Positions 1 through 54,141 of a stretch of DNA of 54,141 nucleotides are shown here, in pieces (the stretch's first letter is position 1; each line of letters starts with the position of its first letter). Below the pieces are notes generated by a model. The model searched no databases and had not been told where the DNA came from. It was given only the letters and a program-made list of their open reading frames with translations. A program made the translations under genes and the position numbers. The stretch is from Paraburkholderia sp. NMBU_R16 (GTDB taxonomy: Bacteria > Pseudomonadota > Gammaproteobacteria > Burkholderiales > Burkholderiaceae), in the NCBI RefSeq assembly GCF_013282575.1, contig NZ_JAAAYE010000041.1, positions 1 to 54,141 on the forward strand, read 5' to 3'.

Positions 1-95
1 GACATGCCGGGTTCCAACGTCTCTCTGATCACCTGCTGCTTGAATTCTTGCGCGTACGTGCGATGGGGATGGGCTCGGCCCCCTGCGTTCGACAT
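1..95 (-). CDS. IS66-family accessory transposase TnpA, N-terminal 31 codons
   Basis: Partial gene reading off the left edge. Translation from ATG at 95 gives MSNAGGRAHPHRTYAQEFKQ followed by QVIRETLEPGM. The TYAQEFKQQVIRETLEPG stretch is the start of the helix-turn-helix of the small IS66 (Transposase_8-like) accessory protein, which works with TnpB and TnpC in transposition. A GGAG lies 10 bases upstream of the ATG. It begins 84 bases inside the element's terminal repeat, the expected place for the first IS66 gene. An IS3-family OrfA has a similar HTH, but the GTAAGCGG end favours IS66. Confidence 0.65.
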   Translation of the reverse strand, partial: MSNAGGRAHPHRTYAQEFKQQVIRETLEPGM

Positions 96-179
96 GGCTG
101 ACTGGCTCCGTCAATCTAAACGCGCCCATCATGCGTTGGAAAAATCAGCATCGGGAAACGGTCTGACCGAGCCGCTTAC
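1..179 (-). mobile_element. IS66-family insertion sequence, one end (rest lies left of window)
   Basis: On the minus strand the bases from 179 downward begin GTAAGCGGCTCGG, which matches the GTAAGCG start typical of IS66-family terminal repeats. An IS66-type small transposase gene starts inside at 95 and runs off the left edge. The 8 bases next to the end (180-187, GAATCAGC) would be the target duplication, because IS66 elements usually duplicate 8 bp; the partner copy lies outside the window. The element sits beside the prophage methylase gene, so it probably inserted into the prophage. Confidence 0.7.
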
Positions 180-271
180 GAATCAGCCATCCGATGGCCG
201 ACAAGTCGGATGACCGGGTTGGGTCGACAACCGACCCGCCCTGTCCCGACGGATCGGCGAGAAAGTCTGGG

Positions 272-1039
272 TCAGGCCGCCTGCTCGGTAGGCATGTCCG
301 TGCAGTGAAGTCGCTCTGCGGCCACACCGTAGTACACGTCATTCGCTTCACAGCCGACCCAATGAAGCCCTGTCTCTTTCGCAGCAACGAGAAACGTGCC
401 CGACCCTGCGAACGGATCACAAACGATCCCGCCTTCTGGCACCAGTCGCACCACCTCCCGCGCTAGCTCGAGTGGCTTTTCCGTCAGATGCTTTTTAGGC
501 AACTTGAGGGCGCACGGGAAAACCCCCGGCAAGTAGACGTCGTTCGTCCGCATCGCCCCTTTGCTTGCCCACACGATAAACTCGGCCTGTTGCTTGAATC
601 CGCCGCGACGCGGTCGTGAACGCGCCATCGTCTTGTCCCATACGGCGATCCCGCGATGGATGAAGCCGGCCGCCTGCACGACGTCGGTCAACGCCGGCAA
701 CTGACGCCAGTCGATGAAGCACACAACGAGTCCCCCAGGCATCAGCGCACGATAGGCTTCAGACAGCCATGCGTGACACCAGAAGGTCCACGAACGTTGG
801 TCCATGTTGTCCGATCCGAAATCCTCGTATTTCGTCTTTGTTCCGCCGTTGATGTACTTCTGCGAAGTGCTCATCGCACGCGTCGCCGCATGGAGTCCGC
901 CCGAAGAGTACGGCGGGTCGGTGAACAACATGTCGATAGACTGCTCCGGCAAGCGACTCAGGAAATGAAGCGCATCTTCGCGATGCAGACGGTTTAGAAG
1001 TGGCGCAATAGCGCCCGCGGCGATAAGCTCGGTCATCAT
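272..1039 (-). CDS. Prophage DNA methyltransferase (adenine- or N4-cytosine-specific)
   Basis: About 255 residues from the ATG at 1039; an in-frame start at 1105 exists but adds a poor leader, and the adjacent ATG at 1036 is equally possible. It carries the catalytic DPPY motif (TDPPYSSGG) in the N-terminal third and the SAM-binding DPFAGSGT motif near the C-terminus, with a putative target-recognition segment between. That order is the beta-class arrangement. Such enzymes transfer a methyl group from S-adenosylmethionine to DNA and probably protect phage DNA from host restriction. No restriction partner is adjacent, so it looks like an orphan methylase. It is transcribed divergently from the tail operon. 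Target base and recognition sequence cannot be read from the sequence. Confidence 0.85.
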   Translation of the reverse strand: MMTELIAAGAIAPLLNRLHREDALHFLSRLPEQSIDMLFTDPPYSSGGLHAATRAMSTSQKYINGGTKTKYEDFGSDNMDQRSWTFWCHAWLSEAYRALMPGGLVVCFIDWRQLPALTDVVQAAGFIHRGIAVWDKTMARSRPRRGGFKQQAEFIVWASKGAMRTNDVYLPGVFPCALKLPKKHLTEKPLELAREVVRLVPEGGIVCDPFAGSGTFLVAAKETGLHWVGCEANDVYYGVAAERLHCTDMPTEQAA

Positions 1040-1166
1040 GATTAGAGTGCGAAAGTGAGGGGACGCCGATTGTCCCGTCGCGTCGAGGCCTGTCGCACGC
1101 CTCACAGAATGTAGACGACGGCGGCACTTACATCATCGCTCGCAACGAGCGTAAGCAGTCGGCAAC

Positions 1167-1856
1167 ATGTCCGTCATGGACGCAAACGAAATCCAACGCA
1201 TCATTCGCAACTTGATCCGCAAGGGGCGAATTACTGACCTCGACCTGTCCGCCAAGCCGCCGACGTGCCGCGCCACTGTCGGCGAATCGGGCGACAACAG
1301 TCTGCAGACGAACTGGATTCCTTGGATCACGTTCGCCGCGGGTACGACACGCGATTGGTTACCGCCGACAAAAGGTGAGCAGGTGGTGCTGCTGAGTCCC
1401 ATGGGCGACCCGGCGCAGGGCGTCGCGTTGCGAGGTCTGTTGTCTGAAGATGCGCCGGCGCCGGATGACTCGCCGAATGCGCACACGCGTGTCTACCCGG
1501 ACGGCGCGCGCCTGCAGTACAACCACGCCACGCATAGTCTGACGGCCGAGTTGCCTACCGGCTCAACCATGCTCGTCATCGCGCCCAGCTCAGTTATCGT
1601 GAAGACAAAGGATGCGACCGTACAAGCCGACGCCATTCGGCTCGACGGTGATGTCACGGTCACGAAGTCGATGACCGTGAAAGGGCCATTCGCATTCGAA
1701 TCCGGCATGACGGGCAAGAGCGACGCGGGCGGCGCCACCATGGAAATCGATGGTCGAGCCGACTTCACCGGAGAGGTGACGTCAAAGGGCAAAAGCCTCC
1801 CCCACCATTCGCACCGCGAACAAGGCGATGGCCAGCTCGTGGGCGAGCCGCAATGA
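1167..1856 (+). CDS. V: Baseplate spike protein, P2 gpV family
   Basis: 229 residues, close to P2 gpV. The N-terminal half (about 1-100) is the OB-fold region of baseplate spike proteins. The repetitive middle (about 110-200, short strands such as AIRLDGDVTVTKSMTVKG) fits the trimeric beta-helix needle. The C-terminal HHSH (H213, H214, H216) corresponds to the iron-binding H-x-H tip of P2 gpV. The protein forms the membrane-piercing tip of the contractile tail. It is the first gene of the V-W-J-I baseplate run, and its stop overlaps the next start (ATGA). Confidence 0.93.
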   Translation: MSVMDANEIQRIIRNLIRKGRITDLDLSAKPPTCRATVGESGDNSLQTNWIPWITFAAGTTRDWLPPTKGEQVVLLSPMGDPAQGVALRGLLSEDAPAPDDSPNAHTRVYPDGARLQYNHATHSLTAELPTGSTMLVIAPSSVIVKTKDATVQADAIRLDGDVTVTKSMTVKGPFAFESGMTGKSDAGGATMEIDGRADFTGEVTSKGKSLPHHSHREQGDGQLVGEPQ

Positions 1857-2215
1857 GAGGCATGAACGCCAGCACGGGCCGAGCAATTAGCGGGTTCGGC
1901 CACCTCTGTCAGTCGATTGGAAAGATCGTCTCGACGCCGCTTGCGTCGTGCGTGAAGCGCCGCACCTTCGGGTCCGAGCTACCCGATCTCATTGACGCGC
2001 CCAGCAACGGCGCAGTGCGCACGCGTTTGTACGCAGCGGTAGCAACCGCACTCATGCGATGGGAGCCGCGGTTGATGCTCGATCGAGTGATGCTCACAGC
2101 CGACGGCAGGCATGCAGCCGAGGGCGTGCTGTATCTTGACATCGAAGGCTGGGCGACCGAGTCAGGCGATGCCGTATCGACGCGCGTGTCGGTCGGAACC
2201 GGGATCCGGGCATGA
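1853..2215 (+). CDS. W: Baseplate wedge protein, P2 gpW / T4 gp25 family
   Basis: 120 residues, similar in size to P2 gpW. It has a gp25-like pattern: charged N-terminus, a VRTRLYAAVATALMRWEPRL helix, then strands ending in VSVGTG. gp25/gpW proteins are wedge parts of contractile tail baseplates and help start sheath assembly. The start is an ATGA overlap with V and the stop overlaps J, so translation is probably coupled. A second in-frame ATG at 1862 is possible. Family assignment rests on order and overall pattern and is secure in this context. Confidence 0.9.
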   Translation: MRGMNASTGRAISGFGHLCQSIGKIVSTPLASCVKRRTFGSELPDLIDAPSNGAVRTRLYAAVATALMRWEPRLMLDRVMLTADGRHAAEGVLYLDIEGWATESGDAVSTRVSVGTGIRA

Positions 2216-3114
2216 GGGCGACACCGATCGACCTGTCGCAACTGCCGCCGCCCGAAATCGTCGAGGCACTCGACTACGAAACACTGCTCGCGGAACGTAA
2301 GGCTCGACTCGTCTCCCTTTATCCCGAAGGCGAGCGGGCGGAAATCGCCGCGACGCTCGAATTGGAATCGGAGCCGCTCGTCCGCTTGCTGCAGGAAAAC
2401 GCCTACCGCGAACTGCTGTTGCGCCAGATCATCAACGACAAAGCGCGTGCGACTCTCCTTGCCTATGCGCGCGGCAAAACGTTGGAACATATCGCGGCCC
2501 TATTCGATGTCGAGCGTCTCGTTGCACCTGGCGATCCAGCGAAGGGAATCGATCCGGTCTACGAAGACGACGACAGCTTACGCGAACGCGTGCAGCTCGC
2601 GCCCCGTGGCTTTTCGGTGGCCGGGCCCGTCGACGCCTACATCTTTCATGCGCGTTCGGCGGACTACCGTGTGTTGTCGGCAACGGCGTACAGCCCGGAA
2701 CCGTGCGTGATGATTGTCACGCTCCTCTCCCGCGAAGGGGACGGTACCGCGAGTGCCGAGCTGATCGAAATCGTCAAAGAGGCCTTGGAAAGTAAAAGGC
2801 CGCAAGCCGACGAAGTGATCGTGCGCAGCGCGGCAATCGTGCCGTATGAAGTGCGCGCGACGCTCCGCTTCTTCCGGGGACCCGATCGACGTGTCGCTCT
2901 CGACGAAGCAACCAAGCGAACAGGCAGCTTCACGACGCGTATGCATCGGATTGGGACGGAAGTGACGCTCGACGGGCTCTATGCGGCGATGCGCGTAATC
3001 GGCGTGCAGAAGGTGTTGCTGAACTCTCCCATCGAGGGAGTTCAAGTTACGCGCGACGAAGCGCCATATTGCACACGAATCGATTTGATTGATGGCGGGC
3101 TCGTGGATGAGTGA
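2212..3114 (+). CDS. J: Baseplate assembly protein, P2 gpJ family
   Basis: 300 residues, the usual size for gpJ. It shows the conserved N-terminal region (YRELLLRQIINDKARATLLA, then AALFDVERL) and the ETLL / EDDDSLRERVQLAPRGFSVAG segment of Baseplate_J proteins. The C-terminal part supplies the wedge fold that joins neighbouring baseplate units. It overlaps W by ATGA at its start and I at its end, continuing the coupled baseplate operon. No truncation or frameshift is visible. Confidence 0.93.
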   Translation: MRATPIDLSQLPPPEIVEALDYETLLAERKARLVSLYPEGERAEIAATLELESEPLVRLLQENAYRELLLRQIINDKARATLLAYARGKTLEHIAALFDVERLVAPGDPAKGIDPVYEDDDSLRERVQLAPRGFSVAGPVDAYIFHARSADYRVLSATAYSPEPCVMIVTLLSREGDGTASAELIEIVKEALESKRPQADEVIVRSAAIVPYEVRATLRFFRGPDRRVALDEATKRTGSFTTRMHRIGTEVTLDGLYAAMRVIGVQKVLLNSPIEGVQVTRDEAPYCTRIDLIDGGLVDE

Positions 3115-3649
3115 CCTTCTGCCGCCCAATGCGACGCTGCTCGAACGCCGGGTCGGGACGACGAACGCGAGGATTTCCAGCATTCCGATCGATATGAGCA
3201 CGCTGATCGACCCGGATCAGATCCCGCTTCCGTTTCTGCCTTGGCTCGCTTGGCACCTTAGCGTCACCTCTTGGAACGATGCCTGGCCCGAGCAGACGAA
3301 GCGTGTTTGCGTGAAGGAAGCGATTCGCATCGCCCGGATCCGGGGAACGGCCACGGCCGTCCGCCAAGTATGCGCATTGTTTGGGTCGAACGTCGTCATG
3401 CGCGAGTGGTTCGAAATGGCGCCGCGCGGCAAACCTGGCACCTTCGAAATCGTCATGACCGTCGGTGCCGACAACGGCGCGCCGGCCACGGCCGAATGCG
3501 TCGCCGACGTCATCGCGGAGGTAAATCGGGTCAAACGTGGGACCGCGCACTACTGGTTCACGCAAGGCCTCTCCATGCGCGCAAGGCAACGCGTCGGTGC
3601 GGCCGCACGTGTCGCCGTGTATCACCGCGTGAATCTGTCCGATAACTGA
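3107..3649 (+). CDS. I: Tail protein I, P2 gpI family
   Basis: About 180 residues from the ATG at 3107 (MSDLLPPNAT), which overlaps the J stop codon; an upstream in-frame start at 3089 lies deeper in J and is less likely. The LLPPNAT...ER start, the LPFLPWLAWHLSV motif and the RIRGTATAVRQV segment are hallmarks of the P2 gpI tail protein family. gpI caps the outer baseplate wedge and links it to the tail fibres. The tail fibre gene follows after 6 bases, as in P2. Confidence 0.92.
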   Translation: MSDLLPPNATLLERRVGTTNARISSIPIDMSTLIDPDQIPLPFLPWLAWHLSVTSWNDAWPEQTKRVCVKEAIRIARIRGTATAVRQVCALFGSNVVMREWFEMAPRGKPGTFEIVMTVGADNGAPATAECVADVIAEVNRVKRGTAHYWFTQGLSMRARQRVGAAARVAVYHRVNLSDN

Positions 3650-3655
3650 ACGCAG

Positions 3656-5014
3656 ATGGAAACGCTCATCACCATCACTGACGCAGGCCGCGAAGCGTTC
3701 GTCGCTCCCACCAACGACGGCACCAGCGCCCAATCGATCGTCGAGATCGGATTGGCAACCGCCCCGTTCGTAGCCGATAAGGAACTGAGGGCGCTGCCGA
3801 GCGAACTCAAACGCATCACGACTTTCGGCGGCACGGATGTAGCGCCGGACACGATCCACGTCACGATGCAGGACGATACAGCTGACCAGTATTCTCTGTA
3901 TGGGTTCGGCCTCTATCTCGAGAACGGTGTGCTCCTCGCCGTCTATTGCCAGCCAACGCCGATCATGGAGAAGTCGTCAGCCGCCATGCTGCTGCTCGCG
4001 ACGGACTTGCAGTTCGCGACGATCGACTCCGCGCAGCTCGTGTTCGGCGACGCTTCGTTTTTAAATCCACCCGCGTCGACCGATCGACCTGGAGTCATCG
4101 AACTGGCGACCCAAAGCGAGGTCGATACCGGGACCGACGATACTCGGGCTCTCACCCCCAGGACCGCCGCAAAGCGCTACGCAGCGCTGTCGGGCGCAAC
4201 GTTTTCTGGGCCAGTCGCCGTCCCGACTCCTCCGACCGGCGACAACTCCGATCTGGCCGCCTCGACCGCTTTCGTGGTCACAGCGCTTCTTCACGCGCAG
4301 GTGGGGCAAATTGCGTTCGAGCCTCGCTCGTCTGTTCGCGCCGGCTATCTGAAATGCAACGGCGCACTCGTCAACCGCGCCGACTACCCGGCGCTCTGGG
4401 CCTACGCCCAGGCGAGCGGCGCGCTCGTGTCCGAAGAGGAGTGGCAAAACGGTCATTGGGGCTGCTTTTCGGTAGGCGACGAAGACACAAACTTCCGCGT
4501 GCCAGAGCTGCGCGGAGAGTTCATCCGGTGCTGGGCGGACGGACGCGACGACATCGATCCGAGCCGAGGCCTCGGCTCACATCAGGGAAGCCAAAACCTG
4601 TCACACGGGCATAGCTCCTCGTGCAGTGAGGTGGGGGATCACGGCCACCGTGCCTGGACCGACGAGCAGGGCTTGCACGGTCACCACGGATGGACAGCAG
4701 GCGGAGGCCACCACAATCACAACAACGGAGCGTTTAGTCGCCTTCTGCGGCCACCTTACGGCGGATCGCTCACCGGGTCCGATAGTTCGGGCAGCGGCTC
4801 CGAGCAGGCAGTCGGCCCGCCAGACTCGGCCGACATAGTGGCCTCCGGCCATCACAACCACGAGTTCCAGACGGAAGGCGGAGGCCTTCACGCTCACAAC
4901 GTCGGGATGGACGGCGCCGGCGCACACACGCATGGAGTCACGATCAGTCCTGACGGCGCTCACGAATCCCGCCCGCGCAACGTGGCGCTACTCGCCATGA
5001 TTCGCGCGCACTAA
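3656..5014 (+). CDS. H: Tail fibre protein with tail-collar domain, P2 gpH-like
   Basis: 452 residues. The N-terminal 150 residues (METLITITDAGREAFVAPTN onward) match the phage tail-collar fibre attachment domain that docks to the baseplate. A short repeat-type linker (LAASTAFVVTALL) precedes a tail-collar domain around residues 215-300 (GQIAFEPR, GYLKCNGALV, FRVPELRGEFIRCW). The last 140 residues are rich in Gly and His with many HGH, HHNH and HTHG elements, as in metal-binding trimeric fibre tips. The C-terminus (RPRNVALLAMIRAH) is the usual fibre end. This is the host-recognition part of the virion and the most variable tail gene. Its fibre chaperone follows. Confidence 0.9.
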   Translation: METLITITDAGREAFVAPTNDGTSAQSIVEIGLATAPFVADKELRALPSELKRITTFGGTDVAPDTIHVTMQDDTADQYSLYGFGLYLENGVLLAVYCQPTPIMEKSSAAMLLLATDLQFATIDSAQLVFGDASFLNPPASTDRPGVIELATQSEVDTGTDDTRALTPRTAAKRYAALSGATFSGPVAVPTPPTGDNSDLAASTAFVVTALLHAQVGQIAFEPRSSVRAGYLKCNGALVNRADYPALWAYAQASGALVSEEEWQNGHWGCFSVGDEDTNFRVPELRGEFIRCWADGRDDIDPSRGLGSHQGSQNLSHGHSSSCSEVGDHGHRAWTDEQGLHGHHGWTAGGGHHNHNNGAFSRLLRPPYGGSLTGSDSSGSGSEQAVGPPDSADIVASGHHNHEFQTEGGGLHAHNVGMDGAGAHTHGVTISPDGAHESRPRNVALLAMIRAH

Positions 5015-5032
5015 CTCAGACGCGACGAAACG

Positions 5033-5692
5033 ATGCTGATTCATCACTACAACCCGACAACCGGCGAATACTTGAGCAGTGGCCAGCCCGACGGCGACCC
5101 AAGGAACGAGGGTCGTTGGCTGGTTCCCGCATCCGGTACATTCGATGTCCCGCCGCCGCGCACGCCGACGACCTGGCCGTTTTATCGCGACGGCGCGTGG
5201 GGCCTCCTCCCCGATTTCCGCGGCCGAATCTGCTACCGCACGGATTCCGGTGAGCCGGTCGAAATTTCCGTAGCGGGCCGCACCCCTGCTGAACTCGGCC
5301 TAACCACCCAGCCGCGGCCATCGGCGCGCCATTCCTGGATCGATGGTACGTGGACGGTCCCGGACGAGCTAATCGCGCGCGAGAAGCACGACGCGGCGAT
5401 GGCTGAGTTTTCGCGCTTGATGACAGTGGCTCGCCGGCAGACCGCCGGTAAAGCAGACGCATATGCCGCCGGCTTGCTCGACGAGGAGCAGATATACGGC
5501 TTCAAGGCTTGGTCGGCATATCAAATGGCACTCGTTTCCGCGATCGAGCAAGAAGCGTTTCCCGATTCGGTCGAATGGCCGCCGACGCCGGAACCGTATA
5601 AACCAACTGCTCGCGAGGCAAGCGGAGATGAGGCGGATCCGCCAAGTGAACCGGAAGAAGCAGCCAGCGGCGTTAGCACCGATTCCGAGTGA
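5033..5692 (+). CDS. G: Tail fibre assembly protein (chaperone), P2 gpG-like
   Basis: 219 residues, directly after the fibre gene. It starts with a short beta-rich segment (IHHYNPTTGEYL) typical of fibre-assembly proteins. A Trp-rich linker (RWLVPASGTF, WPFYRDGAW) and a helical domain (KHDAAMAEFSRLMTVARRQ) follow, with the KAWSAYQMAL element common in this family. The tail is Glu/Ser/Pro-rich and probably disordered. Such chaperones help trimerise or attach the fibre. The assignment relies on motif pattern and position, since the family diverges strongly. Confidence 0.8.
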   Translation: MLIHHYNPTTGEYLSSGQPDGDPRNEGRWLVPASGTFDVPPPRTPTTWPFYRDGAWGLLPDFRGRICYRTDSGEPVEISVAGRTPAELGLTTQPRPSARHSWIDGTWTVPDELIAREKHDAAMAEFSRLMTVARRQTAGKADAYAAGLLDEEQIYGFKAWSAYQMALVSAIEQEAFPDSVEWPPTPEPYKPTAREASGDEADPPSEPEEAASGVSTDSE

Positions 5693-5741
5693 CGCACCTC
5701 CCTCCTCGCCCCGAATTTACTCACCACTGGAACTGCATACC

Positions 5742-6914
5742 ATGCCGCAGGACTATCACCACGGGGTACGCGTCCTCGAAATCAACGAGGGGACGCGACC
5801 TATCCGCACGGTCTCGACAGCTGTCGTCGGGCTCATCTGTACAGGCGAAGACGCTGACACTTCCGCGTTCCCGCTCGATACGCCCGTGCTATTGACCAAT
5901 GTCGTGGCTGCGCTCGGCAAGGCGGGCACAAAAGGCACGCTTTACCGCACCCTCGATGCGATCGGTCGACAGACGAAACCTGTCACGATTGTCGTGCGCG
6001 TGGCGGATGGAAAAGACACCGCAGAGACGACGTCGAATGTGATCGGCTCCGTCACCGCGGAAGGAACATATACCGGAATGAAGGCCCTGCTGAGAGCCCA
6101 GTCGCGCTTCGGCGTGAGGCCTCGTATTCTCGCCGCACCCGGCCTCGATACTCAGCCGGTCGCCGCTGCCTTTGTAACGATCGCGCAGTCACTACGCGCC
6201 TTCGCCTACGTGTCGGCCCACGGCTGCAAGACCAAGGAGGAAGCTACCGCCTATCGCCGGCAGTTCGGTCAACGCGAAATCATGGTGATCTGGCCGGACT
6301 TCCTCGCTTGGGACGATGTCAGTAATGCAACCGTTGTCATGCCGGCACCCGCCTATGCCGCAGGCCTGCGCGCGAAGATCGACAACGATATCGGCTGGCA
6401 TAGGACGCTATCAAATGTCGCCGTCAACGGTGTGAAAGGCATCAGCGCAGACGTTTCGTGGGACTTGCAAGACCCGGCGACGGACGCCGGATATCTCAAC
6501 GAGCAAGAGGTGACGACGCTCGTGAACCGCAATGGTTTCCGCTTTTGGGGCTCCCGCACCTGCTCCGACGATCCGCTTTTTGCGTTCGAGAACTACACGC
6601 GCACTGCGCACGTCATTTCGGATTCGATCGCGGAAGCGCAGATGGCGATCGTCGACGGCCCGCTGAACCCATCGCTGCCTCGCGACATCATCGAAACCAT
6701 CAACGGCAAGTTTCGCGAGTGGACGTCGCTGGGTTACCTGATCGGGGGCTCGTCGTGGTTCGACCCGGAGCCAAACACCACCGACGTTTTGAACTCGGGC
6801 AAGGCCTACCTCGACTACGACTACACGCCCGTGCCGCCCCTCGAGAACCTGATGCTGCGCCAACGCATCACGGATCGCTACCTCGCCGATTTTGCCGCGC
6901 GGGTAAGCGCGTAA
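5742..6914 (+). CDS. FI: Major tail sheath protein, P2 FI family
   Basis: 390 residues from the ATG at 5742 (MPQDYHHGVRVLEIN), close to P2 FI; the frame is open further left but that part reads as non-coding overlap with G. It shows the sheath N-terminus (YHHGVRVLE...G.RPI.TVSTAVVG), the FASRILAAP-like segment (GVRPRILAAPGLD) and the C-terminal NLMLRQRITDRYLADF motif. It forms the contractile sheath that drives DNA injection. The tube gene follows after 28 bases. There is no strong Shine-Dalgarno sequence and only 49 bases lie before the ATG, so any late promoter would sit inside G. Confidence 0.95.
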   Translation: MPQDYHHGVRVLEINEGTRPIRTVSTAVVGLICTGEDADTSAFPLDTPVLLTNVVAALGKAGTKGTLYRTLDAIGRQTKPVTIVVRVADGKDTAETTSNVIGSVTAEGTYTGMKALLRAQSRFGVRPRILAAPGLDTQPVAAAFVTIAQSLRAFAYVSAHGCKTKEEATAYRRQFGQREIMVIWPDFLAWDDVSNATVVMPAPAYAAGLRAKIDNDIGWHRTLSNVAVNGVKGISADVSWDLQDPATDAGYLNEQEVTTLVNRNGFRFWGSRTCSDDPLFAFENYTRTAHVISDSIAEAQMAIVDGPLNPSLPRDIIETINGKFREWTSLGYLIGGSSWFDPEPNTTDVLNSGKAYLDYDYTPVPPLENLMLRQRITDRYLADFAARVSA

Positions 6915-6942
6915 CGCTCGACATTACCAGGAGTCAATGCAC

Positions 6943-7452
6943 ATGGGAATGCCCCGGAAGCTCAAAGGGTTCAATCTGTTCCAGAACGGCGAAAACTTCG
7001 TCGGTCAGGTTGCCGAAGTCACCCTGCCGAAGCTCACACGCAAGATGGAGGACTATCAAGGCGGCGGCATGAGTGGACCCATCAAGGTCGATTTCGGTCA
7101 GGAAGCGATCCAGCTCGAATGGACATGCGGCGGCTTCATGAAGTCCGTTCTTCAGCAGTACGGCATCACCAAGCACGATGGCGTACTACTGCGCTTTGCC
7201 GGTGGATATCAGGCGGAAGATTCGACAGGCGTCGATGCAATCGAGATCGTCATCAAAGGCCGACACTCCGAGATCGACCCGGGCACCGCCAAGGTCAAAG
7301 AAGACACCGCCTTCAAGGTCACGACAGCCGCGAGCTACTACAAGTTGACCGTAAACGGTGAGGAAGTGATCGAGCTCGACTTCATCAACATGATCGAAAA
7401 AATCAACGGCAACGACCTACTCGCCTCGCTGCGCAACGCACTCGGCCTGTAA
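6943..7452 (+). CDS. FII: Major tail tube protein, P2 FII family
   Basis: 169 residues. I chose the ATG at 6943 because AGGAG at 6929-6933 is 9 bases away, while the in-frame ATG at 6937 would leave only 3. The N-terminus (MPRKLKGFNLFQNGENFVGQ) and the LTRKMEDYQGGGM...GP motif are characteristic of P2 FII. The protein polymerises as hexameric rings that form the inner tube. It sits between sheath and tail-assembly chaperone genes, as in P2. Confidence 0.95.
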   Translation: MGMPRKLKGFNLFQNGENFVGQVAEVTLPKLTRKMEDYQGGGMSGPIKVDFGQEAIQLEWTCGGFMKSVLQQYGITKHDGVLLRFAGGYQAEDSTGVDAIEIVIKGRHSEIDPGTAKVKEDTAFKVTTAASYYKLTVNGEEVIELDFINMIEKINGNDLLASLRNALGL

Positions 7453-7516
7453 CGATCTCCCGGCCCGTGGAATGATCGCGGACAGCATCCAATTTTGAAT
7501 TGTCAACAAGCAAACC

Positions 7517-7879
7517 ATGACCGAACACAACTCGTCGCAACAGCATATCGAGTCCGCAACCGCTGACTCATCGTCCGCAGCCGAAGATCCGAACTCGCAC
7601 GTCCTGGACTCGCCGCTGACGCGCGGCTCGCAGACGATTACGAAGGTGACGCTGCGCAAGCCGAAGTCCGGCGAATTGCGTGGCGTGTCGCTTTCCGATC
7701 TGGTCAACCTCGACGTTTCCGCGCTCTCGAAGGTCCTACCCCGCATCAGCTCACCGACACTGACTGAGCAGGATGTCGCGAGTATCGACCCTGCCGACCT
7801 CGTGATGTTGGGAGGCATCTTCGTTGGTTTTTTGATGCCGAAGGCCGTCAAGTCGAAGCAGGACTTCCAGACCGCGTAG
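7517..7879 (+). CDS. E: Tail assembly chaperone, P2 gpE-like (zero-frame product)
   Basis: 120 residues, somewhat longer than P2 gpE because of a Ser-rich N-terminal 30 residues. The core (VTLRKPKSGELRGVSLSDLVNLDV ... LTEQDVASIDPADLVMLGGIFVGFL) is the conserved tail-assembly chaperone domain of P2-like phages. Near its end, at 7828-7834, lies the heptamer T TTT TTG in the correct frame for a -1 slip. Slipping gives an extended E+E' protein that ends at 8001. The two products are thought to coat the tape measure and guide tube assembly. The tape measure gene follows. Confidence 0.9.
   Translation: MTEHNSSQQHIESATADSSSAAEDPNSHVLDSPLTRGSQTITKVTLRKPKSGELRGVSLSDLVNLDVSALSKVLPRISSPTLTEQDVASIDPADLVMLGGIFVGFLMPKAVKSKQDFQTA
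7828..7834 (+). promoter_or_regulatory. Programmed -1 ribosomal frameshift site (T TTT TTG)
   Basis: Zero-frame codons are GGT TTT TTG ATG. Six T followed by G at 7828-7834 form an X XXY YYZ heptamer identical to the one known in P2 gene E. After slipping, the -1 frame reads GAT GCC GAA onward without a stop through the E' region to TAG at 7999-8001. Frame phase was checked: E is in frame 2 and E' in frame 1. Confidence 0.85.
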
Positions 7880-7887
7880 AGGATCCG

Positions 7888-8001
7888 ATGGCCGATATCG
7901 CGACGGTGTTCGGCTGGCCACCGTCGGCGATGGATGAATTCAGCGTGGCGGAACTGATGGACTGGCGCGAGCGAGCGCGGCAACGAAGCGGAAGCGAATA
8001 G
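7888..8001 (+). CDS. E': gpE' segment, P2 GpE family, mainly the C-terminal part of the frameshift product
   Basis: 37 codons from ATG at 7888 give MADIATVFGWPPSAMDEFSV followed by AELMDWRERARQRSGSE. This is the short conserved P2 GpE family sequence (D-I-A-x-V-F-x-W-P-P, L-x-W-R-E-x-A). In P2 it is reached by a -1 slip from E, so the physiological product is probably a fusion starting at 7517. The GAGG at 7879-7883 could also allow separate initiation. Its end overlaps the Shine-Dalgarno region of the tape measure gene. Confidence 0.85.
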   Translation: MADIATVFGWPPSAMDEFSVAELMDWRERARQRSGSE

Positions 8002-8003
8002 CG

Positions 8004-10589
8004 ATGGACAACGCCTTGAAACTGCGCGTGATGTTCGACATGGTCGATAACATGACGAAGCCGCTGAAAAACGTGCTGGCGGGAAGCAAGGGCCTTGCGC
8101 ATTCGCTGAAGCAGCCCCGGCGCGAGCTGGCGGAAATGAGCAAAAAGCAGAAGGACATCGCCGAGTTTCGGGAACTACGCCAGGGGCTCGCGTCGACAAC
8201 ATCTCAGCTTCGGGCCGCGCAGGCTCGGGTAACGGACCTCGCGGGCGCAATGCGTGCCGTCGGTCCGCCGGCGCGCAGCATGGTCAAGCAGTTCGAGAGC
8301 TCCAAGCGAGTGGCCGCAGGTCTGACGGCGGAGCACGAACGGCAATCCGCACGCGTTCAGCGCCTGCGGGAGCAACTGTCAGCCGCAGGCATCAGTACCC
8401 GCAATCTCGCCGAACACCAGCGCAACCTTTCCGCACAGGCGCGTACCGCAACGCGCACCTTGCGTGAGCAGGAAGACGTTCTGACGCGTGTGAGCCGCCA
8501 ACAGCAAAAATTGCATGCTGCGCGAGCGCAACTGAACAGCGCCAAGCAAACCGCGGGAAGCGTTGCAGCCGCGTCGGCGGCCGGTGGAGCAATCGGCGGT
8601 GGCATTCTCTTCGGCGCCAAGCGGTTACTCTCGTCTGGCTACGAATTCGACGCCGCCATGTCACGGGTGCAAGCACTGGCCCGGATCGAAAAGGAGTCGG
8701 CCGAGCTGTCCGCGCTTCGTCTGCAGGCTCGAAAGCTCGGTGCGACGACGAGCTTCACTGCCGGAGAAGCCGCGAGCGGCCAAGGCTTCCTGGCGATGGC
8801 CGGCTTCACCCCCGATCAAATTTTGCAGGCCATGCCCGGCGTGCTTTCGATGGCGAAAGCCGGCGACACCGACCTCGCGCGGACAGCCGATATCTCTTCC
8901 AACATCCTGACCGGATTCGGCCTCAAGGCCGACGAGATGAACAGGATCGCGGACGTGCTGACCATGACTTTCACGACGTCCAATACGACGCTGGAAATGC
9001 TCGGCGGCACGATGAAGTACGTGGGACCCGTGGCACGCGCCGCGGGGATGTCGCTGGAACAAGCCGCCGCCACGGCGGGACTGCTGGGCAATGCGGGCAT
9101 TCAGGCAACCCAAGCCGGTACGACATTGCGCTCGATGCTGCTGCGGTTGTCCGCACCTACTTCCGGGGCATCCGCCGCGTTGAAGGAGCTTGGCGTACGT
9201 GCGCTCGATGCGCGAGGAAACGTTCGAGACATCCCATCGATTTTGCGCGACGTGGCAAAAGCAACGGAAAAGCTCGGCTCCGGCACTCGCCTCGATTACC
9301 TGAAGCAAATCTTCGGCGAAGAGCCCGCGGCCGGCATGTCCGAACTAATTGCGCAACAGGGTGCGCAGGGCATCGAGAAGTATGTGTCGATCCTTCGGAA
9401 CGCGAGTGGCACCGCGCAGGGCGTCGCATCGGTGATGGCGGACAACTTGAAGGGCGACCTCCTCACCACCCAATCAGCCTTTGCGGACCTGGGCGTATCG
9501 ATCTCCGACGCGGTCAACCCGGCCCTGCGCGCGTTCATGCAAAGCGTCACAGGCTATCTTGGCCGAGCCAGCCGATGGGTGCAGGAAAACCCGCGGCTCG
9601 CGCGTACATTGGGCACGATCACGCTCGCGCTCGGCGGCATCCTCGCCGCCCTCAGCGCGCTGGCGCTGATGCTCGCCACGATGATCGGCCCCCTCGCGCT
9701 GCTGCGCTTCGGGCTGACAACGCTGGGCATTCAAGGCGGCATCCTTACGCGCGCCCTCACATTCGGCACGGCCGCGTGGCGAATGTTCAGTGCTGCTGCA
9801 TTGGTGGCCGGGCGGGCGCTGTTGGCGAACCCGATCGGCATCGCAGTCGCTGCCCTCGCAGCCGCCGCATTCCTGATCTATCGGCACTGGGCGCCGATCA
9901 AGGCGTTTTTCTCCGACCTGTGGCAGGCGGTACAGGCAGCATTCAACGGTGGCATCGCTAATATCGCGTCGCTCTTGACCAAGTGGTCGCCGCTCACCGC
10001 CTTGTGGCAGGCATTGGTCACTGCGGTCGCGTCTCTCGGCGCCCAACTACCGGCTAAGTTTGTGACTCTCGGGGAAAACCTCGTTGCGGGGCTCGTCAAG
10101 GGTCTCACGGCGGGCCTCGGTGCGGTGAAGACCGCGATCACGAACCTCGCAACCTCGAGCATCTCCTGGTTCAAAGCAAAGCTTGGCATCCACAGTCCGA
10201 GTCGGGTGTTCGGCGAGCTGGGCGGCTTCATCAGCCGGGGCGCCGCAAACGGAATTGAGGATCAACAAACGCGAGTTGCGCGGGCTTCGCTCGGGCTCGC
10301 TACGGCAGCCGCGGCTGCGTTCGGCTTGCCGGCGATCGCGACTGGGGCTCAACTTACGAAAACGGCCGCAGTGCCGTTGGTACGGCCGAGCGTACCCATC
10401 GGCACCCGGCAACCACTGGCTTCGGCACCAGCCGCCGCGAAGGCGGCCGCAGCGCCGTCAAGCGTCACCGTTAATGTCTATCCGCCACCTGGTGTGGACG
10501 CCGCCGAAATTGCTCGCATGGTTCGCGCCGAACTCGAGCGTGCTGAGCGAGCAAAGCAATCGCGCATCGCCTCCCGCCTGACCGACTAA
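8004..10589 (+). CDS. T: Tail tape measure protein, P2 gpT family
   Basis: 861 residues. The N-terminal 200 residues are strongly coiled-coil (repeated RAAQARVTDL and REQEDVLTRV heptads). A TP901-type tape measure core follows at about 215-500 (AMSRVQALARI, LGATTSFTAGEAASGQGFLAMAGF cut into its usual blocks, then LSMAKAGDTDL). Two hydrophobic stretches lie near residues 530-570 and 590-625, probably used when the protein enters the host inner membrane. The C-terminus ends in a helical ERAKQSRIASRL segment. The protein sets tail length. It starts 2 bases after the E' stop. Confidence 0.93.
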   Translation: MDNALKLRVMFDMVDNMTKPLKNVLAGSKGLAHSLKQPRRELAEMSKKQKDIAEFRELRQGLASTTSQLRAAQARVTDLAGAMRAVGPPARSMVKQFESSKRVAAGLTAEHERQSARVQRLREQLSAAGISTRNLAEHQRNLSAQARTATRTLREQEDVLTRVSRQQQKLHAARAQLNSAKQTAGSVAAASAAGGAIGGGILFGAKRLLSSGYEFDAAMSRVQALARIEKESAELSALRLQARKLGATTSFTAGEAASGQGFLAMAGFTPDQILQAMPGVLSMAKAGDTDLARTADISSNILTGFGLKADEMNRIADVLTMTFTTSNTTLEMLGGTMKYVGPVARAAGMSLEQAAATAGLLGNAGIQATQAGTTLRSMLLRLSAPTSGASAALKELGVRALDARGNVRDIPSILRDVAKATEKLGSGTRLDYLKQIFGEEPAAGMSELIAQQGAQGIEKYVSILRNASGTAQGVASVMADNLKGDLLTTQSAFADLGVSISDAVNPALRAFMQSVTGYLGRASRWVQENPRLARTLGTITLALGGILAALSALALMLATMIGPLALLRFGLTTLGIQGGILTRALTFGTAAWRMFSAAALVAGRALLANPIGIAVAALAAAAFLIYRHWAPIKAFFSDLWQAVQAAFNGGIANIASLLTKWSPLTALWQALVTAVASLGAQLPAKFVTLGENLVAGLVKGLTAGLGAVKTAITNLATSSISWFKAKLGIHSPSRVFGELGGFISRGAANGIEDQQTRVARASLGLATAAAAAFGLPAIATGAQLTKTAAVPLVRPSVPIGTRQPLASAPAAAKAAAAPSSVTVNVYPPPGVDAAEIARMVRAELERAERAKQSRIASRLTD

Positions 10590-10608
10590 CCCGGAGAATC
10601 CTACCGAC

Positions 10609-11022
10609 ATGATGATGTCGCTCGATCAGTTCGTCTTCTCGCTCGCGACCGCCCCCTACCGGGAACTGCAGCGTCAACGAAGCTGGAAGCACCGCACCAG
10701 CTCGCGGGTGGGCGCACGCGACGCCAGCCAATTCACCGGCGCCGGTGATGACACCATCACACTCAACGGCATGGTGGCACCTGAGAACGGCATTGGTGCC
10801 AGAGTGTCGCTCGACAGACTCGCCGCGATGGGCGATGCGGGTGACGCCTACGTCCTCGTCGATGGCATCGGAAACGTCTACGGAGCCTTCGTCATCGGGA
10901 CCCTGAACGAGACCGCCACCTATCACACCCCGGACGGCGTGCCACGGAAGATCGAGTTCAGCCTGACGCTCAAACGCGTCGACGACACTGTGCTGTCAAC
11001 GATGCGGCAGTCCGAGTCGTGA
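10609..11022 (+). CDS. U: Tail protein U, P2 gpU family (tail terminator)
   Basis: 137 residues from the first of three ATG codons (10609, 10612, 10615); GGAG 12 bases upstream fits the first. FVFSLATAPYRELQRQRSW is the usual start of the P2 GpU family, and the AYVLVDGIGNVYGAFVIGTL and IEFSLTLKRVDD segments complete it. gpU is needed for tail completion, probably at the connector end. Its stop overlaps the GTG start of D, so the two are likely coupled. Confidence 0.92.
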   Translation: MMMSLDQFVFSLATAPYRELQRQRSWKHRTSSRVGARDASQFTGAGDDTITLNGMVAPENGIGARVSLDRLAAMGDAGDAYVLVDGIGNVYGAFVIGTLNETATYHTPDGVPRKIEFSLTLKRVDDTVLSTMRQSES

Positions 11023-12137
11023 GCGAGACCAGCTCGCGAGGCCGCGCGGATCGAATCGATCGAAAGCAACCGCAGGCCGACTACCGCGTAACGCTCGACG
11101 AGCGCGACCTCTCTCGCCACATTGCCCCACACCTCATCAGCCTCACACTGTCCGAATCGCGTGCCGAACAAGCGGATATGCTCGACATCGTGCTGGACGA
11201 CTCGCAAAACACCTTCGCAATACCAAAGCGAGGCGTGCGCATTCGACTATCGATCGGCTGGGTCGGTGAGCCGTTGGTGGACAAAGGTGAATTCACGGTG
11301 GACGAAACCGAACACAGTGGCGCGCCGGACATCATTACCATCCGCGCTCGCTCGGCATCGATGACCAACGCGATGAGCGAGCGTCGCGAAAGAAGCTGGC
11401 ACGGCCAGACGATCGGCTCTATCGTGCAGACGATCGCAAACCTTCATTCTCTAAAAGCAGCTATCGCCGAGAAGCTCGCCAGCACGCTGATCCAGCACAT
11501 CGATCAGACGCACGAGTCCGACATGTCGTTCCTCACACGGCTTGCCAAACGCTACGACGCCGTGATGAACGTGAAGGATCGCAATCTGTTGTTCATGCCG
11601 ATTGGAACGGGCAAGACTGCAAGCGGTAAGCTGCTCGACGCAGTCCATATCACTCGCGCGAGCGGCGATCAGCATCGCTACCACGTCGCGCAGCGCGAAA
11701 CCTATTCAGCCGTGCGCGCGCACTGGCACTCCAACGGCAAGGCAGCGCGTAAATCGGTCGTCGTCGGGGCGGAAGGTAACCGGAGCATCAAGGTGCTACC
11801 AGAGGACTATGCAACAGAGGCCGAGGCACGCGCCGCCGCCGAAGCGGAGTTCGCGCGCGTGCTGCGCTCACAAGCGACGATGTCCTACACGCTTGCACTC
11901 GGTAGGCCCGAGCTTTTTCCTGAATTGCCCGTCACCGTGTCGGGCTTCAAGCCGGAAATTGATGCAACACCATGGCTAGTTGAAAAGGTGACCCACAGCA
12001 TTGGCGAAGGAGGATTTACATCGTCACTCGAACTCGAAGTGCGCAACGATCCGACCAGCGGTCGGCACCGTTCGCGCTTCGCGCGCGGCGACGAAAAACG
12101 GCCGCATGGGCGGCCGTTTTCAGTCGAATCGATATGA
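11019..12137 (+). CDS. D: Tail hub protein, P2 gpD family
   Basis: 372 residues starting with GTG at 11019 (overlap GTGA with U). The N-terminal YRVTLDERDLSRHIAPHLIS and ADMLDIVLDD segments and the LAKRYDAVMNVKDRNLLFMP region are typical of P2 gpD. gpD is the central baseplate hub and carries the spike V. A perfect 11-bp hairpin lies within its last 15 codons and probably ends the F operon transcript. Because of it, the last residues (EKRPHGRPFSVESI) may differ from relatives. Confidence 0.92.
   Translation: MSETSSRGRADRIDRKQPQADYRVTLDERDLSRHIAPHLISLTLSESRAEQADMLDIVLDDSQNTFAIPKRGVRIRLSIGWVGEPLVDKGEFTVDETEHSGAPDIITIRARSASMTNAMSERRERSWHGQTIGSIVQTIANLHSLKAAIAEKLASTLIQHIDQTHESDMSFLTRLAKRYDAVMNVKDRNLLFMPIGTGKTASGKLLDAVHITRASGDQHRYHVAQRETYSAVRAHWHSNGKAARKSVVVGAEGNRSIKVLPEDYATEAEARAAAEAEFARVLRSQATMSYTLALGRPELFPELPVTVSGFKPEIDATPWLVEKVTHSIGEGGFTSSLELEVRNDPTSGRHRSRFARGDEKRPHGRPFSVESI
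12095..12120. terminator. Bidirectional rho-independent terminator inside the 3' end of D
   Basis: Left arm AAAACGGCCGC (12095-12105), loop ATGG, right arm GCGGCCGTTTT (12110-12120): 11 paired bases with an A-run on one side and a T-run on the other. It can stop both the D transcript on the plus strand and the small minus-strand gene ending at 12155. Confidence 0.8.
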
Positions 12138-12154
12138 TGATCCGTATTCAGCGA

Positions 12155-12418
12155 TTACTCAGATTGCCGCCTTTTCAAGGGTCGGCGGTCGAGAATCGTC
12201 CGCACCGCATACAGGCTCGACATTGCTGACGTTACCAATCCAGACAGAGTCTCGACCTCGCCTGGGGTGAACCCCAAGGGCGCCGCCCCGTCGTCCACTG
12301 ATCGGGCTGCCACTGCGCCATTCGACTTCCGGGCCTTGCCCGCCTTCTTTCGCGCCTCATTGCTTTCTCTCGTAGCATTAGACGCATCACGCTTCGTATA
12401 TTGATACTGCCTTTTCAC
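12155..12418 (-). CDS. Small unknown prophage protein
   Basis: 87 residues starting with GTG at 12418, with a strong AAGGAG five bases upstream on the minus strand. The N-terminal half is very rich in Lys, Arg, Asn and Ala (RKKAGKARKSNG). The C-terminal half could form a helix hairpin (FTPGEVETLSGLVTSAMSSL). No family recognised. It is convergent with the tail operon and divergent from the LysR-like gene, the position where P2-like phages carry accessory genes. The good ribosome site is the main support. Confidence 0.55.
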   Translation of the reverse strand: MKRQYQYTKRDASNATRESNEARKKAGKARKSNGAVAARSVDDGAAPLGFTPGEVETLSGLVTSAMSSLYAVRTILDRRPLKRRQSE

Positions 12419-12610
12419 TGCTTCTCCTTCTTACTGGGATCGCACTTCGCCCTCGTCAGGCAACCCGCATTAACGCAGATATGGCCGAAATTGGGAACGA
12501 AGGAAATAACCTTCCTCCCCGTAGGTTTGCCCCTAACAAAAATCGAGATGGCGGAGTGCAATAGGAATATTCCGAAACTTTGCTGTCGGGCGTGGGAAAA
12601 GGTGGTCGCA

Positions 12611-12985
12611 ATGGCTAGCAGGCCGAATCGGCTCAACTGGAATCTGTTACGGGCGTTCGCTGGGATCGCAGAGCATCGAACGCTGGCCGACGCTGCACGC
12701 GCTGCCGGCGTGCAGCGGCCGACAATCAGCGAAAAAGTTGCTGCGCTCGAGGCCGTGCTCGGCCTCCGGCTTATGGACAGACAACCCGGAAATGACAGGT
12801 TCCGGCTTACAGCGGACGGCAGGCGTTTGCGGCGCCTGCTGACCAACTTCAACAGCGAGCTCAGCGTGTTATGTGATCCGAGCGGCGAACACGCTCCCGA
12901 TGACGGGGCCACCCAGATTTTGCGAGATGTCGAGGAGGCACTGTCAGCCCTTGAGCGAGCGAAGAAGGCATTGACCCGCTCGTAG
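12611..12985 (+). CDS. Stand-alone LysR-type helix-turn-helix protein
   Basis: 124 residues from ATG at 12611, preceded by AAGGTGG; the frame is open further left but only this start gives a clean domain. Residues 8-70 are a LysR N-terminal DNA-binding domain (WNLLRAFAGIAEHRTLADAA, PTISEKVAALEAVLGLRLMDR, LTADGRRL). The effector-binding domain that normally adds 200 residues is missing; a short helical tail (VEEALSALERAKKALTRS) takes its place and could mediate dimerisation. It lies next to the phage repressor, pointing to a role in phage regulation. A GGAATATTCC palindrome at 12564-12573 is a possible operator. Confidence 0.75.
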   Translation: MASRPNRLNWNLLRAFAGIAEHRTLADAARAAGVQRPTISEKVAALEAVLGLRLMDRQPGNDRFRLTADGRRLRRLLTNFNSELSVLCDPSGEHAPDDGATQILRDVEEALSALERAKKALTRS

Positions 12986-13001
12986 CGCGCGGCGCGCGCT
13001 G

Positions 13002-13493
13002 TCAGGGCTTTTGTTTGCCGGTGCGGGATTTGGCCGGCGAACGGCGAAGCGCTTGTTCGCCCAATGCACGGCGTGTATGTGCCGCCGTCTCAGAGTTCAT
13101 GGCAGCGGCGCGGTCCTGCGCAAGCGCTCGGACGCTCTTCGTGGGCTTTCCGGACTTCGTATAGACGCCCGCAAACAGGTAGCCATTCATGAGCGCCTCG
13201 ACGGCGCCCTTCCCCGCCTCAGACAGCTTTCGGTACTTCCGAAGGATCTCCCGCTCGTCTTCGTCAAGGATGACAGCGGCGCTGTCGGTGACCACGCGTC
13301 TTCCGGTCAGCACATAGACAATGTCCACGCCCGCTGACTCGAGCGCAAGCAAGTAGCTGGCATCCGGCGAGCGTGTCCCCGACTCGTAGTTCAACTGGGC
13401 CTGCTTGCGCAGCCCGCCCACGGCAGCAAGGTCGTCCTGACTCAGCCCGATACGTGTGCGCTCCTCACGAAGGCGATCACCGACAGTTTCCAT
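13002..13493 (-). CDS. CI-like XRE-family phage repressor
   Basis: 163 residues. The XRE/Cro helix-turn-helix is at about 5-62 (VGDRLREERTRIGLSQDDLA, then a recognition helix and LLALESAGVDIVYVLTGRR). The LSEAGKGAVEALMNGYL segment follows, as in many Burkholderia phage regulators. No LexA-type protease domain is present, so induction would need an antirepressor or another route, as in P2. The C-terminal 40 residues are basic and probably flexible. It is divergent from the RHH gene at 13580, with a shared operator region between. It is the most likely lysogeny repressor. Confidence 0.82.
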   Translation of the reverse strand: METVGDRLREERTRIGLSQDDLAAVGGLRKQAQLNYESGTRSPDASYLLALESAGVDIVYVLTGRRVVTDSAAVILDEDEREILRKYRKLSEAGKGAVEALMNGYLFAGVYTKSGKPTKSVRALAQDRAAAMNSETAAHTRRALGEQALRRSPAKSRTGKQKP

Positions 13494-13501
13494 TCGCGTC
13501 C

Positions 13502-13539
13502 CAAGTTAACTTGCGGTTTCCTTTTGCATACATTATATT
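13502..13539 (+). promoter_or_regulatory. Operator palindrome and promoter between repressor and RHH gene
   Basis: A perfect 12-bp palindrome CAAGTTAACTTG lies at 13502-13513. It overlaps a possible -35 (TTGCGG, 13511-13516), with a 17-base spacer to TATATT (13534-13539) facing the RHH gene. The intergenic DNA is much more AT-rich than its surroundings. This looks like the early lytic promoter under CI-like control. Confidence 0.5.
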
Positions 13540-13579
13540 TCGCTTACAGTGAAACACAAACGGTTCGAGTATACCTGCC

Positions 13580-13819
13580 ATGAACAACACAAAAGGTCCT
13601 AGCCGCGCCCCAATCGGCGTGGTCACCGGCAAACCGATATCGATGCGACTGTTGCCTGACGAGCGACACGCCCTGATGCGACTGTCGAAAGACGAAAACC
13701 GCTCGATGGCGAGTATGGCTCGCCGCGCCTATCTCGCGGGCTTGCCGCTCGTTGCTCGCATACCCGCAAAAGCTCGCTCTGGCCAAAATTCACAAACCGC
13801 TAAGAAAGAACTGCTCTGA
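13580..13819 (+). CDS. Small ribbon-helix-helix-like regulator
   Basis: 79 residues. The centre (ISMRLLPDERHALMRLSKDE then NRSMASMARRAYLAGL) has the beta-strand plus two-helix pattern of Arc/CopG-type DNA-binding proteins. It is the first gene opposite the CI-like repressor, the place of Cox/Cro-type regulators in P2-like phages. It may control the lysis-lysogeny choice or excision. The basic C-terminus (KARSGQNSQTAKKELL) looks flexible. Function is inferred from fold pattern and position only. Confidence 0.6.
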   Translation: MNNTKGPSRAPIGVVTGKPISMRLLPDERHALMRLSKDENRSMASMARRAYLAGLPLVARIPAKARSGQNSQTAKKELL

Positions 13820-13821
13820 CG

Positions 13822-14016
13822 ATGCGCCAAACAAGCGCCGATGTAGATATTTCGGACATTGAGCGAAACGTGCTCGAGCGCGTTTGCATCCGACACGGCT
13901 TGACGACTGTTGAGCACGCGGCCGAGTGGCTCGCCGAGCGTCGGATACGGCGAGCCGTGCAGCATCCGACTTGCCGCCACCGGGCACTATTCGTTGTGGA
14001 AAGGAAGAAGCGATGA
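13822..14016 (+). CDS. Small unknown prophage protein
   Basis: 64 residues, starting 2 bases after the RHH gene and overlapping the next gene by ATGA, so it lies in a tight early operon. It is mostly helical (DISDIERNVLERVCIRHGLT, AAEWLAERRIRRAV) with a basic end (VVERKKR). No family recognised. The tight spacing on both sides and the AAGGAAG within its 3' end, which serves the next gene, support it being real. Confidence 0.55.
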   Translation: MRQTSADVDISDIERNVLERVCIRHGLTTVEHAAEWLAERRIRRAVQHPTCRHRALFVVERKKR

Positions 14017-14261
14017 GGATACTGAATCGTTGCCCGCACTGCCGCACGCGGGCCACCGCTCGCAGCAGCCGCGATATGTCGCTGACCTTCCGTGAGGTGA
14101 CCTTCATGTGCAACAACCCCGAATGCGGTCACACGTACGTCGTCAATATGGAGTTTGCACGAACGTTGTCCCCGTCCGCGACCCCCGATCTGTCGCTGAG
14201 TCTTCCGTTTTCGCCGCGCGTCCGTGAAAGGCTCGCGCAGCAGTTAGACCTACCAATCTAG
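14013..14261 (+). CDS. ogr: Ogr/Delta-type zinc-finger activator of phage late genes
   Basis: 82 residues from ATG at 14013 (AAGGAAG upstream); it overlaps the previous stop. It has the family's zinc ligands: C7-x2-C10 (RCPHCRTRATARSSR) and C36-x4-C41 (MCNNPECGHTYV), plus the central REVTFMCNNPECGH block. In P2 and P4, Ogr and Delta activate the late tail, capsid and lysis promoters through the RNA polymerase alpha subunit. It should switch on the V and F operons to the left. I could not find clear TGT-N12-ACA Ogr boxes before V or FI. Confidence 0.85.
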   Translation: MRILNRCPHCRTRATARSSRDMSLTFREVTFMCNNPECGHTYVVNMEFARTLSPSATPDLSLSLPFSPRVRERLAQQLDLPI

Positions 14262-14345
14262 CGCCCCAATCCATTTGTTTCCTCCCTCGCATCGTGCCTC
14301 ATCGGCGCGAGGGCTTCGGCTTGCCTCGAAAAAGGAGCTGTCTCA

Positions 14346-14591
14346 ATGAAAGCTGCAAAGAAGGCCCAATCTACTTGGGAAGACATCGCCTCACTTGAAA
14401 CCACCCAGCTTCTCAACCCGCCGCAACTCGGTCATCTCGATGCCGAAGAGAGGCGGGAATACCTTCGCCGACTCTTTTTCATGGACGTGAGGCTCCTCAC
14501 GTTTGTGGTGACCGCTCGAAGCCTTGGATTTGGCGTCACGTGCCACTGGAACCATGAAACGTCCATGCCGCACCTGGTCTGGTTGCATTGA
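14346..14591 (+). CDS. Small unknown prophage protein
   Basis: 81 residues with a strong AAGGAG 8 bases before ATG at 14346. The N-terminal half is charged (KAAKKAQSTWEDIASLE, then HLDAEERREYLRRLFF). The C-terminal half is more hydrophobic (VRLLTFVVTARSLGFGVTCH) and ends in WLH. No family recognised. It is co-directional with the early operon. An 84-base gap before it contains a CCCTCGC/GCGAGGG hairpin (14284-14313) without a T-run. Confidence 0.55.
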   Translation: MKAAKKAQSTWEDIASLETTQLLNPPQLGHLDAEERREYLRRLFFMDVRLLTFVVTARSLGFGVTCHWNHETSMPHLVWLH

Positions 14592-14606
14592 TCAGGGAAG
14601 CGGCCC

Positions 14607-14807
14607 ATGTGCATGAAGCCTGATGACCGGGAGCTCCGCGCTGCGTGGCGACGGCTTCGCATGGTCGGCGACTTCGACACGTCGATGCGCAATCGCGCTG
14701 TGCGCGTTGCCGTGGAAGCTGCCGCACGCGCGTTGCGAGATCGAAGTTCTCTGACGAAGCGCCCCCGCGACGCCAAGCTCCGAGCTGCAAATGACACCGG
14801 CAACTGA
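14607..14807 (+). CDS. Small basic unknown prophage protein
   Basis: 66 residues, ATG at 14607 with AGGGAAG 6 bases upstream. The composition is Arg/Ala-rich and helical (RELRAAWRRLRMVGDFDTSM then RAVRVAVEAAARALRDRSSL). Such small Arg-rich helical proteins are common in phage early regions, but no function is recognisable. It overlaps nothing real and keeps the operon's spacing. Confidence 0.45.
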   Translation: MCMKPDDRELRAAWRRLRMVGDFDTSMRNRAVRVAVEAAARALRDRSSLTKRPRDAKLRAANDTGN

Positions 14808-14847
14808 CCCACATGCGCCAGCCGGCGCAATGATAAGGAACCGCATC

Positions 14848-15048
14848 ATGAAACCCTACGTTTTTGGCATCAGCGTCATGCTGATGCTTTCATCGTCGAT
14901 GACCGGCATGACCTGGATTGCATCGATCGGCCTACGGCGCACGTCCAAGCGGTTCGGCCCGGTCTCCGCAGTTGCAGCGGGCACGCTCGCACTCTCGTTC
15001 CTGATCGCCGCGCTCGCGTGGTCGGCTCCCGGGCGGGAGGCCGTATGA
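14848..15048 (+). CDS. Small membrane protein of the prophage early operon
   Basis: 66 residues from ATG at 14848, with AAGGAA about 10 bases upstream; an alternative ATG at 14830 is in frame. Two hydrophobic segments are clear: residues about 3-25 (VFGISVMLMLSSSMTGMTWI) and about 40-58 (VAAGTLALSFLIAALAWSA), separated by a basic turn (GLRRTSKRFG). That predicts two membrane helices. The stop overlaps the next start (ATGA). Function unknown; inner-membrane location is inferred. Confidence 0.5.
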   Translation: MKPYVFGISVMLMLSSSMTGMTWIASIGLRRTSKRFGPVSAVAAGTLALSFLIAALAWSAPGREAV

Positions 15049-15299
15049 AGCGCGCCCCCCTGTATCAGCACCCGACGTCCTACGAAGCGATTGTCGCGCA
15101 CGAGTGTCACCGGCATGAGCGTCGCCTGCGCATCTTGCAGCGGCAGTGTGCGATCGGTCTCTTTGTAACCGCCCTCTGCGATCGCCTCGCGCTCGCCTTC
15201 CCCCTAACGGCTGAGGCGCTCAAGCGAGACGTTTTCAGCCCGTCGACGAGTGGTAATCCAACCGAAACGCCGTCGGACCAACCAGAGCAACGCGCCTGA
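15045..15299 (+). CDS. Small unknown prophage protein upstream of the replication gene
   Basis: 84 residues from ATG at 15045, overlapping the previous stop, so translation is probably coupled. The N-terminal 40 residues are His/Arg-rich (HECHRHERRLRILQRQCAIG). A moderately hydrophobic helix (LFVTALCDRLALAFPLTAEA) and a Ser/Thr/Pro-rich tail follow. No family recognised. The replication gene starts 2 bases after its stop. Confidence 0.5.
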   Translation: MKRAPLYQHPTSYEAIVAHECHRHERRLRILQRQCAIGLFVTALCDRLALAFPLTAEALKRDVFSPSTSGNPTETPSDQPEQRA

Positions 15300-15301
15300 C
15301 G

Positions 15302-18094
15302 ATGGCCACGATTGACGAACTAAAACGGCGCATCGACCTGCACGATCTCGCGGGCCGTCTCGGCCTCAAGCGCGGCCGAGGCGGCGATAAAGCGCTCTAT
15401 CACTCGCCGCATCACGAGGACGCCAGCCCCTCACTCTCGATTTATATCGACCACCCGAAGCATGGCACCGGTTGGCGCGATCACAGCGCGAACATCGGCG
15501 GCTCGTGCATCGACCTCGTGATATACGTGAACGGCGGCAGCGTCAGTGATGCCGTCCGCTACCTGCACGAAATCTACGGCATCCCATTCGACCAGCCGGC
15601 GTCGGCCGACCGTCGTGAGAAATCGACCGTCGAATACATCGCTGACCGATGTCTGTCGGAGCGCGAACGCGTACGCGAATACCTGCACGGCCGAGGGATA
15701 TCAGATGCGGCGATCAACGCAGCTGTTTCCGCGCGCACGCTGGGCTTCAACGCGTGGACAAGTCCTAAGATTGCTGCGGGCGATGTCGGCCACGGCGGGC
15801 CTGCTGCAGCGTTCATCGTGCACTCCCCCGCAGATGGCCGGGTCGTCGCGGTCGACATGCGGTACCTCGATCCCGCGCTCAATGGCGGAGTGAAAACGCA
15901 GACGCAAGGCGACAAGCTGGGAGTCTTTTGGACAGCGGACCCGCGCCGACTTCGGTCTGCTCGGCGCGTCTATGCGGTCGAAAGCGCTATTAATGCACTG
16001 TCGATCGATACCTGCGCCATGCCCGGCACGGCAGCGTTCGCGTTGCGCGGTGTCCAGAACGCCGAGCACATCGATTTGACGTTTCTGCGCGACAAGCACG
16101 TCTTCATTTGCCTGGACAACGACGAGCCTTTCCCCGAAGGTCACCCTCGCGCTGGCCAGCGACCCGGCCCCGAGGCCGAGTGGGCGCTTTACGAACGGCT
16201 CACGAGCCTCAATATCGCGGCCGTGCTCGTCGATCACACCGATTGGCTCGCCGACTTGGAGGACGGTGAGACGACGCAAAAGCCGATCAACGACGTCAAC
16301 GAATACTTGCAGTTACGTGGCGTAGCCCAGCTGGCAAGAGCGCTTGAGCACTATGAGCCGTGGCTGATTGCGGGCCTCCCTGGCGACGCATCGCGTCGCG
16401 GCCGACCTCGCATTTTCTTGCCGTCGCACGACTTCGCGCAGTACTGGCGCTTTCGCGTGCGGCCCGACTTTACAAGCCACATCACAAAGATGGAACGCAA
16501 CGACGAGGCTGGGACCGAGACACCGGTCATGGCGGATCTGTGTGGCTTCCGCATTGCTGCAATAAGTCGAGTGTCGGTCGCGAGCGCCACGTCTACGATG
16601 ACGGGCGACGCAGACCAAGCCCCAACTGTCTATTTCGCTGTCTCGGTGCAGGCGCCACGGCACGGCGCGCAATTGATCCGCCGTGTGATGCTCGATGACC
16701 AATTGCACAACCTCGATCAGTGGGCCAAGTTCGGGCCGATCTGGGCGCCGTCGCCGTTCAAGCGCATGGTCAATATCCTTGAGCGCGGCGCCGATCTCGG
16801 AGCGCGGCAGGCGGCCAATTTTGTTGGGCTCGCTTGGCGCGACGGCCGCATGATCGTCAACGAGGGGCCGGACTGCTATTTCACCGAAGCAGAAAAACAA
16901 TGCCCGTATCACAACCTGACCTTCCCGACCGGCCCCGTCAGTGCTGCGCGCCGCGTGATCACGGCCTACCAGGCCACCTTCAAACAGAACGCGGCGACCA
17001 TCCCACTGGTATGGGCGCTCGGGGGTCATTTGAAGGCGCTGCTGGGCTTCTGGCCGCACATGACCATCCAGGCGAACAAGGGCGCGGGGAAGTCGACCCT
17101 GATCAAGCGGCTTGAGCGCTCGCTCGCATTCACGATGTTTTCGGGTCAATCGCTGCAGACGGAGTTCCGACTGCTGACGAGCATCAGCCATACGAGTCAC
17201 CCGGTCGGATGGGAAGAGCTTTCCGCGCGGCGGCAGGACGTAATCGACAAAGCGGTCGGGCTGCTGCAGGAGAACTACCAGTACACGGTGACTCGCCGAG
17301 GCACCGACATGACCGAATACCTGCTGTGCGCGCCCGTCATGCTGGCCGGTGAAGACGTACCAGTGCGCAGCCTGCTCGGCAAACTCGTGCGCACCACGTT
17401 AACCGGCAAGCGAGGCCCGCTGCTGCCCGACGATTTGCCGCGCTTCCCCGTTCGGCGGTGGCTCGAATTCCTCGCCGACCTGGATAAGCGCGCCGTGCTG
17501 GACCAGTACGCGACCCTCAACGCGAACGCGCTTGGAAACTGCCGCGCGAGCGGTGCGGACGATGGCGCAAAGCGCATGGCGGGCAACTACGCTGCCGTCG
17601 CGCTCGCGTGGCGCTACCTCTGTGAGTTCGCCGGCATGGACCCAAGCGAAGGCGACTTTCCACGTGATCTGCTGGCCGAAATGAACGGCCACATCGCCGA
17701 AACGAGCGCCGATCGCGAGCCGTGGGTTTGGATCATGGAAACAGTGTTGTCGGAGATCGACGGCGGCAACTACAAGCACCCGTACACGTTCGATACCGTC
17801 GACGGCGAGTTCTCCCTCCTGCTTCGCACAGGTCACGTAATGGACCACCTCGCGCATACGAGCGCGCTGCGTGACAAGTGGAACGCTCTGCCAGTCAAAT
17901 CCGACCGCATCTTCAAGAGCCAGCTCAAGCATGCCAGCGTCATCGTGGGCGAGAAGGAAGTCGAGCGGCGCATTTTCAGCCGCCGTGTGCCATACCTCAC
18001 GCCCATCTCACTGCAGCGGCTCGCCGCGTTCGGGCTGCACGTCGCGGTGCGCGACGACCTGGTTACCGATGCGCTCCAGGGAGGCCACGCATGA
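15302..18094 (+). CDS. Phage replication protein: primase-like toprim domain plus P-loop ATPase
   Basis: 930 residues. Residues about 1-100 resemble a DnaG-type zinc domain in degenerate form (YHSPHHEDASPSLSIY, GGSC69). A toprim-like domain follows at about 220-310, with E227 (YAVES) and D272/D274 (ICLDND) as the metal-binding acids. A Walker A P-loop stands at 591-599 (ANKGAGKST, K597) in a helicase-like ATPase region. The arrangement recalls P4 alpha-type primase-helicases. No P2-type gpA rolling-circle initiator is seen in the window. An iteron-like array follows within 220 bases, so I infer that this protein recognises that origin and starts phage replication. Domain limits are approximate. 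Confidence 0.8.
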   Translation: MATIDELKRRIDLHDLAGRLGLKRGRGGDKALYHSPHHEDASPSLSIYIDHPKHGTGWRDHSANIGGSCIDLVIYVNGGSVSDAVRYLHEIYGIPFDQPASADRREKSTVEYIADRCLSERERVREYLHGRGISDAAINAAVSARTLGFNAWTSPKIAAGDVGHGGPAAAFIVHSPADGRVVAVDMRYLDPALNGGVKTQTQGDKLGVFWTADPRRLRSARRVYAVESAINALSIDTCAMPGTAAFALRGVQNAEHIDLTFLRDKHVFICLDNDEPFPEGHPRAGQRPGPEAEWALYERLTSLNIAAVLVDHTDWLADLEDGETTQKPINDVNEYLQLRGVAQLARALEHYEPWLIAGLPGDASRRGRPRIFLPSHDFAQYWRFRVRPDFTSHITKMERNDEAGTETPVMADLCGFRIAAISRVSVASATSTMTGDADQAPTVYFAVSVQAPRHGAQLIRRVMLDDQLHNLDQWAKFGPIWAPSPFKRMVNILERGADLGARQAANFVGLAWRDGRMIVNEGPDCYFTEAEKQCPYHNLTFPTGPVSAARRVITAYQATFKQNAATIPLVWALGGHLKALLGFWPHMTIQANKGAGKSTLIKRLERSLAFTMFSGQSLQTEFRLLTSISHTSHPVGWEELSARRQDVIDKAVGLLQENYQYTVTRRGTDMTEYLLCAPVMLAGEDVPVRSLLGKLVRTTLTGKRGPLLPDDLPRFPVRRWLEFLADLDKRAVLDQYATLNANALGNCRASGADDGAKRMAGNYAAVALAWRYLCEFAGMDPSEGDFPRDLLAEMNGHIAETSADREPWVWIMETVLSEIDGGNYKHPYTFDTVDGEFSLLLRTGHVMDHLAHTSALRDKWNALPVKSDRIFKSQLKHASVIVGEKEVERRIFSRRVPYLTPISLQRLAAFGLHVAVRDDLVTDALQGGHA

Positions 18095-18558
18095 CGCCAG
18101 CTCAACCTGTGCGCCGGCCCTGCCATCTCGACGCGAGCGCCATCTGGAAGCGCCAACCGCCCGCGAGACGAAACGGCCCGGAAACGACCGGAGCCGCCTG
18201 GCGGCACGGCCGCACTAGCCCAATTTTTTGCGGGGAAGGGGCAAGCAGCGCAAATAACCCGTGGTTTTCCCGTGCGCTCGCTCGTAAGTCATTGATTGTT
18301 GAGAGGACTAGCGCCACGAGTCACCGTGCGTTTGCCATCAATCACGAGTTTTTCGCCATGAGTCTGCTTTTTGCGTCGGGCGCTGCCACCTCCCTATCTC
18401 TTCTCCCTATTTCATTGAAAAAGAAGAAGAAAGAAAACGAGGAAGGTAGAGGGATCTGCGGAAAAGCAATGCCACGAGTCAGGGCTGTTTTGCCATTAGT
18501 TGTGGGCGCTGCACATTTTTTGGGCCACGAGTCTTCTGACGCTGCCACGAATGAATGA
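18091..18558 (+). CDS. Doubtful ORF across the iteron region
   Basis: 155 codons from an ATGA overlap with the replication gene. The first 40-50 residues (MTPAQPVRRPCHLDASAIWK...) could be a genuine coupled small protein. The rest translates the iterons and a purine-rich stretch (ISLKKKKKENEEGRG) and looks non-coding. I list it because the coupled start is suggestive. A shorter ancestral gene that lost its stop is one explanation; chance is another. Confidence 0.25.
   Translation: MTPAQPVRRPCHLDASAIWKRQPPARRNGPETTGAAWRHGRTSPIFCGEGASSANNPWFSRALARKSLIVERTSATSHRAFAINHEFFAMSLLFASGAATSLSLLPISLKKKKKENEEGRGICGKAMPRVRAVLPLVVGAAHFLGHESSDAATNE
18313..18554. repeat. Iteron-like direct repeats, candidate prophage replication origin
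   Basis: Seven copies of an 11-bp repeat, consensus GCCA(C/T)GAGTC(A/T), all in the same direction. They start at 18313, 18334, 18355, 18471, 18492, 18524 and 18544. The first, fourth and sixth are GCCACGAGTC exactly; the others differ at one to three positions. Start-to-start spacing is 21, 21, then 21, 32 and 20 bases, about two helical turns. The two clusters flank an AT- and purine-rich segment (about 18400-18450) that could unwind. The array lies directly downstream of the replication gene. I see no confident gene between 18095 and 18567. Confidence 0.7.
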
Positions 18559-18567
18559 TGGCAAGTG

Positions 18568-19017
18568 ATGACACATAGAATCTTTAAAAATCAGGATGTT
18601 ATTGACGTGCCTCACGCAAACCATCATTCCACTATTTGCGCTACGTGTGCCTCTACCGCAACGTGCGGTGAAACCCCGCGCCTGAACACGGTCGACTTGA
18701 TCGGAGCCGCGGAGATGCTCGGCGCACACCCTGAAACCGTGCGATTGAAAGCGAAGGCCGGCGAGCTACCCGGCCGGAAAGTTGGCAAGCGCTGGATGTT
18801 TTCAACGGTTGCCCTACAGCGCTACCTCGCCGGAGAATGGAGCCCGCGAGTTGTGCAGGGCGATCAGCAGGAGGAAGTTAAACAATGTCGCTCTATAAAC
18901 GCACCAACAGCCCCAACTGGTATTACCGGCTCACTCCACCCGGCGGCGGTCCGATCGTACAAGGCAGCACTGGCACCAGCAACAAAACCCAGGCCAAAGA
19001 GTTCTACGATCGGCTAA
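18568..19017 (+). CDS. Excisionase/AlpA-like helix-turn-helix protein
   Basis: 149 codons from ATG at 18568 (a GTG at 18565 is also in frame). Residues about 40-92 (LNTVDLIGAAEMLGAHPETV, RLKAKAGELPGRKVGKRWMF, STVALQRYLAGEW) form a MerR/excisionase-type winged HTH (HTH_17). The N-terminus has a C-x2-C and further cysteines (ICATCASTATC). The last 44 codons overlap the start of the integrase in another frame and are rich in Ala/Pro/Ser, so the functional protein may effectively end near 18880. Next to the integrase it probably directs recombination toward excision. Confidence 0.7.
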   Translation: MTHRIFKNQDVIDVPHANHHSTICATCASTATCGETPRLNTVDLIGAAEMLGAHPETVRLKAKAGELPGRKVGKRWMFSTVALQRYLAGEWSPRVVQGDQQEEVKQCRSINAPTAPTGITGSLHPAAVRSYKAALAPATKPRPKSSTIG

Positions 19018-20012
19018 AAGTCGAACTGTGGAACCAAACAAAGCTCGGCCACAAGCCGCGTTACACCTGGAACGACGCGGTTGTTCGGTATACGGGCGAC
19101 CGCGAGGAGCTGTCGAGTTTGGAAACGTCGAAGATTCACCTCCGCTGGCTGGATCAACACCTACGGGACCTCCCGTTGGCGGAGATCGATCGCGACCGCG
19201 TGGATGCCATCGCCCGCGCGAAACGCGCGGAACCGCGTGTCGTGCGGACGCGCCGCGGACCGAAGCCGATCGGTGGCACCGTCAGCGAAGGCACGGTAAG
19301 GAGAGTCCTCGGTGTGCTTATGGCGGTGCTGCATGCTGCAGTCGAATGGGAGTGGCTTGACCGAGCGCCGGTCCTGACGAGACGGAAAACGACACCAAAG
19401 CGAGTTCGGTGGATCACGACGGCACAGGCCGAACGGTTGCTGGGCCAGTTGCCTGGCCACCTCGCGGAGATGGCGCGTTTCAGTCTTGAGACAGGACTGC
19501 GCCGATCGAATGTCACCGGCTTGCAATGGTCGCAAGTCGACCTATCTCGACGCGTCGCCTGGATCCACCCGGACCAAGCCAAGGCGCGCAAGGCAATCAC
19601 CGTACCGCTGTCGGAGACGGCCGTCGAGGTGCTGCGTCGGCAATTGGGAAAACAACGAAAAGCGGAGCATGTCGAAATGGTGTTCGTCTACCGTGGCACG
19701 GCAGTTGGACAAGCCAATACGGCCGCGTGGCGAAAGGCGTTGAAGCGGGCGGGCATCCGAGATTTCCGGTGGCACGACCTGAGACACACCTGGGCGAGTT
19801 GGCACGTGCAGCGAGGCACGCCTTTGCAGGTGCTGAAAGAACTCGGCGGGTGGGAAACGCTTGAAATGGTGCAGCGCTACGCGCACCTTTCGGCGGACCA
19901 CTTGGCTCAGTGGGTACAGCCACACCTGCAAGTTTCCGAGTCTCCCGTGCTACCAACCGCAACGTCGCCGGGAGCAGCAGAAGCGCCGATGGTCGCCGTC
20001 GCCGCACTGTAA
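18885..20012 (+). CDS. int: Site-specific tyrosine recombinase (phage integrase)
   Basis: 375 residues with AGGAGG 10 bases upstream of ATG. There is an N-terminal arm-binding region (LYKRTNSPNWYYRL), a SAM-like core-binding domain (about 60-160) and a catalytic domain (about 175-340). Catalytic residues visible are R206 in TGLRRSN, a lysine near 233-236, H297 and R300 in WHDLRHTW, W323 in the GGW position often held by His, and nucleophile Y332 in RYAHLS. It integrates and excises the prophage at the tRNA-Arg gene that begins 60 bases downstream. The C-terminal 30 residues are an unstructured Ala/Pro tail. The frame is intact. Confidence 0.95.
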   Translation: MSLYKRTNSPNWYYRLTPPGGGPIVQGSTGTSNKTQAKEFYDRLKVELWNQTKLGHKPRYTWNDAVVRYTGDREELSSLETSKIHLRWLDQHLRDLPLAEIDRDRVDAIARAKRAEPRVVRTRRGPKPIGGTVSEGTVRRVLGVLMAVLHAAVEWEWLDRAPVLTRRKTTPKRVRWITTAQAERLLGQLPGHLAEMARFSLETGLRRSNVTGLQWSQVDLSRRVAWIHPDQAKARKAITVPLSETAVEVLRRQLGKQRKAEHVEMVFVYRGTAVGQANTAAWRKALKRAGIRDFRWHDLRHTWASWHVQRGTPLQVLKELGGWETLEMVQRYAHLSADHLAQWVQPHLQVSESPVLPTATSPGAAEAPMVAVAAL

Positions 20013-20071
20013 TTTCACTGTAGAGGGAGAAAACGATGAAGTAGCGAAATCGCCGAAAGCCTTGTCAGCTA

Positions 20072-20115
20072 TGGCGCGCCCGGCTGGGATCGAACCAGCA
20101 ACCCCTGCCTTCGGA
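20072..20115. other. Predicted prophage attachment site in the 3' half of tRNA-Arg
   Basis: The prophage border must lie where the integrase-side DNA meets the intact tRNA. tRNA-targeting integrases usually cross over in the T-arm or anticodon-arm half, here about 20072-20115, leaving the gene whole. The exact core cannot be fixed because the second copy lies outside the window. Confidence 0.4.
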
Positions 20116-20147
20116 GGGCAGTACTCTATCCATTGAGCTACGGGCGC
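20072..20147 (-). tRNA. tRNA-Arg (anticodon CCG), CCA encoded
   Basis: Complete cloverleaf on the minus strand. Acceptor GCGCCCG/CGGGCGC, D-stem GCTC/GAGT, anticodon stem CTGCC/GGCAG with loop CTCCGAA (anticodon CCG, reads CGG), T-arm GCTGG-TTCGATC-CCAGC, discriminator G and encoded CCA: 76 bases in all. It is the attachment target of the neighbouring prophage and its 3' end faces the integrase. The gene reads as intact, so the prophage restored the sequence. Confidence 0.97.
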
Positions 20148-20365
20148 TTCGCTTGAACACGAAGGCGCCGCGACCGGGAGGGCGCAGCGCCGAGCGAGAC
20201 CGAGAGGATACCCGGTTTCACGCGACACGTCCACCGCACGCACCCGCGCGGGTCCCTCCCCGCTAAGAGCCCCCGCCCGAAAAACGCTCCTTCCCACCCC
20301 AATTGCGGGTAAACGCCGCCGGCAGCATTCCTGCACGCGTCTGGCCGCCGCGAAAACCTTCCGTC

Positions 20366-20371
20366 TATAAT
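20366..20371 (+). promoter_or_regulatory. Likely -10 element (TATAAT) upstream of the cytochrome c gene
   Basis: A perfect TATAAT sits 98 bases before the cytochrome start; no convincing -35 is present at 16-18 bases. The whole gap 20148-20468 otherwise holds GC-rich leader DNA with no open frame I can support. Confidence 0.45.
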
Positions 20372-20468
20372 CGCCGTGTTTGACTGAATGAATTAAGTTG
20401 TTGCCGTCAAGCCGTTGCCGTCACGCTGTACCGCTCACCAACAATACCCACCGGGAGACGAGTCAAGC

Positions 20469-21428
20469 ATGAGCGAAGCACCACACGGAGCCCCGATCAA
20501 AACCCCCGGGCAACTGATTGCAGCAGTCATCGCCGCATTCGCCATCCCCATCGTCGTCATCTGGCTCCTGGCCTACAACGTCAACCAGACGGTGCGCACC
20601 GGCGCCGGCACCGACGAAGCCAACGATGCCGCCGTCGCAAAACGCATCGCACCACTCGCGCAGGTCACCGTCCGGGACGCCAACGCGCCCCACGTCTACA
20701 AGACCGGCGAAGAAGTCTTCAAGGCCGTCTGCTCGACCTGTCACGCCACCGGTGCCGCAGGCGCACCGAAGTTCGGCGACAGCAGCGCCTGGGCGCCCCG
20801 TATTGCGCAAGGCTTCGACACCCTGCTGCATACCGCCCTGACCGGCAAAGGCGCCATGCCCGCGCGCGGCGGCACGACTCCGGACGATTACAGCGATTAC
20901 GAAATCGCGCGCGCAGTCGTCTATATGGCCGATCACGGCGGCGCGAACTTCCCTGAGCCACCGGCACCCGCTCAAGGCGCAAGCTCGAGCGCAGCCGCAA
21001 CGGCCGCCGCGCCGGCGAGCGCCGCCACAGCAGAAACGGCCAATCCGACGGCAGCCGCCAGCGAACAGACCGCGGCCACAGCCGCCTCGATGCCCACCGC
21101 TCAAACGGGCGGGGTCCCCGCTTCCGCATCGACGAACGCCACGGCTCCCGCCGCCGCGCCAGCCGCGGCCACGGCAAGCGCGGACACCGCGCAGGCCGGC
21201 AAGGCGCTCTACGAAAAGGTTTGCCAGGCATGCCACGCCGCCGGCGTGCTCAATGCACCGAAGTTCGGCGACAAGGCGGCATGGGCGCCGCGCCTGAAAG
21301 ATCCGATGGACACGATCTACAACTACGCACTGCACGGCAAAGGCGCGATGCCCCCGAAGGGCGGCTCGAACGCACCCGATGCCGAGGTCAAAGCGGCCGT
21401 CGACTATATGGTCAACGCCGCCAAGTAG
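20469..21428 (+). CDS. Membrane-anchored di-haem cytochrome c (c5-type)
   Basis: 319 residues from ATG at 20469 (GGGAGA upstream). An N-terminal membrane anchor at about 17-37 (IAAVIAAFAIPIVVIWLLAY) is followed by two cytochrome c domains. Haem sites are C88-S-T-C91-H92 and C252-Q-A-C255-H256, with axial methionines in GKGAMP at M130 and M294. The domains share APKFGD...AWAPR and GKGAMP blocks, so they arose by duplication. A linker of about 70 residues rich in Ala, Thr and Pro separates them. It probably carries electrons between periplasmic donors and a terminal oxidase. It is convergent with the helicase gene. Confidence 0.92.
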   Translation: MSEAPHGAPIKTPGQLIAAVIAAFAIPIVVIWLLAYNVNQTVRTGAGTDEANDAAVAKRIAPLAQVTVRDANAPHVYKTGEEVFKAVCSTCHATGAAGAPKFGDSSAWAPRIAQGFDTLLHTALTGKGAMPARGGTTPDDYSDYEIARAVVYMADHGGANFPEPPAPAQGASSSAAATAAAPASAATAETANPTAAASEQTAATAASMPTAQTGGVPASASTNATAPAAAPAAATASADTAQAGKALYEKVCQACHAAGVLNAPKFGDKAAWAPRLKDPMDTIYNYALHGKGAMPPKGGSNAPDAEVKAAVDYMVNAAK

Positions 21429-21492
21429 CCCGGTTATCAAGTAGGAAACGAGAGGGAATCAAGCGCATCGGTCGAAGCGAAATCGATCGATG

Positions 21493-21526
21493 CGCGCGCG
21501 AAGCCTGCCGCACAGGTTCGCGCGCG
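21493..21526. terminator. Strong hairpin between convergent cytochrome c and rep genes
   Basis: Arms CGCGCGCGAAGCCTG and CAGGTTCGCGCGCG pair over 14 bases with one bulged G and a five-base loop. It ends one base before the helicase stop codon. No T-run follows, so termination efficiency is uncertain, but the position between convergent genes fits a shared terminator. Confidence 0.4.
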
Positions 21527-23617
21527 TCACCCCTTCTGCAGCAGCGCCTTGAGGCTGGCAAGCCTATCCTTCGGCGACATCGGCGCCTCCTCGGGGGTCG
21601 GTGGCGGCGCCTCGTCGAGCCCCATCTCGGCGATGAATCGCGACAACTCGCACACCACGGTCTCTCTCGCGCGCTTGCGCTTCTTGCACCAATTCAAATG
21701 CAGGCTGCGCTGCGCACGCGTGATGGCGACATACATGAGCCGCCGTTCTTCCTCGATGCGCGCGTCATCGATCTCATCGTCCTCGGCATTGCCGCGGTGG
21801 GGCATGATGCCTTCCTCGACTCCGACGAGAAACACGTGCGGATACTCGAGCCCCTTCGACGCATGCACGGTCGACAAGCGCACCGCATCGGGGTCTTCCT
21901 CCTTGCCGTCCAGCATCGACATCAGCGCGACGGTTTGAATCAAACCCAGCAGGTTCTTGCCAGTATCGGCAAGGCCATCGGCATTATCGTAGCCGGTCGC
22001 ATCGCCGTCTTCCGGTTCCTCGACCTCCGGCTTCGTTCCCTTGCGCTTGAGCCACTCGAGAAACTCGAGCACGTTTTGCCATTTCGATTGCGCCTGACGC
22101 TCGTCGAACGTGTCGTAGAGATACGCCTCGTAATGGATCGCCTCCATGAGGTCGTCGAGCAGCGTCGTGGCGGCATCGTGGGTCGCGCGCTCCGCGATGC
22201 GCTGCATGAAATCGCAAAAAACGCGCAACGGCTCGACTTGCCGTGCCGATAAGCGCGCCTCGATTCCGCCCATATAAACGGCCTCGAACAACGACACCTT
22301 CGCCTGTCCGGCAAACGAGCCCAGCGCTTCCAACGTGGTATTGCCGATCCCGCGCCGCGGCGTCGTCACGGCGCGAATGAAGGCGGGGTCGTCGTCGGGA
22401 TTGGCGATCAAGCGCAAATAGGCGCAAATGTCCTTGATCTCGGCCTTGTCGAAAAACGATTGCCCGCCCGAGAGGACATAGGGAATCCGCTCGCGCCGTA
22501 AAACCTGTTCGAAGATGCGCGCCTGGAAATTGCCGCGATAAAGAATGGCGTAATCGCGAAACTGCGCGCGCCGCTCGAACTTGTGGGCCGACAGCCGGAA
22601 GACGACCGATTCGGCCTCATGCTCTTCATCGTTGCAAGCCGTCACGGTGATGGAATCGCCCATGCCGTGTTCGGACCAGAGCTTCTTCTCGAAGAGCTTC
22701 GGATTGTTGGCAATGACGTTGTTCGCCGCGGTCAGAATGCGCACCGTCGAACGATAGTTCTGCTCGAGCTTGATGACATGCAGCTTCGGGAAATCCTTGC
22801 CGAGCTGCGCGAGGTTCTCGAGCGTGGCGCCGCGCCAGCCGTAGATCGCCTGATCGTCGTCGCCCACGGCCGTGAACGCCGCGCGCGGGCCGGCCAGCAA
22901 CTTCAGCAGTTCGTACTGACAGGCGTTGGTGTCCTGGTACTCGTCGATGAGCAGGTAACGCAGCTTGTTCTGCCAACGCTCGCGCACGGCCTCGTTCTTC
23001 GCAAAGAGCTCGGCCGGCAGGCGAATCAGGTCGTCGAAATCGACGGCCTGGTACGCATGCAGCGTCGCGACATAGTTGCGATACACGATCGCGGCCTGAT
23101 GCTCGTCTTCGTTCGACGCCGTAGCCATCGCCTCTTCCGGCATCACGAGACCGTTTTTCCAGAGCGAGACGATCGTCTGGACTTTGCGAATGAAGCCTTT
23201 GTCGGTCGAGCCCACCTGCTCTTGAATCATCGCGAAACAATCGTCCGCATCCATGATCGAGAACTGCGGCTTCAGGCCGAGATGCTCGGCTTCCTGCCGA
23301 AGGATCTGCACGCCGAGCGAGTGAAACGTGCAAACGGTCAACTGGTTCACGGGCACCTTGCGCCCTTCCTTGCCCGGTGCCGTGAGCGTCTTGCCTTCGA
23401 GCAGCTTGCCGACGCGCTCGCGCATCTCCGCAGCCGCCTTGTTCGTGAACGTGACGGCGGCGATATGGCGCGGCTCGAAGCCCTTCGCCTCGATCAGGTG
23501 CGCGATCTTTTGCGTGATGACGCGGGTCTTCCCGCTACCGGCGCCGGCCAGCACGAGACACGGGCCGTCGAGATAGCGGACCGCCTCGCTTTGGGCGGGA
23601 TTCAATCCTGCGGACAT
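21527..23617 (-). CDS. rep: ATP-dependent DNA helicase Rep (UvrD/Rep superfamily 1A)
   Basis: 696 residues, normal for the family. Motif I Walker A is at 24-31 (AGAGSGKT, K30), motif Ia in VTFTNKAAAEM, motif II DEYQDTN, motif III GDDDQAIYGWRGA, motif IV QNYRST, motif V VRLSTVHASKGLEYPHVFL and motif VI EERRLMYVAITRA. The N-terminus LNPAQSEAVRYLDGPCLVLA resembles Rep more than UvrD. It unwinds DNA 3' to 5' and clears replication obstacles. The C-terminal segment after motif VI is shorter than in E. coli UvrD. It is transcribed alone, convergent with the cytochrome gene. Confidence 0.93.
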   Translation of the reverse strand: MSAGLNPAQSEAVRYLDGPCLVLAGAGSGKTRVITQKIAHLIEAKGFEPRHIAAVTFTNKAAAEMRERVGKLLEGKTLTAPGKEGRKVPVNQLTVCTFHSLGVQILRQEAEHLGLKPQFSIMDADDCFAMIQEQVGSTDKGFIRKVQTIVSLWKNGLVMPEEAMATASNEDEHQAAIVYRNYVATLHAYQAVDFDDLIRLPAELFAKNEAVRERWQNKLRYLLIDEYQDTNACQYELLKLLAGPRAAFTAVGDDDQAIYGWRGATLENLAQLGKDFPKLHVIKLEQNYRSTVRILTAANNVIANNPKLFEKKLWSEHGMGDSITVTACNDEEHEAESVVFRLSAHKFERRAQFRDYAILYRGNFQARIFEQVLRRERIPYVLSGGQSFFDKAEIKDICAYLRLIANPDDDPAFIRAVTTPRRGIGNTTLEALGSFAGQAKVSLFEAVYMGGIEARLSARQVEPLRVFCDFMQRIAERATHDAATTLLDDLMEAIHYEAYLYDTFDERQAQSKWQNVLEFLEWLKRKGTKPEVEEPEDGDATGYDNADGLADTGKNLLGLIQTVALMSMLDGKEEDPDAVRLSTVHASKGLEYPHVFLVGVEEGIMPHRGNAEDDEIDDARIEEERRLMYVAITRAQRSLHLNWCKKRKRARETVVCELSRFIAEMGLDEAPPPTPEEAPMSPKDRLASLKALLQKG

Positions 23618-23885
23618 TTCTGGTGGATCTTACAGTTTGGCGGCTCGCGCGAAGGCGCACACGCGTGCGCTCCGGACGATGCCATCGAGGGCGAGTGCGC
23701 GATGTTAACACGAGCAGCACACGATCGCTTTGGCCCCAAGACGCTTGCGCACATGCACTTGCAAAGCCGCAGGCGACGCGTGCCACAATGCACGCTTCAT
23801 CGACCCGAATTCCACGCGCCGCATGCAGCCTGTTGCGATGCCCGCGACGCGCACGGGCATCCACGACAAACGAGAGGTCCCTACG

Positions 23886-24965
23886 ATGACGACATCCGTA
23901 AAGATCGGCTTGATGGGATACGGCTTCGCCGGCGCGACGTTCCACGCACCGGTCATCGAGCACTGCGGCGCGCCCGCGGAGCGGGCGAACGAACCCTACG
24001 CCTGCCTCGCCGCCATCGCCACGAGCCAGCCCGCAAAGGCGCTCGCCGACTATCCGAAAGCGCGGGCCGTCCCGGACCTGGACGCGCTGCTCGCACTCGA
24101 CGACATCGAATGTGTCGTCATCGCCACGCCCAACGATACGCACTTCGATATGGCGGCGAAGGTCCTTCGCGCGGGCAAGCATGTGGTCGTCGATAAACCC
24201 GTGACGCTGAGCGCCGCGGAGGCGGTCACGCTCGCCCGCCTCGCGCACGAGCGCAATCTCGTCTTTGCGCCTTTCCATAATCGCCGCTGGGACGGCGATT
24301 TCCTTACCGTGCGTCAACTACTGGCGAAGGGCACACTGGGCCGCGTCGCGCACTACGAATCGCATTTCGACCGGTTTCGCCCGCAGGTGCGCGAACGCTG
24401 GCGCGAACAGGCGTCGCGCGGCGGCGGGCTGCTCTTCGATCTCGGTCCGCATCTGATCGATCAGGCGCTCGTGCTGTTCGGGCCGCCTGAAACGGTTTAT
24501 GCCACGGTCAAGGTGCATCGCGATGGCGCAGGCGCGGCCGATTACGTGCATCTGCTGCTCAGCTATCCGGACAAGGAAGCGGTCTTGCACGCCAGCGCGC
24601 TTTGCGCGATCGAGCCGCCGCGGTTCGCCATTCACGGCACGCTCGGCAGCTACGTGAAGTACGGCCTCGACACGCAGGAAGACCAACTGAAAGCGGGCCT
24701 ACGCGCCGGCGATGCGGGCTTCGGCGCCGACAATCGGCCGGGCACGCTGCGCGTACTCGAAGGCGAACGTGAAACCGAGCGGCAATGGCCGACGCTCACC
24801 GGGGCGTACCCGGACTTCTATCGCGCGCTGGCCGCCTCCATTCGCCACCGCGAGCATTTTCCGGTCTCGCCGCAAGACGCCATCGACGTCATGACGATCA
24901 TCGAACTGGCCGAGCGAAGCGCGCGCGAGGGGCGACGCCTGCCGTTCGAACGAATCGAGCCGTAA
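23886..24965 (+). CDS. Gfo/Idh/MocA-family NAD(P)-dependent oxidoreductase
   Basis: 359 residues from ATG at 23886 with GAGAGG upstream. The N-terminal Rossmann fold carries GLMGYGFAG (residues 8-16) for NAD(P). The EKP-type cofactor motif appears as VVVDKPVTLSAAEA. The C-terminal substrate domain shows FHNRRWDGDFLTVR and GGLLFDLGPHLIDQAL, where the Asp and His are the usual catalytic pair. The family oxidises or reduces sugars, inositols and related cyclic compounds. It resembles the YdgJ-type group, but the substrate cannot be read. No pathway partners are adjacent; it is probably a single-gene unit. Confidence 0.88.
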   Translation: MTTSVKIGLMGYGFAGATFHAPVIEHCGAPAERANEPYACLAAIATSQPAKALADYPKARAVPDLDALLALDDIECVVIATPNDTHFDMAAKVLRAGKHVVVDKPVTLSAAEAVTLARLAHERNLVFAPFHNRRWDGDFLTVRQLLAKGTLGRVAHYESHFDRFRPQVRERWREQASRGGGLLFDLGPHLIDQALVLFGPPETVYATVKVHRDGAGAADYVHLLLSYPDKEAVLHASALCAIEPPRFAIHGTLGSYVKYGLDTQEDQLKAGLRAGDAGFGADNRPGTLRVLEGERETERQWPTLTGAYPDFYRALAASIRHREHFPVSPQDAIDVMTIIELAERSAREGRRLPFERIEP

Positions 24966-25073
24966 TACGAGCGCGCGGATCGTTGTCATCGTATCCGGCA
25001 TCTGGAGCGTTTAATCCCCGTGGAACACACGAACCGCAGATTCCCTGCAGTGCAAACCTCGAGGACCTTGTCG

Positions 25074-25439
25074 ATGAAAAAAACGATTTGCGCGCTTGCC
25101 TCCGGCGTCCTGCTCGCTTCACTCGGCGCGTGCGTCGTCAACCCGCCGCCGCCGCGCCAGGTCGTTGCGCCCGCACCGCGTCCGAACCCGTACGATGTCG
25201 CGCGCGAGCGTTTCGGCCAGATCAACGGCCGCATCGACAACCTTGGCCGCCGTATCGATTGGCACGTCAATGCGGGCTACTATCCGCCGCCTCACGGTGG
25301 CGCGCTGCATCACCGGCTCGATGTGATCCGTCAGGAAGCGCGCGATATGGCCGCTCAGCACGGCGGTGGACTCTCCGAGGAAGAGCAGCGCGTGCTCAAT
25401 CACGAGCTCGATGGAGCGGCGCGCGCAATCGGCGAATAA
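25074..25439 (+). CDS. Small lipoprotein
   Basis: 121 residues from ATG at 25074 (GAGG 9 bases upstream). The signal peptide MKKTICALASGVLLASLGAC ends in a lipobox LGAC with the lipidated Cys at 20. The mature part begins with a Pro-rich stretch (VVNPPPPRQVVAPAPRPNPY). A helical region then follows (RFGQINGRIDNLGRRIDWHV, LDVIRQEARDMAAQHGGGLS) with an EF-loop-like spacing (LSEEEQRVLNHELD). It should be anchored in the outer or inner membrane facing the periplasm. No named family is recognised. Confidence 0.8.
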   Translation: MKKTICALASGVLLASLGACVVNPPPPRQVVAPAPRPNPYDVARERFGQINGRIDNLGRRIDWHVNAGYYPPPHGGALHHRLDVIRQEARDMAAQHGGGLSEEEQRVLNHELDGAARAIGE

Positions 25440-25477
25440 CGCCGTCGCAAAACGCCCTCGCTCACACTCGAGCGATG

Positions 25478-25610
25478 CTAGCCGTCTTCGTTGTGCGCGA
25501 GCGCAGTCAGCTCGCGCCGCCAGCGTTCGAATCTTCCGCTGCTCGCCGCTTGCGACGGATAGACGAGGAAGTAGGAAGCGCCGTTTCGCGCGACGTCCCC
25601 AAGAGCGTCT
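25478..25610 (-). pseudogene. C-terminal remnant of a LysR-family regulator
   Basis: Reading the minus strand from 25610 to the TAG at 25478-25480 gives about 43 residues including VARNGASYFLVYPSQAASS and FERWRRELTA. This matches the last helix and strand of GcvA/AmpR-type LysR effector domains (S-Y-Y-L-V-Y-P, then F..W...E). An in-frame TAA at 25611-25613 blocks extension, and no HTH domain or start is present nearby. I therefore read it as debris of a deleted regulator. Confidence 0.5.
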
Positions 25611-25688
25611 TAGGGAAAAATGGGGAAACAAGCACATGCCTGTCGATTTCGGGGCAACTCGTTCGTCGTCGATGAGGAGGGGGCCGAT

Positions 25689-25710
25689 GCCGCGGCAAGA
25701 TCGCCGCGGC
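25689..25710. repeat. Perfect inverted repeat in the gap before the DUF899 gene
   Basis: GCCGCGGC (25689-25696), six-base loop, GCCGCGGC (25703-25710). It lies about 45 bases before the next start, in a 316-base gap (25440-25755) that otherwise holds only the LysR remnant. No T-run follows. It could be a leader hairpin or an operator. Confidence 0.35.
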
Positions 25711-25755
25711 CGGCGCCTGTCCCCATATCGTTCGGCACTCCTCGGGAGACGCTCC

Positions 25756-26496
25756 ATGAGTCAAGCAGACACATCCTCGCCCACACTGAAACCCGCGGCA
25801 CTCCTTGCGCAGTCGAAGTACCGCTTTCCCGGCGAAAGCCCGGCCTACCGCCAGGCGCGCAACGCGCTACTCGAGCAGGAAATCGAATTGCGGCGCCAGA
25901 TCGAGCGCGTCGCGGCCCTGCGCCGCGCGTTGCCGCTCGGCGGCCCAGTGCCTGAGGACTATCGGTTCGAAGGCGAACACGGCGCGACCACGCTTTCGGC
26001 CGTATTCGGCAAACACGATACGCTCGTCGTGTACAACTGGATGTTCGGTCCGAGGCGCGAGCGCCCCTGTCCGATGTGCACCTCGTTTCTGAGCGCGCTC
26101 GATGGCGAGGCGCGCGATATCGAACAGCGCGTAGCATTGGCCGTCGTTGCACGATCGCCCATCGATCGCCTCGTCGCGTTCAAACAGGAAAGAGGCTGGC
26201 GTCACTTGCGGCTGTTTTCGTCGGGCCGCAATAAGTTCAACGTCGACTACGCCCATGAAGACCCTGAAACGGGCGATAACCCGGCAATCAATGTGTTCGT
26301 CCGGCGCGACGGCGCCATCCATCATTTCTACGGGGGCGAGATGGGCCCCGAGACGGCCGATCCTGGGCAGGACGCGCGCGGTGCGCCGGACCTGATGCCG
26401 CTTTGGACCATCTTCGATCTGACGCCGTCCGGGCGCGGCACGGATTGGTATCCGAAACTCGATTATCCGGACACGAATCGGGCGACGCGCACGTGA
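25756..26496 (+). CDS. DUF899 family thioredoxin-fold protein
   Basis: 246 residues from ATG at 25756 with GGGAG 9 bases upstream. The N-terminal YRQARNALLEQEIELRRQIE helix and VVYNWMFGP...CPMCTSFLSALDG are diagnostic of DUF899. C105-P-M-C108 sits where thioredoxin-like proteins have their redox pair. The C-terminal DLMPLWTIFDLTPSGRGTDW and YPKLDYP are also typical. The exact reaction is unknown; a redox or dithiol-linked role is inferred. Monocistronic, with a gap of about 50 bases to a convergent gene. Confidence 0.87.
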   Translation: MSQADTSSPTLKPAALLAQSKYRFPGESPAYRQARNALLEQEIELRRQIERVAALRRALPLGGPVPEDYRFEGEHGATTLSAVFGKHDTLVVYNWMFGPRRERPCPMCTSFLSALDGEARDIEQRVALAVVARSPIDRLVAFKQERGWRHLRLFSSGRNKFNVDYAHEDPETGDNPAINVFVRRDGAIHHFYGGEMGPETADPGQDARGAPDLMPLWTIFDLTPSGRGTDWYPKLDYPDTNRATRT

Positions 26497-26544
26497 GGAT
26501 CGCGCCGGGTGGGCCGCGGCGCTGCCCGGCCGCCCGGCGGGACG

Positions 26545-27648
26545 TCACTCATCGAGCCACAGCGCGTTGGACGCTTGCGTACGCTGCTTTTCTTCGGGCA
26601 GCGACTCGATTGCGGCCTGCAACTTTGCAATGGTCTCGCCGCTCTCGTCCGTTAAAAAGCGGAAGTTCAGCGCCAAGCTCGTGACAATGTGCGCATAGTC
26701 GGCGGCGTTGATCACGTTGCCCTTGCCCTGCGCCTCGTTGCTCTGCTCCCACAGTTTCATGGCCGCTTGCAATATGGTTCGATACCCTTCGGTCCGTCGG
26801 GGTTCCAACAATGAAGAGGCGCACTCCGCCATATCGGCTAACGGTTCGACCCGGTGACGCTTGAACTCAACGTTGCCAATCCCGCCCAACGCGAGCGAAA
26901 AAGCCTCGTCGCGCTGCTCCGCTGGGAACTCCTCATCGGCTATTCGCTCCGCCAATCGGCAAAGCGGCTTTGGGCGATCGACCAGTAGGAGTTGCGGACC
27001 GCCGATGAGGCGCGATGCCAACTTGAGCGTTTGATCAGTCAGCGGCGGCGGCCCCCCAACTCCGGGTTGCGCCACTACGGCTCGTACGTCGTCCAGATCG
27101 CTTACGCGGGCGGCGTAGCTGCTTAGCTTTGCGCTTTGTTCGTATGCGGGCCGGATCGAGCTGTCGAGCAGCAATGCAACTCGCTCCGGCAACACTGATG
27201 ACCGGTCGGCCGCGATCGAAACGGCCAGCTCGGCGGCAGCCCGTTCCGCTTCCGGCATCGCTTGAATACGACCGCGAAGACCGGCCAGCAAGTAGTCTTT
27301 CGCGTCGTTGGGCAGCTGGTCGACGAGCGGCGGTGGGCCAGAAAAATCGCTGTATCCGAGCAACGGTTGCAAATCCGAGAATCGCTCGATGCTCGCGACG
27401 CGCGCATCCAATGAAGGTTGGAGTTCAGCGAGCGAGCGGTCCGCAAGCGATGCGCTCGGGCCCGTCGCCACGCCTGCTTCAGAACCCGCAACGAGACCAC
27501 CGAGTCGAGAGTCGACACGTCCTGCTTTCGTGGGACCAGGCGCAGGCGGCGAAGCGTCTTTTGCCGCTTCTCCAACGCCCTCGTCGCCTGTTTCCCCATC
27601 GATGCGGCGTGGCGGCAATCCGTCGCTTCCCGCTGGACCATTGATCAT
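26545..27648 (-). CDS. Unknown protein with duplicated GPPPL-x-DQ units, possible secreted effector
   Basis: 367 residues from ATG at 27648 (AGAGGTG upstream); a start at 27687 is possible but lacks a ribosome site. The first 90 residues are Gly/Ala/Ser/Pro-rich and unstructured (MINGPAGSDGLPPRRIDGET). The rest is helical, with two related units marked by FSGPPPLVDQ and VGGPPPLTDQ, each followed by Leu-rich helices ending near SVLPERVALL and EFPAEQRDEAFSLA. The layout is like helical-repeat type III effectors, and the GPAGSDG start recalls GPGGSDG in the candidate effector at 46377-47237. No TTCG-N16-TTCG box is visible upstream. Function unknown. Confidence 0.6.
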   Translation of the reverse strand: MINGPAGSDGLPPRRIDGETGDEGVGEAAKDASPPAPGPTKAGRVDSRLGGLVAGSEAGVATGPSASLADRSLAELQPSLDARVASIERFSDLQPLLGYSDFSGPPPLVDQLPNDAKDYLLAGLRGRIQAMPEAERAAAELAVSIAADRSSVLPERVALLLDSSIRPAYEQSAKLSSYAARVSDLDDVRAVVAQPGVGGPPPLTDQTLKLASRLIGGPQLLLVDRPKPLCRLAERIADEEFPAEQRDEAFSLALGGIGNVEFKRHRVEPLADMAECASSLLEPRRTEGYRTILQAAMKLWEQSNEAQGKGNVINAADYAHIVTSLALNFRFLTDESGETIAKLQAAIESLPEEKQRTQASNALWLDE

Positions 27649-27785
27649 ATCGGCGCACCTCTCTCGCTGCTGGCTTCGAACACGCACGAAGTCTAGAGCG
27701 GCGAGGCGCGCCCTACCGCCTCGATCCGAAGCGGCACGCCATCAAACGCAATTTTCGAGCGGCTCGCGTAGAGCGGCTCGAGCCT

Positions 27786-28418
27786 TCAGCGCCGAGCTTC
27801 CGCCGCCATCCTGACAGCGAGACCTGCCAACACCGTGCCCATCAGCCATCGTTGCGCGATGAGCCAGACAGGCCGTCCGGCCAAAAAGCCCGCGATGGTG
27901 CCAGCCGTCATGGCAACGACCGAGTTCACCGTGAGACTGGCCACGATCTGCAAGGAGCCGAGCGTAAGCGATTGCGCGAGGACATTGCCGTGTTGTGGAT
28001 CGATGAATTGCGGCAGCAGCGAAAGGTAGAGCACCGCGATCTTCGGATTGAGCATATTGGTCAGAAAGCCCATGACGAAGAGCTTGCGCGGGCTGTCGAC
28101 CGGCAGATCCCGCACTTGAAACGGCGAGCGGCCACCCGGCTTGAGCGCCTGCCAGGCCAGATAGGCGAGGTAGAGCGCGCCGCCGAGCCGCAGCACGTCG
28201 TAAGCAAGCGGCACAGCCATCAACAAGGCCGTGATACCGCACGCCGTGGCGACCATATAAAAGACGAAGCCGAGCGCGACGCCGCCCAGCGAAATCAAAC
28301 CGGCCGCGCGGCCCTGACAGATGGAACGCGAGACGAGATAGACCATGTTGGGGCCGGGCGTCAGCGCCATGCCGAGCGCGACGAGGCCAAAAGCGAGCAA
28401 CGAATTGGACGTGGGCAC
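27786..28418 (-). CDS. LysE/RhtB family amino-acid exporter
   Basis: 210 residues. It has the family start (LVALGMALTPGPNMVYLVSR) and the conserved GFLTNMLNPKIAVLYLSLLPQF block cut by a loop. About six hydrophobic segments are visible (about 7-27, 41-63, 68-85, 115-135, 150-172, 185-203). These inner-membrane proteins export amino acids such as threonine, homoserine or lysine, or related compounds. The substrate is not deducible. Its neighbours give no regulon clue, and its 3' end faces the unknown protein at 26545. Confidence 0.9.
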   Translation of the reverse strand: MPTSNSLLAFGLVALGMALTPGPNMVYLVSRSICQGRAAGLISLGGVALGFVFYMVATACGITALLMAVPLAYDVLRLGGALYLAYLAWQALKPGGRSPFQVRDLPVDSPRKLFVMGFLTNMLNPKIAVLYLSLLPQFIDPQHGNVLAQSLTLGSLQIVASLTVNSVVAMTAGTIAGFLAGRPVWLIAQRWLMGTVLAGLAVRMAAEARR

Positions 28419-28556
28419 TGCATCACTCCTCGAAAAGGAAAGCAGGACGATGCCCAGGCGCGCGGCACAGCACCCGGCAGACGGGCGCTATCCGCGTTTC
28501 CCGATGGTTGTCCATCTCGAGGCGCCAGTCGCGCGGACCTGGCGATTATTTCACGG

Positions 28557-29636
28557 TCAGGCGGTCCTTGCTTGCACGCCAGCGTGACCGGCGATGCGTG
28601 CCTCGATGCGGCCGATGATCCCCTCCGCCCACGCGTTCAATGCTCGTGTCGACACCACGGTCACGAGCGACCTCGCGATGATGCCGTACACGCGCGAACG
28701 CGGGACCTTGGAGACGCAGGCCGGGTCGAGCCACCGGTCGTTCTCGACAAGCAGCAACAGCGTCTCGAGGCCGATCATAATCGGCCAGATGCACGCCAAA
28801 CGTAAGCGGATCGACCTCGCGGGAATCGCGAAGGTATAGGCCAGCGCATCGCGATAAAGCGCGAGTGTCTTGCCGACGAGCTCGAACATGAGCGGCCGGG
28901 CACGCAAAGAAGCGCCCGCTTCGAGCAAGGCTTGCGGCGCTAATGCGAAACGTTCGAGCATCCGCTGAGGCAGGTAACAGCGCCCGATGCGCAGATCCTT
29001 GCCGCAATCGCGCAGGACGTTCGTCATCTGCAATGCCTTGCCGAATCGGATACCGCGCCCGATCATCGTCCCGGCCGCCTCTTCGAGCGTGCCGGGCAGA
29101 TGAGCGTAGGTCATTTTCGTCCAGAACTCTCCGACGCAGCCCGCCACCAGATACGTATAGCGATCGAGGTCGTCGAACGTCGCGAGCGAGCCGAGCTCGC
29201 CCGAGCGCTCGTCGGGAAACGTGCGCAGATCGAACTCCATGCCCATCGTCAGCGTAGTCACGATCTCGCGCACCGCGTCCCGGTCGGCCGGGTCCAACTG
29301 AGCCAGAACGTCAAACGCGCCACCGAGCGATTCGAGCAGCAGCTTTTCGTCGGCCTGTCCTTGTTGAGCCGCGACTTCGTCACCGAGCCTGCGCACGAGC
29401 GATCCATCGTCCGGCGCGCCATTCACGCGCGCGCGTAACGCAAGCAATAGCTCGAGCCGTTGCGCCGGGGCAATCAGCGACGTGTCGGCGATCGTGTCGG
29501 CCGCGCGGGCGAGCAGATAGGCGAGCGCGACGGGGTCGCGCACGCCGGTCGGCAAAATGCGCAGCGTCAGGTAGAACGAGCGCGAAACGCTCTTCAATAG
29601 CGGGCCGAGTAAAAAGGCCCGGACGGATTCGGACAT
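28557..29636 (-). CDS. Squalene/phytoene synthase family protein
   Basis: 359 residues from ATG at 29636 (MSESVRAFLL). Both Asp-rich motifs that bind prenyl diphosphate through magnesium are present: D47-T-I-A-D51 and D210-C-G-K-D214 (NVLRDCGKDLRIGRCYLP). VSRSFYLTLRILP and YTYLVAGCVGEFWTKM are typical of farnesyl-diphosphate farnesyltransferases. It probably couples two farnesyl diphosphates head to head on the way to squalene and hopanoids. No HpnC, HpnE or squalene-hopene cyclase is adjacent, so it is separated from the usual cluster. The C-terminus has a possible membrane helix (IWPIMIGLETLLLL). Confidence 0.85.
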   Translation of the reverse strand: MSESVRAFLLGPLLKSVSRSFYLTLRILPTGVRDPVALAYLLARAADTIADTSLIAPAQRLELLLALRARVNGAPDDGSLVRRLGDEVAAQQGQADEKLLLESLGGAFDVLAQLDPADRDAVREIVTTLTMGMEFDLRTFPDERSGELGSLATFDDLDRYTYLVAGCVGEFWTKMTYAHLPGTLEEAAGTMIGRGIRFGKALQMTNVLRDCGKDLRIGRCYLPQRMLERFALAPQALLEAGASLRARPLMFELVGKTLALYRDALAYTFAIPARSIRLRLACIWPIMIGLETLLLLVENDRWLDPACVSKVPRSRVYGIIARSLVTVVSTRALNAWAEGIIGRIEARIAGHAGVQARTA

Positions 29637-29737
29637 GAGTGGAATCGGGTGGGTTCGGATCGATGCAATGCTGCCGCATTGTATCCGGCAAGCCGATTTC
29701 ACCCGTGCGTCCTGTATCGCGCCGGGCCATGAGCCGC

Positions 29738-30643
29738 TTAGTTGTGCCGCTCTCCGACCATGGCGCCCAGTGCACTGCGCGACTTTTTCTTACTGCGCAG
29801 CGTCAAGGCCAACCCGCCGAGAATCAAGACCATGCCGGCGGCATCCCTCGGCTGCAGCACATGTCCGAAGAACAGATAGTCCATCAGCGCCGTGATGACG
29901 GGCACGAGATAGAAAAGGCTCGTCACATTGACGAGATTGCCGCGACGCACGAGCCGATAGAACAACAGCTGTGCAAGCACCGAAATGACGATACCCAGCC
30001 AGAACACCGAGACAACGAGTGGCGCATCGAGGCGCAATGCCTTCCATCCGGCAGGCGCGAGCGTCAGCGAAAGCAGCAGTCCAACGAAGTTCTGCAACGG
30101 CAGCACGTCCATCGGTTCCTGCACGATCCGCTTTTGCATGATCGCACCCGCCGTAATGCACGCCAGCGCGGCCAGTGCCAGCGCCAGCCCCTCACGCGTC
30201 GAAGGACTCACCGCCGACGCGTCGCGAAACACGATCGACGCGAGCCCCAGCATCGCCATCAGAAGACCACCGACGCGCGCGGCCGAGAAGCGCCGCTCAG
30301 TCGCAAGGAGCGTGGCAATCGGTTGGGCGCCGAGGATGACGGCCAGTAGCCCAGGCGTCAATCCGCGCTCGAGCGAGAGAAAGTAGCAAATCGAATAGCC
30401 GCCTATCATCAGCGCGCCGGTGGCGGCCACGTGGATGCGCGTGCCGCGCGCCGGCAACCAGCGGCGACGCCACGCGCCGATCAGCGCTAGCACGACTGTC
30501 GCGAGCGCGAAGCGCATCGCCAGGAACACCGATGCGCCCGCATGCGTGACGCCGGTTTCCGCAAAGATCGCGCCACTGCTCCAGAGAAGAACGAAGAGCG
30601 CAGTCGCGCCATAGGCCGCCAAAGCGGTTTTGAACCAAGCCAT
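29738..30643 (-). CDS. EamA/DMT-family transporter
   Basis: 301 residues from ATG at 30643, with AGGTGA on the minus strand; upstream frame is non-coding. Ten hydrophobic segments in two repeated halves form two EamA domains (WSSGAIFAETGVTHAG in the first, FWLGIVISVLAQLLFYRLVR in the second). The end is basic and cytoplasmic (LRSKKKSRSALG). These are metabolite exporters of the inner membrane with unknown substrate. It is divergent from the amidase gene across a 668-base gap. Confidence 0.88.
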   Translation of the reverse strand: MAWFKTALAAYGATALFVLLWSSGAIFAETGVTHAGASVFLAMRFALATVVLALIGAWRRRWLPARGTRIHVAATGALMIGGYSICYFLSLERGLTPGLLAVILGAQPIATLLATERRFSAARVGGLLMAMLGLASIVFRDASAVSPSTREGLALALAALACITAGAIMQKRIVQEPMDVLPLQNFVGLLLSLTLAPAGWKALRLDAPLVVSVFWLGIVISVLAQLLFYRLVRRGNLVNVTSLFYLVPVITALMDYLFFGHVLQPRDAAGMVLILGGLALTLRSKKKSRSALGAMVGERHN

Positions 30644-30890
30644 GAGTTCACCTGCCTGTCGAATTCGTTGGACTGGCAGACGCGGCGGACTTCGACGCAT
30701 GCACGAGCGCATCGGTATGCACGCACTCGTGCAGCCGCACGGACGCCCTTGACGCGTCACGCGGATCGAATGACCGGTCTGCTGGAGGAAACGAGGTGTC
30801 GGCGCTTAGCCAAGCGCCGCCGCGTGCGGCGGCGCAAGCGCTGCGACGACCCGCGCGAACGGCGGCGACGCGACAGGGGGAGGAGATGCG

Positions 30891-30995
30891 ATGAGACCGC
30901 AGCCGCGCACGGCATCGAGCGATGTGTCGATACTGCCGACGGCAAAACGCGAACGGGCTGCGCTCTTCATGGAGAAAAAGGTTTCGAAGCTCTAG
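30891..30995 (+). CDS. Possible small protein in the gap between transporter and amidase
   Basis: 34 codons (MRPQPRTASSDVSILPTAKR then ERAALFMEKKVSKL) with a very strong GGGGGAGGAG 6 bases before the ATG. No family recognised. The gap 30644-31311 otherwise holds a perfect GC hairpin (30814-30835, 10-bp arms) and the palindromic promoter listed separately. The ribosome site is the only real support. Confidence 0.2.
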   Translation: MRPQPRTASSDVSILPTAKRERAALFMEKKVSKL

Positions 30996-31111
30996 TTGAA
31001 TGGAACAGGTCCGTTGGAAGCCTACTCGCAATGGCCTTTGCGTGCAATCGGGCAGTGGCGGGAATGCGCTGGACTAAGCGGCGGTTCGGTGGTTGTTGTC
31101 GGCGACATCGG

Positions 31112-31140
31112 TTGATATTATGACTAATTAGTCATAATAT
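31112..31140 (+). promoter_or_regulatory. Palindromic operator over a sigma70 promoter upstream of the amidase
   Basis: A perfect 26-bp palindrome with half-site ATATTATGACTAA occupies 31115-31140. On the plus strand it nearly coincides with a promoter: TTGATA (31112-31117), 17-base spacer, TAATAT (31135-31140). A dimeric repressor here would block RNA polymerase completely. The site is 171 bases before the amidase start. The TTAGTCATAA core resembles MarR-type sites. No regulator gene is adjacent. Confidence 0.6.
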
Positions 31141-31311
31141 GTAGTGGAAGCGGCCACGATCGATGCAGCATTCTCAGGCTTCGATGCGCCTCATCCAGCG
31201 GCGCTTTCCGCATTATTCGCCCGTCCCTCAGCGATAGGACGCTCGCTGCATGACGACAATTTATTGACCAATCATTCATAAATAAGCGACTCACCGAACC
31301 GGAGGCATCGC

Positions 31312-32766
31312 ATGAGCTCATTGACCGACGCACAACCCTGGACGTCGGGCGCGCATCAAGCCGTCTTCGCAATACGATCGGGCCATCTGAAAGCCGTCGA
31401 TTACGTGACGGCCCTTCTTGCGCGCGCCGAATCCTACAGCTCGCTTCATGCGTTCATCACACTCGAAACCGACAGCGCCCTAGCTGCCGCTTCGCGAATC
31501 GACGCCCTCACCGACAACGAGCGCGCCCGCTATCCGCTCGCAGGGTTGCCGATCGCAGTGAAAGCCAACATCAACGTCGCGGGCACGCGGACTTGCGCGG
31601 GCACCCCGGCGCTCGCCGGTTTCATCGCGTCGACCACCGCGCCCACGGTGACGCGGCTCGTCGATGCCGGCGCCATCGTGCTGGGAAAGACGAACATGCA
31701 CGAACTGGCCGTCGGCATCACGAGCACGAACTTCTCCGCGCACGCCGGGCCGGTTCGCAATCCGTACGACCGCGCGAAGATACCCGGCGGCTCCTCGGGC
31801 GGCACCGCCGCGGCACTCGCCGCGCGCATCGTTGCGGCAGGGCTCGGCACGGATACGGGCGGCTCCACGCGCATTCCCGCCGCACTGACCGGCACTGCGG
31901 GTTTGCGGCCCTCGGTCGGAAACGGCGGAGCCGAGCGTCGTTACCGCAACGGGCAGGAGGTGCTACCGATCAGTCATACCCGCGACACGGCGGGCCCGAT
32001 GGCACGCACGGTCGCGGACCTCGCGCTGCTCGACGGTATCGCGACCGGCGACACTACGTTGCCGCAGATCGAACTCACGCGTTTGCGCATCGGCCTGCCG
32101 CGCGAGTGCTGGCGGCAGCTCGACAGCGCACTCGAAGCGACCGCGCATGCAGCGCGCGAGCGTCTCGAGCAGGCAGGCGTGACGTTCGTCGATGTCGAGA
32201 TGGCAGAGCTCATGTCGATTTCCGATCGCATCAGCCTGCCGATTGCGTTCACCGAGCTTCGCGATGACGTGCCCGCGTGGCTGGCCGCCAACAGCGCCCC
32301 GGTGCGAACGCTAGAGGCAGTGGCCGCGCGCATTGCGAGCCCCGATGTCAGGCGCATCTACGATGCGGCACTGGCCGGCGCCTTCGCCGAGGGCTACCCC
32401 GATGCGATGCGTGTCCTGCGTCCGGAGCTGCAACGGCGCTACGTATCGATATTCGAAGCGGCAGGTCTCGATGCATTGCTGTTTCCGACTACGCCGCTAC
32501 CCGCGGTCGATATCGACGACACGGCAGGCTCGTCCGTCGTCACCATCGGCAACGGCGCGCCTGTCGACGAAATGGCCGCCTACCTTCGGCACACCGACCC
32601 CGCCAGCATCGCCGGGCTCCCCGGCTTGTCGCTGCCCGCGGGCTTGACACCGACGGGCCTGCCGGTCGGCATCGAGATAGACGGTCCGCTTGGCAGCGAT
32701 CGCCACTTGCTGGCCATCGGCATTGCGTTCGAATCGGTGCTGGGGGCCTTGCCTCCACCCTGTTGA
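31312..32766 (+). CDS. Amidase signature family hydrolase (indoleacetamide-hydrolase-like)
   Basis: 484 residues; GGAGG 8 bases before ATG. The Ser-Ser-Lys catalytic set is visible: K84 (PIAVKANINV), cis-Ser S161 in PGGSSGGTAAAL and nucleophile S185 in GTDTGGSTRIPA. It hydrolyses a carboxamide to acid and ammonia. The SHTRDTAGPMARTVADLALL segment is shared with indoleacetamide and mandelamide hydrolases, so auxin-precursor or aromatic-amide hydrolysis is possible, though the substrate is not proven. A palindromic promoter lies upstream and an MFS transporter follows. Confidence 0.85.
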   Translation: MSSLTDAQPWTSGAHQAVFAIRSGHLKAVDYVTALLARAESYSSLHAFITLETDSALAAASRIDALTDNERARYPLAGLPIAVKANINVAGTRTCAGTPALAGFIASTTAPTVTRLVDAGAIVLGKTNMHELAVGITSTNFSAHAGPVRNPYDRAKIPGGSSGGTAAALAARIVAAGLGTDTGGSTRIPAALTGTAGLRPSVGNGGAERRYRNGQEVLPISHTRDTAGPMARTVADLALLDGIATGDTTLPQIELTRLRIGLPRECWRQLDSALEATAHAARERLEQAGVTFVDVEMAELMSISDRISLPIAFTELRDDVPAWLAANSAPVRTLEAVAARIASPDVRRIYDAALAGAFAEGYPDAMRVLRPELQRRYVSIFEAAGLDALLFPTTPLPAVDIDDTAGSSVVTIGNGAPVDEMAAYLRHTDPASIAGLPGLSLPAGLTPTGLPVGIEIDGPLGSDRHLLAIGIAFESVLGALPPPC

Positions 32767-32877
32767 CTTGAGCCGCTGCACAAGCGGCGAACGGTGAACC
32801 CGTGCAACGACGCTCAGGTGTCCCTCAGGTGTCCTTATCGATGCGCGCACCCGCGCCTTTTTCAGAGGCCTTTTACC

Positions 32878-34389
32878 GTGATCAAATCCCAACCCCTTCG
32901 CACGAATTTTCGCTCGGGGTCGACGGCGGCGGTCAACGATCGTTGCATCGACACCGATACCGATACCGATACCGATACCCATGCCGATAAAACACATCCC
33001 GCGCGAGCGAACGCGGCCTCGTTGATCGTTCTACTGACGGGCGCATTCCTCTCGCCGCTCGATTACTTCATCGTCAATCTCGCATTGCCGGCCATCCGCG
33101 GCGGTCTCGGCGCAAGCAGCGCCGAGCTTCAATTGATCGTCTCAGCCTATACCTCGGCCTTTGCGGTGCTGCTCGTCACCGGCGGGCGGCTCGGCGACCG
33201 CTTCGGCCGCAAACGCCTTTTCATGGGGGGCATGGCAGGGTTTCTCGTCGCTTCGCTGTTGTGCGCGCTCGCGCCGAACGGCGCATTTCTCGTTGCGGCT
33301 CGCGTCATGCAGGGCGCCTCGGCGGCCATACTCGTGCCGCAGATCCTCGCGACCATCCGCAGCGTCTTCCCCAAAGAGCGGCAAACGGCGGTCATGAGCC
33401 TCTACGGTTTCGTCTACGGCTTCGCCTCCGTCGCGGGACAGATAGGCGGCGGACTGCTCGTCACGCTGCACCCGTTCGGGCTCGGATGGCAATCGATCTT
33501 TCTCATCAATGTGCCGGTAGGCGTGCTCGCACTGGCAGGCGCATGGCGCTTCGTTCCCGAAAGCCGTGCCGCACGCACAGCAGGCAACGATTGGCTCGGT
33601 CTCACGCTGCTATCGGCGTTCTTCGCCCTCGTCATCTATCCGCTGACCCAGGGACGCGAAGCGGGCTGGCCGCTGTGGGCGTGGACGATGCTCGCCGCCA
33701 GCGTGCCGGCGCTCGCAGCTTTTGTGCTGGCCGAGTATCGCGCGCATCGCGCGGGCAAAGACCCGCTCGTCGAGCTCGCTTTGTTCAGGAATCCCGTGTT
33801 TTCCGTCGGGCTCGTGCTGGCGTTCTGCTTCTATTGCGATAGCGCCTTTTTTCTCACCTACGGGATCTATCTTCAGTCGGGCCTCGGATGGTCCGCGCTC
33901 GTCGCCGGCGCGGCGGTCTTTCCGTTCGGCGCGGGCTCGATTCTCGGGCCGCTGTGCTCGCCCGCCATCGTGCGCCGCATCGGTAATCACGTCCTCACGG
34001 CCGGCTTCGCCGCGCTTGCGCTCGGGTTCGCCGCGACAGCGGCCGCTTCGCTGCGCGTCGTGCCGGGCGGACTGTTTTACGCGGGCCTGGTCCTTGCCGG
34101 CGTCGGGCACGGTCTGGTGCTGCCGAACGTGGTGCGCATCGTCATCGGCGAAATTCCGCCGGCCAAAGCGGGGCTCGCGGGCAGCATCGTCACATCGATG
34201 CTGCAAATCGGCTCGGCGTTCGGCGCGACGGCGATCGGCGGCCTGTTTTTCTCCGTCGCGGCCGAGGGGGCCAATGCAGCACGCCACGCGCAGGCTTATC
34301 GCGATAGCATCGCTGTCGTGGCAACGCTCTTCGCCGCTTGCATCGTTATTGCTGCACTGATGTCGAAAAGCACGCAGCGGCCTCGCTGA
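32878..34389 (+). CDS. MFS transporter, DHA2-like drug exporter
   Basis: 503 residues using GTG at 32878 (AGAGG 8 bases upstream); an earlier in-frame GTG at 32794 has no ribosome site. The first 45 residues are hydrophilic and include a D-T repeat from a hexanucleotide tandem. About 14 membrane helices follow. MFS motif A appears as GGRLGDRFGRKRLFMGG, and the VLVPQILATIRSVFP segment with motif C-like GQIGGGLLV fits drug:proton antiporters. It probably exports toxic compounds. The amidase lies 111 bases upstream on the same strand, so both may share the palindromic promoter. Confidence 0.85.
   Translation: MIKSQPLRTNFRSGSTAAVNDRCIDTDTDTDTDTHADKTHPARANAASLIVLLTGAFLSPLDYFIVNLALPAIRGGLGASSAELQLIVSAYTSAFAVLLVTGGRLGDRFGRKRLFMGGMAGFLVASLLCALAPNGAFLVAARVMQGASAAILVPQILATIRSVFPKERQTAVMSLYGFVYGFASVAGQIGGGLLVTLHPFGLGWQSIFLINVPVGVLALAGAWRFVPESRAARTAGNDWLGLTLLSAFFALVIYPLTQGREAGWPLWAWTMLAASVPALAAFVLAEYRAHRAGKDPLVELALFRNPVFSVGLVLAFCFYCDSAFFLTYGIYLQSGLGWSALVAGAAVFPFGAGSILGPLCSPAIVRRIGNHVLTAGFAALALGFAATAAASLRVVPGGLFYAGLVLAGVGHGLVLPNVVRIVIGEIPPAKAGLAGSIVTSMLQIGSAFGATAIGGLFFSVAAEGANAARHAQAYRDSIAVVATLFAACIVIAALMSKSTQRPR
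32950..32979 (+). repeat. Hexanucleotide tandem repeat in the transporter N-terminus
   Basis: One GACACC followed by four perfect GATACC units (32950-32979), coding for alternating Asp-Thr. Copy-number change would add or remove Asp-Thr pairs without shifting the frame. Confidence 0.85.
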
Positions 34390-34421
34390 AACCGGGCGCG
34401 TTGCGGTCCCGCGCGCCAAAC

Positions 34422-34805
34422 ATGTCCATGGCTACTGTGCTCGCCGATACGGTTTTGATCGTGCACGCGTGCGTCGTCCTCTTCATCGTGGGCGGCTTCG
34501 CGGCCATCTGGTGCGGTGCCGCACGCCATTGGCGCTGGGTGCGCGAACCGCGCTTTCGCTTCGTTCATCTCGCATCGATCGGCATCGTCGCAGCGCTCGC
34601 CCTCCTCGGCGTGCCGTGCCCGCTGACCACGCTGGAGGCATGGCTGCGCGAGAGCGGCCCGAACTCGCAAGGCTTCATCGCCTACTGGGTCGGGCGGCTT
34701 CTTTATTACGATCTCCCCGGCTGGCTGTTCACCGTGATCTATGCCGCTTTCGCGTTCATCGTGCTGCTGACGTGGCGATTCGTTCCGCCGCGGCCGCGTT
34801 CATAA
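34422..34805 (+). CDS. DUF2784 membrane protein
   Basis: 127 residues from ATG at 34422 (a second ATG at 34428); the open frame begins inside the MFS gene but the first recognisable residue is MATVLADTVLIVHACVVLFI. Four hydrophobic segments and the conserved GVPCPLTTLEAWLRE and GFIAYWVGRLLYYDLPGWLF blocks are typical of DUF2784. Inner-membrane location is predicted. The role of the family is not known. It lies 32 bases after the MFS gene on the same strand. Confidence 0.85.
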   Translation: MSMATVLADTVLIVHACVVLFIVGGFAAIWCGAARHWRWVREPRFRFVHLASIGIVAALALLGVPCPLTTLEAWLRESGPNSQGFIAYWVGRLLYYDLPGWLFTVIYAAFAFIVLLTWRFVPPRPRS

Positions 34806-35033
34806 CGCATGCCTACCCAGCTGCGGTAGTCGACAAAATCCAGTCGAATGTTAAACAGCGAACATCCGCCTGCCATCGGCAATTGATCTCGCACCGAGGC
34901 GAGCACATAGTTCTGACTAAAGTGACAGAAGGCGACTCGCCGCGCCCCATGCGAGCCCCGCGCTCGCTTGCCGGTCCATGGGCAACCTCAGCAAACATGC
35001 GCGTTCGCGCGGGCGCGCCACCGTCGAAAGCCT

Positions 35034-36656
35034 ATGCACACGGAAGCCACCTCACAGTCGGCCACTCCGGCGCCTTGCGTCAGATGCGGCGCAGCCGTGG
35101 ACTCCGACGCCCTGCACTGCCCGCGTTGCGGGCAGCCCGTCTTGCGGCAAACCCGCGTGCGAACGCGACCACGCCCGACTCCGCCGGCGGCGTCGCCGCC
35201 ATCCGCGCGCCCCGCCCCCGCGCTCAGCGGCGCCGCACCGATGCGCCGGCGCATGCTTGCCGCGCTGCCGCACCGCCTCACCTCGGGCGATACGAACGGG
35301 GCGCGGCGCTGGGGGGTGTCGGCGAGCGTGGCGTGGATACTGTTCGGCTTCGCGATCGTCTTTGGCGCAATCGTGGCCATCGACGAGCACGATAACGCTC
35401 AAATGCTTTGGCCCACCGCTGCGGACCCGCCCTCGCACGAGACTCAGAGAACGCAGGAAGACGTGCCGCAGGCAGACCGGGCACCGCATCGACAGGACGC
35501 GCCCGCAGCACCCGCAACGCCCGCCGCGTCACGTTCGCCGCTGCAGGCGCTGTCTTCGGCGGCGCTCGTCGATTTGCTTCGACAACAACTCGACACCGTA
35601 CGCCACGAGAATGCCGCCGACGCGCAACGCACCCTCGGCGGCCCACCTGCGCATAACGGCCCTGCGGTCGTTGCGCCAGGTGGCGAACCGGTCAACAGCA
35701 CCGCGGCGACGCTCGCTGCGAAGCGCGCCGCGGCAAGCGCTGCGGCTGCGCCGCGCAAGCCGGTCTCGTCCACGCTCGCGAAAAAGGCTGCACCGCAGCC
35801 ATCGGTCCCGGCCCATCGGCTGCCCGCTCCAGTCGCGGCACCGCTGCGCCCTTCGGCAAGTCCCGCGCCGTCGACACCGCAATCAGAGGCGCTCGCCTCG
35901 ACACGGCCGGCCGCCTCGGGGCCGTCGCGTGCAACAGCCGTACCGGCCGCGCGGCCCACCGCCGACACGGCCGAGGCCCCCGCCACACAGGCTCGGACAC
36001 TGCCGCCCAGCCCGGCCTCCGCCGCACAGGCGCCCCGTATCGCCGAACAGCCTGTCACACCGGAGGCCGAGACGTCGCCCGTACCGGCGGGGCCATCTTC
36101 GGCGCCCTCGACATCCGCGGCACCCGCCGCGCTCGCCATGCCGGCAGTCATCCCGGCACCAGCCGAGCGTGGTGACGAAGCGCATCCTCGTCTGCGCCCC
36201 GGCTGCGCGGCAGGCGGCGATGGCGCGGACTGCAAGGAGACCGCAGCGCCTCCCGATACGAGCGGCTCCCGCATACCGCCCGCGGGGCAATCGAACGAAG
36301 TCTGGTCGGGGGCGGTAAAGCGGGCTCCGGCGGCCTCGGCAGCGATGGCGTCAGGCCCGGATCATGAGCAAGCCGCGCAGACGCAAATGCAGACGTCGAC
36401 GAAGCGAGTGGCGAAGGGCCATACGCCCAAACAGCGCGTCGCCTCGGCGGCATCGTCCCGGGCCGTTCGACGCGCAACGGAACGCACGGCCACAGCCGAG
36501 CATACCGAAGAACATGGAGCCGCCTCGTCGCCATTGGCGATGGCCAAGCAGACCTGGCACACGGTGCTATCCGAGATCGAGCCCCGCGAGCGGCTCAAAC
36601 CGGCGCGGACCACGGAGCTGTCGGCGTCGCATACCGAGATCTACCGTGGCCATTGA
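35034..36656 (+). CDS. Zinc-ribbon membrane protein with long Ala/Pro-rich domain
   Basis: 540 residues from ATG at 35034. An N-terminal zinc ribbon (C15-x2-C18, C29-x2-C32: CVRCGAAVDSDALHCPRCGQ) is followed by a single membrane helix at about 95-115 (VSASVAWILFGFAIVFGAIV). The remaining 420 residues are low-complexity Ala/Pro/Ser/Thr with short Lys/Arg clusters and two possible disulphide Cys (RPGCAAGGDGADCKE). The topology suggests a cytoplasmic ribbon and an extended periplasmic arm. No family recognised. High GC and repeats make long antisense frames here, so exact limits are less certain than for ordinary genes. Confidence 0.7.
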   Translation: MHTEATSQSATPAPCVRCGAAVDSDALHCPRCGQPVLRQTRVRTRPRPTPPAASPPSARPAPALSGAAPMRRRMLAALPHRLTSGDTNGARRWGVSASVAWILFGFAIVFGAIVAIDEHDNAQMLWPTAADPPSHETQRTQEDVPQADRAPHRQDAPAAPATPAASRSPLQALSSAALVDLLRQQLDTVRHENAADAQRTLGGPPAHNGPAVVAPGGEPVNSTAATLAAKRAAASAAAAPRKPVSSTLAKKAAPQPSVPAHRLPAPVAAPLRPSASPAPSTPQSEALASTRPAASGPSRATAVPAARPTADTAEAPATQARTLPPSPASAAQAPRIAEQPVTPEAETSPVPAGPSSAPSTSAAPAALAMPAVIPAPAERGDEAHPRLRPGCAAGGDGADCKETAAPPDTSGSRIPPAGQSNEVWSGAVKRAPAASAAMASGPDHEQAAQTQMQTSTKRVAKGHTPKQRVASAASSRAVRRATERTATAEHTEEHGAASSPLAMAKQTWHTVLSEIEPRERLKPARTTELSASHTEIYRGH

Positions 36657-36723
36657 CTGACGTCCGAGCCGGATGCCCCACTCGGCGCAGCGCGGACGAC
36701 GACAAGCCGCGCGAACCCGGGAG

Positions 36724-38424
36724 TCATGCTCCGGCGCGTGCCTTGCGCCCCTGTTCCCGGATTTGTTCGAGCGTGGCGGACGGCGTGCTCACCTCCTGCG
36801 GCATGCGGATTTCGATCAACGCCGGCAGGCCGCTGGCGATCGAACGCTCGAGCGCGGGCAAGAATTCGGCCGTCTTGACGACCGTCTCGCCATGCGCGCC
36901 GAACGAACGCGCATAGGCTGCGAAGTCGGGGTTGGTCAGTGCCGTGCCATGCGGCCGGTCAGGATAGTGGCGCTCCTGATGCATGCGGATGGTGCCGTAA
37001 TGACCGTTGTTGACGACGATGAAGATCGCATTCAGGCCGTACTGCATGGCCGTCGCCAGCTCATGGCCCGCCATCATGAAGCAACCGTCGCCGGCAAGGG
37101 CCACTGCGATCCGCTCGGGATAGAGCGCTTTCGCTGCCAGCGCCGCGGGTACGCCATATCCCATCGCCCCGCTCGTCGGCGCCAGTTGCGTCTTGAAGCA
37201 CCGATAGGCGAAGTGCCGGTGCAGCCAGATCGCGTAGTTGCCCGCGCCATTCGAAACGAAAGCGTCTTCCGGCAGCCGCTCGCGCAGTTGCACCATGATT
37301 TCGCCCAACTGCACGTCGCCCAGCATCGGGCGCGGCCGGTGCCATTCCAGGTAGGCGCGATGCGCGTCCTCCGCGCTGCCGGCCCATGCGGGCGCAGCGC
37401 TCGGCTCGAGTGCCGCGAGCGCCGCCGCCATCTCAGGCATGCCTGAAACGATCGGCAGATCGGCCGCATAAACGCGCCCGAGTTCTTCCGCCCCCTGATG
37501 CACGTGGACGAGCGTCTGCTTCGTTTTCGGAATGTCGAGCAGCGTATAGCCGCCTGTCGTCGCCTCGCCGAGGCGCGGGCCGATCGCCAGCAGGAGGTCC
37601 GCCTCGCCGATGCGCCGCCCGAGCGCGGGATTGATACCTAGCCCCACGTCGCCGGCATAGTTCGCATGCGCATTATCGAAGAGGTCCTGATAGCGGAAAG
37701 CGCATCCCACCGGCAATTGCCAGTTTTCCGCGAAGCGGCGTATGTCGTCGCAGGCGCCCGCCGTCCATCCGCTGCCGCCGAGAATCAGCATGGGCTGCCG
37801 CGCGTTCTCGAGCATCGCGCGCACGCGTTCGATCTGCGCCGTCGCCGGCGACGCGGCGACGCGCTGAAACCGGGGCGCCGCCGGCACGGCCGGGCAAGGG
37901 TCCGAGAGCATGTCCTCGGGCAGCGCCAACACGACCGGCCCCGGTCGCCCCGAACAGGCAACATGAAACGCGTGGCTCAGATATTCGGGAATGCGCCGCG
38001 CGTCGTCGATTTGCGCGACCCACTTCGCCATTTGACCGAACATGCGCCGATAGTCGATCTCCTGGAACGCCTCGCGATCGAGATGCTCGCGCGCGCATTG
38101 CCCGATGAAGAGAATCATCGGCGTCGAATCCTGAAACGCCGTATGCACGCCGATCGAGGCATGCGTGGCGCCCGGACCGCGCGTCACGAAAGCCACGCCG
38201 GGCCGTCCCGTCATTTTCCCGGTCGCCTCGGCCATATTGGCGGCCGCCGCTTCATGCCGGCAAACGAACGTGCGGATATGCGCATCCTCGTCATGCAGTG
38301 CATCGAGCACTGCCAGAAAGCTCTCGCCCGGTACGCAGAAAACGCGATCGACACCCTGCGCGAGCAAGGCATCGACGATGAGACGTGCACCGGTCGTGGA
38401 AACGGCGCCAGCGGCGTTGACCAT
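36724..38424 (-). CDS. ThDP-dependent enzyme, acetolactate-synthase-like
   Basis: 566 residues from ATG at 38424, with AGGAGGT 9 bases upstream. It has the N-terminal pyrimidine-binding domain with catalytic E58 ([20 protein letters not shown]), a central domain with [13 protein letters not shown], and the C-terminal ThDP domain with [20 protein letters not shown] ending in NNGHYG (the GDG-x-NN metal motif). [20 protein letters not shown] is typical of large acetolactate-synthase-like proteins. The FAD and branched-chain regulatory features are unclear, and no small ilvH subunit is adjacent. It may be a decarboxylase or a catabolic carboligase rather than biosynthetic IlvB. It follows sdaA on the same strand. 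Confidence 0.85.
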
Positions 38425-38508
38425 GATGCTGCGACCTCCTGATTGGTTGGACGTCCTTCGAGAAAACATCAGCACGCCATGCGGCGGATCCGTCGAAAGC
38501 GCCGCGCC

Positions 38509-39897
38509 TCAGCACTCGACGATATTGACCGCGAGCCCGCCGCGCGATGTCTCCTTGTACTTCGTTTTCATGTCGGCGCCGGTCTCGCGCATCGTCTTGA
38601 TGACCGAATCGAGCGAGACGTAGTGACTGCCGTCGCCGCGTAAGGCCATGCGCGCGGCATTGACAGCCTTCACCGAAGCCATGGCATTACGTTCGATGCA
38701 GGGAATCTGCACCATCCCGCCCACCGGATCGCAGGTGAGCCCGAGGTTGTGTTCCATGCCGATTTCCGCGGCGTTTTCGACCTGTTTCGGGCTGCCGCCC
38801 ATAACCGCCGCGAGCGCGCCGGCCGCCATCGAGCAGGCCACGCCGACTTCACCCTGGCATCCGACTTCCGCGCCTGAAATCGACGCATTGAGTTTGTAGA
38901 GAATGCCGATGGCCGCCGCCGTCATCAAAAAGTCGATCACGCCTTGTTCGTTGGCGCCGGGCGTGAAGCGCGTGTAATAGTGCAGCACCGCGGGGATGAT
39001 GCCCGCGGCGCCGTTCGTCGGCGCCGTCACGACACGGCCGCCGGCAGCGTTCTCCTCATTGACCGCGATCGCATAAAGGTTGATCCAGTCGATCATCGAG
39101 AGCGGATCGCGCAAACCTTGCTCCGGATTGCCGGACAGATCGCGATAGAGCTGCGGCGCGCGGCGCTTGACGTTGAAAGGCCCGGGCAGCGTACCGTCGG
39201 CGTCGGGGTTGCCTACGCCGCAACCGCGTGCGACACACGCCTGCATGACCTCCCAGATTTTCAGCAAGCCGCTTCGCGTCTCGTCGTCGGTATGCCAGAC
39301 GCGCTCGTTCTCCCACATCAGTTGCGCAATGCTCTTGCCCGTGGCGGTGCACCGCGCGAGCAATTCATTACCGCTGCGAAATGGATGGGGGAGCTGGTCG
39401 ACAGCGGCGAGTACCTTCGTATTCGGCGCGCCGGCTGTCACGACGAAGCCACCGCCCACCGAGAGGTACGTCGATTCGCGCAGGGTCGTGCCCGCCGAAT
39501 CGGCCGCGAGCAGCTTGAGCCCGTTCGGATGCTCGGGCAGCGCCTGACGATAAAACGCGATGTGATCCTTCGGTGTGAAGTCGATTTCGTGCTTGCCGAG
39601 CAGTGCGAGGCGCCGCGTGCTACGCACTGCATCGAGACGCGCCGCGATCGTGGTCGGATCGACCGTGTCGGGGGCCTCGCCCAGCAGTCCCAGCATCACG
39701 CCGCGGTCGGTGCCATGGCCTTTGCCCGTCGCGCCCAGCGACCCATAGAGCTCGACCTTGAGCGCCGCGGTGGCGCCTAGCAGTCCGTCGCGTTCGAGTC
39801 CCTGCGCGAACATCAAGGCCGCGCGCATCGGCCCGACCGTATGGGAACTCGACGGACCGATGCCGATTTTGAAGAGATCGAAAACGCTGACTGCCAT
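38509..39897 (-). CDS. sdaA: L-serine ammonia-lyase (serine dehydratase)
   Basis: 462 residues with GGAG upstream. The N-terminal beta domain starts [20 protein letters not shown], the family signature. The C-terminal alpha domain has [20 protein letters not shown] and [20 protein letters not shown] with the cysteines that hold the oxygen-sensitive 4Fe-4S cluster. It turns L-serine into pyruvate and ammonia. In Burkholderia it often stands after gcvP, linking glycine cleavage and serine hydroxymethyltransferase to pyruvate. Here an alginate-lyase-like gene sits between them. The gap to the ThDP gene is 84 bases. Confidence 0.95.
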
Positions 39898-39930
39898 TGT
39901 TGCTCCAGAAAAGGAAGATCGATGCTCCGC

Positions 39931-41076
39931 TCATCGCGCCGCAAGCGGCAGACAGACGGCCACCCAGGCCGGCGGCGCCGGCGAAAGCAGCAGTGCGACG
40001 CTGGTGTAGCGCCCCGACAGACGCGCCGCGAGGTGAAAAAGCGGCGCCGAGCGCTTGGGGTCCCATGGGCCCGAAAAGCCCGGCACGCCGGCCGCGCGCC
40101 GTTGCGCGTCGAACGGCACGCTCGAATGCACGAATTCTTCATGCGTCTTTTGGCCGAGCGCGTAAGGCACGAGCCAATTGAGCGCGAGCGCAAGCGAGGC
40201 GCCATTGCCCGCCTTGAGCGTGAGCCAGTTGCGGTTGTGGCGCCGCGCGGCAAGCGCCGCGGCAACGAGCGGCTCGAGATCGTAGGCGACGTAATGCAGC
40301 GCGTCCCGTTCGGCGAAATCGACGGTCGAACCGTCCGGCGCAATGTTGTTGCCGATCTGCTCGACGAAGATACGCTGCGCGGCATCGATGAGCTTGCGAT
40401 CGTCGAGCGTGAAAGCCGCCATCGCAACGAGCTTCACGCGATGGCTTTCCCAGTTGTTCCGATAGGTGCCGCTGAGGGGATGCGCCGCGCTGTCGATGCG
40501 TGCGACGTAGCCATTGCCCAGCGTCGCGATGAAGGCCGCGGTCGCGTTGCGCGTCTTGACCGGCAGTGCACTCGCCGTCATGTCGTAAGCGAGGATCAGC
40601 GAGTCGAAATGGGTTTCGTCGATCGGATTGAAACTGGGGCGATAGGTACCCACCCAGGCCGCGAGAAACCGGTCGACGAGCTTCAAGTAACGGTCATCGC
40701 CCGTCGCGCGCCAAACGAGCGCGGCATCGCGCATCAGTTCGAGCTCTTTTTCGGCTTCGATGCTCTCGTCGTAAATCCCCTCGTGCGGCAGCACGCCCTC
40801 GGTGTGCAGCCGCGGGAGCGGCTTGGGCTCGGCGCCGAGCTGACCACCGACACGCTTCATCAACGCCTGAACATCCGGCGCCGCGTTGGCGCGCTCGCTC
40901 GTTTGCAATCCTGGAGCGGCGCAGAAGTTCATCGCCGCATGAGCCGGTACGGCCGGCATCGTGCACGCCGTCGCACAGGCGAGTAGCCGCGGCCAGCGCA
41001 ACGCTCGCGCACCCTGATCGCGCCATGTCCGCAGCCGTGTTACGCGCCCGCTCGTCGTGGCCCCCATTCGCACCAT
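39931..41076 (-). CDS. Alginate-lyase-like secreted protein
   Basis: 381 residues from ATG at 41076 (AAGGAG 6 bases upstream); the longer open frame upstream is non-coding. The N-terminal basic stretch and hydrophobic core (LRWPRLLACATACTMPAVPA ending AHA) form a signal peptide. The mature protein is mostly helical with the alginate-lyase superfamily segments LILAYDMTA, GTYRNNWESHRVKLVAMAAF and NIAPDGSTVDFAERDALHYV. The Asn and His of NNWESH fit the usual NNH-type active site but differ from AlgL itself. It probably acts in the periplasm on a polysaccharide. It separates gcvP from sdaA. Confidence 0.8.
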   Translation of the reverse strand: MVRMGATTSGRVTRLRTWRDQGARALRWPRLLACATACTMPAVPAHAAMNFCAAPGLQTSERANAAPDVQALMKRVGGQLGAEPKPLPRLHTEGVLPHEGIYDESIEAEKELELMRDAALVWRATGDDRYLKLVDRFLAAWVGTYRPSFNPIDETHFDSLILAYDMTASALPVKTRNATAAFIATLGNGYVARIDSAAHPLSGTYRNNWESHRVKLVAMAAFTLDDRKLIDAAQRIFVEQIGNNIAPDGSTVDFAERDALHYVAYDLEPLVAAALAARRHNRNWLTLKAGNGASLALALNWLVPYALGQKTHEEFVHSSVPFDAQRRAAGVPGFSGPWDPKRSAPLFHLAARLSGRYTSVALLLSPAPPAWVAVCLPLAAR

Positions 41077-41206
41077 GCGTCGCTCCTTCGTTTGCTTGAT
41101 CGCGGTGTGAGATGTTAGCCGGTATTCGTGTCGAGCGACGCACGGGGACGCGCTCCGCGCCGAAGCCGCGCAATGCGGCCCGGCGTGCGCGCGCAGGGTC
41201 CGCCCG

Positions 41207-44164
<2,958 letters not shown>

Positions 44165-44268
44165 GATGGGCGTGCGGTGCGTGCGGTGCGTGTGGCGCGA
44201 GTGGCGCGGTTCGCGCGGCGGCTTCGACGAACCACGGCGAAGCGCGCCGCGCGATATAACGAAAATGT

Positions 44269-44649
44269 TCAGTCGATCAGCTTGGAGTAAGCCGCAGCGT
44301 CGAGCAGCTTGTCGGTCGACGCGCTGTCGGCCAGCTTGATCTTGAAGAGCCAGCTGTCGTAGGCATCGCTGTTCACCGCGTCGGGCGTATCGACGATGGC
44401 CGAGTTCACTTCGACGATTTCACCCGAGACCGGCGAGTAGATGTCCGAGGCCGCCTTCACCGATTCGACCACGCCGACCGCGTCACCAGCGGTCACTTGT
44501 TTTCCGACTTCGGGCAGTTCGAGGAAGACGATGTCGCCGAGTGTGCTTTGCGCGTGATCGGTAATGCCGATCGTCAGCGTACCGTCCGCTTCGGTGCGCA
44601 GCCATTCGTGCTCTTCGGTGTACTTGAGATCGGCCGGGACGTTGCTCAT
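44269..44649 (-). CDS. gcvH: Glycine cleavage system H protein
   Basis: 126 residues with AGGAG upstream. The lipoyl-bearing lysine is K65 in [25 protein letters not shown] and [19 protein letters not shown] are the usual start and strand motifs. The lipoyl arm shuttles the aminomethyl group from GcvP to GcvT and electrons to the L protein. Gene order T-H-P on one strand supports an operon. No lpd gene for the L protein is in the window, as is common. Confidence 0.97.
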
Positions 44650-44712
44650 CGGATGCTCCTGATAAATGGATAAATTCGGATAACGCGAAACGCGTGCACC
44701 GCGCGCCCGGCG

Positions 44713-45831
44713 TCAGGCGGCGAGCACCTTGCCGTTGCGCACGAACGGCAGTTTTACCACGGTTGCGTTCAACGCTTTGTCGCGAATCTGGACCTGTACC
44801 GTATCGCCGGGCTGCACGCCTTTGGGCACGCGCGCGAAGGCGATCGATTCGAGCATCGTCGGCGAAAACGTGCCGCTCGTGATCTCGCCCTCGCCCAACG
44901 GCGTCAGCACCTTCTGGTGCGCACGCAGCACGCCCGCCGCCTTGCCCCCTTCCTTACGCAGGATGAGACCGACAAATGCGCGCGTCGCACCGTTCGCCTC
45001 GAGCGCGGAGCGCCCGACGAACGGGCGGGGCGAGTTCAGATCGACGGTCCACGCGAGGCCTGCGTCGAGTGGCGAGACCGTCTCGTCCATGTCTTGGCCG
45101 AAAAGATTCATGCCTGCTTCGAGGCGCAGCGTGTCGCGCGCGCCGAGGCCGCACGGCACGACTCCCTGTGCGCGCAGCGCTTCCCACAGCTCGACGGCAT
45201 GCGTGGCCGGGACGATGACCTCGAACCCGTCTTCACCCGTATAACCCGTGCGCGCAATCATCAGCTCGCCGAACGGCGTGGCGCCGACGCTCGCCGCATT
45301 GAACGGCTTGAGCGGCTCGCTGGCCTCGCGTGCGGCCGGCACCGCTTGCCAGACTTTGGCGCGCGCATTCGGGCCCTGAACGGCGATGATGGCGAAATCG
45401 CGGCGCGGCGCGATCGTGAGGCCGAACGCGTGTTCGGCGTTCAGCCGCGAGAACCAGGCGATGTCTTTATCGGCCGTGCCCGCATTGACGACCACGCGAA
45501 ACCATTCGTCCGAGAAGTAGTAGACGATGAGATCGTCGACGACGCCGCCCGCTTCGTTGAGAAGGCACGAGTAGAGCGCGCGGCCGGGTGTTTGCAGCTT
45601 GGCAACGTTGTTCGCAATCGCGAATTCGAAGAACGCGCGGGCGCGCGGCCCGGTGAAATCGACGGCGCACATGTGCGAGACGTCGAACATGCCGGCATCG
45701 CGCCGGACTGCCTGATGTTCGTCGATCTGAGAGCCGTAGTTGACGGGCATGTCCCATCCGCCGAAGTCGACCATGCGTGCATCGAGCGCGCGATGGGTGG
45801 CGCGAAGCGGGGTACGTTTCAATTCGGTCAT
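44713..45831 (-). CDS. gcvT: Aminomethyltransferase, glycine cleavage T protein
   Basis: 372 residues from ATG at 45831 (MTELKRTPL); the frame extends to 45882 but that part lies in the riboswitch leader. N-terminal [20 protein letters not shown] and [17 protein letters not shown] signatures are present, then [12 protein letters not shown] and [20 protein letters not shown] for folate binding. It transfers the methylene group to tetrahydrofolate and releases ammonia. It is the first gene of the set, directly behind the glycine riboswitch. Confidence 0.97.
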
Positions 45832-45869
45832 GGAATGGAGCCTCGGCACGCTACAGGGTTCGCGAAAAC

Positions 45870-45932
45870 AAAAAAGGGCCATGCCGATCGCGCTGCGCCG
45901 CGGTGGCCGCTGGCGTGTGCGATGGATGGCCC
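45870..45932 (-). terminator. Riboswitch expression platform: terminator-like hairpin before gcvT
   Basis: On the minus strand GGGCCAT (45926-45932) can pair with ATGGCCC (45876-45882), and six T follow at once (45870-45875). The loop is long but contains further GC pairs. The 5' arm touches the last paired strand of the second aptamer (45933-45937), so glycine binding could prevent the hairpin from forming and allow gcvT transcription. Confidence 0.65.
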
Positions 45933-46230
45933 CTCTGTCCTCGGTACCTGAGAGATTGCGCAGTTCGGGACGATCCCTGTTCCGGATTTCGTTTCCCGGC
46001 CAAACGCGCGCCCCTTCGGTGGGCAGCTTGCCGGGCTTCGCGCTGAAACGCGCGCCGCTGGCCGGCTACTGCCGCTCTCCAGAGTTCGAAACCGTCTGAC
46101 AGTATGAAGCAGGCTGTCAGATGTGGGTTTTCGACGCGGTCGGTCCTTTTGCCTGAGAGTTTGTGGGTGTGCCCCTTCGGCGGCGTGGCAGCATGGATGA
46201 ATGAACATGCTGTCGACGCACTCTCCCGAC
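45933..46230 (-). promoter_or_regulatory. Tandem glycine riboswitch upstream of gcvTHP
   Basis: Two aptamers on the minus strand. Aptamer I (46230-46139) has P1 GTCGG/CCGAC, the core CCGAAGGGGC and CTCTCAGGCAAAAGGACC. Aptamer II (46084-45933) has P1 CTCTG/CAGAG, CCGAAGGGGC and CTCTCAGG. A 54-base linker with an eight-pair hairpin (TCTGACAG/CTGTCAGA, 46095-46121) separates them, longer than the usual short linker. It senses glycine and should raise gcv expression. Both cores are complete. Confidence 0.93.
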
Positions 46231-46240
46231 GCGTGCGCGA

Positions 46241-46269
46241 AATTTACGCGACCGTAAGTGGCTTGTCAA
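46241..46269 (-). promoter_or_regulatory. Sigma70 promoter of the gcv operon
   Basis: On the minus strand TTGACA (46264-46269), an exact 17-base spacer and TAAATT (46241-46246). The predicted start, about 46234, is a few bases before aptamer I, so the transcript begins with the riboswitch. Confidence 0.75.
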
Positions 46270-46376
46270 ATCGCGACAGGATTTGTCCAATTGCGTCGAT
46301 ATCGTGCGGTGTTCGGACGGTGGGAATTCAGCGCCGGGCTCCGCGCATTACGCTGCGCGTGGCTCGTCGGATTGCG

Positions 46377-47237
46377 CTACGAATTGCAGACGATTGTTCG
46401 ATCCTTCCCCGGCTGGCAGGTCCAGTCCGAGACCCGCAGTTCGTCGACGGTTTTTTTGAGCGCCTCGCGCCTTTCCCTTGTTTGCGACTTCGACTCGCGC
46501 GTTTCGGGGCGCAGCTCGAGGAATGCGATTTGCGCGCGGAGCCGGTTGTTTCGCGCCCGATCGGCGTCAGTGTCGAAGACGTTCTTGCCGATATCGGTAC
46601 TCCAATAGTGATCGAGCGCGTCGATGAGTTCTTGTCCGCCTTTCTCCCGCGCAGCCAGGATGGCGTCCTGCTGTTTGCGCACGCCTTCACGGTCGCGACG
46701 CAGTGCAGGCGATGGCCGGCTCAGACTGGCGATGACTTGCTTGGCCTCTTCGCGGCCTGCCGCAAAAAAAGCGGTTCGCGCTTGCGCGATGCGCTCGGCC
46801 GAGGCGGGCACGTCATCCGGAACGGGCAGCGGCGGCGGTTCGATCGCGCTCTTGAGCCAGTCGTAAGCCCTGATGGCCACGAACGCTCCGCCAACGGCGG
46901 CGGTCCCGATGACCACCTTGCGGCGGTCAATGCCAAAGAAACGAGCGACATTCTCCGTGGTGTTCTTCGCTGTCGACAAACCGGCGCGGGTCCTGGTGAA
47001 ACCGCGAGCTGCCGCCGTCCAACTCTTGCCTGCCGCCCATTTCGCCGCCTCACGGCGTGAAGGACCGCTCGCCGCGTCGTGCCGCGACACGCCTCCGAGC
47101 GGTCCGGTGACCTCGATACGTCTCGGGCTGTCATCGGGCCGCGTTGAACGGGCCGAGCCAGTCGCGCCGCCGTTGAGATCGTCGTTCGGGTCCGCCCGCC
47201 CGTCGGAGCCGCCGGGGCCAATCCGTGAAGGAGTCAT
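46377..47237 (-). CDS. Candidate type III secreted effector (hrpII-type box upstream)
   Basis: 286 residues; GAAGG 7 bases before the ATG at 47237. The first 60 residues are rich in Ser, Gly, Pro and Asp (MTPSRIGPGGSDGRADPNDD), as in type III secretion signals. A hydrophobic segment lies at about 108-125 (VVIGTAAVGGAFVAIRAY). The rest is helical and charged (DREGVRKQQDAILAAREKGG, RERREALKKTVDELR) and ends in DWTCQPGKDRTIVCNS with two Cys. TTCG-N16-TTCG plus a -10-like element stands 43 bases upstream. No family is recognised. Effector status is an inference from promoter, N-terminus and lack of homologues I know. Confidence 0.6.
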   Translation of the reverse strand: MTPSRIGPGGSDGRADPNDDLNGGATGSARSTRPDDSPRRIEVTGPLGGVSRHDAASGPSRREAAKWAAGKSWTAAARGFTRTRAGLSTAKNTTENVARFFGIDRRKVVIGTAAVGGAFVAIRAYDWLKSAIEPPPLPVPDDVPASAERIAQARTAFFAAGREEAKQVIASLSRPSPALRRDREGVRKQQDAILAAREKGGQELIDALDHYWSTDIGKNVFDTDADRARNNRLRAQIAFLELRPETRESKSQTRERREALKKTVDELRVSDWTCQPGKDRTIVCNS

Positions 47238-47279
47238 GGGGTACCTTCGCCATCGGTCATGAGTCGTCGTGGTCGATAG

Positions 47280-47340
47280 GTATAACAGCGGCGCCCGGAT
47301 TACATCGCGGGAGAAACGAAGGGCACTTATGCAATGCGAA
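47280..47340 (-). promoter_or_regulatory. hrpII-type box with -10 element, HrpB-like promoter
   Basis: Minus strand TTCG (47340-47337), exactly 16 bases, TTCG (47320-47317), then 31 bases to TTATAC (47285-47280). The TTCG-N16-TTCG box with a -10 at 30-32 bases is the known HrpB-dependent promoter form of Ralstonia and related plant-associated Burkholderiales. The predicted transcript starts about 36 bases before the ATG at 47237. Sequence only; no regulator gene is in the window. Confidence 0.65.
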
Positions 47341-47444
47341 GCGGTAAAAGCGTAGTGTCCTGAATGCCCTTCACGTGCGCCTATTTTTCTTTCTTGTCCG
47401 TATCATATCGGCGCCCAAATCGACCAAACACGAAGCGAAACGAT

Positions 47445-47593
47445 ATGAGTCAAGCATCAAACACCGACTGGAAGCGGCTGGAACAGCTCGAGGACGACCA
47501 AATCGACAGGAGCGGCATACCGGAATTGGACGAGGAATTCTTTGCACGTGCCGAGCTACATGTTCCGCCCAAGCAGACGGTAACGATGCGACT
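47445..47593 (+). pseudogene. BrnA-like antitoxin, 5' part only
   Basis: From ATG at 47445 the translation MSQASNTDWKRLEQLEDDQI, then DRSGIPELDEEFFARAELHV and PPKQTVTMRL, matches the N-terminal half of BrnA-type antitoxins (DW.RL....DE.ID.S.IP.LDE.FF..A...P). Homology stops after VTMRL, exactly where a 13-bp inverted repeat begins; the DNA-binding C-terminus is absent. The frame stays open to 47888 but that part is antisense to the oxidoreductase and not BrnA-like. No BrnT toxin gene is seen upstream. It is a broken remnant. Confidence 0.6.
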
Positions 47594-47623
47594 GTATTCT
47601 CCGCATAATTTGCGGAGAATACA
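47593..47623. repeat. Perfect 13-bp inverted repeat at the BrnA break
   Basis: TGTATTCTCCGCA (47593-47605), loop TAATT, TGCGGAGAATACA (47611-47623). It begins at the codon where BrnA similarity ends. It has no T-run, so it is not a simple terminator. It could be a recombination site or the footprint of an excised element. Confidence 0.8.
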
Positions 47624-47710
47624 TGTCCTATTCGCCGCACGGGCGACACAAACGCTCGGTCTGCGCGATTCACCTCGTCAGCAGACAAGGTCCGCACGGC
47701 ATGAGCCCCT

Positions 47711-48745
47711 TCATTCCTCGCCGACCCGCACGACGACCTTGCCGAAGTTACGACCCTGCAGCAGGCCAATAAACGCGGCCGATGCGTTTTCCAACCCGTC
47801 GACGCGGTCCTCGCGCAGCTTGACGCGGCCATCGGACAACCATTCGCTCATCTCTCCGCGGAACGCATCGAAACGCTCGCCGAAGTGATCGAGGATGATG
47901 AACCCCTGCATACGGACCCGCTTTTGCAGAATCGTCGACATGGCAAGCGGCCATCGATCGGGCCCGGGCGGCAACGCATCATCGTTGTAATGTGCAATTA
48001 CGCCGCAGACCGGCACGCGCGCGCCGATGTTCAACAACGGCAATACCGCATCGAAAACTTCCCCGCCGACGTTTTCGAAATAAACGTCGATTCCGTCCGG
48101 ACAGGCTGCCGCCAGACGCTCAGCGAACGCTGGATCGCGACGATCAACGGCAGCGTCGTAGCCAAGTTCTTCCACGAGGTACCGACACTTGTCTGCGCCA
48201 CCCGCGATGCCGACGACTCTCGCACCCCGAAGCTTCGCCAACTGCCCGACGATCGAACCAACGGGACCCGTGGCCGCCGCCACGACCAGCGTTTCGCCGG
48301 CCTTGGGTTGGCCGATATCCGCCAAGCCGACATACGCGGTAAATCCGGGCATACCCAAACCGCCCAACGACAGTGACGGGTGAGACCCAAGCCCTAGCGA
48401 CAGCAAGTCGCTGCCATCGGATAGCGCGTAGTCCTGCCATCCTGCGTTGCCGAGCACGAGATCGCCCGCTCGCCACTTCGCATGCTTCGATTCGACGACT
48501 CGGCTCACCGTGCCGCCCACCATCGTTCCACCCAGCGGGATCGAGGACGCATAGGCAGGAGCGACCTCCTCCATCAAATTGCGCATGTAGGGATCGAGCG
48601 AGAGGTAGACGGTACGCAGCAGAACCTGACCATCGGCGGGCTTCGGAATGGCTGCCTCTTCGATGAGAAAGTCGCGCGTCGTGGGCAACCCGTGCGGGCG
48701 CGCTGCGAGGACCACGCGGCGATTGACGGTATCGGTTTGCGGCAT
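47711..48745 (-). CDS. NADP-dependent medium-chain oxidoreductase, CurA/YncB-like
   Basis: 344 residues with AAGGAG upstream. The start (NRRVVLAARPHGLPTTRDFL) and LSLDPYMRN are typical of zinc-independent MDR enzymes of the curcumin/dihydrocurcumin or leukotriene-type reductase group. The Rossmann loop is VVAAATGPVGSIVGQLAKLR, and FENVGGEVFDAVLPLL follows. No zinc-binding cysteines are present. It likely reduces alkenals or quinone-like electrophiles with NADPH. A NemR-like operator stands 74-88 bases upstream, while the TetR regulator gene beyond is truncated. Confidence 0.9.
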   Translation of the reverse strand: MPQTDTVNRRVVLAARPHGLPTTRDFLIEEAAIPKPADGQVLLRTVYLSLDPYMRNLMEEVAPAYASSIPLGGTMVGGTVSRVVESKHAKWRAGDLVLGNAGWQDYALSDGSDLLSLGLGSHPSLSLGGLGMPGFTAYVGLADIGQPKAGETLVVAAATGPVGSIVGQLAKLRGARVVGIAGGADKCRYLVEELGYDAAVDRRDPAFAERLAAACPDGIDVYFENVGGEVFDAVLPLLNIGARVPVCGVIAHYNDDALPPGPDRWPLAMSTILQKRVRMQGFIILDHFGERFDAFRGEMSEWLSDGRVKLREDRVDGLENASAAFIGLLQGRNFGKVVVRVGEE

Positions 48746-48818
48746 CGGGGACTCCTTCAGTTAGCAATTTCGGATTGGCGGGAGCGGCAATGCTTTGCGC
48801 AACAGCGAGCCGCGTAAG

Positions 48819-48833
48819 TAGACCGGTCGTCTA
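48819..48833. promoter_or_regulatory. TetR-type operator, NemR-box-like
   Basis: TAGACCGGTCGTCTA: arms TAGAC and GTCTA around a five-base centre. It closely resembles TAGAC-type palindromes bound by NemR-like TetR repressors. It lies between the oxidoreductase start (48745) and the remains of a TetR gene (48880-49119) on the same strand. Confidence 0.6.
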
Positions 48834-48879
48834 GGAAGCGCAAAATAAAAATGAGGAAGCGAATACATACGATCGCCCG

Positions 48880-49119
48880 TCAAGCGTCGTAAGAGACGCC
48901 GAGCATCTGGCGCGTGCAGGCCAACGCCGTATCCAGCGGCTTACGGTCGCGGGTGATCTTGGCCAGCAAACTGGCGCCGAGCCAGTTCTGATAGAGCGTC
49001 ATGGCGGTGCCGGCGGCATCGAGCGATTCGGGCAGCGAACGGTCCGTCAACCCTTCCTCCACGCAGCGCGCGAGCCGCGCTGTGATCGTCACTGGGTCGG
49101 GATGAGAACCGAAACGCAC
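48880..49119 (-). pseudogene. TetR-family regulator, C-terminal fragment
   Basis: The minus-strand frame gives ITARLARCVEEGLTDRSLPE then SLDAAGTAMTLYQNWLGASL and LAKITRDRKPLDTALACTRQ. This is the ligand-domain end of TetR proteins of the NemR/AcrR-like type (A..LY..W.GA.L.AKI.R....L). The N-terminal HTH of about 120 residues is missing. Recognisable sequence begins at about 49092, right at the stop codon of the sensor kinase gene, so a deletion seems to have joined the two. The short frame start at 49119 lies inside the kinase and is probably not used. Confidence 0.7.
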
Positions 49120-50450
49120 AAACCCGACTGCCCGGCCTCATCGGCAAACTCGAGGCGGACTTCCGCCCCGAGACGCTCGGCAATGGCTTTGACGATAGAC
49201 AGGCCCAGCCCCGATCCCACCTCATTGCTCCCAAGCGTGCGATAAAAAGGATCGAAAACACGCGCGCGTTCGTCCGGTGCAATGCCGGGCCCGTTATCGA
49301 TCACGCGCAACACGACATGGGTGGACGTGCGGCGCACCGACAAATCGACCTTCCCGCCTCGTGGCGTATAGCGGATGGCGTTATCGACGAGATTCTTCAC
49401 GATGGCAATCAAATCGAGCTCGCTTGCTCCTACCATCGCGTCCTCGGTACCTTCGACACCGACATCGATCTCTTTGGCTTCGGCAAGCGGCATGATGTCT
49501 TCGAGCACGCGGCGATAGACGCTTTGCACCGAGACCGGCTCTGTCGCCGGCAGCGGCTCCGAAGGCGATTGCGCTCTGGCCAACGTCAGCAGTTGATCGA
49601 GCAGGTTCCGTCCGCGCTCGATGCCCTGTCGCAGTGAACTCAATCTCTCCCGGGCCGTCGCCGACATCTCGGCTTCGGCCAGTCGTTCCGCTTGCAGCGA
49701 AAGTGCCGTCAACGGGGAGCGCAGTTCGTGCGCGGCATCGGCAACGAATCTATGTTGGGCCTCCATCGATTGCGCAACGCGCGTCAGAAGGCGATTGATT
49801 GCGACGACGAAGGGCCGGACCTCGACAGGCAGATCGCTCGTTTCGATGGGATGTAACTCCCGCTCGGCCCGCCGATCTATTTCGAGCGACAGCGCGGCGA
49901 TCGGCCGGAACATCTTGCGAACGAGATCGGCGATCAAAAAGACCAATATCGGCACGAGAATCAGAAACGGCATCGAAGTCTGCAAAGCGGCATCGCGCGC
50001 GATCTCGTCGCGAACATCCGTTTCCTGCGTCACGGCGATTCGCCCGCCGCCGGCCGCTGTTTTGATGAGCACGCGAAACGACTCGCCCTTGATTCGCAGC
50101 GTATGCGCGCCGTCGGGCAAGTCGGCCGGGATTGGCAATCGCGCCTCGGCACCCGCGATGTTGGCGCCTTGCTGCCCACCAGCGGCGAGATATTCCACGA
50201 CGATTCGGGAGTCTTTGTTGTCGCTCGCCACGGTTGCCCCAGCGCGCGACTGAAGGAACGGGACGCCTTGCCGATCGATGAGCGTCGCGATTTGCCGCAA
50301 CGTATCGTCTTGCAGCTCATGGGCTTCGTGCAGTGCGGACACGAACGAAACGATGCCGGCGACCACGGCCACCACGAGAATCGCGAGCGAAAGCGAGAAC
50401 GACAGTTTGAGCTGGAGGGACGCGTTCAACCGCCTTTTGAAACCATCCAT
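49089..50450 (-). CDS. Sensor histidine kinase, QseC/PmrB-like
   Basis: 453 residues from ATG at 50450 (AGGGGCG upstream), overlapping the regulator gene by 25 bases. Membrane helices are at about 18-38 and about 158-177, with a periplasmic sensor of 120 residues between. The HAMP-like linker is followed by the H-box RFVADAAHELRSPLTAL with H241. N-box (NLVDNAIRYTPRGG), G1 (VIDNGPGIAPDERARVFDPF) and G2 (GSGLGLSIVKAIAERLG) complete the ATPase. It phosphorylates the adjacent response regulator. Its 3' end touches the TetR fragment, so the final residues may have been altered by the deletion. Confidence 0.92.
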   Translation of the reverse strand: MDGFKRRLNASLQLKLSFSLSLAILVVAVVAGIVSFVSALHEAHELQDDTLRQIATLIDRQGVPFLQSRAGATVASDNKDSRIVVEYLAAGGQQGANIAGAEARLPIPADLPDGAHTLRIKGESFRVLIKTAAGGGRIAVTQETDVRDEIARDAALQTSMPFLILVPILVFLIADLVRKMFRPIAALSLEIDRRAERELHPIETSDLPVEVRPFVVAINRLLTRVAQSMEAQHRFVADAAHELRSPLTALSLQAERLAEAEMSATARERLSSLRQGIERGRNLLDQLLTLARAQSPSEPLPATEPVSVQSVYRRVLEDIMPLAEAKEIDVGVEGTEDAMVGASELDLIAIVKNLVDNAIRYTPRGGKVDLSVRRTSTHVVLRVIDNGPGIAPDERARVFDPFYRTLGSNEVGSGLGLSIVKAIAERLGAEVRLEFADEAGQSGLCVSVLIPTQ

Positions 50451-51091
50451 CCGACGCCCCTGACGTTTTTGATGATGTCGCTGCCGAGCTTGCGCCGCAG
50501 TGCGTGAATCAGAAATTCGACGACATTGCTTTCGACTTCTTCTCCCCAACCGTAGATCCGGTCTTCGAGATCGCTGCGCGAAAGGATCGCGCCGGGGCGT
50601 ATCAGCAGCGCGTGCAGCAGCGCGAATTCGCGATTGGAAAGCTGCACGGGCGCGCGGCCATCGGCGACGGCCTCGCGCGTCACCGGATCGAGCGACACAC
50701 GGCCATTGCTGAGCACCGGGGCCGCGCGCCCACCCTTTCGCCGCAGCACGGCTCGCATGCGGGCCAGCAGCTCGGTCATTTCGAATGGCTTCAGGACGTA
50801 ATCGTCGGCGCCGCCGTCGAGTCCACGCAACCGATCATCGAGCGCGTCCCGGGCCGTGACGATCAGCACCGGGACCGGATTGTCTCGGCCGCGAATGCTC
50901 GCCAGCACTTGCAGACCGTCCTTGCCGGGCAAGCCGAGGTCGAGCAGCACGAGGTCGTAATGCTGCGCCTCGAGGGCGGTCAGTGCCGCGGGCCCCGACT
51001 TCACCCAATCCGTCGCGTATGAAACGTCTTTCAGTGCGTTTTGAACGGCCTCGCCGATCATCGGATCGTCTTCGACCAGCAATACCCGCAT
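50426..51091 (-). CDS. OmpR-family response regulator, QseB/PmrA-like
   Basis: 221 residues with GGAGG upstream. Receiver domain: acidic pair near D8/D9 (LLVEDDPMIG), phospho-acceptor D51 (LVLLDLGLPGKDG), T79 and K101 (YVLKPFEMTELLARM). The C-terminal winged helix (LSNREFALLHALLIRPGAIL, EVESNVVEFLIHALRRKLGS) is the DNA-binding domain. It acts with the kinase that overlaps its end. The COG4705 protein and PAP2 phosphatase upstream on the same strand are candidate targets. Confidence 0.94.
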   Translation of the reverse strand: MRVLLVEDDPMIGEAVQNALKDVSYATDWVKSGPAALTALEAQHYDLVLLDLGLPGKDGLQVLASIRGRDNPVPVLIVTARDALDDRLRGLDGGADDYVLKPFEMTELLARMRAVLRRKGGRAAPVLSNGRVSLDPVTREAVADGRAPVQLSNREFALLHALLIRPGAILSRSDLEDRIYGWGEEVESNVVEFLIHALRRKLGSDIIKNVRGVGWMVSKGG

Positions 51092-51121
51092 TCGTCCTCC
51101 GTCGCCGATTCCAGCCTGCGT

Positions 51122-51880
51122 TCAATGCGTTGCTTTCGCCGCTCTTTGCCGGAAGATCAGAATGCCGAGCATGATGAAGCCGAAGAGCGCGGCCGAGGCC
51201 GAATAACGGCTCATCGCCAGACCGCCCGCGTTGAGCGGTTTGTCGAGAAAATCGCCGACGGCAGCCCCGAGCGGACGCGTCAACACGAACGCCGCCCAGA
51301 AAAGTACAGTGCGCGAGATGTTCGACCAATAATAGGCCGCCGCGACCAAAACGAGCAATCCACCGAACACGAGCGCGGCACCGCTGTATCCCAAGCCCAT
51401 GCTGTCGGCCGTCCAATCGCCCAATGCCGTACCCAAGGTCTGGGAGAACATGATCGTCACCCAATAGAAGATTTCGGCTTTGGGTGTGGTGATCGTACTG
51501 ATGGAGACGGAGCCGAGCGTCCGGTACCAGACAAACAGCGAGATCAGCAGCAGCGCGAGTAGCAGGCTCGATCCGCCCGCGTACCCGATGCCTAAAGAGC
51601 GGTCCGCGAAATCGGCCATCGTCGTGCCGACCGTCGTGGTCGCGATGATCGTCAGCCAGTACAAGAAGGGGTGAAACCCATTTGCGCGGATTTGCGCCAT
51701 GACCGCCACGACGAATATCAACGCGAAAATGGCCGTGCCGATGAGATAGCCTAAGTGCATCGACATGGTCACTGCGTCGCCACCGGTTTCGCCTAGGGTG
51801 GTTGCGGCAATTTTAAGGAGCCAGAACCCGAGTGTGACCTCCGGTACCTTCGCCAATGCGTGTTGTGTCGATTTTGTCAT
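51122..51880 (-). CDS. COG4705-type polytopic membrane protein
   Basis: 252 residues with AAGGAAG upstream. About seven to eight hydrophobic segments. A short motif T-x-G-x4-D recurs four times: ATTLGETGGD, TTTVGTTMAD, SQTLGTALGD and TRPLGAAVGD, each at the start of a helix pair, often followed by GLGYSG or GIGYAG. This suggests internal duplication with four equivalent Gly/Asp sites facing the membrane. The function of the family is not established. It is 30 bases upstream of the response regulator gene and probably co-transcribed. Confidence 0.82.
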   Translation of the reverse strand: MTKSTQHALAKVPEVTLGFWLLKIAATTLGETGGDAVTMSMHLGYLIGTAIFALIFVVAVMAQIRANGFHPFLYWLTIIATTTVGTTMADFADRSLGIGYAGGSSLLLALLLISLFVWYRTLGSVSISTITTPKAEIFYWVTIMFSQTLGTALGDWTADSMGLGYSGAALVFGGLLVLVAAAYYWSNISRTVLFWAAFVLTRPLGAAVGDFLDKPLNAGGLAMSRYSASAALFGFIMLGILIFRQRAAKATH

Positions 51881-51972
51881 CGTAAGCTTCCTTTTGATGC
51901 AGTCATTGCCTTGCAGGATATGAAAGTCGCCGCATGACTCGTGCCTTCGTCGCCGCGGATGTTACCCAGTTC

Positions 51973-52569
51973 TTATTTGCGCACCCATCCCAACGCAATG
52001 AACTTGCTGAAAAGCAAGCAGTGAATGCAGGTCGCCGCACGAAAAATATGTGGCAAGCATGGCCCTATTGCACGCCGCGTCACACCCACGCTCAACAGCG
52101 AGACGATTGCCGCGCCCGCCATATCGAACGGGAAATGGACGCCTACGTAGATGCGCGCCCACGCGATGGGCAAACCGAGCAATGCGAACAGCACCCCGGC
52201 CCGAGGAAAGTTGCCGGGCATGGCGAGCGCGAACGCGACCGACCACCAGAGCGTCAAATGATCGCTGGGGAAAGATGAGTCGGGTGCGTGCGCAACCAAT
52301 ATGTGCCCGAGACCGATGACGAACGGTCGCGGGTGCATCCATGCAAGGCCGATCAGCTGATTGATGCAAAGCCCAATCGACGCGGCGACGGTGGCTTCGA
52401 TCAGCGCCTTACGCGTGCGCTCGCCACCGCGTAACCAGACAATCGCGATCGTTGCGGGGATCAGCCAAATGAAATATTCGGCAAAAAACAGCGCCAGCGC
52501 CACCGATAGGTGACTGGGGTTGTCCGGCGCATTGAGCCAGAGAAAAAGCGCTCGATTCAGTCCTTCCAT
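51973..52569 (-). CDS. PAP2-family phosphatase, undecaprenyl-diphosphatase-like (BcrC type)
   Basis: 198 residues from ATG at 52569 (GGAG five bases upstream); a TTG at 52572 is less likely. The three acid-phosphatase motifs are visible: HPRPF (R81-P82), PSDH (S102, H104) and RIYVGVHFPFD with R139, H145 and D149. Five to six membrane helices. It probably recycles undecaprenyl diphosphate or another lipid phosphate at the outer face of the inner membrane. It is on the same strand as the COG4705 protein and two-component system, which suggests an envelope-stress group. Confidence 0.87.
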   Translation of the reverse strand: MEGLNRALFLWLNAPDNPSHLSVALALFFAEYFIWLIPATIAIVWLRGGERTRKALIEATVAASIGLCINQLIGLAWMHPRPFVIGLGHILVAHAPDSSFPSDHLTLWWSVAFALAMPGNFPRAGVLFALLGLPIAWARIYVGVHFPFDMAGAAIVSLLSVGVTRRAIGPCLPHIFRAATCIHCLLFSKFIALGWVRK

Positions 52570-52696
52570 CAAATCTCCGTGAGGGCTGCGTCGCGGGGAC
52601 GAGCGGGAGGCGGCAACAATAGTGGGGAGGATACCGACGAAGACTTAGCTGATACTGAGCAGACCACCGCGGAGTTTCATTTCGGATGGCTTTCGA

Positions 52697-52714
52697 TCGT
52701 CGGTATATCGACGA
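52697..52714. repeat. Inverted repeat in the gap upstream of the PAP2 gene
   Basis: TCGTCG-GTATAT-CGACGA, arms perfect, at 52697-52714. It lies 128 bases before the PAP2 start and could be an operator. The rest of the gap 52570-52887 holds no frame I can support. Confidence 0.3.
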
Positions 52715-52887
52715 CATTATCGCCCAGGGAATTTGCACAAAATAAACTGGCTCGTACTGACGCGATGAGGTCGGCGACAAATTCCTGGCGCCATCGGCCG
52801 CAGGCAGCGGCATGGGGCGGGAGAATCCGGCCTGCCGGTCCGAGTGCTCACGTTCCTTACTTGGCGCTCGGCCAGCGCCGCGTTGTT

Positions 52888-53904
52888 TTATTGCGGTGCG
52901 TTTTCGATTTGCTCGATGGCGATGCGGACGGCTTTGCGTACCTCAGGATCGCGATCGCCAAGCGCGTGATGCAGTGCGGGTAGTGAAGCCGCAACGCCCA
53001 GCTCGCCCAGCGCCAACGCGGCTTCCTTGCGCAAGTTGCTGATCGGATGCGCGAGCAGCATCGCAACGGCAGGGGCCGCCTGCCCATCGCGCAATTGTCC
53101 GAGCGCGCGAGTCGCGCGTAGCCTGACCTGCCAGTATGCGTCGTCGAGTGCCGTGACGAGCGGTTCGCGCGCCGACACCACGCCGAGTTTGCCTAGCGTC
53201 GTCGCGGCTTCCTCGCGCACTTGCCAAGCGTCGTCGGACAGCGCTGCGACGAGTGCTTCGACGATAGAGGCATCGGCAGGCGATGCAAAACCCAGTGCGC
53301 CGATGGCTGCGCGGCGCACCTCCGCCTGCGTGTCACGTGCGGCGAGAGCCGCGAGCGATGCCAACGCGCGTGCGTCTTTCAGCCAGCCGAGTACGGCGAC
53401 AGCCTCGAGCCGTACATCGGCTTGTCGCGCGGCGAGCGCCTCCATGGCCGGATCGAAGGCATCCGCGAACCGAAGTTCGCGCAGCCCGCGGAGTACCGCG
53501 CGGCGCACGAACGGCTCCGGCCGCATCGCCCAACGGCGAAGCACATAGCCGGAACTCGGTTGTTTCAATTCGGACAGGCTTTGCGCCGCCTGTGCACGTA
53601 CCGGCTCTGCGTCGTCGAGTAGGGCTGCGCAGAGCGCCTCGACGACTTCGTCCTCCTCCCATGACGCGAGCACGGCTGCGGCCTCGCGCCGGACTTCGGG
53701 CGCCGGGTCATCGCGCAGCGAAGCAAGGAATACGGGCAAGAGTGCGGGATCTTCGAGGTCGGCGAGGTCGAACAATGCGACACGGCGCACTGCCGGGTCG
53801 GTGTCGGCAAGGCGTGCGAAGTGGGGGGCAGCTTCGCGCGGTAAATCGGGCGCGGTTGCATGCGATGCAGCCAGCACGTCCGGTTCGTGTACTTCGGTAT
53901 TCAT
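52888..53904 (-). CDS. HEAT-repeat protein
   Basis: 338 residues from ATG at 53904 (GAGGGA upstream). At least eight HEAT/PBS-type repeats of about 31 residues are visible, for example DPAPEVRREAAAVLASWEED, DAEPVRAQAAQSLSELK, DAWQVREEAATTLGKLG, DAYWQVRLRATRALGQLRDG and DRDPEVRKAVRIAIEQIENA. Such right-handed helical scaffolds bind proteins or cofactors. No catalytic residues are seen. It is separated from the PAP2 gene by a gap and transcribed on the same strand. Confidence 0.88.
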   Translation of the reverse strand: MNTEVHEPDVLAASHATAPDLPREAAPHFARLADTDPAVRRVALFDLADLEDPALLPVFLASLRDDPAPEVRREAAAVLASWEEDEVVEALCAALLDDAEPVRAQAAQSLSELKQPSSGYVLRRWAMRPEPFVRRAVLRGLRELRFADAFDPAMEALAARQADVRLEAVAVLGWLKDARALASLAALAARDTQAEVRRAAIGALGFASPADASIVEALVAALSDDAWQVREEAATTLGKLGVVSAREPLVTALDDAYWQVRLRATRALGQLRDGQAAPAVAMLLAHPISNLRKEAALALGELGVAASLPALHHALGDRDPEVRKAVRIAIEQIENAPQ

Positions 53905-54070
53905 CGGGTTTCCCTCGTCCGCGCGCAGCACGCTCGCTTAGTTGCACGGGGAGCGGCAAAGAGCGGCAATTTCCCGTGTTTCCGAGATGTGATCGGTTCG
54001 TTACGACAACGTAAGGTTGTGTCGCGATAACGGAGCCATGACGAGCAAGCGGCGATTCGCTTAGGAGTCC

Positions 54071-54141
54071 TTACATAAGCAGCGAATAGAACTGCGCGGC
54101 GACCGTTCGAGTGGCGTGGTCACCCTTCATTTGGCCTTTGC
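54071..54141 (-). CDS. C-terminal tail of a gene entering from the right
   Basis: The minus strand at the right edge reads 22 codons, KGQMKGDHATRTVAAQFYSL then LM, ending in TAA at 54071-54073. The composition is protein-like and no stop occurs before the edge, so it may be the end of a gene. No family can be named from so few residues. The space 53905-54070 holds no other frame. Confidence 0.3.
   Translation of the reverse strand, partial: KGQMKGDHATRTVAAQFYSLLM

What the first reader, a model, noticed from the sequence alone, without database searches (positions are those of the whole stretch)
18313..18554. Iteron-like array next to the primase-like gene: candidate new origin for a P2-like prophage
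Seven same-direction copies of GCCA(C/T)GAGTC(A/T) are spaced mainly 20-21 bp apart (one 32). They fall in two clusters around a purine- and AT-rich stretch, directly after a toprim/P-loop replication gene. P2 itself replicates from a site inside gene A by rolling circle, and P4 uses alpha with iterons. This prophage seems to pair P2 tail genes with a P4-style iteron origin carrying a different repeat.
Basis: partly seen in the sequence, partly recalled or inferred. Interest (0 to 1): 0.75.

Follow-up and report, generated by a model that had tools for sequence, protein, structure and literature searches.

The report
Iteron replication origin in P2-like phages
Beside its copying gene this virus of bacteria, dormant in its host's chromosome, carries a twelve-copy DNA signal that very probably marks where its DNA copying starts, and across related viruses the signal and the part of the copying protein that should read it change together.

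Summary
The array is real and larger than reported: 12 copies (9 direct, 3 inverted) of a ~10-bp unit at window 18256-18637, around the window's one long purine run (18417-18437), 0.16-0.54 kb after a 930-aa primase-helicase gene. Its spacing (0, 21, 42, then 158, 179, 211) beats 40 of 40 shuffles and recurs in 109 of 146 loci that encode this protein; nine others carry it in altered form or further downstream. Repeat bases vary between lineages in concert over the copies, together with residues of the protein's C-terminal winged-helix domain: base 1 with residue 890, base 4 with 842 (819, 821, 897), base 7 with 898. Integrase/excisionase modules are swapped while the array stays. By fold the protein joins a DnaG-type primase to a SaPIbov1-Rep/Cch-type helicase, a family that reads downstream iterons with this domain. 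No gpA gene was found in the genome. Best reading: a PICI-like iteron origin of P2-like phages, bound by its own primase-helicase; 'P4-style' is only loosely right. Binding and replication are inferred. KS14-type relatives lack a recognisable array, and one truncated relative breaks the base-4 rule.

The parts
15302..18094 (+). 930-aa primase-helicase: DnaG-type zinc and TOPRIM primase part, MCM-like helicase part, C-terminal winged helix; proposed initiator
   Evidence: Toprim_3 7.6e-14; PHROG 5629 full length; model pLDDT 83; fold matches 2au3, 5dgk, 8tch
17708..18037 (+). codons 803-912, C-terminal winged-helix domain, proposed repeat-reading domain
17960..18010 (+). codons 887-903, beta-wing with residues 890, 897 and 898
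   Evidence: DSSP on model; mutual information
18256..18265 (-). repeat copy 1, inverted (ACCACGGGTT)
18313..18322 (+). repeat copy 2 (GCCACGAGTC)
18334..18343 (+). repeat copy 3 (GCCATCAATC)
18355..18364 (+). repeat copy 4 (GCCATGAGTC)
18408..18437 (.). AT-rich segment with the only long purine run of the window (18417-18437); proposed unwinding element
   Evidence: 80% AT over 30 bp; mean column conservation 0.895 against 0.709 in spacers over 97 loci
18471..18480 (+). repeat copy 5 (GCCACGAGTC)
18492..18501 (+). repeat copy 6 (GCCATTAGTT)
18524..18533 (+). repeat copy 7 (GCCACGAGTC)
18544..18553 (+). repeat copy 8 (GCCACGAATG)
18553..18562 (-). repeat copy 9, inverted (GCCATCATTC)
18563..18572 (-). 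repeat copy 10, inverted (GTCATCACTT)
18620..18629 (+). repeat copy 11 (ACCATCATTC), overlaps copy 12
18628..18637 (+). repeat copy 12 (TCCACTATTT)
18565..19017 (+). excisionase-like HTH_17 ORF as listed; its first codons read through array DNA, so the true start probably lies downstream; replaceable neighbour, not part of the origin
   Evidence: HTH_17 5.5e-9 at residues 48-89; no window-type homologue in 35 of 106 array loci, 30 of them with at least 1.9 kb of DNA to look in
18885..20012 (+). tyrosine integrase; replaceable neighbour, not part of the origin
   Evidence: PF00589 4.5e-35; no window-type homologue in 31 of 106 array loci, 26 of them with at least 1.9 kb of DNA to look in
20071..20110 (.). 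attachment core at the 3' end of tRNA-Arg (20072-20147, -), repeated at the other prophage end on contig C100

Best explanation
The array is the replication origin of this P2-like prophage, and the 930-aa protein encoded just before it is its initiator. Inferred steps: the C-terminal winged helix, mainly its beta-wing, binds the ~10-bp repeats; copies 2-3 helical turns apart (21 or 32 bp) let protein assemble on both sides of the AT/purine-rich segment; that segment opens; the MCM-like helicase part loads and unwinds; the DnaG-type primase part of the same protein lays primers and host polymerase copies the DNA from the excised circle. It stands in for P2's gpA system, which was not found here. 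Shown here: the array, its conserved geometry, its co-variation with one protein domain, its independence from the integrase module, and the domain make-up by fold. Not shown: binding, unwinding, replication.
Against: No binding or replication data. KS14, FLC5 and FLC10 keep a 66% identical protein without a recognisable array, and 21 of 146 loci in all show none. L134 pairs a C4-type C-terminus with an A4-type array, though its gene lacks the first 32 residues. R842 with A4 is not universal: L148 and probably L041 have C at base 4 with R842. H898 is not the only way to G at base 7: L036 has Asn there, and five Y898 loci have G in 3 of 6 copies. Eleven further sites of the origin region, mostly in spacers, separate A4 from C4 types at 0.81-0.94, and codons 901-930 have the highest mean separation of the gene (0.211) though no site at 0.8: some linkage is there. 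Base 1 and residue 890 change on few branches, so shared descent could explain much of that link; fewer than six independent pairs were available in each tree test, too few for significance. The helicase match is by fold only, about 10% identity; a profile search of PDB sequences found only DnaG primases.
Confidence: 0.87

Rival explanations
1. Integrase/excisionase control site: the repeats are arm-type or Xis-binding sites or an operator of the xis-int operon.
For: The array lies directly upstream of xis and int, and its last copies fall inside the listed xis ORF. The xis ORF has ten columns separating A4 from C4 types at 0.9 or more.
Against: Nine of those ten columns lie in codons 1-34, ahead of the HTH (residues 48-89); two of them are base 4 of repeat copies read as codons; one (codon 46) is next to the HTH. 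Integrase has no column at 0.9 and two at 0.8. 35 of 106 array loci have no window-type xis and 31 no window-type int; counting only loci with at least 1.9 kb after the gene, 30 and 26, of which 5 C4 loci each. The att core is about 1.4 kb away at tRNA-Arg.
Confidence: 0.05
2. Host DnaA reads the repeats, an oriC-like cluster of degenerate DnaA boxes.
For: Several lineages have TCCACGGG or TCCACAGG units that resemble the DnaA box as I recall it.
Against: No TTWTNCACA in the whole window. Whole arrays switch at base 4 together with a phage protein while hosts stay within Burkholderia where they are named (C4: L022, L023, L054, AP3, Momento; A4: many).
Confidence: 0.03
3. Partition, incompatibility or copy-control site bound by the primase-helicase or by another early protein, with the true origin elsewhere.
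For: Iterons of plasmids also serve in copy control (recalled); no start of replication has been mapped here.
Against: ParA is annotated in the relatives without the array (KS14, FLC5, FLC10), not in the annotated stretches of nine phages with it nor in the whole records of KL3 and AP3. An AT-rich segment between two repeat sets, beside a gene for a self-loading type of helicase, fits an origin better.
Confidence: 0.04
4. The link between array and C-terminal domain is physical linkage only: one recombination block carried both. (This bears on the evidence for the reader protein, not on the array being an origin.)
For: The domain's marker codons and the array are 0.3-0.9 kb apart; C4 types are scattered on the tree of residues 1-800, so the stretch has clearly been exchanged. 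Eleven sites of the origin region other than base 4, mostly spacers, separate at 0.81-0.94, and 18585 fully; codons 901-930 have the highest mean separation (0.211); third positions of codons 840 and 841 track base 4 partly (0.43).
Against: In the gene no synonymous site separates at 0.85 or more while six amino-acid changes do, and in the region 12 of the 13 nearly fixed differences are base 4 of repeats. Base 7 with H898 recurs in Ralstonia and Burkholderia.
Confidence: 0.08

Closest known systems
SaPIbov1 Rep and PICI replicons (rep gene followed by ori)
   Different: A DnaG-type TOPRIM primase is fused on, whereas the SaPIbov1 and SaPI5 primases are of the AEP family (PMC7581432, passages); it sits in complete P2-like phages, not satellites; 12 copies with three inverted ones and a fixed 21/32/116-bp layout; no sequence-level similarity found
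Cch / Cch2 of SCC elements
   Different: Cch2 has three 5-nt iterons, a D5-type helicase and a separate polymerase-type primase (same passages); here primase and helicase are one protein
Phage P4 alpha with ori and crr
   Same: TOPRIM-type primase joined to a helicase; short repeats next to the gene (crr)
   Different: P4 alpha helicase is D5_N/DUF5906/Pox_D5 type, absent here; no significant BLASTP similarity (best E 0.62); P4 has two separated sites with 8-bp repeats, KL3 and AP3 one cluster
P2 gpA rolling-circle origin
   Same: Same kind of virion and tail genes
   Different: No PF05840 match in the genome; KS5, KS14 and KL3 list no P2 A homologue (PMC3091744, passages). The gpA nick site has been called conserved among the Peduovirinae (PMC8537503, passages); this group departs from that
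TcpK of plasmid pCW3
   Different: A transfer-origin protein, not an initiator; the shared binding mode is inferred from co-variation only

Membership tests
SaPIbov1/PICI-type replicon | MCM-like initiator helicase of the SaPIbov1 Rep / Cch fold | tested here: met
SaPIbov1/PICI-type replicon | C-terminal winged-helix origin-binding domain | tested here: met
SaPIbov1/PICI-type replicon | two iteron sets flanking an AT-rich region directly 3' of the initiator gene | tested here: met
SaPIbov1/PICI-type replicon | initiator binds the iterons and drives plasmid replication | not testable with these tools
   co-variation only
SaPIbov1/PICI-type replicon | carried by a satellite island without its own virion genes | tested here: not met
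   tail genes in the window, terminase and portal at the other prophage end; complete phages KL3 and AP3
SaPIbov1/PICI-type replicon | recognisable sequence similarity to Cch / SaPI Rep | tested here: not met
   profile search of PDB sequences at E up to 1: only 2au3 and 1d0q, both DnaG
P4 alpha / ori-crr | D5_N / DUF5906 / Pox_D5 helicase domains | tested here: not met
   present in P4 alpha, not listed for the window protein at E up to 1
P4 alpha / ori-crr | Toprim_3 primase part | tested here: met
   1.2e-12 in P4 alpha, 7.6e-14 here
P4 alpha / ori-crr | two separated repeat sites, ori and crr | tested here: not met
   one cluster each in KL3 and AP3, besides isolated weaker hits; P4 annotation; a second site with another kind of repeat would be missed
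P2 gpA rolling circle | Phage_GPA initiator (PF05840) | tested here: not met
   0 matches at E 0.001 in the 6.28-Mb genome in 562 contigs; 2 of 14 control genomes ring, E. coli among them
Iteron origin (general) | direct repeats at multiples of a helical turn beside an AT-rich segment and an initiator gene | tested here: met
   spacings 21 and 32 bp; AT-rich segment
Integrase arm sites | repeats flank the att core and go with the integrase | tested here: not met
   att core about 1.4 kb away; array kept where the window-type integrase is missing
DnaA-box origin | DnaA boxes (consensus recalled) | tested here: not met
   0 TTWTNCACA in the window

The most novel reading that the evidence does not exclude
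A widespread group of P2-like phages uses an origin type so far reported for phage-inducible satellites: a self-contained primase-helicase reads its iterons with a beta-wing, in which single residues track single bases (890 with base 1, 898 with base 7; 842, 819, 821 and 897 with base 4). The reading domain and all twelve copies switch together, again and again, on otherwise mixed phage backbones, giving mutually exclusive replicon specificities within one phage population.
Probability: 0.5. Interest if true: 0.78.

Novelty: new variant of a known kind. Interest (0 to 1): 0.66.

Why it matters
[quoted passage not shown] The PICI-like layout in complete P2-like phages would break both rules and link satellites to the helper type of phage. 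It would give these phages (KS5, KL3, AP3, Mana and kin), whose origin is not described in the passages read, a precise origin. Natural pairs of protein and array that differ at one base per repeat make the recognition code directly testable. It also suggests that ORFs annotated over the array in AP3 and Mana are artefacts.

Tried and rejected
Motif count alone: not significant, replaced by the motif-free geometry test. The 105-point cut was set by eye; a GC-rich stretch far upstream in L016 reached 110, so the cut is only meaningful for the 1 kb searched. De novo repeat search per locus: clear arrays in L037, L038 and L047 with another layout; further downstream in L036, L041, L060, L065, L147 and L148 (in one search the unit's first letters were set by the pattern); L041 and L033 are weak by geometry (91 and 92); nothing convincing in the KS14 group, yong1 and many gammaproteobacterial loci. 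A search for a predicted TCC(A/C)CN(G/A)G unit in KS14, FLC5 and FLC10 found no cluster. GC skew: the cumulative minimum lies 0.7 kb from the array in KL3 and 1.7 kb in AP3, but the record ends lie there too and gene orientation confounds it, so I draw no conclusion. Sequence search against PDB chains: none with the single protein, DnaG only with the profile. VIA-align rows other than those named were not interpreted; families not listed there are not excluded. PHROG scan of ten ORFs from three distant loci: a P2-type portal family in L060, integrases in L047, none in the three ORFs of L147, so I do not claim the array outside P2-like phages. Absence in print rests on the searches in an open-access library, and on passages only; most subscription papers, including the SaPI origin papers by Ubeda and colleagues, were not seen.

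Rows dropped before counts: L070 (the window's own prophage) everywhere; L052, L062 and L064 not taken into the table because they lack the 3' end of the gene; L026, L066 and L116 (in-frame stops) and partial proteins left out of the protein alignments, hence 106 of 109 array loci (96 distinct proteins), though their DNA stayed; L134 left out of the two separation tests, of the separation of neighbours and of the restricted codon test, and reported as the exception. Gaps were ignored in the score. Several loci are copies of one another in different collections (for example L004 and L085), so counts of loci are not counts of independent phages.

Full report
Observation. The seven sites exist, four with the exact motif, spaced 21, 21, 116, 21, 32 and 20 bp. 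Counting motif matches is not significant by itself (7 hits with up to 1 mismatch, 3.72 expected, 6 of 100 shuffles as many). A motif-free test asks whether 10-mers at offsets 0, 21, 42, 42+g, 63+g and 95+g (g from 95 to 135) resemble each other anywhere: the array scores 122, the next independent place in 54 kb scores 91, and 40 shuffles of the whole window reach at most 88. Between the two groups of copies lies 18408-18437, 80% AT in a 63% GC window, holding the only purine run of 18 or more bases.

Setting. The gene at 15302-18094 is Toprim_3 and PHROG 5629 'DNA primase' over its full length; it is the only match to that family in the genome. Left of it lie a repressor and P2-type tail genes; right of the array an excisionase-like HTH ORF, a tyrosine integrase and tRNA-Arg at 20072-20147. 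Forty bases at the tRNA's 3' end, 20071-20110, recur on contig C100 at 1594-1633, which carries terminase and portal genes: most likely the two ends of one prophage. No Phage_GPA (PF05840) match is found in the 562-contig genome, while the E. coli control rings.

Relatives. The phage collection holds 20 records with this protein, among them KS5, KL3, Carl1, Mana, Momento, Menos, Milagro, Musica and AP3 at about 85%, and KS14, FLC5 and FLC10 at about 66%. The genome and viral collections added 56 and 80 loci, the latter capped at the best 80 of 174. Of 146 loci examined, 109 have the geometry within 1 kb of the gene's stop; 99 of these array regions are distinct; the gap between clusters is 116 bp in 102, 114 in 4 and 115 in 3. 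Of the other 37: L020 and L098 score 101, just under the cut; L049, L072, L077 and L110 have under 500 bp downstream; L037, L038 and L047 have arrays of a slightly different layout; L036, L041, L060, L065, L147 and L148 carry one 2-4 kb downstream; L033 is weak; 21 show none, among them KS14, FLC5, FLC10 and yong1. Named organisms with the array include Burkholderia, Trinickia, Paraburkholderia, Caballeronia, Pandoraea, Ralstonia, Duganella, Herminiimonas and Methylobacillus (titles).

Twelve copies. Repeats differ between lineages but agree within a phage: GCCA in 80 loci, GCCC in 18, TCCA in 10 and CCCA in one, L046 (which prints L046 shifted by one base as TCCC; re-registered). Comparing 79 GCCA with 18 GCCC loci over about 460 bp (L134 left out), 24 sites separate at 0.8 or more. 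Thirteen of them separate at 0.99 or more; 12 of these are base 4 of a repeat copy, A to C, or T to G where the copy is inverted, and the thirteenth is 18585. The other eleven, mostly in spacers, separate at 0.81-0.94. This maps nine direct and three inverted copies, 18256-18637. Repeat columns (117, mean 0.819) and the AT-rich segment (0.895) are better conserved than spacers (237, 0.709) over 97 loci.

Co-variation with one protein domain. Over the whole gene, 77 GCCA against 17 GCCC proteins (L134 left out), sites separating at 0.8 or more lie only in codons 815, 819, 821, 842, 881 and 897, and all those codons differ in the amino acid: V815A, I819M, G821C, R842N, P897R, mostly I881. Asn at 842 goes with C at base 4 in 102 of 108 copies, Arg with A in 501 of 528. 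His at 898 goes with G at base 7 in at least 4 of 6 copies in 11 of 12 loci, Tyr in 0 of 94. Base 1 follows residue 890 in 106 of 106 loci: Arg with G 95, Thr with T 10, Gln with C 1, the best of 930 columns. Distant arrays not used in that count agree where readable: Thr890 with T at base 1 in L036, L038, L047, L060, L147 and L148, and in the weaker L033 and L041; His898 with GGG in L038, L047 and L060. Against: L148 and probably L041 have C at base 4 with Arg842; L036 has G at base 7 with Asn898; five Tyr898 loci have three G of six; in a set restricted to Arg890 (94 loci, L134 left out) third codon positions at 819, 840 and 841 also track base 4 (0.89, 0.43, 0.43), the first being the Ile-to-Met change itself.

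Descent or function. On a tree from residues 1-800, without the trait columns, the base-4 type needs 12 changes and residue 842 needs 13; on supported branches 5 of 5 independent pairs agree, and for base 7 and residue 898 2.9 of 3 on average; fewer than six pairs cannot reach significance. So domain and array have moved together repeatedly. The lack of synonymous markers as sharp as the amino-acid changes argues for selection on the pair, but the eleven partly separating sites, mostly spacers, and the high mean separation of codons 901-930 (0.211) show that linkage has a share. L134 is the one mixed pair: C4-type residues, A4-type array; its nearest relative is L100 and its gene lacks the first 32 residues.

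Not the integrase module. Window-type excisionase is missing from 35 and integrase from 31 of 106 array loci; with at least 1.9 kb of DNA after the gene, 30 and 26, of which 5 C4 loci each. Nine of the ten excisionase columns that separate at 0.9 lie in the ORF's first 34 codons, partly the repeats themselves. Integrase has none at 0.9 and two at 0.8. The upstream 85-aa ORF (37 A4 and 14 C4 proteins) has no column above 0.69; the 93-aa ORF could not be tested, with one C4 protein aligned.

Literature. KS5, KS14 and KL3 list no P2 A homologue and their paper has no word 'iteron' (PMC3091744, 12 of 24 passages shown); Burkholderia subgroup A phages are noted to encode primases and subgroup B gpA-like proteins (PMC2920897, passages). 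For phage Smhb1 the gpA nick site is called conserved among the Peduovirinae (PMC8537503, passages). Passages of the AP3, RSY1, RsoM1USA and Mana papers name no replication origin. A search for iterons with P2-like phages and Burkholderia gave one paper, whose iteron passage concerns a plasmid-like island; one with prophage and primase gave none.

Verdict. A replication origin read by the adjacent primase-helicase is by far the best fit (0.87). It is a new variant of the initiator-helicase/iteron origin, closest to SaPIbov1/PICI replicons, in P2-like phages. Binding and replication remain to be shown.

Noticed in passing
L009:7790-8401 (AP3 gp50), L004:7790-8476 (Mana gp46), L007:7793-8479, L008:7793-8479: Published genomes annotate ORFs across the array ('putative baseplate J family protein', 'membrane protein', hypothetical). 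In 64 of 109 array loci no forward frame is open across the whole array, in 43 one and in 2 two, so these ORFs are probably artefacts.
   Followed up: yes
KS14 (L012), FLC5 (L010), FLC10 (L011): The ParA-bearing relatives keep a 66% identical primase-helicase but no recognisable array, and no integrase is annotated in the stretches read; KS14 also has a RepB-like initiator and lysogenises as a plasmid (PMC3091744, passages). Where their primase-helicase acts is unexplained.
   Followed up: partly
window 20071-20110 and G000:C100:1594-1633: Attachment core of 40 identical bases at the 3' end of tRNA-Arg; the prophage is split over at least two contigs.
   Followed up: yes
L134: Truncated primase gene (first 32 residues missing) that pairs a C4-type C-terminus with an A4-type array, the only mixed pair seen.
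   Followed up: partly
window 12401-12985: A 194-aa ORF with a LysR-type HTH_1 domain lies between the tail gene D and the repressor of the prophage.
   Followed up: no
L045 about 2.7-3.0 kb and L048 about 2.0-2.2 kb after the primase stop: Other regular repeat sets with alternating orientation, about 100-110 bp apart, in loci without this array.
   Followed up: no
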